Assembly (NCBI GenBank): GCA_027312165.1
Contig: DAICXN010000005.1
Span: 1-35,951, forward strand
DNA from: Candidatus Saccharimonadota bacterium
GTDB lineage: Bacteria > Patescibacteriota > Saccharimonadia > Saccharimonadales > Saccharimonadaceae
Reading direction: 5' to 3'
Length of the DNA: 35,951 nucleotides
Below, piece by piece: positions 1 through 35,951 of the stretch. The notes under the pieces are model-generated. The model did no database searches. It was not told where the DNA came from and saw nothing but the letters and a program-made list of their open reading frames with translations. Each line of letters starts with the position of its first letter. Within the stretch, counting starts at the first letter, position 1. A program made the translations under genes and the position numbers.

Positions 1-9
1 AATAACGGC

Positions 10-246
10 ATGCAGAGATTTAACTCGCGAATAGTCCTAACTATCGTTGAGGACTTGCTACATATCGCCGCCTATGTAACCGTAGCTTTTATAATTGCCG
101 GCGGATTTACATATATAACCAGCTCCGGCGCACCGGACAAGGCCTCACGAGGCATGAAAACAATCCTCAATGCTGTTATCGGGCTGGTCATCGCCATGGC
201 TTCGATTGCGCTAGTTAACTTTATTGGCGGAGCCATGGGCCTATAA
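10..246 (+). CDS. VirB2/TrbC-like mini-pilin (possibly 5'-partial)
   Basis: A short membrane protein of 78 residues with two hydrophobic segments (about 15-37 and 50-72) separated by a small polar loop. The loop carries the TSSGAPDKASRG sequence that corresponds to the TSAGDxSKVTAAKN loop of the next three genes. This fits the VirB2/TrbC-type pilin-like family found in conjugation and type IV secretion loci. Unlike its larger paralogs it shows no signal peptide. The three codons before this ATG are open to the window edge, so the true start may lie outside. It is followed after 2 bases by the next paralog, implying one operon. Function in secretion, conjugation or surface filaments is inferred from family only. 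Confidence 0.7.
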   Translation: MQRFNSRIVLTIVEDLLHIAAYVTVAFIIAGGFTYITSSGAPDKASRGMKTILNAVIGLVIAMASIALVNFIGGAMGL

Positions 247-248
247 TC

Positions 249-554
249 ATGAATTTACTTAACTCGATAAAGATATTTTCTCAGGGCTTACTCGGCAAAC
301 CTGATGATCTGGGTATACCGAACAACGAAGCGGACATGGCGAGCCTGGGTGATATCTTAAATGCTGTTTATGCCATAGCTGCGGTAATTGCGGTAGTGGT
401 ACTAATTATCGCCGGCATAAACTATGTTACGTCGTCTGGTGATGCTAGTAAGGTAACTAAGGCCAAAAATATGATTATCTACACTGTAGTCGGCTTGATT
501 GTTATTTTGCTAGCGTTTGGTGTAACTAATTTAGTGCTCAGGGGGCTATCGTGA
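249..554 (+). CDS. VirB2/TrbC-like mini-pilin
   Basis: A 101-residue protein with an amphipathic N-terminal stretch (about 1-35), then two membrane segments (about 37-58 and 74-98) joined by the family loop VTSSGDASKVTKAKN. It is the second of four tandem paralogs. Its stop overlaps the start of the next gene by 4 bases (ATGA-type overlap at 551-554), so the genes are probably translationally coupled. No classical signal peptide is evident. It is likely an inner-membrane or filament subunit of a type IV secretion-like machine; no other machine component is visible in the window. Confidence 0.75.
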   Translation: MNLLNSIKIFSQGLLGKPDDLGIPNNEADMASLGDILNAVYAIAAVIAVVVLIIAGINYVTSSGDASKVTKAKNMIIYTVVGLIVILLAFGVTNLVLRGLS

Positions 555-973
555 TGAAGAGAGTAATCGGTCTAATATTAATTTCAGCGCTGCTCGCTCT
601 AACTCCGCTGGTTGCAAGTGCCGCTACACCGGACCTTTGGGGCGCCTGTGAGGCTGGTGACACCAGCCCGATTTGTCAGTCGCAAGACGAAGAAGTGAGT
701 GATTTCGTAACACCAGTTATTAACTTTATGCTTGCTCTAGTGGGAGTATTGGCCGTGGTCATGATTATTGTTGGTGGCATCAAATACATCACTTCCGCGG
801 GTGATACCAGTAAGGTCACGGCTGCTAAAAACACCATACTTTACGCAGTAATCGGGCTTGTTGTCGCTATACTTGCCTACGCGATCGTCAGTTGGGTGAA
901 TAGCACCGTAACAAGCGAATCACTTTTAGATCCCTCGACTGCCATCGGATACCTATCAGTTGGGCGGCTATAG
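551..973 (+). CDS. VirB2/TrbC-like pilin with signal peptide
   Basis: This 140-residue protein has a clear signal peptide (residues 1-24, ending ASAA). A short acidic region with two cysteines (GACEAGDTSPICQ) follows, then two membrane helices around the conserved loop ITSAGDTSKVTAAKN. That is the VirB2 layout: a secreted precursor whose two hydrophobic helices remain after processing. The Cys pair may form a disulfide outside the membrane; this is inference. It overlaps the previous gene by 4 bases and precedes a fourth paralog by about 70 bases. A C-terminal extension of about 25 residues distinguishes it from its neighbours. Confidence 0.78.
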   Translation: MMKRVIGLILISALLALTPLVASAATPDLWGACEAGDTSPICQSQDEEVSDFVTPVINFMLALVGVLAVVMIIVGGIKYITSAGDTSKVTAAKNTILYAVIGLVVAILAYAIVSWVNSTVTSESLLDPSTAIGYLSVGRL

Positions 974-1045
974 CCAGACCGTTAGAAATGTAGTAAAATA
1001 TCACCAGAATAACAGTATTCACAATAAGGAAGGAAATTTAACCAA

Positions 1046-1444
1046 ATGAAAAAACTAAAAAATGCTCTTGCCGGACTTCTAGTTGTACCAGCAGTTGCCG
1101 TCGGCTCAGCTCTCGTTGGCGGTAGCACTGCGTCTGCCCAGGTTGATGCAGGTCTTGATGCTACTGGTCAGCAAGGATCATCACCTTCACTAAATGTTAG
1201 CCAGACAGTAACAGCAGTCGTTAACTGGTTGTTGTTCTTTGTCGGTGTTTTGGCAGTTATCATGCTTATCTGGGGTGGTATCAAGTATGCTACGTCTGCA
1301 GGTGACGCCAGCAAGGTTACGGCGGCAAAAAATACAATCCTTTACGCCATTATCGGCCTAGTTATTGCTATTCTTGCCTACGCAATTGTTTCTTGGGTTT
1401 CAGGAACATTCCTCCAGGGCGGTGGACTATCTAACCCATCGTAG
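1046..1444 (+). CDS. VirB2/TrbC-like pilin with signal peptide
   Basis: A 132-residue paralog with a signal peptide (1-31, ending TASA), a Gly/Ser/Gln-rich linker, and two membrane helices around the loop ATSAGDASKVTAAKN. The second helix reads NTILYAIIGLVIAILAYAIV, almost the same as in the preceding gene. An AAGGAAGG ribosome site lies at a good distance before the ATG. The larger gap upstream (about 70 bases) could hold a separate promoter, so it may be expressed above its neighbours, as expected for a major filament subunit. A hairpin terminator follows at once. Family assignment is good; its machine is unknown. Confidence 0.78.
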   Translation: MKKLKNALAGLLVVPAVAVGSALVGGSTASAQVDAGLDATGQQGSSPSLNVSQTVTAVVNWLLFFVGVLAVIMLIWGGIKYATSAGDASKVTAAKNTILYAIIGLVIAILAYAIVSWVSGTFLQGGGLSNPS

Positions 1445-1460
1445 TATTTGGCAACATTAT

Positions 1461-1490
1461 AAAAACACCCCGAGTATTGGGGTGTTTTTA
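1461..1490 (+). terminator. Rho-independent terminator of the pilin operon
   Basis: The inverted repeat AACACCCC / GGGGTGTT with a short loop is followed by a T-run. It ends the four-gene pilin operon 17 bases after the last stop codon. The A-run before the stem would give some function on the other strand too. Confidence 0.85.
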
Positions 1491-1528
1491 ATTTAGGAGT
1501 AGTAATTTATTGTTATTTATACAAATAA

Positions 1529-1566
1529 ACACACCCCCTGCTCGCATAGGGGGTGTGTCGGTTTTT
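1529..1566. terminator. Bidirectional hairpin terminator
   Basis: A perfect 10-bp stem, ACACACCCCC at 1529-1538 and GGGGGTGTGT at 1549-1558, has T-rich sequence on both sides. It lies 12 bases past the stop codon of the minus-strand small heat-shock gene and probably terminates it, while backing up the pilin terminator on the plus strand. Confidence 0.8.
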
Positions 1567-1577
1567 GCTGATCAATC

Positions 1578-2042
1578 CTAGAGAACTGGGATCTTGGTAG
1601 CTTTTTCTTGTTTGACCTTTTCAAAAGTGATTGTCAATACGCCGTCCTTGAGCTCTGCCTTAACGCCGTCTTCCTTGACTGCTACAGGTAGTGCTAGTGT
1701 GCGGCTAAACTCGCCCCAGTAGCACTCTTGAATGTGCCAATTCTTAACATTGGTCTCGTCACCGCTTGATAGCGTGCCGCTAATCGTTAGAATGCCGTCT
1801 GATATGCTGACATCGAGGTCGTTTCGATCAACACCCGCCGTGCGGGCTTTGATGATAAGTTCCTCTTCTGATTCGTAAACGTCAACAGCTAGCTGACCAG
1901 GAAAATCATTTTCACTTTCATCCCAGTTATCCTCATCTGACACGGTCTGCGTCTGTGAGTTAGTTGTTGTATCTTCGTCGGTTAAAAACGCAGCTGCTAG
2001 CTCGTCTTCCATTAGTAAGTCATCGTTTTGCTTACGGGCCAT
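1578..2042 (-). CDS. Hsp20-family small heat-shock protein
   Basis: An ATP-independent holdase of the alpha-crystallin/Hsp20 family, 154 residues from the chosen start. The N-terminal arm is acidic and Ser/Thr/Asp-rich. The alpha-crystallin domain runs from about residue 45 to the end, with the A-x-x-x-G-V type motif (TAGVDRNDLDVSI) and the C-terminal strand KAELKDGVLTITF. It ends KIPVL, an I-P-V oligomerisation motif typical of the family. The start at MARK is chosen because GGAGGAAATC lies just before it; the open frame runs 47 codons further upstream but crosses its own promoter. The promoter is TTGATT (2112-2117), 17 bases, TATACT (2089-2094) on the minus strand. Confidence 0.9.
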   Translation of the reverse strand: MARKQNDDLLMEDELAAAFLTDEDTTTNSQTQTVSDEDNWDESENDFPGQLAVDVYESEEELIIKARTAGVDRNDLDVSISDGILTISGTLSSGDETNVKNWHIQECYWGEFSRTLALPVAVKEDGVKAELKDGVLTITFEKVKQEKATKIPVL

Positions 2043-2088
2043 GATTTCCTCCACTTCGTCTAGGCTCATATTGACAATAGTCTCTATA

Positions 2089-2117
2089 AGTATAGCTAGT
2101 ATGTGTCGTATAATCAA
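2089..2117. promoter_or_regulatory. Overlapping divergent promoters of hsp20 and comF
   Basis: On the minus strand TTGATT, 17 bases and TATACT form a good promoter for hsp20. On the plus strand TATAAT at 2109-2114 is a -10 box for comF and overlaps the hsp20 -35 element. The two genes may therefore compete for polymerase. Nothing resembling CIRCE is present here, unlike at groES. Confidence 0.6.
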
Positions 2118-2147
2118 CATAAGATAAGAGGAAACGTAAAAATTACA

Positions 2148-2858
2148 ATGATAAATACGCTTTTGTCTATAATTGCTCCTCATTACTGTTATTCTTGCGG
2201 TGAGCCAGGCTCGATTTTATGCAGTCGTTGTAAAAATGACATTACAGAAGAGCCTTTTTCTCATTGCCTAATTTGCTTAAAGCCATCACATCACGACAAT
2301 ATATGTCAACACCACTCCCTACCCTATAGCCATCTGTGGTGTGTCGATTGGCGAAGTGGCGAAATTGAAATGGCTATCGATGCGCTAAAGTTTAAACGGG
2401 CCAAGTCGGCCGCTAGCGACCTAGCTGATTTGTTAGACTTTAGGCTGCCAGATTTTTCCGATCCTCCCCTGGTTGTACCAATACCGACAACATCAAGGAA
2501 TATTCGGATTCGCGGCTATGATCACATGAAGCTAATTGCTAAAAGTCTAGCAAAAAAGCGTGGCTGGCGGACTGAGCCTCTAATTGCTCGGCAAAATAAC
2601 ACCACTCAGCATTTTGCACGTTCAGCTAGTGAACGAAGAAAGCAGGCTGTCACCTTCTTCCGATTAAGAACTGGGGTGAAAATAAATTCTTCAGCTCATT
2701 ATTTAATAGTCGATGATATTTTTACCACCGGCTCAACCGTTGCGGCTGCCGCCAACTGCTTGAAGCGGGCTGGTGCGGCTAAGATATCGGTTGCTGTCTT
2801 GGCTAGACAACGGCCAAAAGGATCATCTATTGATGATGATACTGTGATCCGCGGCTGA
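2148..2858 (+). CDS. comF: ComF-family phosphoribosyltransferase-like competence protein
   Basis: A 236-residue ComF/GntX-family protein. The N-terminus has a four-cysteine zinc ribbon (C14, C17, C25, C28), followed by a second Cys/His-rich patch. The C-terminal half is a type I phosphoribosyltransferase fold with the PRPP loop LIVDDIFTTGST. In transformable bacteria ComF takes part in handling single-stranded DNA after uptake; its chemical activity is not established. The start is placed at 2148 because the longer frame begins upstream of the -10 box; an AGAGGA lies rather far (15 bases) before the ATG. The 3' end overlaps the convergent rlmH by 32 bases. Confidence 0.85.
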   Translation: MINTLLSIIAPHYCYSCGEPGSILCSRCKNDITEEPFSHCLICLKPSHHDNICQHHSLPYSHLWCVDWRSGEIEMAIDALKFKRAKSAASDLADLLDFRLPDFSDPPLVVPIPTTSRNIRIRGYDHMKLIAKSLAKKRGWRTEPLIARQNNTTQHFARSASERRKQAVTFFRLRTGVKINSSAHYLIVDDIFTTGSTVAAAANCLKRAGAAKISVAVLARQRPKGSSIDDDTVIRG

Positions 2859-3276
2859 TTTCTTGAGCTCGATACAACTGTTCGCTTAAGATTAGCCTAA
2901 CAAGCTGATGAGGAAAGACGAGTCGTGATAGTGACCAGACAAGGTCGGCCCGATCCTTTAAGTTTTGGTTGACGCCATAGGCTCCTCCGATAATGATGAT
3001 TACCTGTCTTGAGCTATTTTCAACCAAAAATGATGACACTTCGGGTGAGGTGAGATTTTGACCTCGTTCGTCCAGCAAAATGACGACATCCTTCTCGTCA
3101 ATTCGTTTGAGCAGCCTAGTTGATTCGTCGTCGGCCGCTTCCGCCCCAGGCCTTTTAGAGTGCGGCAACAGTTCAAATTTGGCAGCAAAAGGCGTCCTTA
3201 ACCTTTCTGTGAAGCGTACCACCCCCTGCTCTATCCAGTCTTCGTGCTTCTTGCCGACAGCTAGTATGTGGATCAT
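2827..3276 (-). CDS. rlmH: 23S rRNA (pseudouridine-1915-N3)-methyltransferase RlmH
   Basis: RlmH is a SPOUT-fold enzyme that uses S-adenosylmethionine to methylate pseudouridine 1915 in helix 69 of 23S rRNA. The 149-residue length is normal. Recognisable are the start MIHILAVGK, the knot segment IIIIGGAYGVNQ, and the signature SLSRLVFPHQLVRLILSEQLYRA, given here in part: LSRLVFPHQLVRLILSEQ, ending in the conserved Y-H-H. The start overlaps the HIT stop codon as ATGA, indicating translational coupling. It is the last gene of the SGNH-HIT-rlmH operon and its end overlaps convergent comF. Confidence 0.93.
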   Translation of the reverse strand: MIHILAVGKKHEDWIEQGVVRFTERLRTPFAAKFELLPHSKRPGAEAADDESTRLLKRIDEKDVVILLDERGQNLTSPEVSSFLVENSSRQVIIIIGGAYGVNQNLKDRADLVWSLSRLVFPHQLVRLILSEQLYRAQEISRGSQYHHQ

Positions 3277-3665
3277 GATGAAATTTGCAGTTTCTTGGCA
3301 ATTTCAGCGAGTGCCTGGTGGTCTGGTTCTGCCTGCATTCGTTCAGGGTTGTGAAAATCAACAGTCTGATCAAATGGGATTAGGTGAACGTGGGCGTGTG
3401 GCACGTCGGTGCCGACGATGCTCATATGAACGTATTGTTGAGGCATAGTTTTACGAATATGCAGGGCAAGTTTGCGTGATGTTTCCATCAGGGCTTGGTA
3501 GTCATCGGCCGGTAGGTCCCAGACAAATTCAGCTGGATTTTTTGGAATCACCAAAGTGTGCCCCGGTACTGCCGGATGAATGTCTAGAAAGGCTAGGGTT
3601 TTGTCGTCTTCATAGACAATGTGGGCTGGAATTTCTTTATCGATGATTTTTTGAAATATTGTCAT
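3273..3665 (-). CDS. HIT-family nucleotide hydrolase/transferase
   Basis: A 130-residue histidine-triad protein of the Hint/HinT type, which commonly hydrolyses AMP-linked phosphoramidates. It has the family start FQKIIDKEIPAHIVYEDD, the mid motif PGHTLVIPK, and the triad HAHVHL holding the nucleophilic His. The start is at 3665 because AAGGAG lies 7 bases before that ATG; the longer frame would overlap the upstream gene. It starts 1 base after the SGNH hydrolase gene ends and overlaps rlmH by 4 bases. The physiological substrate cannot be told from sequence. Confidence 0.9.
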   Translation of the reverse strand: MTIFQKIIDKEIPAHIVYEDDKTLAFLDIHPAVPGHTLVIPKNPAEFVWDLPADDYQALMETSRKLALHIRKTMPQQYVHMSIVGTDVPHAHVHLIPFDQTVDFHNPERMQAEPDHQALAEIAKKLQISS

Positions 3666-3666
3666 A

Positions 3667-4638
3667 TCACTCCTTTGACGATTCAGACTGGTATACATTT
3701 ATTATAGTCTCTTCGATTTTCTCACCGATTCGTCGGTAGCCTTCTCGGTTGGGGTGACCAAAAGCCAATGGGTCAGTTTCTCTGTCGAGATTAAACGGTG
3801 GGTTTAGGATGTCGCAAGCGCTCATATCAAAGGTCTCGACCTCGTACACCGGGTAATCTTTCCGTCGAGCATCCGCCGCTGCCTGACTGATCGATTCATT
3901 TAGGTTGGGTATCAGGGTGCTAACGGTCTGTGAAATATCCTCGCCCACTAAATCGCTACAGAGTGAGCCCTCGGGCAACGGATTTGGGTAGGGTAGTACA
4001 AAAACGTCAGCGTTTGATGAAGCTTCGGCTACATCAACATAGAGTTCGGTTAGAGAAGTCTTAAATTCCTCGGACTTTACCTTGCGTTCGACGTCTTTTA
4101 CTAACTCGCTATCCGGTGGGCAGCCAGTGGCCATGCACTGATTCATAAAGTGGCCAAGGTCAACTAAGTCGTTGCCGCCAACGCCAACAAAGGCCGCGCT
4201 AACGGTTCCTGGATAATCCCTCAGGGCGTCTAATTGCGAATCTTCTCCGTATCGGCCTGTTTCGATCTCGCCGATAGTTGCACCGTTACAGGCTACATCT
4301 AGGGTGTTCAGGGTATATTTATCGGCAACTTGATGTACGCCAGTATTTTTTGAGCGGCGACAGCGGTTCCCCTCCGGACCTGGTACGTTGGTGCCTTCCT
4401 CGAATGGCCCTTCCCCGCTTCCAGCTGCCCATGAATCGCCAATTATTGCAAAGGTCGTCTCGGCTTCGTAGGGAAATTCGGCCACTTCGCTCTGAGAGAA
4501 GCTGGTTAGTGTGGACATGCATAGCCCTACCCCAGCCAGCCCTAAGCTGCGTCGGACCTTCTTGTTGGCTAATCGCTCTTTGCTTGACGTGGGGCTACTT
4601 TCAACAGGACTGCTTAAGCCCCTGCTTTCAAATTTCAT
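3667..4638 (-). CDS. Secreted SGNH/GDSL-type esterase or hydrolase
   Basis: A 323-residue protein with a long basic N-region and one hydrophobic segment (about 31-48), so secreted or membrane-anchored. All SGNH blocks are visible: GDS with Ser69, the glycine in CNGAT (G119), GGND with N156, and the catalytic His in GHPNREGY (H295). Six or more cysteines in the exported part suggest disulfides. Such enzymes cleave esters in lipids, acetylated sugars or peptidoglycan; the substrate here is unknown. TATAAT lies 6 bases before the ATG with no Shine-Dalgarno site, so the mRNA is probably leaderless. First gene of an operon with HIT and rlmH. Confidence 0.85.
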   Translation of the reverse strand: MKFESRGLSSPVESSPTSSKERLANKKVRRSLGLAGVGLCMSTLTSFSQSEVAEFPYEAETTFAIIGDSWAAGSGEGPFEEGTNVPGPEGNRCRRSKNTGVHQVADKYTLNTLDVACNGATIGEIETGRYGEDSQLDALRDYPGTVSAAFVGVGGNDLVDLGHFMNQCMATGCPPDSELVKDVERKVKSEEFKTSLTELYVDVAEASSNADVFVLPYPNPLPEGSLCSDLVGEDISQTVSTLIPNLNESISQAAADARRKDYPVYEVETFDMSACDILNPPFNLDRETDPLAFGHPNREGYRRIGEKIEETIINVYQSESSKE

Positions 4639-4667
4639 ATCTTAATTATAGGATAAGGCTGGCTAAT

Positions 4668-4699
4668 AAAAAAGCGTAGCGCTATCTTTAGGTGCTACG
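4668..4699 (-). terminator. Terminator of tRNA-Ser(CGA)
   Basis: On the minus strand CGTAGC and GCTACG pair around a 13-base loop and are followed by a run of T. It lies about 12 bases after the CCA end of the tRNA and just upstream of the SGNH hydrolase promoter. Confidence 0.75.
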
Positions 4700-4710
4700 G
4701 TCTTTCTATC

Positions 4711-4798
4711 TGGCGGAGAGAGGGGGATTCGAACCCCCGATGAGTCGCCCCATACACGATTTCGAGTCGTGCGCCTTCAACCACTCGGCCACCTCTCC
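4711..4798 (-). tRNA. tRNA-Ser(CGA)
   Basis: Cloverleaf read by eye: 7-bp acceptor stem starting GGAGAGG, D arm GCCGAGTGG, anticodon loop with CGA inside stem ACGAC/TCGT-type pairing, long class II variable arm, T loop TTCGAAT, discriminator G and an encoded CCA (4711-4713). The anticodon reads UCG. Length 88. Confidence 0.95.
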
Positions 4799-4850
4799 AT
4801 AGAGGTTATTTTATCACGAAGTTACTCTGTGCGTTATAAAAGAACGCTAT

Positions 4851-4902
4851 GTGTACCAAAGAAAAAAGAGTAACAGGTGCTACTCTTTTTTCTTTGGTAC
4901 AC
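4851..4902 (-). terminator. 22-bp perfect inverted repeat acting as tRNA-Arg terminator
   Basis: The two arms, 4851-4872 and 4881-4902, are perfect reverse complements with an 8-base loop. On the minus strand the inner part is A-run plus GAGTA, loop, TACTC plus T-run, which is a standard terminator after the tRNA. The outer 8 bp of the stem consist of the last bases of tRNA-Arg itself, including CCA, so the hairpin competes with the acceptor stem. Confidence 0.75.
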
Positions 4903-4971
4903 CCGGCACGATTCGAACGTACGACCTTCGGCTCCGCAAGCCGACGCTCTATCCAGCTGAGCTACGGGTGC
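4895..4971 (-). tRNA. tRNA-Arg(GCG)
   Basis: Cloverleaf read by eye: acceptor GCACCCG/CGGGTGT with one G-U pair, D stem GCTC/GAGC, anticodon stem TCGGC/GCCGA with loop TTGCGGA (anticodon GCG), T stem GTACG/CGTGC, loop TTCGAAT, discriminator A, encoded CCA. It reads CGC and CGU. Most bacteria use ACG edited to inosine by TadA for this box, so GCG is unusual. Confidence 0.93.
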
Positions 4972-5086
4972 ATACAGCTACTGAGTCCCTATGGGAACCG
5001 TTTGCCGTACAAAAAATATAAGGTGCTTTCCCCACCAAGGATGGCGAACCTTAAAATCATATCATATCAGCGGTAGAAAACGCAAG

Positions 5087-5623
5087 TTAAAGGCGCATCA
5101 ATCGAATCAGTTTTTCCAGCATGTCGGGCTTTGATTCTACGACAGGCAGCCTAGCGCCAAGCATGTCAATCACCCTCTCGCCCTGATCGACACCGAAGTA
5201 AAGCGTTAGGCCGGGCGAGAATCTTTTTACTGGCAGCAGGATGACCGATGGAAGTTCTGTGTCATGAACGATGCTAAATGCCCGAAACTCGCTGTAGTCG
5301 TGGAGTTTATCCTCGATGTAGATACCCTTGGGGCTAACCGAGTAGTTGATTATTCGTGGTGGCTTGGTTGAAAGCATGATGACGGCAATAGCCATGACCA
5401 GCAGCAGTACCGCGAAAGTTAGGCTTTTAAATACGACAATTGCTAAGGCCATCAAAATCACTAGGACAACGCCAAAGGCAATGTGCCAGCCAGTTCCCCG
5501 GTGGACTTGCGTGCCCTCGGGAGCTTGCCAAGAGAAAGGCTCGCTTAGGTTGTAGGGTGACTGGGCACTAAGCTCTGGGCCTGGCTCGGTTGGCTGATCG
5601 ATCGTCTCTGGTTGATCTTGCAT
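5087..5623 (-). CDS. Two-helix membrane protein with a cytoplasmic PH-like domain
   Basis: A 178-residue protein of unknown function. The N-terminal 40 residues are Pro/Gln/Glu-rich and probably disordered. Two membrane helices (about 47-64 and 67-84) follow in a tight hairpin. The C-terminal 90 residues look like a small beta domain plus a last helix, similar to bacterial PH-like (YdbT/bPH type) domains: INYSVSPKGIYIED, a tyrosine-rich strand, then an amphipathic helix. TATACT at 5630-5635 is only 6 bases before the ATG, so translation is likely leaderless. It stands alone between tRNA genes. The domain assignment is tentative. Confidence 0.6.
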   Translation of the reverse strand: MQDQPETIDQPTEPGPELSAQSPYNLSEPFSWQAPEGTQVHRGTGWHIAFGVVLVILMALAIVVFKSLTFAVLLLVMAIAVIMLSTKPPRIINYSVSPKGIYIEDKLHDYSEFRAFSIVHDTELPSVILLPVKRFSPGLTLYFGVDQGERVIDMLGARLPVVESKPDMLEKLIRLMRL

Positions 5624-5654
5624 AAATTTAGTATAGCATGAGGGTATTCTTCAA

Positions 5655-5678
5655 AAGAAAAAACGACCGATTGGTCGT
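5655..5678 (-). terminator. Terminator of tRNA-Ser(GCT)
   Basis: On the minus strand ACGACC and GGTCGT pair over a 4-base loop and lead into a T-run. It lies 7 bases past the CCA end of tRNA-Ser(GCT) and upstream of the next minus-strand gene. Confidence 0.8.
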
Positions 5679-5685
5679 CATTTCT

Positions 5686-5778
5686 TGGCGGAGGAGGGGA
5701 GATTCGAACTCCCGCACCAGATTTCTCCAGTCTAACGATTTAGCAAACCGTCCCCTTCAGCCACTTGGGTACTCCTCC
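5686..5778 (-). tRNA. tRNA-Ser(GCT)
   Basis: Acceptor stem GGAGGAG/CTCCTCC, anticodon stem ACGGT/ATCGT with loop TTGCTAA (anticodon GCT), long variable arm, T loop TTCGAAT, discriminator G and encoded CCA. It reads AGC and AGU. Length 93, normal for a class II tRNA. Confidence 0.95.
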
Positions 5779-5951
5779 GTGGGGCTTGAAGTTACGCCGG
5801 TCGGCGTAGCCTCATTTAAATTAAGAGTGGAGAAAGGCAGGCAGTCTCCCCTTAATTGCTCAATTAGTGTATCATAAAATCAGCTGTCGTGGTAGATATA
5901 TTGCTCGATACGACAATTGACATTTCCTAATCAAAGAGGTTTAATAAAATT

Positions 5952-6356
5952 ATGATTCACAAGATAACAATCCTTTTGGCTAGCCTGCTTTTAGTTATTG
6001 GCCTGAGCTCTGTGATTTTTGTTGATCCGGCCAGTGCTGTTGAAGGTGGTGCAATTTCTGGAATAAACTCCGCTCAAGGCGACGGCGTACCAACGAACTT
6101 TGCTGGCGGAGACGGTTCAATCGTTCGCCGGATTATCAACATCATGCTCTACGCCATCGGTGTAATTAGCGTTATTATGCTGATCTTTGGCGGTTTTCGC
6201 TACGTGATTTCTGGCGGACAAAAGGAAGCTGTTACGGCTGCTAAAAATACCATTCTCTACGCCATTGTCGGTCTACTGGTGGCAATTTTCGCTTATGCGA
6301 TTGTCCGCTTTGTTATCGGTGCTGCAATCGGCACCGATAGTGTCACCGACATCTAG
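5952..6356 (+). CDS. VirB2/TrbC-like pilin with signal peptide (stand-alone)
   Basis: A 134-residue fifth member of the pilin-like family, away from the first four. It has a signal peptide (1-29, ending ASA), a Gly/Asp/Asn-rich linker, and two membrane helices around ISGGQKEAVTAAKN. The loop is altered: GGQKE replaces the AGDxS of the others, so it is a diverged paralog. TTGACA (5917-5922), 17 bases, TTTAAT (5940-5945) gives a promoter whose -10 is 6 bases before the ATG, implying leaderless translation. An AGAGGT is also present at a long spacing, so this is not certain. Confidence 0.76.
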   Translation: MIHKITILLASLLLVIGLSSVIFVDPASAVEGGAISGINSAQGDGVPTNFAGGDGSIVRRIINIMLYAIGVISVIMLIFGGFRYVISGGQKEAVTAAKNTILYAIVGLLVAIFAYAIVRFVIGAAIGTDSVTDI

Positions 6357-6388
6357 TCTACCCTCTAGCCTCGGCCCGTCCTATCTGA

Positions 6389-6394
6389 TATAAT
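6389..6394 (+). promoter_or_regulatory. -10 box of tRNA-Ser(TGA)
   Basis: A consensus TATAAT lies 18 bases before the mature 5' end of the tRNA. No clear -35 element is evident in the GC-rich sequence before it. Confidence 0.55.
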
Positions 6395-6412
6395 ACGGCG
6401 GGTAATCTACCT

Positions 6413-6500
<88 letters not shown>

Positions 6501-6535
6501 AGCAAAGAAGAGTCCGTTTGGGCTCTTTTTTGCTT
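6501..6535 (+). terminator. Terminator of tRNA-Ser(TGA)
   Basis: AGAGTCC and GGGCTCT pair over a short loop, followed by a T-run; AGCAAA/TTTGCT extends the stem base. It starts right after the CCA. Confidence 0.85.
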
Positions 6536-6585
6536 GTAGCGACGGACCTAGACCGATCGACGGTGTATTAATTATCAAAACAATG

Positions 6586-6614
6586 TTGACAAAAAACAAA
6601 ACTTATGCTAATAT
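6586..6614 (+). promoter_or_regulatory. Strong promoter TTGACA-17-TAATAT with TGC extension
   Basis: TTGACA at 6586-6591, a 17-base AT-rich spacer ending TGC, and TAATAT at 6609-6614. The same layout, with most spacer bases shared, occurs at 32291-32319 and, less exactly, at 14945-14973 and 18995-19023 (minus). It drives the 111-residue gene with a leader of about 43 bases. Confidence 0.8.
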
Positions 6615-6664
6615 CAAGAGAGTATTAAATAAATACAAAACCAACAGATACAGGTAAACAAAAA

Positions 6665-7000
6665 ATGAACTTATTTCAACTATTTATCGCTCAGCTGATT
6701 GCTCTACTTAGCTTAGTTACGGCTACCGGAGTGCTGATTCACGATACGAATCTCGACAAGGCACTTACCTCGAGTGTGAAGAAAGCGGCCTATGGCGATA
6801 TGACTGATACGAATGCAAATATGCGAGCCGGCTCGCAGCCGCATACTCACGTAGAGCACCTCGCTGTTAAAGATCGGGCTGATGCTCACAAGGCCCTTCC
6901 CCGCAAGCGTGATCGCAAACGTGCGGCAGTGACAAAACGTGTCGCTCAGGGGTATCACGGCAATGGCGTGTGTATGCCTCTAGCCGGTGAATGGGTCTAG
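6665..7000 (+). CDS. Small exported protein of unknown function
   Basis: A 111-residue protein that I do not recognise. Residues 1-22 form a hydrophobic signal or anchor; the remainder is polar, His-rich (HTHVEH) and strongly basic (PRKRDRKRAAVTKR), ending with one cysteine in GNGVCMPL. No catalytic motif is visible. A very strong promoter precedes it, but the A-rich sequence before the ATG has no Shine-Dalgarno site. The stop codon touches that of convergent valS with no base between. Strong promoter, export signal and basic body suggest an abundant surface or secreted protein; this is inference. Confidence 0.6.
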   Translation: MNLFQLFIAQLIALLSLVTATGVLIHDTNLDKALTSSVKKAAYGDMTDTNANMRAGSQPHTHVEHLAVKDRADAHKALPRKRDRKRAAVTKRVAQGYHGNGVCMPLAGEWV

Positions 7001-9553
7001 TTAAAGCTGAATAACGTCCAGCTCGTTAACTAGTCGTTCAATTGTCTTTTTGGTTTCCTGGAGCTCGGTGCGAGTCTCTTCAACTAGGTGCGCCGGTGCC
7101 TTGTCAACATAACTTGGGTTGTCTAGGCGACTTTCAAGGCCCTTCAGACGCGTTCTCGCGTTCGCTAAGCGCAGTTCGAGGTTTGATTGGTGTTCGTATA
7201 GGGTTTCGCTATCAATGTCCAGCCAGGCCTCTCTATTCGCGGCAGCTAGACGCAGTCCGCGCGGCTGAGTGATTTTCTCGATACCGCTTAATTTCATCAG
7301 GTGCTGGATAACCGTTTGATTTTGCTCGATCAGGCTGTCATTGGCAAATAGTAGGTTGTAGCGCTGGTTGCCAGGAAGCTCGGCAATCACCCACCTACCC
7401 TCGCTAACTAGCTCCTTCAGGCGTTCAAACTGCTCGGCGCTTATATCGTCGAACTCTTCTAGCTTAGGCCAGTGGTCGGCCATCAGGACGCCACTAGTGT
7501 AGTTCAGGGTTTGCCATATGGTTTCAGTGACAAATGGAGCGAACGGATGAGCAAGTTGAAGACAGGTCGCTAGTGCCCACGACAAAATCGGCTGATTTAC
7601 TGATGTTTTGCTAGCTTCGATGTACCAGTCCGCTAAATCATTCCAGACAACGTGGTAAACCGTGTCGGCGGCTTCAGAGAACCGATAATTTTCAAGATGA
7701 GTTTCAATTTCGCCAGCTGCTTGATTTATCTGGCGAATTATCCAGTGGTCGGCTAGTGAGCGCGGAGTCAGCGGGGCAACAACATGATTGTCGCCTATCT
7801 GCTCCTGGACAAAGCGAGCGATGTTCCATAGTTTATTGGCAAAGTTGCGTCCGGCGATTACGGCTCCCCTGTTAAAGGCTTGGTTCTGGGCTGGTGAGCG
7901 TCCGGCAATAATACCTAACCGCATGGCGTCCGACCCATATTCGGAAATAACTTCCATCGGGTTGATGACATTGCCTTTAGACTTACTCATTTTTTGGTTG
8001 CGTTCATCGTTAACCATGCCGTGCAGGTAAACTTCACGGAAGGGCACCTCCCCTGTTCGGTAGAGGCTGAGCATAATCATGCGGCAGATCCACTGCCTCA
8101 GGAGGTCGGAGCCGGTTTCCATCAGGCTAGTTGGAAAGAATCGGCTTAGTTCGCCCTGCTCAAGGTAGTCGGTAACGATGAATGGCCACTGACCGCTTGA
8201 AAACCAGGTGTCGAACGTATCTTCTTCGCGACGATATGTTGTACCATTTACAACTATATGTTGCTCATCTACCCTCTCGTCAAAAATCCAGTCATCGGGG
8301 TTGTTGACATTTTGAAATGCCGGAATCGGTATCCCCCAGGGAATTTGTCGACTGACGTTCCAGTCGCGTAGCTGCTCAAGATAAGCAACCGCCTCTTTTA
8401 GTTTGCTCTTTGGATGAAAAGCGATCTCGCCGTTATTTAGGCGCTTCATTGCCTCATCAGCTAGAGGCTTGATTTTGATGAACCATTGATCCTTGAGCAG
8501 TGGCTGGATGACACTACCGCACTTGTAACAGTGACCGACTGCATGCTCAATGTCCGTCTCGCCTCTCAGTAGCTCGGCGGCTTTTAAGGCTGCTAGCACC
8601 CTAGATCTAGCTTGCGTAGCTTCGAGGCCAGTAAACTGAGCAGGCACGTTGATCATTTTGCCATCGGTATCGATTACCTGGAGGCGTTCTAGATTGTGGC
8701 GTTCGCCAATTTCAAAGTCATTTGGATCGTGCGCAGGTGTTACTTTAACCGCCCCGGTGCCGTAACTGGCATCGACATAGTCGTCGGCAATGATTGGAAT
8801 TTCCTTGTCGAGTATTGGTAGCAAAGCGCGCGTGCCAATTAGGTGTTTATACCTCTCGTCATCAGGGTGGACGGCGATAGCAACATCACCTAGCATGGTT
8901 TCAGGTCGAGTTGTCGCAACGATAATCTCGCCAATATGATCAAGTGTAGGATAAGCGATATTCCACAACTTCCCTTTTTCGGTCTTGTGTAAAACTTCAA
9001 TGTCAGAAAAGCTTGTCTGGTGCTTTGTGCAGTAATTTACAATTCTTTCACCTCTGTAAATTAGCTCTTCATCCCAGAGCTTCTTAAAAGTCCCATAGAC
9101 GGTCTTAATCACCTTTTGATCTAGAGTAAAGGTCATGTGTTGCCAGGAGGCACTTGTGCCGAGTGCGCGCAGCTGCAGCTCCATGTTGCCACGCTGCTGA
9201 TCGACAAAGTCCCAGACCTGTCCATATAGCTGCTCACGACTAAAGTCGAACCGACTCTTCCCTGCCTTTTCGAGCTCCTTTTCATAAACCACCCAAGTCT
9301 CAAATCCAGCGTGATCAGCGCCAGGGATAAAGATGGCGTCCCTGCCCTTTAGTCGATGATAACGAACCAAGATGTCTTTTAGGGTCATATCTAGGGCGTG
9401 ACCAATGTGCAGATTTCCGTTAGCGTTAGGTGGCGGCATGACTACTGAAAACGGCTCGCCTTCACCGGTAGGCGCAAACTTGCCACTAGTCTCCCAGAGG
9501 GCGTATATGTTCGGTTCAAATTCGTTTGGAGTGTACTGCTTCGCTAGTTTCAT
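7001..9553 (-). CDS. valS: Valyl-tRNA synthetase
   Basis: Class Ia synthetase that charges tRNA-Val and edits misactivated threonine. Visible are the HIGH motif (NGNLHIGHAL), the inserted editing domain with TTRPETMLGDVA, the zinc-type motif CYKCG, the W-F-S-S-G-Q-W-P tryptophan-rich strand, KMSKS (NQKMSKSKGNV) and the C-terminal tRNA-binding coiled coil. About 850 residues, normal to slightly short. The start MKLAKQYTP resembles the family; an in-frame GTG at 9574 with AGAGGT before it is the alternative and would overlap a short upstream frame as GTGA. Last gene of the minus-strand tsaD-fem-valS group. Confidence 0.95.
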   Translation of the reverse strand: MKLAKQYTPNEFEPNIYALWETSGKFAPTGEGEPFSVVMPPPNANGNLHIGHALDMTLKDILVRYHRLKGRDAIFIPGADHAGFETWVVYEKELEKAGKSRFDFSREQLYGQVWDFVDQQRGNMELQLRALGTSASWQHMTFTLDQKVIKTVYGTFKKLWDEELIYRGERIVNYCTKHQTSFSDIEVLHKTEKGKLWNIAYPTLDHIGEIIVATTRPETMLGDVAIAVHPDDERYKHLIGTRALLPILDKEIPIIADDYVDASYGTGAVKVTPAHDPNDFEIGERHNLERLQVIDTDGKMINVPAQFTGLEATQARSRVLAALKAAELLRGETDIEHAVGHCYKCGSVIQPLLKDQWFIKIKPLADEAMKRLNNGEIAFHPKSKLKEAVAYLEQLRDWNVSRQIPWGIPIPAFQNVNNPDDWIFDERVDEQHIVVNGTTYRREEDTFDTWFSSGQWPFIVTDYLEQGELSRFFPTSLMETGSDLLRQWICRMIMLSLYRTGEVPFREVYLHGMVNDERNQKMSKSKGNVINPMEVISEYGSDAMRLGIIAGRSPAQNQAFNRGAVIAGRNFANKLWNIARFVQEQIGDNHVVAPLTPRSLADHWIIRQINQAAGEIETHLENYRFSEAADTVYHVVWNDLADWYIEASKTSVNQPILSWALATCLQLAHPFAPFVTETIWQTLNYTSGVLMADHWPKLEEFDDISAEQFERLKELVSEGRWVIAELPGNQRYNLLFANDSLIEQNQTVIQHLMKLSGIEKITQPRGLRLAAANREAWLDIDSETLYEHQSNLELRLANARTRLKGLESRLDNPSYVDKAPAHLVEETRTELQETKKTIERLVNELDVIQL

Positions 9554-9716
9554 GCCTTCACTTTCATTTTTCACGTGAAAAATGACCTCTGATTACTTTC
9601 TACACAAAAAGTAACATAATTTATCTCACGCTGCTTATCAATAATAGATTCATAAATCCTGACATCTTTGGAACGACCACTTTTGGCATTCCACCGAATG
9701 ATACCAGTATAGCATA

Positions 9717-10637
9717 TTAGCGGCGAGCTTTTTGGTAGGCTCGGTAGAGGTAGTAAGCCAGTGTTTTTATCGGTAAGTCCCATGAGCCAGCATGGGTCAA
9801 ATCTTCACCTCCAAACGAACGTTTGAATCGGGTGAATCCTTTCCAAGGGTGGTTGTCTGGGCTGTCATCGGGCGCGATGCCATATAGGTCGAATGTTGCT
9901 AGTCCTTTTCTTTTAGCGTCAATAATTGCTTCGGCAACTATGGCGGTAGAAGCATTTAGTTTTCGGTGTTCTGGCAGGGAACTGGCAGCGGCATGAGCAT
10001 AGTAACGAGTGTTCGGACTATCGTAGAGTAGGGCAGAGGCAATTGGTACTCTGTTTAGCTCGGCGTACCAAAGTGTGGCACTGCCAGAGGGTAGGAGTGA
10101 GTCGGCTTGGGCCATAAAGTAAGCGTCGCTATGCGGGCGCATGTTTGTTCTATCGGCGACTTGATGGATAAGTTCGAGAAAGATATGGATATCAGTTGGG
10201 TTGTGTGACTTTTTCACATGAAAACCCTTCTTCGAATAGTTGCGATAAACGTTTCTGGCTGGTTGAGACATTTGAGAGATAATCTCTTCTTCACTCTGCT
10301 GTAGATTAATTATGTGAGTGTGTTCAGGGTTGAGGCTCTGATAGGTGACTTTCTTCCAGCCATTTGAAGAGAGTAGGGGGGTGAGGCTTGAGTCGGTCGG
10401 CTCAATTCTAACAAAGGTAACATTCTGGCTCTTGGCTAGAAAAACTAACGACTTGAGAGCGTCTTTGAAAGCTTCGGCGTTTTCGGCGAACGGTCCATAA
10501 GGGCAGTAGAGGCGGCTATCGCCAGTCCCATGCTCTAATATAGCGAGGTACTCCCAGCCTTTGCCGGATTGGCGGAAGGTGGTGCGTCCGAGCGACTTCT
10601 GAAAGTTCTCCCAGGCGGCTGTTTGCAGGAAATGCAT
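9717..10637 (-). CDS. FemAB/FemX-family peptidoglycan aminoacyltransferase
   Basis: A 306-residue protein with the paired GNAT folds of the FemABX family, which transfer amino acids from aminoacyl-tRNA onto the peptide of lipid II to build the interpeptide bridge. Family marks include the start FLQTAAWENFQKSLG, the middle segment PARNVYRNYSKKGF, and the late segment FDLYGIAPDDSPDNHPWKG followed by FKRSFGG. It probably acts at the cytoplasmic membrane face. AAGGAG 11 bases before the ATG lies inside the end of tsaD, 3 bases upstream. The nearby MurE- and MurF-like genes support a wall role. Which amino acid is added is unknown. Confidence 0.85.
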   Translation of the reverse strand: MHFLQTAAWENFQKSLGRTTFRQSGKGWEYLAILEHGTGDSRLYCPYGPFAENAEAFKDALKSLVFLAKSQNVTFVRIEPTDSSLTPLLSSNGWKKVTYQSLNPEHTHIINLQQSEEEIISQMSQPARNVYRNYSKKGFHVKKSHNPTDIHIFLELIHQVADRTNMRPHSDAYFMAQADSLLPSGSATLWYAELNRVPIASALLYDSPNTRYYAHAAASSLPEHRKLNASTAIVAEAIIDAKRKGLATFDLYGIAPDDSPDNHPWKGFTRFKRSFGGEDLTHAGSWDLPIKTLAYYLYRAYQKARR

Positions 10638-10640
10638 TGC

Positions 10641-11729
10641 TTAGTTAGCTCCTTGTTGTGATAAAGACAACATTGACAGACTTGGCTGGACCTCAAAATC
10701 TCTGGGGTTAGCTGCTTGATCCAGCGGTATGCGATAGCAAGCAAGGGTGGCGATCATAGCAGCATTATCAGTGCAGAGCTGAATTGGTGCGTAGTTAATC
10801 GGAGTTGGCAGGGCTTCAGATAGCTGTCGGCGCAATTCAAGGTTGGCCGCAACCCCTCCAGCGATAATTACACTAGCGGGGCTTAGGTCGTCGTAGGCAC
10901 GGAGCGTCTTGTCAACTAGGGTTTTAATGGCAGTATATTGGAAGCTAGCTGCGATATTGTGCCTTAATTTGTCGTTTACGAGCCCTGGGAGCTCATGTGA
11001 GGGAAAATTAAAGTCTTTACCCACTTCACGTTGAACTGTCCTTAGAACGGCTGTCTTGAGGCCAGAGAAGCTAAAGTCATACCGGCCTGACAGCTTGGCG
11101 ATCGGCAGCTGGTAGGCCTCGGGATCGCCTAGAGCGGCGGCTTTGGCGATTGACGGACCGCCGGGGTAGGGCAGTCCGATGATTTTCGCAACTTTATCAA
11201 ATGCTTCGCCCACTGCATCATCTTGAGTTTGACCAATCAAATCATAGTCTCCATGCGCTCGGAAGTATACTAGTTGCGAGTGCCCACCGGAAACGATTAA
11301 GGCGAGCATCGGAAAGTCGGGAGCGCTAGAGGGAAGAGTTAGGTTTATGCCCTGAGCTTGTTCGGTGATGAAGTTTGCGTAGACGTGTGCTTCGACATGA
11401 TGGATTTTGTAGAGAGGTTTTTGGTGAATTACCGCTAGCGTTCGCGCCGCTAGGCTACCAACAAGAAGGGAGCCAATCAGTCCGGGCGCGTAAGTAACGG
11501 CGATTGCATCGATATCTTTCCAGCCGCAGTTGGCATCCGCGAGCGCTTTGTTAATTACCGGATTGACCACCTCGAGATGGCTGCGAGCCGCGACCTCTGG
11601 TACAACACCACCGTACTCGGCGTGAATGTCAATCTGGGAATTAATCACATTTGAAAGCAGACGCTTGCCGTCTTCGACAACCGCTGCCGCCGTTTCATCA
11701 CAACTACTTTCGATTCCCAACACTCTCAT
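10641..11729 (-). CDS. tsaD: tRNA N6-threonylcarbamoyladenosine (t6A) transferase TsaD
   Basis: TsaD (Kae1/Gcp) transfers threonylcarbamoyl to A37 of ANN-decoding tRNAs, with TsaB and TsaE. The 362-residue frame has the start MRVLGIESSCDETAAAVV, the metal site HHVEAH, GGHSQLV, the FSFSGLKTAV segment and the late nucleotide site IIAGGVAANLELR. The start at 11729 gives the canonical N-terminus; the open frame extends 13 codons upstream. TACAAT lies 10 bases before this ATG, so the leader is only a few bases. It is divergent from the MurE-like gene, whose -10 box lies just beside it. TsaB and TsaE are not in the window. Confidence 0.95.
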   Translation of the reverse strand: MRVLGIESSCDETAAAVVEDGKRLLSNVINSQIDIHAEYGGVVPEVAARSHLEVVNPVINKALADANCGWKDIDAIAVTYAPGLIGSLLVGSLAARTLAVIHQKPLYKIHHVEAHVYANFITEQAQGINLTLPSSAPDFPMLALIVSGGHSQLVYFRAHGDYDLIGQTQDDAVGEAFDKVAKIIGLPYPGGPSIAKAAALGDPEAYQLPIAKLSGRYDFSFSGLKTAVLRTVQREVGKDFNFPSHELPGLVNDKLRHNIAASFQYTAIKTLVDKTLRAYDDLSPASVIIAGGVAANLELRRQLSEALPTPINYAPIQLCTDNAAMIATLACYRIPLDQAANPRDFEVQPSLSMLSLSQQGAN

Positions 11730-11754
11730 GCGTTCTTTCATTGTAGCAAAGTGA

Positions 11755-11760
11755 TAGAAT
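11755..11760 (+). promoter_or_regulatory. -10 box of leaderless MurE-like gene
   Basis: TAGAAT followed by exactly 6 bases and then the ATG. With transcription starting 6-7 bases after a -10 box, the message would begin at the start codon itself. Confidence 0.6.
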
Positions 11761-11766
11761 AGAGTC

Positions 11767-13056
11767 ATGAAAGACTCGTTAGTTCGATGGACGCGTAAAA
11801 TATTACCAACCTCTTTGTTGCAGCATGTCGAAAGCGCATATCGACGCGGTCGAGTAAAGCTTATCAGTGCTCGCTATGGCTCACCGGCCAAAAATCTAAG
11901 AGTTATTGCCGTGACAGGCACTAACGGCAAGACTACGACAGCGTGCTTTGTCAATGAAATCCTCAAGGAAGCTAATTTTAAAACCGCGATGTTTACCACC
12001 GCGGTAATCGAAGTGGTTGGCGAGCAGGCGCTAAACGACTTAAACGTCACCGTAGCAACAACCGGTCGGATGCAGCGGTTCTTTCGCGACGCCAAAAGAG
12101 CCCGTGTTGACTACGTTATTCTTGAGGTAACCAGTCACTCGCTTCACCAGCATAAGCTAGACGGCGTGCCAATTGAGGCGGCGATCATGACTAACTTAAC
12201 CCAGGATCATCTTGATTATCACAAGACGATGGAAGCTTACGCTGAAGCGAAATCGTTACTGTTTCGCTCAAAGCCGCGCTTCATCATTCTCAATCGTGAC
12301 GACGAATGGTTTGACTATTTTGATCAGTTTGAGGCCCGGGAGCAGAAGATGACTTATGGCGAGCACGAAGAGGCTGAGGCGAAAATCGAAAAGATAAAAC
12401 TTTATCGCAAGGGGACAGAGGCGGAGGTGGTGCTTGATCATCAAACTCATCTCGAGCTAGCGACAGCGCTGCCAGGAAAGTTCAACGTCCACAACATGAC
12501 AGCGGCTACTACGTTGGCGTACCTCCTGGGAGTTAAGCTAGAGGATATTCAAGAAGGTGTGGCTAACCTTGAGGCTATACCGGGTAGGTTTGAAAGGGCA
12601 GTTGAAGGCCTGGATTATGACGTAATTGTCGACTATGCGCATACTCCAGATGCTCTAGAAAAGCTACTTGAGGCAGCGCGAAATATCGCCAAGAACAGGA
12701 TTGTTCTGGTGTTTGGCGCGTGCGGCGATCGTGATCAGACAAAGCGCCCAATTATGGGTAAAATTGCTGCGAAAAACGCTGACCGCATATTTTTGACAGA
12801 CGAGGAAAGCTACTCCGAGGACCCGGACCAGATCCGTCGGATGATTTACCAGGGTATCGAAGAGGGCGGCGGTAGTGCAAAAACTACCGAGATAGCTGAC
12901 CGACGCCAGGCGATTGAGCGAGCTCTGGGCACAGCTCGCAAGGGTGACATGGTGCTGATCACTGGTTTGGGGCACGAGCAGTATCGGATTGTTAAGGGTG
13001 AGCGTTTGCCGTGGAATGACACGGTGGTAGTTCGAGAGATTATCGAATCTAAATAA
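11767..13056 (+). CDS. murE: MurE-like Mur ligase lacking the N-terminal UDP-binding domain
   Basis: ATP-dependent amide ligase that adds the third residue of the peptidoglycan stem peptide. The P-loop GTNGKTT is at residues 51-57, whereas in usual MurE it lies near 110, so the N-terminal substrate domain is replaced by about 40 residues of basic amphipathic sequence. Further marks are EVTSHSL, TNLTQDHLDYHKT, PGRFE and the C-terminal DYAHTPDALE. The DNPR motif that selects meso-diaminopimelate reads DEESYSEDP instead, suggesting another amino acid such as Lys or Orn. Leaderless start at 11767. The end overlaps tdk by 8 bases. Confidence 0.85.
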   Translation: MKDSLVRWTRKILPTSLLQHVESAYRRGRVKLISARYGSPAKNLRVIAVTGTNGKTTTACFVNEILKEANFKTAMFTTAVIEVVGEQALNDLNVTVATTGRMQRFFRDAKRARVDYVILEVTSHSLHQHKLDGVPIEAAIMTNLTQDHLDYHKTMEAYAEAKSLLFRSKPRFIILNRDDEWFDYFDQFEAREQKMTYGEHEEAEAKIEKIKLYRKGTEAEVVLDHQTHLELATALPGKFNVHNMTAATTLAYLLGVKLEDIQEGVANLEAIPGRFERAVEGLDYDVIVDYAHTPDALEKLLEAARNIAKNRIVLVFGACGDRDQTKRPIMGKIAAKNADRIFLTDEESYSEDPDQIRRMIYQGIEEGGGSAKTTEIADRRQAIERALGTARKGDMVLITGLGHEQYRIVKGERLPWNDTVVVREIIESK

Positions 13057-13624
13057 CGCCACCATGCTGAACGTAGCAAGGTCCGCAGAGCGAATCGTAC
13101 TCAACACTGTCTTCGCCATCGATCGCTACTTGATCGCCAGTAAAGGTGTAGTTGCCGTTAACCTTTCGGGTATTAAATTCTGCCTGGGAGCCACAAAAGC
13201 ACATGGTTGGCAATTTCTCGATGTTGTCAGCCACTTCAAACAAGCGTTGACTTCCGGGAAAAAGGTTGGTGCGAAAATCAGCCCTGAGGCCATAACAGAT
13301 CACTGAGGTATCTTGTTGTTTTGCTACTTCGTACAGCTGCGAAACTTGATCCGGCGTCAGGAACTGAGCTTCATCTACTAGCACACACGAAAGCGTCGCC
13401 CATTTGCCAATTTCCTGGGCCAGGTTTAATTCTGGGCCTGCCATTATGTCGACGTTTCGGCTATGTCCGCCTCTTGCAGTGATGGTGTCTCCGCCTTTAG
13501 TGTCGATTTCAGGCTTGACGACCACGACGCTGAGTCCGCGCTCCTCATAGTTGTAAGCTGTTTTTATTAGGGTGTCGGTTTTGCCGCTGTTCATCGCGCC
13601 ATATTTGAAGTGTAGTTTAGCCAT
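13049..13624 (-). CDS. tdk: Thymidine kinase
   Basis: Type II thymidine kinase, a salvage enzyme making dTMP from thymidine and ATP. The 191-residue protein has the P-loop GAMNSGKT (9-16), the DEAQF Walker B-like motif, and the zinc-holding lasso CFCG ... CGPCY. All key residues appear present. TATACT at 13631-13636 is 6 bases before the ATG with no Shine-Dalgarno site, hence leaderless. The position between two Mur ligase genes is probably chance packing. The 3' end overlaps the MurE-like gene by 8 bases. Salvage fits a host-dependent organism that takes up nucleosides. Confidence 0.95.
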   Translation of the reverse strand: MAKLHFKYGAMNSGKTDTLIKTAYNYEERGLSVVVVKPEIDTKGGDTITARGGHSRNVDIMAGPELNLAQEIGKWATLSCVLVDEAQFLTPDQVSQLYEVAKQQDTSVICYGLRADFRTNLFPGSQRLFEVADNIEKLPTMCFCGSQAEFNTRKVNGNYTFTGDQVAIDGEDSVEYDSLCGPCYVQHGGVI

Positions 13625-13667
13625 GGGCTTAGTATATAGGTTTGGCTGATAGTGGTAAACTAAGAAG

Positions 13668-14927
13668 ATGAATAAGCTGTTTAGAGAACTGATTTGTTTA
13701 ATGCTGGAGCGTCAGGTGCGTGCTTTGCGACGGCGGTACAAGTTTACGGTAGTCGCGGTCGCTGGTAGCGTGGGCAAGACCAGTACCAAGATGGCAGTTG
13801 CAAAATTGCTTGAAGCCGCTGGTAAGCGAGTTCAGTACCAAGAGGGCAATTACAATGATCGAGTAAGCGTGCCTTTAGTGTTCTTTGGGCTGACGATGCC
13901 GCCGCTTCGTAGTATTTCGGCCTGGCTAAAGGTCCGCCGACAAATGAGCAGGGCTATTTCCTCGGGTTATAACTATGATGTTGTGGTGCTAGAACTCGGT
14001 ACCGACGCCCCTGGACAGCTGAAGCACTTTGAATACATCGAGCCTGACATCGCGGTCATCACGGCTGTCTCACCGGAGCATATGGAGCAGTTTGGCTCAA
14101 TTGAAGCGGTCGCAGAGGAAGAGTTGACGGTGGCAGATTTTTCAAAATCAATCCTGCTAAACTCAGCTGATATATCGAAAGACTTTATTAAATTTCCCGA
14201 CTATAAGAGCTATGACGCCAGTGGCGGGGAGGCTGACTATCAATTAATTGAACGAGTCGAGCGGACTCTCGGGTCGCAGTCGTTGAAAATTAAAACCCGA
14301 CAAGAAGTCCTAGCGGTTGAAGCAGCCTATAGCGGCAAACAGGGTGCGAGTATCGTACTGGCTGCCGTAGCTGTGGCGGATATGATTGGCGTCCCAACTC
14401 CGGCGATCGCTGCCGCTGTGGCAACACTCAAGCCGTTTGCTGGAAGAATGCAGGTACTTGAGGGCGTCAATGGAATTACAATTATTGACGACACCTACAA
14501 CAGCAGCCCGCTGGCAGCTAGAGCAGCCTTAGACGTTTTATATTACACTGAGGCGACGCAAAAAATTGCGATTCTCGGAGACATGAATGAGCTTGGTGAA
14601 GATTCGGTGTCGGAACATCAGAAGCTGGGTGGGTATTGTCGCTCAGATCAGCTAAGCCTAGTGGTGACTATTGGCGCTCAGGCTAGGAAATATCTCGCTC
14701 CAGCGGCTAAGGCCGCGGGCTGTGAGGTGGTTAGTTTTGATAGGGCAGTTGAGGCGGGTGAGTACGTTCGCGGCAAGGTGGAGCCGGGTGGCCTAGTCCT
14801 AGTCAAGGGCTCACAGGGCGGCATATTTAGTGAAGAAGCGGTTAAGTTGTTGCTCAAGGACCCTAAAGATGCTAGCAGGCTGGTTCGTCAGTCTGCCGAG
14901 TGGCTCGCCAAAAAGCCTCTCCGATAA
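13668..14927 (+). CDS. murF: MurF-like Mur ligase lacking the N-terminal domain
   Basis: Ligase that joins D-Ala-D-Ala to the UDP-MurNAc-tripeptide. The 419-residue frame has P-loop GSVGKTS (33-39), the middle-domain segments EGNYNDRVSVPLV and ITAVSPEHMEQFGS, the motif IDDTYNSSP (usual form DxYNANP), and the C-terminal ILGDMNELGEDS and KGSQGG. The P-loop in normal MurF is near residue 110, so the N-terminal substrate-binding domain is missing, as in the MurE-like neighbour; a basic, partly hydrophobic helix is found instead. TAAACT is 6 bases before the ATG, so it is leaderless. Divergent from tdk. Confidence 0.88.
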   Translation: MNKLFRELICLMLERQVRALRRRYKFTVVAVAGSVGKTSTKMAVAKLLEAAGKRVQYQEGNYNDRVSVPLVFFGLTMPPLRSISAWLKVRRQMSRAISSGYNYDVVVLELGTDAPGQLKHFEYIEPDIAVITAVSPEHMEQFGSIEAVAEEELTVADFSKSILLNSADISKDFIKFPDYKSYDASGGEADYQLIERVERTLGSQSLKIKTRQEVLAVEAAYSGKQGASIVLAAVAVADMIGVPTPAIAAAVATLKPFAGRMQVLEGVNGITIIDDTYNSSPLAARAALDVLYYTEATQKIAILGDMNELGEDSVSEHQKLGGYCRSDQLSLVVTIGAQARKYLAPAAKAAGCEVVSFDRAVEAGEYVRGKVEPGGLVLVKGSQGGIFSEEAVKLLLKDPKDASRLVRQSAEWLAKKPLR

Positions 14928-14944
14928 ACTATTAATCAAGCCTA

Positions 14945-14973
14945 TTGCAAAATTTGCAAAACTATGCTATTGT
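14945..14973 (+). promoter_or_regulatory. Promoter TTGCAA-17-TATTGT with TGC extension
   Basis: TTGCAA at 14945-14950, 17 bases ending TGC, then TATTGT at 14968-14973. It precedes the PRTase-like gene by about 27 bases and shares its layout with the strong promoter at 6586-6614. Confidence 0.6.
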
Positions 14974-15000
14974 TTGTTCTATAGATATTAAAAAAATACT

Positions 15001-16122
15001 ATGAAAACAAACAACCCTGAGTACAATTACATAGATCGAAACGTCAAGATTGAGTTAGTCAGCGACGGAATAGACCCAAAGACCGGCGTTGACCGGTTAA
15101 AGCGCCAGTTCAATCAAATGCCTATTCGCGAAATCGAGCGAAGATACATCCAAGACTCGGATACGCTAGCAGGAATGTTGGACGGTAGCATTACTGAGTC
15201 AGAGCACTTCATGGATGGACAGCCACGATATCCTGACATGCCAATATCCCATGCCATATATCTCGATAAGTCAGCCAGGCCGGTCCATTTGCTGATGAGA
15301 AAAGTCTGGAGTCACTTGTCAACGGCCAAGATGCCAGCCGCCTCCTATCGCAACATAGACAAGGGTAGCTGGCGACAATTAATGCTAAAGGATACTCAAA
15401 ATGCCGATAAGCCAGACGTCGAGGCGATATCGGTCGACAACGTTTACGCTAGGGGCGAGATGGAACTGGCCGCTTTTAAGGATCGTGTGGCTGGTCTGCG
15501 GGCGACCTACTTGAGCCGAGAGGACGTGGCGAAAGTTGACGAGTCGAATATTAGAGAAGACGTTTGGCGATATCCGACCATACTCGATGGACGACGTGTG
15601 GCGATTATCGATGAGGTTAAATCTTCGGGAGCAACCTTAAAAATCGCCGACATCCTCCTGCGGTTGGCTATACCAGAGGCAAAATTCGAACCTCTCTACT
15701 GGTCGGTACCGACGCTTGTGCGCTGGGATATTTATGACGATGAGGGTAATCCGACAAGCTCGGAGTTCGCTGCCAGTCAAGTGCCAGTTTGGTACGACTC
15801 GGAGAGTGGTATGGGCCGGGGAATCCGCGACCTTGATGTTGTTGAATCTATGCGCGATTCGGTTAAGAAACGTCGACTGGGTGCATACGTCCTCGGCCGA
15901 CCCTACTCGGGCATAGCTGAGATGGACAGTCTATCGCTTGAAATAATGGAAGATCTCAATCAATTGGCGGCGCGGTTTAAGTCTGGCGAAATTGATTATG
16001 CGCCGAGCATGGATCGAAGAGATGATGACTACGAGGACAGGATTGAGCGGTACTACGGAACTCCGTTCAAAGATTGGCTGGCTGAACGCAAGCGGGCATC
16101 AAAAAGCTCGCGCGCGGCTTAG
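15001..16122 (+). CDS. Phosphoribosyltransferase-like protein of unknown role
   Basis: A 373-residue protein that I cannot name. At residues 200-214 the sequence VAIIDEVKSSGATLK resembles the PRPP-binding loop of type I phosphoribosyltransferases. The usual pair of acidic residues (DD or ED) is D-E, and K-S-S-G-A-T replaces T-T-G-x-T, so catalysis is uncertain. The N-terminal 140 residues and the charged C-terminal tail (rich in Arg, Asp, Lys) match nothing I know. The protein has no signal peptide or membrane segment. The leader is A-rich without a Shine-Dalgarno site. The end overlaps the convergent 93-residue gene by 4 bases. PRTase-related is likely; substrate unknown. Confidence 0.6.
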   Translation: MKTNNPEYNYIDRNVKIELVSDGIDPKTGVDRLKRQFNQMPIREIERRYIQDSDTLAGMLDGSITESEHFMDGQPRYPDMPISHAIYLDKSARPVHLLMRKVWSHLSTAKMPAASYRNIDKGSWRQLMLKDTQNADKPDVEAISVDNVYARGEMELAAFKDRVAGLRATYLSREDVAKVDESNIREDVWRYPTILDGRRVAIIDEVKSSGATLKIADILLRLAIPEAKFEPLYWSVPTLVRWDIYDDEGNPTSSEFAASQVPVWYDSESGMGRGIRDLDVVESMRDSVKKRRLGAYVLGRPYSGIAEMDSLSLEIMEDLNQLAARFKSGEIDYAPSMDRRDDDYEDRIERYYGTPFKDWLAERKRASKSSRAA

Positions 16123-16400
16123 TTTTGTCCTGGTTGTCTTGGTTCAATTGACAAGGTGCCGGGGTGTGGTGGTTTGTCTAGTACGTTAATTCGAGCTAGG
16201 ATGTCGGATTCCACCAAGTGGAGAGCTATCTTTGCAAAGATAATATCAGTAAACCCGCGATCAGCTCCATCGACCGTTGCCTCGACGTAACTTGGCGGGA
16301 CGGTATCGACAGTTAGCTTAATCAGAGAGCCATCAGAAATGTCACCCTCAACCTGGCTTATGGGGTATTTACGACCGAGTTCTGGGTTAAATTGACGCAT
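16119..16400 (-). CDS. Conserved-looking small protein of unknown function
   Basis: A 93-residue soluble protein without cysteines, signal peptide or recognisable motif. The composition (SLIKLTVDTVPPSYVEATVDG followed by a helical stretch) suggests a small alpha/beta fold. TATAGT lies 9 bases before the ATG, so the mRNA would have almost no leader, and no Shine-Dalgarno site is seen. The 3' end overlaps the PRTase-like gene by 4 bases. It is divergent from the groES promoter region. The coding call rests on open frame, promoter fit and packing; the role is unknown. Confidence 0.5.
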   Translation of the reverse strand: MRQFNPELGRKYPISQVEGDISDGSLIKLTVDTVPPSYVEATVDGADRGFTDIIFAKIALHLVESDILARINVLDKPPHPGTLSIEPRQPGQN

Positions 16401-16448
16401 AGCTATATGACTATAGCAGAAAATTATAGAAATGCAATACCGCCATTT

Positions 16449-16475
16449 TTAGCACTCGCGCTTGACGAGTGCTAA
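16449..16475. promoter_or_regulatory. CIRCE operator (HrcA site) of groESL
   Basis: TTAGCACTC, 9 bases, GAGTGCTAA: a perfect match to the CIRCE inverted repeat bound by the heat-shock repressor HrcA. It overlaps the -35 element TTGACG (16462-16467), which with an 18-base spacer pairs with TATAAT (16486-16491). HrcA would therefore block polymerase directly. No hrcA gene is in this window. Confidence 0.95.
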
Positions 16476-16527
16476 TTCATTTGTTTATAATAGGGGTATA
16501 GATAACTAACATATGGAGGAAAGTGGT

Positions 16528-16794
16528 ATGAGCACACCTATTCAGCCTCTAGCTGACCGCGTTGTAGCGGTACGAGAAGAGGCAAAGACCCAGACAGCAA
16601 GCGGAATTTATCTTCCAGACAACGCCAAAGAGAAGCCAGTCTTGGCCGAAGTTAAGGCAGTTGGTAAAGACGTAGAAAATGTCAAAATTGGCGACAAAAT
16701 TATTTACAAGGAATACTCCACGACTGAACTAAAAATTGACGGCACTGAGTACCTGATTGTTAAAGAAGAAGATATTTTGGCGACTGTCGCCTAA
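16528..16794 (+). CDS. groS: Co-chaperonin GroES
   Basis: The lid of the GroEL chamber, 88 residues. It carries the family start IQPLADRVVAVREEA, the mobile loop TASGIYLPDNAKEKP, which contacts GroEL, and the end TEYLIVKEEDILA. The start is chosen at 16528 because GGAGGAAAG lies 5 bases upstream; an in-frame ATG five codons earlier overlaps that site. Expression is under CIRCE/HrcA control. It lies 15 bases before groL in a normal groES-groEL operon. Cytoplasmic heptamer by family knowledge. Confidence 0.97.
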   Translation: MSTPIQPLADRVVAVREEAKTQTASGIYLPDNAKEKPVLAEVKAVGKDVENVKIGDKIIYKEYSTTELKIDGTEYLIVKEEDILATVA

Positions 16795-16809
16795 ATTAGG
16801 AGGTAAATT

Positions 16810-18453
16810 ATGGCAAAGCAAGTATTTTACGATGATGATGCAAGAAACCGCGTACTCGGCGGCGCTAAGGCGCTTTATGATGCAGTTAAGGTAACCTATG
16901 GACCAAAGGGCCGCAACGTAGTTATTTCCAAGAGCTATGGCAGCCCAACGGTGACCCATGACGGTGTAACAGTTGCTGAAGGAATTGAACTACCTGAAGA
17001 AGAGGGGGAGACGCTTGGTTACAAGGTTGGCGCAGATCTAATCAAGCAGGCTGCCAAAAATCTCAATAAGCAAGCTGGTGATGGTACGACAACGGTTACA
17101 GTCTTAACCTATTCGATTCTAAAAGAAGCTAACCGCTTAATCGCCGCTGGCCACAACCCGATGGAGCTTCGTCGTGGTATCGAGCAAGCTGGCGCAGAAA
17201 TTGTTAAGCAACTCGATGGTTTGTCAGAAAGCATTGAAGGCAAGAGTGACCGCGTGGCTGAGGTGGCAACCATCTCTGCAGGGGATGCCGAAATCGGTAA
17301 ATTGATTGCTGGAGTTATTGAAAAGGTCGGCAAAGACGGCGTAGTTACTGTTGAGGCTGGCCAGGGTCTTGAGCTTGAGGCTGAGGTTGTTGAAGGATTC
17401 AACTTGGATAAGGGCTGGGTCAGTCCTTTCTTCGTCACTGATGCTGGTCGCCAGGAAGCGGTGTATGAAAAGCCAGCTATTTTGATCACCGACAAGAAGA
17501 TTTCGAGCGTTCAAGAGTTCTTGCCAATGCTTGAGAAGCTGGCCCAGAGTGGCAAAAAGGATGTAGTGCTGATTGCCGATGAAGTTGATGGTGAGGCGCT
17601 AAGCATCCTGGTACTCAACAAGCTCAAGGGTGTATTTAATACCGTAGCAGTTAAAGCGCCAAGCTTTGGCGATCGCCGCAAGGAAATCTTGCGCGATATT
17701 GCAGTGCTAACTGGCGCAACAGTTATTTCAGAAGACCAGGGCTTGACGTTTGAAAACGCCGATCTCGACGTGCTCGGTTCTGCCCGTAAGGTAATCGTTG
17801 GCAAGGACGAGACAACAATTATCGAAGGTGCCGGTAAGCCAAGTGCGGTTAAGGCTCAGATCGAACAAATCAACGCCCAGTCAGAGAACGCTTCTAGTGA
17901 TTATGACAAGGAGCAGTTTGATAAGCGCGCAGCAGCTCTGAGCGGCAAGGTGGCCGTAATCAAGGTTGGTGGTGCGACTGAGACAGAGATTGACGAAAAG
18001 AAATTCCGTGTCGATGATGCAGTTGCGGCTACAAAGGCTGCGTTGAGCGAGGGAATTGTTGCTGGTGGTGGCGTGACGCTGGTCAACCTATCAACTAGCC
18101 TCAAGGCTGATGGCTCTGATAGTATTGCGGCTGGTCGTCAGATCCTAAAGAACGCGCTGAAGCAGCCATTCTTGCAGATCGTCAAAAATGCTGGTCTAAA
18201 CGCCGAGGCTTTGCTTGCGCAGGTTGAAGATGGTAAGCCTGGCCAAGGTATTAACGTGATGAAGCCAGAGCAGGGCCTAGTTGACGTCAAGAAAGACGGC
18301 GTGATTGACCCCGCGCGCGTGACGAAGGAGGCGGTGCAGAACGCGGTATCTATCGCGTCAACTGCGGCAACCATGGGCGCACTGGTGGTCGACCTTCCAG
18401 AGGCTGAAGCTCCAATGGGCGGCGGCATGCCTGGTGGTATGGGGATGATGTAA
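16810..18453 (+). CDS. groL: Chaperonin GroEL
   Basis: The 60-kDa ATP-driven folding chamber, 547 residues, full length. Equatorial and apical signatures are present: YGPKGRNVVI, GDGTTTVTVL, the GGVTL segment after EGIVAGG, AAVEEGI-type sequence as AALSEGIVAGG, and the flexible Gly/Met tail GGGMPGGMGMM. The start follows an excellent AGGAGGTAAATT site. It is the second gene of the CIRCE-controlled operon and is followed by a strong terminator. No insertion or missing segment was noticed. A single chaperonin operon is expected for a small genome. Confidence 0.98.
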   Translation: MAKQVFYDDDARNRVLGGAKALYDAVKVTYGPKGRNVVISKSYGSPTVTHDGVTVAEGIELPEEEGETLGYKVGADLIKQAAKNLNKQAGDGTTTVTVLTYSILKEANRLIAAGHNPMELRRGIEQAGAEIVKQLDGLSESIEGKSDRVAEVATISAGDAEIGKLIAGVIEKVGKDGVVTVEAGQGLELEAEVVEGFNLDKGWVSPFFVTDAGRQEAVYEKPAILITDKKISSVQEFLPMLEKLAQSGKKDVVLIADEVDGEALSILVLNKLKGVFNTVAVKAPSFGDRRKEILRDIAVLTGATVISEDQGLTFENADLDVLGSARKVIVGKDETTIIEGAGKPSAVKAQIEQINAQSENASSDYDKEQFDKRAAALSGKVAVIKVGGATETEIDEKKFRVDDAVAATKAALSEGIVAGGGVTLVNLSTSLKADGSDSIAAGRQILKNALKQPFLQIVKNAGLNAEALLAQVEDGKPGQGINVMKPEQGLVDVKKDGVIDPARVTKEAVQNAVSIASTAATMGALVVDLPEAEAPMGGGMPGGMGMM

Positions 18454-18467
18454 AGTCATTCCGAAAT

Positions 18468-18500
18468 GCAAAAAGAGCCTCGTAGAGAGGCTCTTTTTTG
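18468..18500 (+). terminator. Terminator of groESL
   Basis: AAGAGCCTC and GAGGCTCTT pair over a 4-base loop and lead into a T-run, 15 bases past the groL stop. Confidence 0.9.
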
Positions 18501-18549
18501 TGCAGGACGCGTAAAAGACAGGTAGGTCAGGTGCCATAGCAATGAAAGA

Positions 18550-18606
18550 GCCCGCCTCTGAGAGCGGTGATGACGTGAAGCCATGCGAGCTCAATCATTG
18601 GCGGGC
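18550..18606 (-). terminator. GC-rich inverted repeat after the 115-residue gene
   Basis: GCCCGCC (18550-18556) and GGCGGGC (18600-18606) face each other across a 43-base spacer and start 4 bases after the minus-strand stop codon. On the minus strand the stem is followed by a short pyrimidine run rather than a clean T-tract. It may terminate or stabilise the message; function is unproven. Confidence 0.35.
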
Positions 18607-18610
18607 GGTG

Positions 18611-18958
18611 TCAGCTGTACATCATGTTGCGCAGCGGACGGTTATCGATGACGGACTCGATCTGCACATCGGTTCCGAAGTACTCACCGAGAACCAGCGC
18701 GATGTTCAGACATACATCATCCCTCGGGAATGCGAGGTTCACTTCGGTAGTGAACGAGTGCTTGGAGACCCGCGTGAAGATGCTGGTCAGGTCGATTCCT
18801 TCGACGGAGCCAAGGGCGAACTCGATGCCAGCGTCCTTCCACGCGTGCTCGTAGATGTTGCTGGGGTCACAGAGGATTCCGATGGAACGGTCCGTGTGAA
18901 CGGTCACGACGGACGGGGCCCCTGGGAACACAAAACTAACGTGCAGCTGCTTGTCCAT
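18611..18958 (-). CDS. Unknown 115-residue protein, GC-rich orphan
   Basis: A soluble protein that I do not recognise. It opens with a beta-rich stretch (QLHVSFVFPGAPSVVTVHT) and has a compact alpha/beta composition with two cysteines and no signal peptide. AGGAG lies 8 bases before the ATG. The promoter is TTGACT (19018-19023), 17 bases ending TGT, TAATAT (18995-19000), close to that of the 111-residue exported protein. Hand counts of 60-base lines give 50-62% G+C, above the nearby groEL lines, and the third codon positions favour G and C. This suggests a later arrival or a special expression class. Confidence 0.6.
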   Translation of the reverse strand: MDKQLHVSFVFPGAPSVVTVHTDRSIGILCDPSNIYEHAWKDAGIEFALGSVEGIDLTSIFTRVSKHSFTTEVNLAFPRDDVCLNIALVLGEYFGTDVQIESVIDNRPLRNMMYS

Positions 18959-18994
18959 TGCAAACTCCTAATCTCTGCGGTACAGGACTATTAA

Positions 18995-19023
18995 ATATTA
19001 ACATACTTTATATAATAAGTCAA
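18995..19023 (-). promoter_or_regulatory. Strong promoter TTGACT-17-TAATAT (minus strand)
   Basis: TTGACT, a 17-base AT-rich spacer ending TGT, and TAATAT read on the minus strand upstream of the 115-residue gene. Same architecture as the promoters at 6586 and 32291. Confidence 0.7.
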
Positions 19024-19050
19024 GCAATATGGAATAAATGACGCCTTAGG

Positions 19051-19917
19051 CTAGTGTCGGACAATTCCCGCCATGACAGCATTGCGGCCGTTGACGCCTT
19101 TTTGCTGCCAGTTGCGCTGGGAGTAGAGGGTAGGGTCTGTTAGACTGTCATCTGGGCTAACGGCGATATGACTGTGTCTAATGCCAAAATCTCCTAGGCG
19201 AGCAATAATGGCCGAGCTAAAGTTCAGATTGCGGTTGCCTTTGTCATCTGTTGGGCCAAGGTGGTCACGAGTAACTGGGGAGTTTTCGAGATTTTTTAAC
19301 GGTGCTCCGTATACTGGATAGTTGTTGAGAGCGTGTGGAGTGATGAAGACATGCGCGTTCGTCGTCGTAAGAGGCAGCTGGCCTAGTGTCAGTCCTACAA
19401 TATCCTCACCAAGGCTTTTATATCCAGCGTGAATGACTGTGAGGCTTTCGTGGTATTTCGTAGGGTCAGCGACGACAACCAGCGGACAATCAGCAGGTGA
19501 GAACATGATGCCGCGTCCATTCACCCTGGTATGAACAGCATCGGCGAATGCCCGATCTTCCCGCGTGCTGCATATATCGTCAAATTGCTCATCGGTGATG
19601 AGTCCAGTGGCATATTCGGGGCGGGGTCGGGCGAGTTCGTGAAGGCCAAGTTTGCCTAGCAGTGCTGCTATGCGATTGGCCGAACGGATGCGCTCAACCG
19701 ACTTAAAAACAGCACGATCGCCGGGCGGCTCTTGCAAATCAAAGGTAGCATCAAGCGGCAGGTCAGCCTGGGCCACGCTGCCACTGAGTGCGTCATCCTC
19801 CGGGTTGGTGCGGCGTGTTTCGCCATACCTTACCCAGGGTATATCAGCAAATATATCTGGAACTTCTGTACGAAATTCAGTGGAGTGAACGTCGATCGGT
19901 GGTCGAAGTGACTTCAT
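19051..19917 (-). CDS. YfiH/PgeF-type multicopper oxidase-like (laccase-domain) protein
   Basis: A 288-residue protein whose centre carries the family motifs SPADCPLVVVAD (zinc Cys) and VIHAGYKSLGEDIV (usual form HAGWRG), with a late histidine in ITPHALNNYPVYG. Members of this family were called polyphenol oxidases; characterised ones act as purine nucleoside phosphorylases/adenosine deaminases or as PgeF, which edits peptidoglycan precursors. Either would fit a scavenging cell or the wall genes nearby. A C-terminal DSLTDPTLYSQRN segment is also typical. The N-terminal 70 residues are less conserved. TATAGT is 5 bases before the ATG, so it is leaderless. Confidence 0.75.
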   Translation of the reverse strand: MKSLRPPIDVHSTEFRTEVPDIFADIPWVRYGETRRTNPEDDALSGSVAQADLPLDATFDLQEPPGDRAVFKSVERIRSANRIAALLGKLGLHELARPRPEYATGLITDEQFDDICSTREDRAFADAVHTRVNGRGIMFSPADCPLVVVADPTKYHESLTVIHAGYKSLGEDIVGLTLGQLPLTTTNAHVFITPHALNNYPVYGAPLKNLENSPVTRDHLGPTDDKGNRNLNFSSAIIARLGDFGIRHSHIAVSPDDSLTDPTLYSQRNWQQKGVNGRNAVMAGIVRH

Positions 19918-19978
19918 ACCTTACTATACCATGAACCATTAGCACATGGGAATTGATGTACATAGCCTGAAGAGGTGA

Positions 19979-20160
19979 CTACTGCTGGGGGTTTGAGAGA
20001 AAGTCGATCTCTTTGATGATGTCGAGCAGAGCCTGAGCTTTCTTAGCCTCGTCGGCAATGCTCTTGGCTGCTTCATGGGCTGGGGCGATTAGATCTTTGT
20101 CGTCAGTGGAGCGGATTAGTAGAAGATAGGTGTTGAATTTTTCCTCTGGGCTGACCTTGT
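19979..20160 (-). pseudogene. Broken 3' copy of the 166-residue gene at 20810-21310
   Basis: Positions 20001-20157 match 20832-20988 with only three mismatches; 127 bases in a row (20031-20157) are identical. The fragment keeps the reading frame for about 56 residues from VSPEEKFNTYLL to the stop but ends DFLSNPQQ rather than DFLSSANQ. It has an in-frame TAG three codons before the homologous part and no start codon or ribosome site. The sequence diverges abruptly beyond 20157. The two copies flank the type IV pilin gene as direct repeats 831 bases apart. This and a terminator fill the 325 bases between YfiH and the pilin. Confidence 0.8.
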
Positions 20161-20187
20161 ACTAGTTAACATTTTGCTATCACTCAA

Positions 20188-20215
20188 AAGCACCTCTCTC
20201 TAGGGGTGTTTTTTG
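20188..20215 (+). terminator. Weak hairpin with T-run upstream of the pilin
   Basis: CACC and GGTG with flanking pairs around a TC-rich loop lead into six T residues. It may insulate the pilin promoter from upstream transcription. Confidence 0.4.
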
Positions 20216-20242
20216 GTCGGTGATAAGTGATACAATAAGACC

Positions 20243-20761
20243 ATGGATAGAGCTCGTGGTTTTACAATTGTTGAACTTTTGATCGTGATTGTAGTTATCG
20301 GTATACTCGCGGCAATATCGATCGTGACCTATTCGAATATGCAGGCCAAGACTCGTGACTCAATTCGATTGCAGGATATCGCGACTATTCGCAAGGCCTT
20401 GGAGATGCACAAGATAGAACGAGGTGGCTATCCTTCGGCTAGTGCCAACCCGGGGATTAATGCCTGGGAAGTGAGTGTTGATAGTGGTTTCCTGCAGTCC
20501 CTTAGCGCTCAGCTACAATCAATTCCAGTAGATCCAACTAACTCAACTTCATACCACTACGCCTACTATCGAGATGCGGCTGGTAGTTACGGATGTCCGG
20601 CATCGGCGGGTGCTTTTTATGTCCTAAGGATTACTGGCCTTGAGTCAGTTGACGGGAGGCAGGTTAGTGACCTGGGCCCCTGTGCGAGTTCAACCACCCT
20701 CAGTTCTAGCCGACGACCTAGCCAAACCCAGGCTGTTTTTATGGGTTTTGAGAATCGCTAA
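20243..20761 (+). CDS. Type IV prepilin (major pilin/pseudopilin-like)
   Basis: A 172-residue prepilin with a class III leader: six residues MDRARG, then the cleavage point before F7, the conserved glutamate at mature position 5 (E11), and the hydrophobic helix LLIVIVVIGILAAISIV. The globular part has the pattern of GspG/PilE-like pilins (alpha1-C SIRLQDIATIRKALE, PVDPTNS, two cysteines in GCP and GPC near the D-region). It would be processed by a prepilin peptidase and built into a type IV pilus, used for motility, attachment or DNA uptake (comF is nearby). TACAAT is 6 bases before the ATG: leaderless. Followed by a terminator. Confidence 0.9.
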   Translation: MDRARGFTIVELLIVIVVIGILAAISIVTYSNMQAKTRDSIRLQDIATIRKALEMHKIERGGYPSASANPGINAWEVSVDSGFLQSLSAQLQSIPVDPTNSTSYHYAYYRDAAGSYGCPASAGAFYVLRITGLESVDGRQVSDLGPCASSTTLSSSRRPSQTQAVFMGFENR

Positions 20762-20788
20762 AAAAATAGCCCAAGCGGGCTATTTTTA
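20760..20788. terminator. Bidirectional terminator between pilin and the 166-residue gene
   Basis: AAAATAGCCC and GGGCTATTTT pair over a 4-base loop with A- and T-runs on either side. It serves both the plus-strand pilin and the minus-strand gene ending at 20810. Confidence 0.85.
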
Positions 20789-20809
20789 AGTAGGCGATCT
20801 AATGGCCGA

Positions 20810-21310
20810 CTATTGATTTGCGCTCGAGAGGAAGTCAATTTCTTTGATGATGTCGAGCAGTGCCTGAGCTTTCTTAGCCTCGTCGGCAATGCTCTTGGCT
20901 GCTTCATGGGCTGGGGCGATTAGATCTTTGTCGTCAGTGGAGCGGATTAGTAGAAGATAGGTGTTGAATTTTTCCTCTGGGCTGACCTCTAGCTTGCCAA
21001 CCAATGGCCGTAGTTCACTAAGCGCAGCTTCTTTGACGCTGGCGAGCGAAGGATCAGCTGCGGACGAAACGGCAGCTGGCTGCGAGAAGTCTGGCGTGGC
21101 AGTGGTACTAGCGGCCGATTCGTTAGTCACTGGGGCTGAGATGTAGCCTGGCTGAACCTGATCTTCAACCTCAGCGGTTTGCGGTAATTGTTCGACCGCC
21201 TGGCTGTCTAGGTTGAGGTCGTTTGCCTCCTGGTTAACGCCTGCTAAGGCCTTTGCTAGTTCCTGATCGTCGCTAATTGTTTGCTGTTGATTGTCCGCTG
21301 AAATATCCAT
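20810..21310 (-). CDS. Acidic, Ala/Gln-rich protein of unknown function
   Basis: A 166-residue soluble protein. The first 95 residues are low-complexity, rich in Gln, Ala, Ser, Asp and Glu, and probably disordered. The C-terminal 70 residues (from ALSELRPLVGKL) look like a helical bundle with KAQALLDIIKEIDFL. I do not know the family. ATG at 21310 is preceded by AAGGGG at 5 bases; an in-frame GTG at 21316 is possible. The last 157 bases are duplicated at 20001-20157. It is divergent from PGI/PMI; its frame start lies close to that gene's promoter. Confidence 0.65.
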   Translation of the reverse strand: MDISADNQQQTISDDQELAKALAGVNQEANDLNLDSQAVEQLPQTAEVEDQVQPGYISAPVTNESAASTTATPDFSQPAAVSSAADPSLASVKEAALSELRPLVGKLEVSPEEKFNTYLLLIRSTDDKDLIAPAHEAAKSIADEAKKAQALLDIIKEIDFLSSANQ

Positions 21311-21381
21311 GCCCACCCCTTGATGATATTATAAAAGTTCTTATGCTATACTGTAGCATGAATAAACAAGGGAGTGCAAGT

Positions 21382-22419
21382 ATGCTCGATGATGCAAACG
21401 TGATAAAACAACGTGATCCTTCAGGTGCGCTTGAAGCAGTGGCTTCGCTGCCCGAACAGGCGAGGTTTCAGCCGATGATTGACGGCGAACCAATTTCTTT
21501 AGGTATAAAAAGTGTGGTGATGGCAGGTATGGGCGGCTCGGCGCTAGCGGCCGACATGGTGAAGATTCTCACCCGGGACGAGCTGACTGTTCCAGTGGAG
21601 GTTATCAAAGGTTATGACCTACCAAATCACGCTAATGAGTCTACGCTAGTTATCGCCCTCAGTCATTCGGGTAATACCGAAGAGACTATCGAGTGTTACT
21701 TTCAAGCTCGCCAGGCTGGCTGCCAAGTGGCTGCCATGGCGACTGGCGGAAGATTACTTGAGCTTGCTGCCCAGGATAATGTCGTTAGAGCGGAAGTGCC
21801 CGCAGGGGCGCAGCCGCGAATGTCCACGGTTTATCATTTGCGTGTCCTGCTAAAACTTTTAGAGAAGTTTGGCCTGATTGGCCATCAGCTGTTTGACCAG
21901 GTCTCTGAGAGTTCTGATTGGCTGACAGACAAGCTGCGTGAATGGTCGGCCGAGTCACCACTTGAGCACAACTATGCTAAACAGCTAGCCACCCACGCGG
22001 CGGGCAAATCGGCAGTTTTTTACGGTGGTCAGCTGACAGCACCAATTGCCTACAAGTGGAAAATTAGCTGGAACGAGTCGGCAAAAAATGTAGCTTTCTG
22101 GAATCAGTATCCCGAATTCAGCCACAATGAGTTTATGGGCTGGACGTCTCATCCCGTCGACAAGCCATATGCTGTGTTTGATTTGAGAAGTTCGTTTGAA
22201 CGACCAAGGATTGCTGAGAGGATGGAGCTAACCGATCGGATGCTGAGCGGTATGCGACCAAAGGCCAGGGACATCTCGCTGATTGGCGATAATTTAGTTC
22301 AGCAATTTCTATGGGGTCTAGCGCTGGCCGATATGGCAAGTATTTACTGTGCGATTTTAAATAATGTCGACCCAGCGCCAGTGGCGTTAATTGAGAAGTT
22401 TAAGAAAGAACTTTCGTAG
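21382..22419 (+). CDS. Bifunctional phosphoglucose/phosphomannose isomerase
   Basis: A 345-residue SIS-domain enzyme of the PGI/PMI family that interconverts fructose 6-phosphate with glucose 6-phosphate or mannose 6-phosphate. Visible are the SIS segments VVMAGMGGSALAADM and IALSHSGNTEETIE, the middle MSTVYHLRVLLKLL, and the C-terminal PGI/PMI part WNESAKNVAFWNQYPEFSHNE with its catalytic Glu/His, ending VALIEKFK. The start at MLDD follows AAGGGAG at 7 bases; an in-frame ATG at 21358 sits 5 bases after TATACT and could be a leaderless start adding 8 residues. It feeds sugar phosphates to glycolysis or cell-wall sugars. Confidence 0.9.
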   Translation: MLDDANVIKQRDPSGALEAVASLPEQARFQPMIDGEPISLGIKSVVMAGMGGSALAADMVKILTRDELTVPVEVIKGYDLPNHANESTLVIALSHSGNTEETIECYFQARQAGCQVAAMATGGRLLELAAQDNVVRAEVPAGAQPRMSTVYHLRVLLKLLEKFGLIGHQLFDQVSESSDWLTDKLREWSAESPLEHNYAKQLATHAAGKSAVFYGGQLTAPIAYKWKISWNESAKNVAFWNQYPEFSHNEFMGWTSHPVDKPYAVFDLRSSFERPRIAERMELTDRMLSGMRPKARDISLIGDNLVQQFLWGLALADMASIYCAILNNVDPAPVALIEKFKKELS

Positions 22420-22427
22420 TTAGCCGA

Positions 22428-23648
22428 CTAGTGCCGCAAGGACTCGATCGGGTCTCGTTTGGCGGCTCGGATGGCCGGGTAGATTCCGAAAAATATTCCG
22501 GTAATCATAGCCGTGCCGATACTCAGAGCCGCTGTTTGCCAATCGATAACTGGAGAAAACGGCAGGTACATGCCAAGCAGGAAGGCGAATGATAGGCCGA
22601 GTAGATAACCGATGATGCCTCCGACGAGACCGATGATTGCCGACTCGATGAGGAATTGGTTAATGATTTGTCCGTCAGTGGCACCAATCGCCTGACGGAT
22701 ACCAACTTCGCGTCGACGCTCCGCCACGTTGACGAGCATAATGTTCATGATGCCGATGCCACCAACTAAAAGCGAAATGCCGGCTATTATAGTTACCACG
22801 GTGACAATATTTGAAAACAGCTGGCTGCTTGGAGCGGTGATCGACTTGCCGGTTAGGATGGCGTAATCCTTTTCGTCTAGGTGATTTCGGCTAAGTATTT
22901 CATCAGCAGTCTTGACGATTGGCTCAAGCGGCTGGTCGGTGTTTGAGCGAATGACAATTTGTTGAATTTGTGCGACGTCCTGAGTGAAGTGCTTGATTGC
23001 ACTGAGATGAATGATGGCTGACTGGTCAAAATCCACCCCGTGGTAGTTGACCGGCTGGTTGGTTGATTTGAGGACGCCGACAACTGTGAAGTTTTCTCCA
23101 CGAATGGTGGTGATGTTGCCTAGGGCGTGCTCAGTGCCAAAGAGGTCGATGGCTAGTTGATTACCCATGACGATACCGCTATTGCCGTTGTTGTCCGCGA
23201 GAAATTGCCCATCAAGCAGCTCAAGCTCAGCGATATCGAGCAAATTCGAGTTAGTGCCAATTAGAGTAGCGCGCTCGCCGTCAACCGATCCGTCTTTGCT
23301 TTTGAGGCTAGTGTGTAAAATTGCCATCGGCGCGGCTGTTGAGTTCTCAATTTGACCTAGTTCAGTAGCGTCTTTTTCAGTTAGGCTGGTGGTTGCGTGC
23401 AGAGACTCAAAATCAACCAGGAGGGACTGGGGAGTTGATGGCTTGCTGGAACGGACGAGCGCGATTGAGTCGCTTGTGGTGATTGCCTGGCGTGACAGAA
23501 AGTCGGTTGCGCCGTTTGCGAGTGACAGAACCGCGGCAATGCTGGCAATACCTATAGTGACGCCAGTGATAGTCAGGAAGGTGCGAAAACGACTTGCCCG
23601 CAACGATTCAACGGCATTTTCTAAGTGATTAAAAAATAGCAGCCTCAT
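22428..23648 (-). CDS. MacB/FtsX-type ABC transporter permease
   Basis: A 406-residue permease with the MacB layout: a first helix (about 22-42), a large extracellular MacB periplasmic-core domain (about 45-275), and three C-terminal helices (about 285, 335 and 370). The coupling segment MNIMLVNVAERRREVGIRQAIGA (given as ERRREVGIRQAIGA) and the last PIESLRH are family signatures. Such mechanotransmission transporters export peptides, lipoproteins or toxins. Its start overlaps the ATPase stop by 4 bases, so the two are coupled. No MacA-like adaptor gene is adjacent, as is usual in single-membrane bacteria. The 3' end lies 8 bases from PGI/PMI. Confidence 0.9.
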   Translation of the reverse strand: MRLLFFNHLENAVESLRASRFRTFLTITGVTIGIASIAAVLSLANGATDFLSRQAITTSDSIALVRSSKPSTPQSLLVDFESLHATTSLTEKDATELGQIENSTAAPMAILHTSLKSKDGSVDGERATLIGTNSNLLDIAELELLDGQFLADNNGNSGIVMGNQLAIDLFGTEHALGNITTIRGENFTVVGVLKSTNQPVNYHGVDFDQSAIIHLSAIKHFTQDVAQIQQIVIRSNTDQPLEPIVKTADEILSRNHLDEKDYAILTGKSITAPSSQLFSNIVTVVTIIAGISLLVGGIGIMNIMLVNVAERRREVGIRQAIGATDGQIINQFLIESAIIGLVGGIIGYLLGLSFAFLLGMYLPFSPVIDWQTAALSIGTAMITGIFFGIYPAIRAAKRDPIESLRH

Positions 23649-24484
23649 GATTTGGCTCCCTTTCTGGTCTTTTGTTTACGCGCAGATTGGCGCTTTGCTT
23701 TCTTTGGTGTGCTTTGGGTGACAAGTTCGGGCATTGATTTTCGTTTTTTATCACCAGTTATGTCAAGTTTCTTTTTGAATGGCTGGCTGCGGTCTTTCTT
23801 TGAATCAGTGTCGATTTTGCCGTCGAGCATTGTAATAACTCGGCTAGCGTAAGAGGTGAGGTCAGGGTTGTGGGTCACCATGATGATGGTGTTGCCGCGT
23901 CTGTGGATGTCGGCTAATTCTTCCATAATAATGTGGCTAGTTTTTGAGTCTAGGTTGCCAGTTGGCTCATCTGCCAGGATGATTGACGGTTGATTAACTA
24001 GAGCTCGAGCAATAGCAACTCGTTGGGTTTGTCCGCCGGATAGCTGGTGTGGTAGGTAATATTCACGTTCACCAAGGTGAAATGTTCTAAGGATTCGACT
24101 AGCCTCTTGCAGTCTGCGAGTTTTGCGTACACCGGTGTAGGTTAGGGGCAAGGCGACGTTATCGATAACCGTTAGGCGGGGAATGAGGTTGAAGTTTTGA
24201 AAAACAAAGCCGATCTGACGAGAGCGAATTTTCGCCTGTCGCCTCGGGCTTAAGTTGTCAACCGGCTTGTTATCTAGGTAGTATTCGCCGTCAGTTGCTT
24301 GGTCCAGCAGGCCAATGACATTTAAGAGAGTGGTTTTGCCACAGCCGCTTGGCCCCATAATGGCAATAAATTCGCCTTTTTCTACGGTCAAATCGACGCC
24401 ATCAAGTGCATAATGCTCGGCATCTCCGATGCCATAACGCTTAGTTATGCCTAAAAGTTTAATGCGTGATTTGTCTTCATCCAT
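23645..24484 (-). CDS. MacB/LolD-type ABC transporter ATPase
   Basis: A 279-residue ATPase. Walker A GPSGCGKTT, Q-loop FVFQNFNLIPRLT, signature LSGGQTQRVAIARAL, Walker B IILADEPTGNLD and the H-loop VTHNP are all present, so it should be active. The last 55 or so residues, past the normal end of the family, form a Lys/Arg-rich tail (for example KKAKRQSARKQKTRKGAKS). TATAAT lies 7 bases before the ATG, so it is probably leaderless. It powers the overlapping permease. The basic tail could bind membrane lipids, RNA or a partner; that is inference. Confidence 0.93.
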   Translation of the reverse strand: MDEDKSRIKLLGITKRYGIGDAEHYALDGVDLTVEKGEFIAIMGPSGCGKTTLLNVIGLLDQATDGEYYLDNKPVDNLSPRRQAKIRSRQIGFVFQNFNLIPRLTVIDNVALPLTYTGVRKTRRLQEASRILRTFHLGEREYYLPHQLSGGQTQRVAIARALVNQPSIILADEPTGNLDSKTSHIIMEELADIHRRGNTIIMVTHNPDLTSYASRVITMLDGKIDTDSKKDRSQPFKKKLDITGDKKRKSMPELVTQSTPKKAKRQSARKQKTRKGAKS

Positions 24485-24610
24485 TGACTTTATTATAGGT
24501 CGATTAAATTAGATATATCAACCATTAACGTTGTGTAATTTATACATCCGCCAAACAACCCGGTGTTGGTTGGAAATAATCTTAATTTGGCTCAAGCGTG
24601 ATTTCTAATA

Positions 24611-24616
24611 TACAAT
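24611..24616 (+). promoter_or_regulatory. -10 box of tRNA-Ser(GGA)
   Basis: TACAAT lies 10 bases before the mature tRNA; TTGGCT about 18 bases further upstream may be the -35. Confidence 0.5.
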
Positions 24617-24626
24617 GTAGCTAAGT

Positions 24627-24716
24627 GGAAGGGTGCAGGAGTGGTTGAACTGGCACGCCTGGAAAGTGTGTAAAGGAGCGATCCTTTCGAGGGTTCGAAT
24701 CCCTCTCCTTCCGCCA
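24627..24716 (+). tRNA. tRNA-Ser(GGA)
   Basis: Acceptor GGAAGGG/TCCTTCC with one G-U pair, anticodon stem CACGC/GTGTG with loop CTGGAAA (anticodon GGA), long variable arm, T loop TTCGAAT, discriminator G, encoded CCA. It reads UCC and UCU. Length 90. Confidence 0.95.
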
Positions 24717-24720
24717 GGAG

Positions 24721-24762
24721 AAAGGTAGTGAGATTGTAATGTCTCGCTACTTTTCTTTTTTA
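24721..24762 (+). terminator. Terminator of tRNA-Ser(GGA)
   Basis: GTAGTGAGA and TCTCGCTAC pair with one G-U over an 8-base loop, followed by a long T-rich run. Confidence 0.85.
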
Positions 24763-24815
24763 AGCGGTATTATTTATGCTTGCCATAGCCGGTTATTGAT
24801 GTCAGGATGATGACT

Positions 24816-25223
24816 ATGGAAATGTTCTTTCTATCTAGCGGTATATACAAGGTCAATCCGGAAGACGGTTGCTTGGACTATAGGAGCGGTGAGGTGGAGC
24901 TGGTTGATGTTGATATGGGTCCTGGAGGCCTGAGGCTTCCATTTTGGGTGACTGGGATTATGCGACACGACTTGGCGATTTTTGGTAGCTCGGTAGATTC
25001 TGGAGGAGTGGAGGGCCATGGTTTGCTGGTGATCTCCTCATCACAGGGTCAGGGGCAAGTGGCGTCACCTGAGGTAATAGAAAATTTTGAGCCGCTCTGG
25101 ACGGCGGAGCTGGCAAAAAAGCTCGCTACATTAAGAGAAGAGGAGCTAGCTCAGCTCGGCGTGGACGGACTTGTCTGTAAGATTAGGAGTCGCTATCCAG
25201 GCATTAAGAGCTTGCATAAGTAA
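24816..25223 (+). CDS. Small protein of unknown function
   Basis: A 135-residue soluble protein that I do not recognise. The first 85 residues look beta-rich (repeated short hydrophobic stretches with Gly turns); the last 45 are helical and charged (AELAKKLATLREEELAQLG). No signal peptide or motif. The start at 24816 is favoured by AGGA about 8 bases upstream; two earlier in-frame ATGs at 24807 and 24810 overlap that site. It stands alone between tRNA-Ser(GGA) and the nrdA leader. Fair coding evidence, no functional clue. Confidence 0.55.
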   Translation: MEMFFLSSGIYKVNPEDGCLDYRSGEVELVDVDMGPGGLRLPFWVTGIMRHDLAIFGSSVDSGGVEGHGLLVISSSQGQGQVASPEVIENFEPLWTAELAKKLATLREEELAQLGVDGLVCKIRSRYPGIKSLHK

Positions 25224-25311
25224 AGAGCATGTTGGGTGGGTGATAGTAAAACTTACCACGGCCTTATATGGGGTGGCTCACCTGAATTAGTTGTAATATT
25301 CACAAACGGGC

Positions 25312-25365
25312 TTGCAAACCACACATGTAGCGTCTATAGTCGAATTCAGACACTACATATACGGT
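25312..25365 (+). promoter_or_regulatory. nrdA promoter with paired NrdR-like boxes
   Basis: TTGCAA (25312-25317), 17 bases, TATAGT (25335-25340) forms the promoter. Box 1, ACCACACATGTAGCGT (25318-25333), fills the spacer; box 2, ACACTACATATACGGT (25350-25365), begins near the predicted start of transcription. The boxes are 32 bases apart, three helical turns. Box 2 matches 13 of 16 positions of the NrdR consensus as I recall it (acaCwATATaTwGtgt); box 1 is weaker but almost repeated upstream of pyrG. NrdR is the ATP/dATP-sensing repressor of RNR genes; its gene is not in the window. Confidence 0.6.
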
Positions 25366-25426
25366 AGTTGTACCAAATAAACACAAGGGAGTAAGTAGGA
25401 CAGAGGTCGCTCGAAGGAGGTGTCGA

Positions 25427-25453
25427 GTGAGTTTTCTTGCACCGCTAATTTAG
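25427..25453 (+). other. Possible 8-codon leader ORF before nrdA
   Basis: GTG start, eight codons (MSFLAPLI) and TAG, with a perfect AAGGAGG at 25414-25420, 6 bases upstream. The stop codon overlaps the nrdA ribosome site (AGGAGGGGG), so ribosomes ending here would be delivered next to the nrdA start at 25464. It may tune nrdA translation. It could also be a chance frame behind a strong ribosome site. Confidence 0.35.
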
Positions 25454-25463
25454 GAGGGGGTAA

Positions 25464-27872
25464 ATGCAACAAATTAATGTCGTCAAGCGCGATGGCACCA
25501 AAGAGCCGTTTGACGCAAACAAGATCAATCTCGCCTTGGTCAAGGCAAGTGAAGGCCTACCGGATCAGATCGCAAAGGTGGTTCAAGTAGCAAGCGAGGT
25601 TCAGCTAACCTTGTTTGACGGAATCACCAGTGAGCAGTTGGACGAGGCGGTTATAAATACGGCCCTGCAAAATGTTAAGGATGATCCAGATTTTGATAAA
25701 ATTGCCGCGCGACTACTTCTTAAAACTATCTATAAAAATGTACTAGGCAACTACGAATCAGCGGAAGATCTAAAGAAGCTCCATCGGCAGCAGTTTCCGA
25801 AGTACCTCAAGAAGGCAACCGAGATGGGCCTGCTCGATCCACGGATGAGCGATGGTAAGCTGTTTGACCTTAAGCGACTAGCTGGGGCACTTAATCCCGA
25901 CAAGGATGACTTATCAAAGTATCTTGGCGTGATCACCAATAAGAATCGCTACGCGTTACGCAAAGGTTCGGGTGAGCCTATTGAGGTTCCGCAGTTTACT
26001 CACATGCGTATAGCGATGGGCCTAAGTTACAATGCAAAAAATCCAACTGAATCAGCGCTAGATTTTTACGAACACATGTCAAATCTTGACTATGTACCGG
26101 GCGGCTCGACTCGTGTCAATGCTGGCGGTGCGCATCCGCAACTATCCAACTGCTTCTTGATTAATGTTGATGATGACATGGAGTCAATCATGAAGGCCGT
26201 GCGCGACACGGGCTTTATTGCCAAAGGCACTGGCGGCATTGGTATGGGCTTTACGAAATTGCGCGCTGCAGGTAGCCCAGTCAAGACGACTAACACCGAA
26301 AGCACCGGGCCAATTCCGTTTATGAAAATGATCGACACGGCCCTATTTGCAGTTTCGCGAAAGGGCAAAAAAGCCGGTGCCGCAGCACTCTACATGGAGA
26401 ATTGGCATCTAAATTTCCCGCAGTTTCTAGATTTAAAGCAAAACTCTGGCGACCCTTATCTCCGGACGCGTTTTGCCAACACCGCCGTCTTTATCTCTGA
26501 TGAGTTCATGAAGCGCGTCGAGCAGGATCAAGATTGGTACTTGTTTGACCCAGCAGAAGTTATGGATTTGACGGAACTCTACGGAGCGGAATTTTCAAAG
26601 CGCTACAAAGAGTACGTCAAAATGGCTGAAGCGGGCAAGCTGCGTAAATTTGATAAAGTGTCAGCGCGTCAGCAATTTCGTGCCATTTTAATTCAGCTAC
26701 AGGCAACGAGCCATCCATGGCTAACCTGGAAGGACACGATTAATGTTCGGGCGCTCAATAACAACACCGGTACAATCCACCTAAGCAACCTGTGTACGGA
26801 GATTACGCTACCCCAGGACAACAACAACATAGCCGTATGTAATCTTGTCAGTATCAACTTGGCGGCTCATTTGAATGAGGATAAGTCTTGGGACTGGGAC
26901 CGCCTAGCGGCTAGTTCGCGAAGCGCAATTCGTCAGCTCGATAATTTAGTTGATATCACGAACTTGCCAGTTCCCGAGGCTCTACACGCCAACAGCCAGA
27001 CAAGAGCGCTTGGCCTCGGTGTCATGGGCTTTACGGATGTTTTGGAGAAGCTGCACCTTAGCTATGACTCAAAGGGCGCTTTTGAGCTAATTGACCAGTT
27101 GACTGAGTACATTAGTTATCACGCCATTGATGAGTCGGCCGAGCTTGCTAAAACCCTCGGTAGCTATCCGGCCTTTGCGGGAAGTGGCTGGAGCAAAGGT
27201 ATTTTGCCGATCGATACAATCGATACGCTAGCTGACGATCGCAAGGTCAAGGTAAAGGTTGACCAGACTGCTCGTCTAGACTGGGAGAAACTCCGCGCCA
27301 AAGTAAAGAAGGGCATGCGTAATGCAACACTTATGGCAATTGCGCCAACTGCCAATATTGGTCATATTGCCGGCACCACACCTGGCATTGATCCGCAGTT
27401 CGCTCAGATATTTAGCCGTTCAACGCTTAATGGCAAGTTCCTCGAGGTAAATGCTAACTTGGTGCGCGACCTCAAGGAGCTAAATCTGTGGGAGTCGCTC
27501 AAGGATGAGGTATTTGCCAACCAGGGCGATATCCAGAATATCAATGAGATTCCCCAAGAGCTAAAAGATGTCTACAAGACTAGCTTCCAGCTCAGTCCAT
27601 ATTCATTTATTGAAGTAGCAGCCAGAGCGCAGAAGTGGGTCGACCAAGCGATAAGCCGTAACATGTATCTCCAAACACGAGACATCGATGAGTATGTTGA
27701 GATCTACTCAGAGGCGTGGCGACGCGGCCTAAAGACGACGTATTACTTGCATGTTAAGCCACGACACCAGTCGGAGCAAACTACTGTCTCGGTGGAGAAA
27801 ACCGCACAAACTAAAATTAAGCAGCAGGGTGGAGCCGCACGTGGCTTTGGCTTTGCCAGGAGGAAGTCATAA
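25464..27872 (+). CDS. nrdA: Class I ribonucleotide reductase large subunit NrdA, lacking the C-terminal Cys pair
   Basis: Reduces ribonucleoside diphosphates to deoxy forms with NrdB. Residues 1-95 form an ATP-cone (VVKRDGTKEPFDANKI), the dATP activity switch. The catalytic set is complete: C230 and C459 (reducible pair), N442/C444/E446 in SNLCTEI (thiyl radical site), and Y760-Y761 in the radical path. At 802 residues it ends 41 residues after the Tyr pair in GFGFARRKS. It has only these three cysteines; the C-terminal CxxC or CxxxxC shuttle, needed to reduce the active-site disulfide, is absent. See the 57-residue gene at 29709. The stop overlaps the next start by 1 base. Confidence 0.95.
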   Translation: MQQINVVKRDGTKEPFDANKINLALVKASEGLPDQIAKVVQVASEVQLTLFDGITSEQLDEAVINTALQNVKDDPDFDKIAARLLLKTIYKNVLGNYESAEDLKKLHRQQFPKYLKKATEMGLLDPRMSDGKLFDLKRLAGALNPDKDDLSKYLGVITNKNRYALRKGSGEPIEVPQFTHMRIAMGLSYNAKNPTESALDFYEHMSNLDYVPGGSTRVNAGGAHPQLSNCFLINVDDDMESIMKAVRDTGFIAKGTGGIGMGFTKLRAAGSPVKTTNTESTGPIPFMKMIDTALFAVSRKGKKAGAAALYMENWHLNFPQFLDLKQNSGDPYLRTRFANTAVFISDEFMKRVEQDQDWYLFDPAEVMDLTELYGAEFSKRYKEYVKMAEAGKLRKFDKVSARQQFRAILIQLQATSHPWLTWKDTINVRALNNNTGTIHLSNLCTEITLPQDNNNIAVCNLVSINLAAHLNEDKSWDWDRLAASSRSAIRQLDNLVDITNLPVPEALHANSQTRALGLGVMGFTDVLEKLHLSYDSKGAFELIDQLTEYISYHAIDESAELAKTLGSYPAFAGSGWSKGILPIDTIDTLADDRKVKVKVDQTARLDWEKLRAKVKKGMRNATLMAIAPTANIGHIAGTTPGIDPQFAQIFSRSTLNGKFLEVNANLVRDLKELNLWESLKDEVFANQGDIQNINEIPQELKDVYKTSFQLSPYSFIEVAARAQKWVDQAISRNMYLQTRDIDEYVEIYSEAWRRGLKTTYYLHVKPRHQSEQTTVSVEKTAQTKIKQQGGAARGFGFARRKS

Positions 27873-28096
27873 TGGAAGATTTGCGTATTGGTCAGGTGAT
27901 TAATACCGAAAAGGGGCTTGAGAGAATAGTCAGGATGGAGTGGGGCAACCCGGTGACTGAGGCAGTTAGAGAGGTCGAGGAGACCGCGTCTAGCCTACAT
28001 GCAGCCAAGGTGGAGTCGGCAGAAACTCAACGAGATATCCGTCAGGATTTTGCTCGCCTTGGATCACCAGCAGTTAGTCAATTGATAAAGATTTAA
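27872..28096 (+). CDS. Small unknown protein in the nrd operon (74 aa)
   Basis: A 74-residue soluble protein starting at the last base of the nrdA stop (TAATG), so almost certainly cotranslated with nrdA. It begins with a beta-like part (LRIGQVINTEKGLERIVRM) and continues as a charged helix that could form a coiled coil (VREVEETASSLHAAKVESAETQRDIRQDF). It has no cysteine, so it is not the missing NrdA tail. I know no family. Likely roles are an RNR partner or regulator, by position only. Confidence 0.6.
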   Translation: MEDLRIGQVINTEKGLERIVRMEWGNPVTEAVREVEETASSLHAAKVESAETQRDIRQDFARLGSPAVSQLIKI

Positions 28097-28116
28097 TTAA
28101 GCAAGGAGAAATTACA

Positions 28117-28239
28117 ATGGAAACACTACCAGGACTAGGCGGCACAGTAGCAACGGATTGGGATATCTTGACTCAGTATGTTCAAGATGAGTTGCCAATC
28201 CCTGGACAACTTGAAGAGCTACCAATAGAGGAGGTATAG
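28117..28239 (+). CDS. Micro-ORF before nrdB (40 aa)
   Basis: A 40-codon frame with AAGGAG 9 bases before its ATG, placed between the 74-residue gene and nrdB and ending 1 base before the nrdB start. The product is acidic (METLPGLGG at the start, ELPIPGQLEELPIEEV at the end), has no cysteine and repeats an E-L-P-I motif. The nrdB ribosome site GAGGAGG lies inside its last codons, so reading it may control nrdB translation. It could be a real microprotein, a coupling leader, or both. No homolog is known to me. Confidence 0.5.
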   Translation: METLPGLGGTVATDWDILTQYVQDELPIPGQLEELPIEEV

Positions 28240-28240
28240 C

Positions 28241-29239
28241 ATGGCCTATCAGCATCCAAAAGATGGCATCCTAGGTTCAGGCTTGCGCGATGGCCTGAGT
28301 CTCTACCCAATTCGTTACCAGTGGGCTTATGACCTATACAATCAGGCGGTTGCTAACACCTGGTTCCCAAATGAGGTTCAGCTTGTCCAGGATCTTCAAG
28401 ACTTTGAAAAGCTGACCGATGATGAAAAGCACGCGCTTAAAACCGTTATTAGCTACCTCAACCCAAATGAACTACTGATCAATAAGTCACTAGCTTTTGG
28501 CATCTATCCGTATGTTAACGCTGCTGAAGCACAGCTCTACCTATCAAAGCAGATGTGGGAAGAGGCTAATCACTTCATGACCTTCGAGTATATTATTGAG
28601 ACATTTCCGTTTGACCGCGAGGAGATTTATGCAGCGGGCTTTGGCAAGAAGTCGCTAGCCGATAAGGCCGACTTTCAAAATAAGCACCTCGAAGTTATGC
28701 TCTCGAAAGACCTTGATATCTACACCCTTGAAGGTAAAAAGGACTTCGTTCGCTCGCTGGTGGCTTACAACATCGTACTTGAAGGTATTTGGTTTTACTC
28801 GGGCTTTATGGTTGGCATGAGTTTCCGCCAACGCAACTTGCTGCGTAACGTCGGTAGCTTACTCGATTGGATTACCAAGGACGAAAATCTTCACCTGACA
28901 TTTGGTATCAACTTGCTGCTGACAATTCTGGATGAGAACCCAGAGCTGCAAACTGAGGAGTTTGCCGATGAGATCCGAGCGCTTATCTTGCAGGCGGTGG
29001 AGATTGAAAAGGCTTACAACAAGGATATGTTGCCAAAGGGTATCTTGGGCCTAAATGCTGATTACGTAAATCAGTATGTCATGCACATGACCGATCGTCG
29101 TCTGATCGAGCTTGGTTTTGAGCCAGAGTATAATGTTGCCAACCCGGCGAAGTGGATGGCGACAGCCAATGATACGCTGGAGTTAGTTAATTTCTTTGAG
29201 AGCACCAACACTAGCTACGAAGTCAATACTACGAAATAG
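28241..29239 (+). CDS. nrdB: Class Ic ribonucleotide reductase small subunit NrdB (Mn/Fe type)
   Basis: Ferritin-like radical generator for NrdA, 332 residues. The metal ligands are E77, E108, H111, E181, E215 and H218. Spacings (31, 3, 73, 34, 3) equal those of Chlamydia trachomatis R2c (E89, E120, H123, E193, E227, H230). The radical tyrosine position is F115, as in R2c, and the first ligand is Glu instead of Asp. Both features define class Ic, which uses a Mn(IV)/Fe(III) centre rather than a Tyr radical. The C-terminal tail with Y326 should dock into NrdA and relay the radical. Confidence 0.95.
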   Translation: MAYQHPKDGILGSGLRDGLSLYPIRYQWAYDLYNQAVANTWFPNEVQLVQDLQDFEKLTDDEKHALKTVISYLNPNELLINKSLAFGIYPYVNAAEAQLYLSKQMWEEANHFMTFEYIIETFPFDREEIYAAGFGKKSLADKADFQNKHLEVMLSKDLDIYTLEGKKDFVRSLVAYNIVLEGIWFYSGFMVGMSFRQRNLLRNVGSLLDWITKDENLHLTFGINLLLTILDENPELQTEEFADEIRALILQAVEIEKAYNKDMLPKGILGLNADYVNQYVMHMTDRRLIELGFEPEYNVANPAKWMATANDTLELVNFFESTNTSYEVNTTK

Positions 29240-29248
29240 GAGCTTGCT

Positions 29249-29644
29249 ATGAATGAAGAGGTAAAATCAATTCTTGATACGGTCCATGTCGGGGTGATGG
29301 CCACGGTAAATCGTGACCGCACGCCGGCAGTGGCACCGCTCCACTTTGCTCGGCTGGACGATTCGATTATCTGGATATCGTCCCGAACGTCGAGGCACGC
29401 ACAAAACGCGATGCGCACTGGCCGACTTGAGTTCGTTGTTTGGAATGACAAAAAGCAAGCCGTTTACCTAAACACATCGGCGCTGGTTGTTTCAAAAGAT
29501 AAGGAGCCCGAGGCACTTCAGGCCTATGCAGAAAAGTTTGGAGAATTTCGTCCAAAATCGGATGATGTTGAGATCTATATTTCACCGATTGGTAAGGTCG
29601 ATGAAAATTCTACAACACAAAATATGTGGCATTTCGTTGCCTAG
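29249..29644 (+). CDS. Pyridoxamine 5'-phosphate oxidase-like flavin/heme-binding protein
   Basis: A 131-residue split-barrel protein of the PNPOx-like superfamily (VGVMATVNRDRTPAVAPLHFA, then WISSRTSRHAQNAMRTGRLE). Members bind FMN, F420 or heme and reduce various substrates; most such stand-alone proteins have no proven role. AGGAG lies 7 bases before the ATG, 9 bases after nrdB, so it is probably in the nrd operon. An upstream NrdR-like box of the next gene overlaps its last codons. A reductant role towards RNR or its cofactor is possible by position only. Confidence 0.78.
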   Translation: MNEEVKSILDTVHVGVMATVNRDRTPAVAPLHFARLDDSIIWISSRTSRHAQNAMRTGRLEFVVWNDKKQAVYLNTSALVVSKDKEPEALQAYAEKFGEFRPKSDDVEIYISPIGKVDENSTTQNMWHFVA

Positions 29645-29666
29645 GACGCTATATATAGCGTATTAT
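29615..29666 (+). promoter_or_regulatory. Promoter with paired NrdR-like boxes before the CxxC microprotein
   Basis: TTGCCT (29637-29642), 18 bases, TATTAT (29661-29666). ACGCTATATATAGCGT (29646-29661) is a perfect 16-base palindrome lying in the spacer and matches 14 of 16 NrdR consensus positions as I recall it. A second, weaker box ACACAAAATATGTGGC (29615-29630) lies 31 bases upstream, inside the end of the preceding gene. The layout parallels the nrdA promoter. Confidence 0.65.
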
Positions 29667-29708
29667 TATACATAAGCACTATTTAACAAACAAGAAAAGG
29701 GAGTGGGT

Positions 29709-29882
29709 ATGAACGCTAGCCAAATCATCACAGAAGACATGACTTTAGAAGAAAAACTGAGTGCGATTGACGCTGCGATGAAGGCTGCCCAGGAGGCTGC
29801 TCAGGAACAAGCAAAAAAGAACGGTACGATCGCCGCGCCACTCGACCCAGCAGCGCTGACGATGTGTGAAGGCTGCCAGTAG
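29709..29882 (+). CDS. 57-aa microprotein ending CEGCQ: candidate detached NrdA redox tail
   Basis: A small gene with AAGGGAG 6 bases before its ATG. The product has an acidic start, a helix (EEKLSAIDAAMKAAQEAAQE), a flexible Ala/Pro linker, and the end MCEGCQ, with C53 and C56 its only cysteines. The Cys-x-x-Cys-Gln end is like that at the C-terminus of many NrdA proteins, where it passes electrons from thioredoxin or glutaredoxin to the active site. NrdA here lacks that pair. The NrdR-like palindrome in its promoter links it to RNR control. In trans tail function is my inference; a free redox peptide is the alternative. Confidence 0.7.
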   Translation: MNASQIITEDMTLEEKLSAIDAAMKAAQEAAQEQAKKNGTIAAPLDPAALTMCEGCQ

Positions 29883-29934
29883 GCTCACCTTGGCATAGGT
29901 CGCTTATAGGCACGGCCCCGCACTGAAGAACAAC

Positions 29935-29958
29935 GCCCCCTAGCTTGTGCTCGGGGGC
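29935..29958 (+). terminator. GC-rich hairpin after the CxxC microprotein
   Basis: GCCCCC and GGGGGC pair across a 12-base loop. Only a delayed T-run follows (29974-29979), which overlaps the next gene's start region. Probably a terminator or 3' stabiliser. Confidence 0.5.
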
Positions 29959-29980
29959 ATCTTCATGTTAAGATTTTTCT

Positions 29981-30184
29981 ATGGATTGGAGCTTTATGGA
30001 TAAGAACGGCGGGATTATCGGTGCTTTGGTTAGAGAGTTTGCTCCTCCTTTCGTTTTGCTGTGCGCATCCGTAGCCGTATTTGCCTACCTCGTCAGCAAA
30101 GGCAAGAAGCGTCTCGGGACAGAGGTAGGTATTGCTGGGGCCGCAGCCGCCATTATGTGGCTTACAGTTAACATAGTCACATAG
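29981..30184 (+). CDS. Small two-helix membrane protein
   Basis: A 67-residue protein with two membrane helices (about 20-40 and 47-65) joined by a basic loop SKGKKRLGTE, which should face the cytoplasm. No motif points to a function. TAAGAT lies exactly 6 bases before the ATG, matching the leaderless pattern of other genes here. It is followed 23 bases later by msrB. Coding evidence is moderate: open frame, membrane pattern and promoter fit. Confidence 0.5.
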   Translation: MDWSFMDKNGGIIGALVREFAPPFVLLCASVAVFAYLVSKGKKRLGTEVGIAGAAAAIMWLTVNIVT

Positions 30185-30207
30185 CCGGGTGTTTGAGGGG
30201 GTCTTAG

Positions 30208-30576
30208 GTGTCTCAAGGGTCAATAAATACACTCACTGAAGCAGAAAAACATGTCATCATCGACAAGGGTACGGAGGTGCCGTTTACCGGGGAGCTACTA
30301 AGTGAAACCGCAGCGGGCACCTATGTCTGTCGGCAGTGTGATGCTCCGCTTTACCGGTCAGAGGATAAGTTCGATGCCCATTGTGGCTGGCCGAGTTTTG
30401 ACGATGAGATAGCTTGGGCGGTCAAACGAACACTGGATGCCGATGGCCGACGCACTGAGATTACCTGTGCAAATTGCGGGGGTCACCTCGGCCATGTCTT
30501 TGAGGGTGAGGGATTGACGCCAAAAAACGTTCGTCACTGTGTTAATTCAGTTTCGATGAAGTTTATTCCTCGATAA
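30208..30576 (+). CDS. msrB: Peptide-methionine (R)-S-oxide reductase MsrB
   Basis: Repairs the R-form of methionine sulfoxide in proteins. The 122-residue protein has both zinc CxxC pairs (CRQC and CANC), the [10 protein letters not shown] segment, the GHLGHVF motif and the catalytic cysteine in [11 protein letters not shown]. It starts with GTG behind GAGGGGG at a good distance. The extra Cys in AHCGWPSF is the usual site of the resolving Cys in many MsrB enzymes. It lies close to the RNR cluster and upstream of pyrG; the intergenic region after it holds the NrdR-like boxes. Confidence 0.95.
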
Positions 30577-30594
30577 CTGCTATAGATTTCTATT

Positions 30595-30667
30595 ACGCTA
30601 CATCTAGTGTAGTGTAATTACTACAACACCACAGATCTAGCGTATTTTATCCGTAAGGTGCTATACT
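30595..30667 (+). promoter_or_regulatory. pyrG promoter region with paired NrdR-like boxes
   Basis: ACGCTACATCTAGTGT (30595-30610) and ACCACAGATCTAGCGT (30628-30643) are 33 bases apart. The second differs from the nrdA box ACCACACATGTAGCGT at only two positions, and the first resembles nrdA box 2 and the microprotein palindrome. TATACT at 30662-30667 is the likely -10 box of pyrG; no good -35 is seen. The boxes would place CTP synthase with RNR in one regulon. Confidence 0.5.
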
Positions 30668-30693
30668 AAAATTCCATGGAGGGGAAGACAAAC

Positions 30694-32277
30694 ATGGGCA
30701 AAAAGAAATTTATTTTTGTGACAGGAGGGGTCCTGTCTGGTGTCGGAAAGGGAATTACCGCAGCCAGCATTGGTGCAGTCTTGCAGGCTAAGGGAGTCAA
30801 AGTTTCCGTTCAAAAGTGTGACCCGTATCTCAACGTAGATGCGGGTCTTTTGAATCCTAAAGAGCACGGTGAGTGTTTTGTTACCAAGGACGGAGCAGAG
30901 ACCGACCTGGACCTCGGACACTACGAGAGGTTTCTTGACCAGGAGCTAACTCGCAAGAACACAACCTTGTCGGGCCGATTGCTGAGAGATTTGATTGCTG
31001 ACGAGAGAGCTGGTAAGTTCGGCGGCCAAACCGTTCAATTGGTGCCTCACCTAACCGATGCGATCAAGCGCGCCATTCATGAGGCCGCCGAGGGTGAAAT
31101 TCATATCGTAGAAATCGGTGGCACGGTTGGAGACTTTGAGGGATTGAGTTTTATTGAAGCAATCCGAGAATTCTCTCAGGAAGTTGGCCGTGAAAACTGT
31201 TTGTTTGTCCACGTGGTTTATGTGCCGTTTTTGGAGACGAGTCAGGAGTATAAGACCAAGCCGGCCCAAAACGCCTTGGCAGATCTGCGGGGCTTTGGAA
31301 TTATGCCTGATGTAGTTGGGGTTAGAACCGAAGGCAAGGCGCGACCGCCAAAAAGCGTTGGTGAAAAAATCGCTATCTCTAGTGGCGTCCGTCGCGGCGG
31401 AATTATCATGATGCCAAATGTCGATACGGTCTACGAGGTGCCGCTAACGGTTCACCGCGATCTTGGACCGCTTTTGAGTGAGTTTTCGGGTAGCCGAGTC
31501 GAGCCTGATCTTAAGCAGTGGCGACGGCTGGCTGAACGAGATAAGGCCGAGTACTCGCGAGAGGTGACTATCGGCTTAGTGGCCAAGTATACCGACAACG
31601 CTGATACCTATCTGTCGGTGACCGAGGCACTGAAGTCAGCCGCCTGGGCGCGTAAGAGCGAGGTTACAATATATTGGATTAATGCCGAGGAAGCGACCGA
31701 TGAGAATTTTGCGGCCGTCGATGGTATCTTGGTGCCGGGCGGATTTGGCGAGCGCGGTGTTGAGGGCAAAGTAGCTGCTGCTGATTACTGCTTGCGGCAG
31801 AACAAGCCTTATTTGGGTATTTGTCTGGGGTTACAGACGGCTGTAATTGCCGCAGCAAGACGAGGTGGTATTAAGCGAGCCAACAGTGAAGAGTTTGGTG
31901 CCGAGCCTGGTAAGAACGTAATTTATTTGATGAATGGTCAGGAGGGTAAGCAGTCAACTGGCGGGACGATGCGCCTTGGCGACTACGAGGCTGAGTTAGC
32001 TAAGGGTTCGCTAGCGGCTGAGCTATATGGCAAGACAGAGGTGGTTGAGCGGCACCGTCACCGTTACGAAGTTAACGAGAGATATCTCGGCGAGATGAAG
32101 CGAGGCGGCTTGGTTGTCTCCGGGGCATCGCCCGACGGATCACTGGTAGAGTTTGTTGAAAGTCCAGATAGCGATTTCTTCATCGCCACTCAAGCCCATC
32201 CAGAATTTAAAAGCCGACCTTTTCGGCCGCATCCACTATTTTTAGGTTTGATTGACGCTGCCTTAAAGGCGAAGTAG
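30694..32277 (+). CDS. pyrG: CTP synthase
   Basis: Makes CTP from UTP, ATP and glutamine; 527 residues. The synthetase domain has KKKFIFVTGGVLSGVGKG, QKCDPYLNVDAG and EHGECFVTKDGAETDLDLGHYERF. The C-terminal glutaminase domain has the nucleophile in GICLGLQ, with the late His/Glu in QAHPEFKSRP. The start at 30694 fits the family and follows GGAGGGGA; an in-frame ATG at 30676 overlaps that site. CTP feeds RNA, lipid and, through NrdA, dCTP synthesis. The paired boxes upstream suggest coordination with RNR. Confidence 0.97.
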   Translation: MGKKKFIFVTGGVLSGVGKGITAASIGAVLQAKGVKVSVQKCDPYLNVDAGLLNPKEHGECFVTKDGAETDLDLGHYERFLDQELTRKNTTLSGRLLRDLIADERAGKFGGQTVQLVPHLTDAIKRAIHEAAEGEIHIVEIGGTVGDFEGLSFIEAIREFSQEVGRENCLFVHVVYVPFLETSQEYKTKPAQNALADLRGFGIMPDVVGVRTEGKARPPKSVGEKIAISSGVRRGGIIMMPNVDTVYEVPLTVHRDLGPLLSEFSGSRVEPDLKQWRRLAERDKAEYSREVTIGLVAKYTDNADTYLSVTEALKSAAWARKSEVTIYWINAEEATDENFAAVDGILVPGGFGERGVEGKVAAADYCLRQNKPYLGICLGLQTAVIAAARRGGIKRANSEEFGAEPGKNVIYLMNGQEGKQSTGGTMRLGDYEAELAKGSLAAELYGKTEVVERHRHRYEVNERYLGEMKRGGLVVSGASPDGSLVEFVESPDSDFFIATQAHPEFKSRPFRPHPLFLGLIDAALKAK

Positions 32278-32290
32278 CTGAGCTACTATA

Positions 32291-32319
32291 TTGACAAAAA
32301 GTACAACTTGTGCTAATAT
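32291..32319 (+). promoter_or_regulatory. Strong promoter TTGACA-17-TAATAT with TGC extension
   Basis: TTGACA (32291-32296), a 17-base spacer ending CTTGTGC, and TAATAT (32314-32319). Compared with 6586-6614 the two end elements and the extension are identical and the spacer differs at few positions. It drives the 48-residue gene. Confidence 0.8.
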
Positions 32320-32356
32320 TTGAATATAGTTAGATAAAACAAAAAGGATATGAAAA

Positions 32357-32503
32357 ATGGCCGAAGACAAGAAAACCCCCAAACACCAAGACAATGACCT
32401 AACTCGTGACGACGTTAGAGCTTTAAGTTACGTGCTCGAACACGTTCGCGGCTCGAGTCCAAGCTCAATGCTGCCGCTTTCGATCGAGGATGTCGAGGCC
32501 TAG
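32357..32503 (+). CDS. 48-aa highly charged small protein
   Basis: A 48-codon frame with AAGGA 8 bases before its ATG and a near-consensus promoter. The product starts MAEDKKTPKHQDND, continues with a helix (RDDVRALSYVLEHVRG) and ends in an acidic tail LPLSIEDVEA. No cysteine, signal or membrane segment. I do not recognise it. The strong promoter, shared with the exported 111-residue protein, argues for an abundant product rather than a chance frame. It lies between pyrG and argS; its own terminator is not evident. Confidence 0.6.
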   Translation: MAEDKKTPKHQDNDLTRDDVRALSYVLEHVRGSSPSSMLPLSIEDVEA

Positions 32504-32552
32504 GCTTAATCACTCGGCCAAGTAGTCCGACTGATGGTATAATCAGATTTAT

Positions 32553-34184
32553 ATGCAGAGGCAAATCGAGCAAATTATCAGCAGTCGTTTTGGTGTTGAA
32601 ACCGGGGTGGTTTTGACGCGCCCAGAGCCACAGTTCGGTGACTTTGCGACAAATGTTGCCCTGCAACTAGCTAAGCCACTCGGAAAAAATCCCCGCCAAA
32701 TCGCCGAGGAAATCGCTGAAAGCTTACGAGAAAGTGGCGAGTTCAGTGAAGTCAGTGTGGCTGGACCGGGCTTTATTAATTTACGAGTCGGTGATCAGGC
32801 TCTCGTTGAGTCGGCCAGGCGAGAGATAGAGAGAGTCCGCCTGGGTCAGCGCGTGGTGATCGAAACTAACAACCCAAATCCGTTCAAGGCGCTTCACATA
32901 GGACACGCCTTTAACGCAATTATTGCCGATACGATGGCAAATCTACTAGAGGTTGATGGTGCTGATGTTCACCGTGTTAGCTATCACGGTGACGTCGGCG
33001 CGCATGTCGGTAAGAGTATGTATAGCTTGCTAAAGTTTGTCGATGGCGACATCGGGAGGCTTGAGCAAATTGCGCCCGAAGACCGCAACACCTTCATGAG
33101 TCAGATGTATGCGGAAGGCGCCAAGGCTTACCGCGAAGACGAAGTAGCTCGTGAAGAAATTGTTCAGCTGGCTCGCCAGTCTTTTGTCTTGAACGATGAG
33201 CTTTACCGCCAGGTTTATACCATTTGTAAAAGATGGAGCTTTGATGAAATTGACCGCGTGATGAGACGCATCGGCAATCAGCCAATCGAAAAGCGATACC
33301 TCGAGAGTCAGGCAGATATAAAAGGCGTGCCAATAGTGCAAACAAACGTGCCGGGTGTTTTTAGAAAGAGTGAAGGGGCGTTGATTTTCCCTGGCAGCCA
33401 GTACGGTAGTTTTGATAACGCCTTCGTAACATCTCAGGGCCTGGGTCTTTACGGGGCCCGCGATCTCGGGTTGATGATGCTCAAGCACGATGACTTTCAA
33501 GCTGATAAGAGCTATATTGTCACCGCCGAAGAGCAACGGGATTATTTCAAGGGTGTAATTAAAGCGGCTGAACTGTGTCTACCGGAGCTAAAGGACGTAA
33601 CAGTTAATATATCAACAGGCACAGTTAAGCTGACAACTGGCAAAATGAGTTCGCGCGACGGTGACGTGGTGCAGATCAATTGGCTATTTGACCAAGTGGC
33701 AGAAGCAATCAGAAGCCGTGGTGGCGAGCCGAACCCTGATGTTGTGTCTGGTGCGCTACGCTATCAATTCTTAAGGGTGCGAGTTGGTTCTGACGTAGTG
33801 TTTGATGTTAATGATGCAGTTAGCTTGACGGGCAACTCCGGTCCGTACCTGCAGTACGCACACGCCAGGGCTAGCTCAATTCTTCGCAAAGCGACTGTAG
33901 AGGCTTCGCAGGAGCTAGGCGGCCTGGATGAATCGGAGCGTGCGTTGATGGTAAAGCTGGGTCAGTACGCTGAGATCGTTGAGGTGTCGGCACGTGAATT
34001 GATGCCACATCATCTGTGTGTTTATCTATATGAATTAGCTCAGCAGTTCAATCAGTTTTATGAGAAATCACGGATAATCGGCGATGATCGTGAGGCTTTG
34101 CGCCTTGGGGTGGTTGAAATCTATCGAGATACTTTGGCGAGTGGGCTGAAGGTTCTGGGCATAATCGCGCCAGATGAGTTGTAA
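32553..34184 (+). CDS. argS: Arginyl-tRNA synthetase
   Basis: Class Ia enzyme charging tRNA-Arg, 543 residues. The N-terminal Add-1 domain (FGDFATNVALQLAK, GPGFINLRV) is followed by the catalytic core with the HIGH motif (FKALHIGHAFNA), the GDVGAHVGK segment, a KMSKS-like motif GKMSSRDGDVV, and the C-terminal anticodon-binding helices (GPYLQYAHARASSILRK, LYELAQQFNQFYE, RIIGDDREALRL). The TATAAT at 32538-32543 is 9 bases before the ATG, so the leader is two or three bases at most. Its substrate tRNA-Arg(GCG) is in this window. Confidence 0.96.
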   Translation: MQRQIEQIISSRFGVETGVVLTRPEPQFGDFATNVALQLAKPLGKNPRQIAEEIAESLRESGEFSEVSVAGPGFINLRVGDQALVESARREIERVRLGQRVVIETNNPNPFKALHIGHAFNAIIADTMANLLEVDGADVHRVSYHGDVGAHVGKSMYSLLKFVDGDIGRLEQIAPEDRNTFMSQMYAEGAKAYREDEVAREEIVQLARQSFVLNDELYRQVYTICKRWSFDEIDRVMRRIGNQPIEKRYLESQADIKGVPIVQTNVPGVFRKSEGALIFPGSQYGSFDNAFVTSQGLGLYGARDLGLMMLKHDDFQADKSYIVTAEEQRDYFKGVIKAAELCLPELKDVTVNISTGTVKLTTGKMSSRDGDVVQINWLFDQVAEAIRSRGGEPNPDVVSGALRYQFLRVRVGSDVVFDVNDAVSLTGNSGPYLQYAHARASSILRKATVEASQELGGLDESERALMVKLGQYAEIVEVSARELMPHHLCVYLYELAQQFNQFYEKSRIIGDDREALRLGVVEIYRDTLASGLKVLGIIAPDEL

Positions 34185-34250
34185 AATACATAATTTTATT
34201 ATATAGTGCAGTTATCGCTTTGTCGTAGCCTAATGGCGGGCTACAGCGAT
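34179..34250 (+). promoter_or_regulatory. Promoter and 5' leader hairpin of the 122-residue gene
   Basis: TTGTAA (34179-34184, overlapping the argS stop), 17 bases, TATAGT (34202-34207). The leader then folds: ATCGCT (34214-34219) with AGCGAT (34245-34250), and GTAGCC (34225-34230) with GGCTAC (34239-34244), leaving a 5-base bulge. The stem ends 4 bases before the Shine-Dalgarno region, so it may affect translation or RNA stability. Confidence 0.5.
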
Positions 34251-34270
34251 TACAGGGGAGGGAGACAGTT

Positions 34271-34639
34271 GTGTCTTCTCGGTACGTCACTCTGCCAATC
34301 TGGGACAAGGCCACTGAATATGAGCGCCGCATGGTTCTCTCGTTCTTGTGCGCCCACATCAAGGCTCAGCTAGGCCAGGGGCAACATGCCTTTGGTTCGG
34401 TTGACGAGATGATGGGCCGGCTGAGCATCGAGCGCGTCGAATGGCAAAGTGTCAGCGTTCGAAACCTGGATCAGGGGCGAGTGCGCAGTGGCAAGATCGG
34501 AAAGGATCCAATCATGTTCGCCAGCAAGCGGATGTTGGGCAGGCTGCTTCATCAGCTCTGCACCGTCCGAGTTCAGCAGAATCCATGGGTCAGCGTGACC
34601 AAGGAGGGTCAGCCGCGACTCCTGCTGATTGTCCGATAA
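34271..34639 (+). CDS. Unknown 122-residue protein, GC-rich orphan
   Basis: A soluble, basic protein that I do not recognise. It starts with GTG behind GGGAGGGAGA. The sequence is rich in Arg, Gln and Met, has two cysteines (LCAHIK and LCTVRV) and appears to be alpha/beta with a final strand PRLLLIVR. Hand counts of two 60-base lines give about 62% G+C, clearly above flanking argS and mscL-like genes, and codons end in G or C. With its own promoter, leader hairpin and GC-rich 3' hairpin it resembles a self-contained acquired cassette, like the gene at 18611-18958. Confidence 0.6.
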   Translation: MSSRYVTLPIWDKATEYERRMVLSFLCAHIKAQLGQGQHAFGSVDEMMGRLSIERVEWQSVSVRNLDQGRVRSGKIGKDPIMFASKRMLGRLLHQLCTVRVQQNPWVSVTKEGQPRLLLIVR

Positions 34640-34645
34640 CCCCTT

Positions 34646-34677
34646 GGTCGGAGCGGCTTTAGTTAGCCGCTCCGACC
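34646..34677 (+). terminator. Perfect 13-bp GC-rich hairpin after the 122-residue gene
   Basis: GGTCGGAGCGGCT (34646-34658) and AGCCGCTCCGACC (34665-34677) pair perfectly over TTAGTT. It begins 6 bases after the stop codon. No T-tract follows, so termination is likely but not certain; 3' end protection is the alternative. Confidence 0.6.
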
Positions 34678-34731
34678 TCACAACAACATATTTGTTCATG
34701 ATATAATTTTGTTTATTGATCAGGAGGGTAT

Positions 34732-35067
34732 ATGAGTCAGAAGAAAACACGTTTTAGTGGCTTTGTAGATTTTATTCGAACCCAGGGTGTCGTTGGCTTG
34801 GCAGTTGGTTTGGCTATCGGTACCGCTGCGGGTGATACCGTGAAAAAACTTGTTCAAGCATTTATTGACCCAATAGTCCAGCTGATCGTTGGCTCACAAG
34901 AGGGCCTGCAGGCGGCGTCATTTACTGTTGAAATCGGTAACCGACAGGGTGAATTTATGTACGGGGCGTTTATTAGCTCGTTAATAACACTGATCGCTGT
35001 TGCTTTGGTGGTTTATGTGGTGGTGCATGTTCTAAAGCTCGACAAGCTTGATAAGAAAAAAGATTAG
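34732..35067 (+). CDS. mscL: MscL-family large-conductance mechanosensitive channel
   Basis: A 111-residue channel subunit that opens under membrane tension to release solutes in osmotic downshock. The amphipathic N-terminus and first helix (FVDFIRTQGVVGLAVGLAIG, about 11-32) carry the small-residue Gly/Ala pattern of the MscL pore. The second helix is at about 78-100, followed by a charged tail KLDKLDKKKD. The periplasmic loop is short. AGGAGG lies 5 bases before the ATG, with TATAAT some 25 bases upstream. Its stop is 2 bases from that of convergent pyrH. Confidence 0.85.
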   Translation: MSQKKTRFSGFVDFIRTQGVVGLAVGLAIGTAAGDTVKKLVQAFIDPIVQLIVGSQEGLQAASFTVEIGNRQGEFMYGAFISSLITLIAVALVVYVVVHVLKLDKLDKKKD

Positions 35068-35069
35068 AA

Positions 35070-35774
35070 TTAAGAAATTAAAGTTCCGACAGCCTCACCG
35101 CTAGCGGCCCGTTTGATGTTGCCGTCGGTTAAAAGATCGCAGATGATGACTGGTTTGTGCTCATCCATTGCAACACCAATAGCGGCGTTATCCATAACGC
35201 TTATAGTTGGACTTGAGAGGGCCTCTTGGTAGGATAACTTGTCATACTTTACTGCATCAGTGTGTTTAGTTGGGTCTTTGTCGTAGACGCCATCAACTTT
35301 GGTTGTTTTGATGACGACATCGCAGTTCATTTCTTGAGCTAGATTGAGGGCCGCTGTGTCGGTGGTCAGAAAGGGCCGACCAATACCACCACCAATTACC
35401 ACGACTCGGTTTTTTTCTAGATGAGAAAGAGCTCGTCGAAAAGTGTATTGGTCAATAAACTGATCAATTTTGACGCTTGATAGGGCACGGGTCGATAAGT
35501 TGGCGCTATTAAAAATATCGCTTAAGGCGATAGAGTTCATAAGGGTTGAGAGCATGCCGATATTGTGGGCCGAAACTGGCTGGATGCCGTCACCAGCTAT
35601 CTGGCTGCCGCGGACGTAGTTGCCGCCGCCGACCATGATCACCACTTGGATACCATCAGCAATTACCGGTTTAATCTGCTCGGCGATCCAGTGAGCTCGC
35701 TCGCGGTCAAAACCGCTGTCGTATTGACCCTGAAGTTGCTCGCCTGAGAGTTTGAGAAGGATGCGTTTGTACAT
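35070..35774 (-). CDS. pyrH: UMP kinase
   Basis: Bacterial hexameric UMP kinase of the amino-acid kinase family, making UDP from UMP and ATP. The 234-residue protein has the start YKRILLKLSGEQL, GGGNYVRG, the IGGGIGRPFLTTDTAA segment, KTTKVDGVYDKDP and VMDNAAIGVA. The start is placed at MYKRI because TATACT (35781-35786) lies 6 bases before that ATG; the open frame extends 11 codons further but through the promoter. Thus it is leaderless. It supplies UDP for CTP (pyrG) and nucleotide sugars. Confidence 0.95.
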   Translation of the reverse strand: MYKRILLKLSGEQLQGQYDSGFDRERAHWIAEQIKPVIADGIQVVIMVGGGNYVRGSQIAGDGIQPVSAHNIGMLSTLMNSIALSDIFNSANLSTRALSSVKIDQFIDQYTFRRALSHLEKNRVVVIGGGIGRPFLTTDTAALNLAQEMNCDVVIKTTKVDGVYDKDPTKHTDAVKYDKLSYQEALSSPTISVMDNAAIGVAMDEHKPVIICDLLTDGNIKRAASGEAVGTLIS

Positions 35775-35812
35775 AAGGTCAGTATAGCAGGGAATTGTTA
35801 TTGACATGAAAA

Positions 35813-35873
35813 TAGACGAGTTTTCGGGAGGGTCACCGTGATATGGATTTTTCCCATCTACTCTGCTCGTCTA
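35813..35873. repeat. Inverted repeat near the window end
   Basis: TAGACGAG (35813-35820) and CTCGTCTA (35866-35873) enclose 45 bases, with A- and T-rich edges outside. It may be a terminator or part of a small RNA or leader for a gene beyond the edge. In the final 177 bases I see no open frame worth calling. Confidence 0.35.
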
Positions 35874-35951
35874 ATTTTTCAAGGCACTTGCTGTGAGGGG
35901 GAAGTCTCCTAATCTGTCTAGTGCTTGAATGGATTGCTAGTGCACCACCAT

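Follow-up and report, generated by a model that had tools for sequence, protein, structure and literature searches.

Organization of the locus

The DNA analysed here, referred to as the window, is a stretch of 35,951 nucleotides from a Saccharibacterium, a tiny parasitic bacterium. It carries the genes for both subunits of a class I ribonucleotide reductase (RNR), accompanied by several smaller open reading frames (ORFs). The genes are arranged as follows:

25464-27872, plus strand: nrdA, large subunit of 802 aa with an ATP cone, ending ...RGFGFARRKS, no C-terminal Cys pair
27872-28096, plus strand: small ORF of 74 aa that overlaps the stop codon of nrdA; without Cys and without a match to any family
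28117-28239, plus strand: small ORF of 40 aa (METLPGLGG...) directly before nrdB; no Cys
28241-29239, plus strand: nrdB, class Ic-type small subunit of 332 aa; ATG start, PF00268
29249-29644, plus strand: PNPOx-like ORF, downstream of nrdB and upstream of the tail gene
29709-29882, plus strand: candidate detached NrdA redox tail of 57 codons, MNASQIITEDMTLEEKLSAIDAAMKAAQEAAQEQAKKNGTIAAPLDPAALTMCEGCQ, found by a pattern search of the organism's own genome

The first-pass annotation had assigned this DNA to a probable CPR bacterium, and the relatives of NrdB bear this out. Among the best 80 of 510 relatives, the closest named proteins, with up to 95% identity, belong to Candidatus Saccharibacteria, including TM7 oral taxon 352 and TM7i. 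At about 70% identity in the same set, other Saccharibacteria and Actinomycetes (Microbacteriaceae, Demequina, Cellulomonas) appear alike; the Actinomycetes are the phylum to which the hosts of Saccharibacteria belong. The organism's own assembly contains a single NrdA match and a single NrdB match. Other families of the order were sampled with 16 genomes: 1 has a close NrdA and 15 have only distant matches. Nearly all of the distant matches lie in long ORFs whose Cys-rich end resembles that of class II enzymes, to which they would presumably belong. In one single-contig genome (G001, locus L015), NrdA and NrdB are split over several frames, reflecting either sequencing error or decay.

The class Ic-type small subunit

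The NrdB previously claimed at 28241-29239 is present, with a match to Pfam PF00268 (Ribonuc_red_sm) at 4.3e-71. Alignment with solved proteins identifies E77, E108, H111, E181, E215 and H218 as ligands and places F115 at the position of the radical Tyr, as had been proposed for both E77 and F115. The same columns of the Chlamydia trachomatis protein (1syy) hold E89, E120, H123, E193, E227, H230 and F127, while W41, Y117 and Y326 align with Chlamydia W51, Y129 and Y338. Taking the six ligands and the relay residues together, 10 of 10 compared columns are identical to 1syy. The ligand spacing had been described as 31-3-73-34-3 and equal to that of Chlamydia; the equality holds, and the figure of 73 has to be corrected, both proteins having 31-3-70-34-3. 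E. coli NrdB and NrdF share the 31-3 and 34-3 spacings, so that E77 and F115 are the only features that set the class apart. According to the accessible excerpts of PMC8463856, class Ic is marked by a Phe/Glu pairing instead of Tyr/Asp, and metals are cited there only for the Chlamydia enzyme.

The E/F pattern occurs in 111 of 123 aligned R2 rows and the D/Y pattern in 12. These rows consist of the window and 122 loci, some genomes appearing twice and one E/F row ending before the last column; L015, with its genes in pieces, matches of fewer than 250 query residues, and the window copies L001 and L002 were left out. In the PDB, the top sequence matches are Chlamydia chains (1syy, 8.7e-68), with 6y2n, which also has the E/F pattern, at 6.2e-64; the next chain, 6zjk, is the first with D/Y (1.2e-36), and a profile search gives the same ranking. 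A fold search with the AlphaFold model (mean pLDDT 79.4) again places Chlamydia first (1syy, E 2.9e-19, TM 0.81/0.85), ahead of 6zjk (8.0e-13).

A phylogeny with the other classes, the check suggested by the first-pass annotation, gave a mixed answer. In a tree of 46 rows selected by hand, all E/F rows fall into one 44-row group (support 100/99) together with the Chlamydia protein; six D/Y rows from Patescibacteria also lie inside it, and in just 19% of bootstrap trees does a branch separate the E/F rows from all others. An initial NrdB tree left out L003-L008, L055 and L056, which are duplicates or partial. The Phe/Glu pair and the closest PDB entries by sequence, profile and fold support the earlier class Ic assignment, on the grounds of residues and nearest kin. 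The Chlamydia trachomatis protein (1syy, 4d8f, 4m1i) and the window NrdB have in common the Phe in place of the radical Tyr, the Glu as first ligand, the spacing and the counterparts of W51, Y129 and Y338, at 34-38% identity in fold alignments. A Mn(IV)/Fe(III) cofactor and tolerance of oxidants, both proposed earlier, are predicted properties of this NrdB. Unlike in the Chlamydia RNR, the NrdA partner appears to be split.

A large subunit without a redox tail

In class I RNRs, a C-terminal CxxC dithiol segment of the large subunit normally swings into the active site and re-reduces the catalytic disulfide. The window NrdA ends without such a segment. Past the YYL relay motif the chain terminates ...GGAARGFGFARRKS, with no Cys after the YY motif, and the gene has no stop codon within it. 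Its only Cys residues are C230, C444 and C459 (E. coli C225, C439 and C462), all of them catalytic. The catalytic machinery is complete throughout the family: the Cys trio together with N437, E441, Y730 and Y731 (E. coli numbers), seven residues in total, is kept in 84 of 84 NrdA rows.

A fused tail is present on the NrdA of Demequina, Cellulomonas, Serinicoccus and others (e.g., ...CPVDPMERLQCESCQ), whereas the Saccharibacteria and Microbacteriaceae examined have an NrdA without it. The class I NrdAs of the three named genera are 58-62% identical to that of the window; their tail ends CPxDPMExLQCxSCQ on the NrdA chain itself, and the locus has no separate tail ORF. Among the named loci (best 80 of 510 relatives), 57 full-length tail-less NrdAs contain 3 to 6 Cys residues and 14 fused ones 7 or 8. 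The GF[GSA] motif after YYL is kept in 63/63 tail-less and 16/16 fused NrdAs of the same set; the split removes what follows.

The two small ORFs between nrdA and nrdB in the window were considered as the missing tail and rejected because they have no Cys. The 74-aa ORF has no counterpart in the same gap of relatives, and ORFs similar to the 40-aa one occur in a few near relatives. Across Saccharibacteria this gap (window 27872-28240) holds very variable small ORFs, such as METLPGLGG..., ...QQALF... and ...GEQLSI..., some of which we take to resemble clamp-binding motifs.

A probable detached gene for the tail

In Microbacteriaceae and many Saccharibacteria, the nrdA-nrdB gap holds a small ORF ending DPxxxxxCxxC[QE]-stop, which the gap in the window does not have. 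The ORF at 29709-29882, which begins 470 bases after nrdB and beyond the PNPOx-like ORF, appears to encode the tail of NrdA as a separate mini-protein, with the end ...APLDPAALTMCEGCQ. The ATG is preceded, at a distance of 5 nt, by GGAG (29700-29703), and a GTG at 29703 is an alternative start. The second CxxC-stop match in the same genome (L142) is spurious, being antisense to a 598-aa ORF and without a start codon.

Among 34 aligned tail peptides, D46, P47, C53, G55 and C56 are invariant and I6, M11, L13, K16, L17, A19 and I20 nearly so, and conservation extends beyond the redox motif to an N-terminal part, MTLEEKLAAID. Purifying selection is evident from a pN/pS of 0.375 overall, with 0.33 in the first 24 codons, 0.57 in the linker and 0.20 in the last 14 codons; of the 76 coding sequences (75 loci and the window), this set covers the 30 whose length is exactly 57 codons, and in 30/30 of these both other reading frames contain stops. 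The AlphaFold model of the peptide, of low confidence (mean pLDDT 68.2), shows a helix at 13-38 and a loose end. Searches of Pfam and NCBIfam assigned the peptide to no family, the best Pfam match being Nnf1 (E 0.02, below the cut-off).

Co-occurrence of the tail gene and tail-less NrdA

Of the named loci (best 80 of 510 relatives), 79 show both the NrdA end and NrdB, L106 having no NrdA in the locus. The tail is fused in 16/79, and none of these 16 has an extra tail ORF. In the 63/79 with a tail-less NrdA, a tail ORF lies within the locus in 61, between nrdA and nrdB in 41 and after nrdB in 20; these 20 are all 20 of L062-L081, the clade of the window by NrdB. The two exceptions, L136 and L138, carry the tail gene elsewhere in the genome. 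The 22 ORFs of Microbacteriaceae type encode tails of 20-33 aa and those of Saccharibacteria tails of 51-79 aa, an entry of 34 aa for L066 being an artefact of start choice (a GTG start gives 57). The NrdBs of L062-L081 form a long branch apart from other Saccharibacteria, whereas the corresponding NrdAs nest among them; this discordance suggests a possible gene exchange alongside the move of the tail gene.

The association extends to whole genomes. Among 294 genomes of the order, a peptide profile (A1) detects the tail in 49/49 with a close NrdB and in 0/245 others. An NrdB search of the 294 gave 50 matches, namely the same 49 at at least 67% identity and G468 at 31%; the peptide profile has no tail match in G468. 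Among 150 Microbacteriaceae, the tail motif occurs in 70/70 genomes with this NrdA type and in 1/80 without it, by counts made by eye in which free and fused motif hits were treated alike. The sole genome with the motif and without any NrdA match is G688, and a reversed control pattern was found in 1/150 genomes.

In Microbacteriaceae, the DPxxxxxCxxC[QE] end also closes other proteins (L204:1342-1620, L206:1320-1598, L214, L211, L212, L216). They comprise a 196-aa ORF, a set of related ORFs close to 93 aa long and some that resemble cytidine deaminase by eye. Five or six copies of the motif, several in small ORFs with ribosome-binding-like sites, are present in G616, G701 and G627.

NrdR-like boxes

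The following candidate operator sites, given without strand, were found upstream of nrdA and of the tail gene:

25318-25333: NrdR-like box 1 upstream of nrdA, 12/15
25350-25365: NrdR-like box 2 upstream of nrdA, 13/15; begins 32 bp after the start of box 1
29615-29630: weaker NrdR-like partner of the next box, matching at 10/15 scored positions; lies within the last part of the PNPOx-like ORF, its start 31 bp from that of the next box
29646-29661: NrdR-like box, perfect palindrome ACGCTATATATAGCGT lying 48-63 nt ahead of the ATG of the tail gene, with no second exact copy in the window

When up to 3 mismatches are allowed, the window contains 2 matches to ACGCTATATATAGCGT, where 0.08 would be expected. 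According to the accessible parts of PMC12051234, NrdR binds paired palindromes of 16 bp, separated in most bacteria by a spacer of 15-16 bp, with binding at 14-17 bp. The box pairs of the window, at 32 bp start to start for nrdA, 31 for the tail and 33 for pyrG, lie within the 14-17 bp spacer range, the first box of the tail being weak. Paired palindromes are thus common to the NrdR-regulated RNR operons described in those parts of PMC12051234 and to this locus, where they also precede a detached tail gene and pyrG.

Tandem boxes were scored at 30-33 bp apart with an NrdR consensus that was adjusted after the window box had been seen. A scoring pair precedes 16/21 relocated tails (the window and L062-L081), against 6/840 shuffles, and is missing from 5/21. 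For solitary Microbacteriaceae tails the pair is present in 17/19, against 1/760 shuffles, and missing from 2/19; these 19 were chosen by motif type, and coordinates place 17 of them away from nrdA, the other two being L146, on contig C18, and L215, from a genome without an nrdA match. The tail of G263 adds 1/1, against 0/40 shuffles. Detached tail genes overall have a box pair in 34/41, by the consensus tuned after the window box was seen. Tails inside the operon have none (0/19 in Saccharibacteria and 0/22 in Microbacteriaceae loci, together 0/41). Tail genes that have left the operon thus bear NrdR-like sites, as would be expected of a reductase subunit. The tail gene of the window has a putative NrdR-type operator of its own, and control by NrdR is what we infer from it.

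Among the 20 window ORFs scanned, none encodes an NrdR protein. The pyrG pair (30595-30610 and 30628-30643) lies upstream of an ORF at 30676, identified by eye as CTP synthase; its position suggests co-regulation of CTP and dNTP synthesis.

Separate tails in other bacteria and in phages

An NrdA tree was calculated by a quick method, with SH-aLRT support only, from 64 of 110 full-length rows. Saccharibacteria (29 rows) are separate from a group of Actinomycetes and phages (29 rows), within which the fused (12) and split (17) rows each cohere. The free tree needs two changes between the fused and split states, or three with two further split rows; a single split clade of Saccharibacteria and Microbacteriaceae is not rejected (p-AU 0.069). 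Two Patescibacteria, G162 and G263, have a tail-less NrdA and a separate tail ORF and group by NrdB with relatives whose tail is fused. In the NrdA tree, from which those fused relatives are absent, the two are sisters. The tail ORF of G162 lies directly after nrdB and ends GDPNLNVCESCQ, the fused counterpart in the relatives being GDPNLNICESCQ; that of G263 lies about 65 kb from nrdB.

Split reductases also occur on viral contigs. L159 and L160 encode an NrdB and a tail-less NrdA that is 60-61% identical to that of the window, with a tail ORF lying upstream at a distance of about 1 kb; L159 carries WhiB (PF02467, 1.1e-12), which suggests that the two are actinophages. An ORF of about 320 aa lies between their tail gene and nrdA (L159:2018-2983, L160:2035-2982). 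By eye it is intein-like (VWGVxPETLxLTxKGY..., without the usual first Cys), and in Pfam it matches only LAGLIDADG_3 (9.5e-5 in L159, 0.093 in L160). Among annotated phages (5000 records listed) and plasmids, no NrdA of at least 60% identity was found.

Two other viral contigs, L164 and L165, which apparently have the same gene set, encode a tail-less NrdA (38% identity) followed by a 97-aa glutaredoxin:

L164:5342-5635 and L165:5342-5635: viral glutaredoxin with an NrdA-like CxxC tail, ending ATCESCEG; PF00462, 4.1e-12

The gene order in L164, where nrdB was read, is tail-less nrdA, glutaredoxin, nrdB. In these contigs the tail is apparently attached to the very protein that reduces it.

Proposed mechanism and alternative explanations

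At the level of sequence, the absence of the tail from NrdA, its presence as a separate gene, the strict co-occurrence of the two, the purifying selection and the box pairs are established. They make it highly probable that the window encodes a class Ic-type reductase of a Saccharibacterium with a split large subunit and a trans-acting, separately regulated redox tail. NrdA would keep the catalytic barrel and the radical-relay tyrosines and stop at the GFGF motif, and the separate 57-residue protein would supply the dithiol segment in trans. The helical N-terminal part of the peptide may dock on the NrdA/NrdB complex, the linker allowing the CEGC end to reach the C230/C459 disulfide, after which a redoxin or thioredoxin reductase would reduce CEGC. 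In the clade of the window, the tail gene would have left the nrdA-nrdB interval and gained an NrdR-type operator of its own. Mn/Fe use, translation of the tail, docking, electron transfer and NrdR control are predicted elements of this model.

If the tail were joined to NrdA by programmed frameshifting or stop-codon readthrough, nothing would act in trans. The Microbacteriaceae tail ORF does often start only a few bases from the stop codon of nrdA, and four listed Microbacteriaceae NrdA matches run through one TGA. Such a fusion is nevertheless rejected because of the position of the tail, and is very improbable: the tail lies beyond nrdB in 20/20 named loci of the window clade (best 80 of 510) and far from nrdA or nrdB in G319 and G263, and its offset from the nrdA stop varies among genomes. 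Nearly all chosen tail starts, moreover, have a Shine-Dalgarno-like site, in a choice of starts that favoured such sites. The view that the locus contains an ordinary class Ic NrdB only, with assembly noise or degeneration behind the missing tail, has a practically negligible chance of being right. NrdB by itself is a typical member, but 63 of 79 named loci (best 80 of 510), from separate assemblies, combine a tail-less NrdA with an exactly complementary separate gene, the window NrdA is free of internal stops, and the co-occurrence counts for loci and whole genomes already disfavour this view.

The small protein could also be a regulator of the nrd regulon or a stress protein rather than a shuttle, with a redoxin reducing NrdA directly. 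Its own NrdR-like operator, the conserved MTLEEKLAAID outside the redox motif and the recurrence of the motif as the terminus of other proteins in Microbacteriaceae fit such a role. The chance of this appears slim, as the presence of the protein tracks the loss of the NrdA tail and not RNR itself (absent from the locus in 16/16 fused cases, present in the locus or genome in 63/63 tail-less ones, best 80 of 510), the CxxC end is the most constrained part of the peptide, and a glutaredoxin bears the tail in L164/L165. A separate question concerns the metals, since the E/F site of this subfamily may use a pair other than Mn/Fe. The E/F rows are not recovered as one clade (19% of bootstraps), and the metals cited in the excerpts of PMC8463856 are those of the Chlamydia enzyme; on the other side stands the agreement with Chlamydia in 10/10 compared columns, W41, Y117 and Y326 included. 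Other metals are unlikely.

The reading favoured here, a dithiol tail supplied in trans, bears on how class I enzymes are understood. To our knowledge, a C-terminal dithiol tethered to the large subunit is regarded as a requirement of class I reductases. Whole bacterial lineages of the present set appear to have a free tail, as short as 20 residues and sometimes far off in the genome, which would make the enzyme a testable example of a catalytic cycle that a microprotein completes and would offer a natural route to studying tail docking apart from catalysis. NrdA annotations without the tail would be incomplete, and a class Ic enzyme that Actinomycetes also have would be added to the physiology of Saccharibacteria.

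Relation to split class II reductases

The closest parallel is the split class II enzyme NrdJa/NrdJb of Pseudomonas aeruginosa, in which the redox part of the catalytic subunit is likewise on its own gene. Accessible excerpts of PMC4520616 and PMC5704485 describe NrdJb as mediating disulfide exchange and as a Cys-rich class II protein of 229 residues within a single operon. In contrast to NrdJab, the split tails described here belong to class I, have 20-79 residues and one CxxC, and are sometimes unlinked. The window does not combine a class II subunit with a Cys-rich domain protein; it has an NrdA with an ATP cone, an NrdB partner and a 57-aa peptide with two Cys. Split domains are perhaps distinct to class II, according to the excerpts of PMC9669993, and the open-licence literature searched, as far as its accessible text extends, contained nothing on a split class I tail and described split cellular reductases only for class II.

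Candidate electron donors

A broader and rather doubtful idea is that the tail serves as a diffusible mini-redoxin with its own control point. It could then be swapped between host, phage and replicon enzymes, might replace thioredoxin or be joined to a glutaredoxin (the arrangement of L164/L165), and its NrdR-controlled dose would set activity; detachment would have arisen several times independently because of this control. With regard to the reductant, no PF00085 thioredoxin was found in the organism's own assembly (G000, 89.5% complete), 13/14 control genomes being positive. The same assembly encodes a thioredoxin-reductase-like protein, which scores 299 bits, under the TIGR01292 cut-off.
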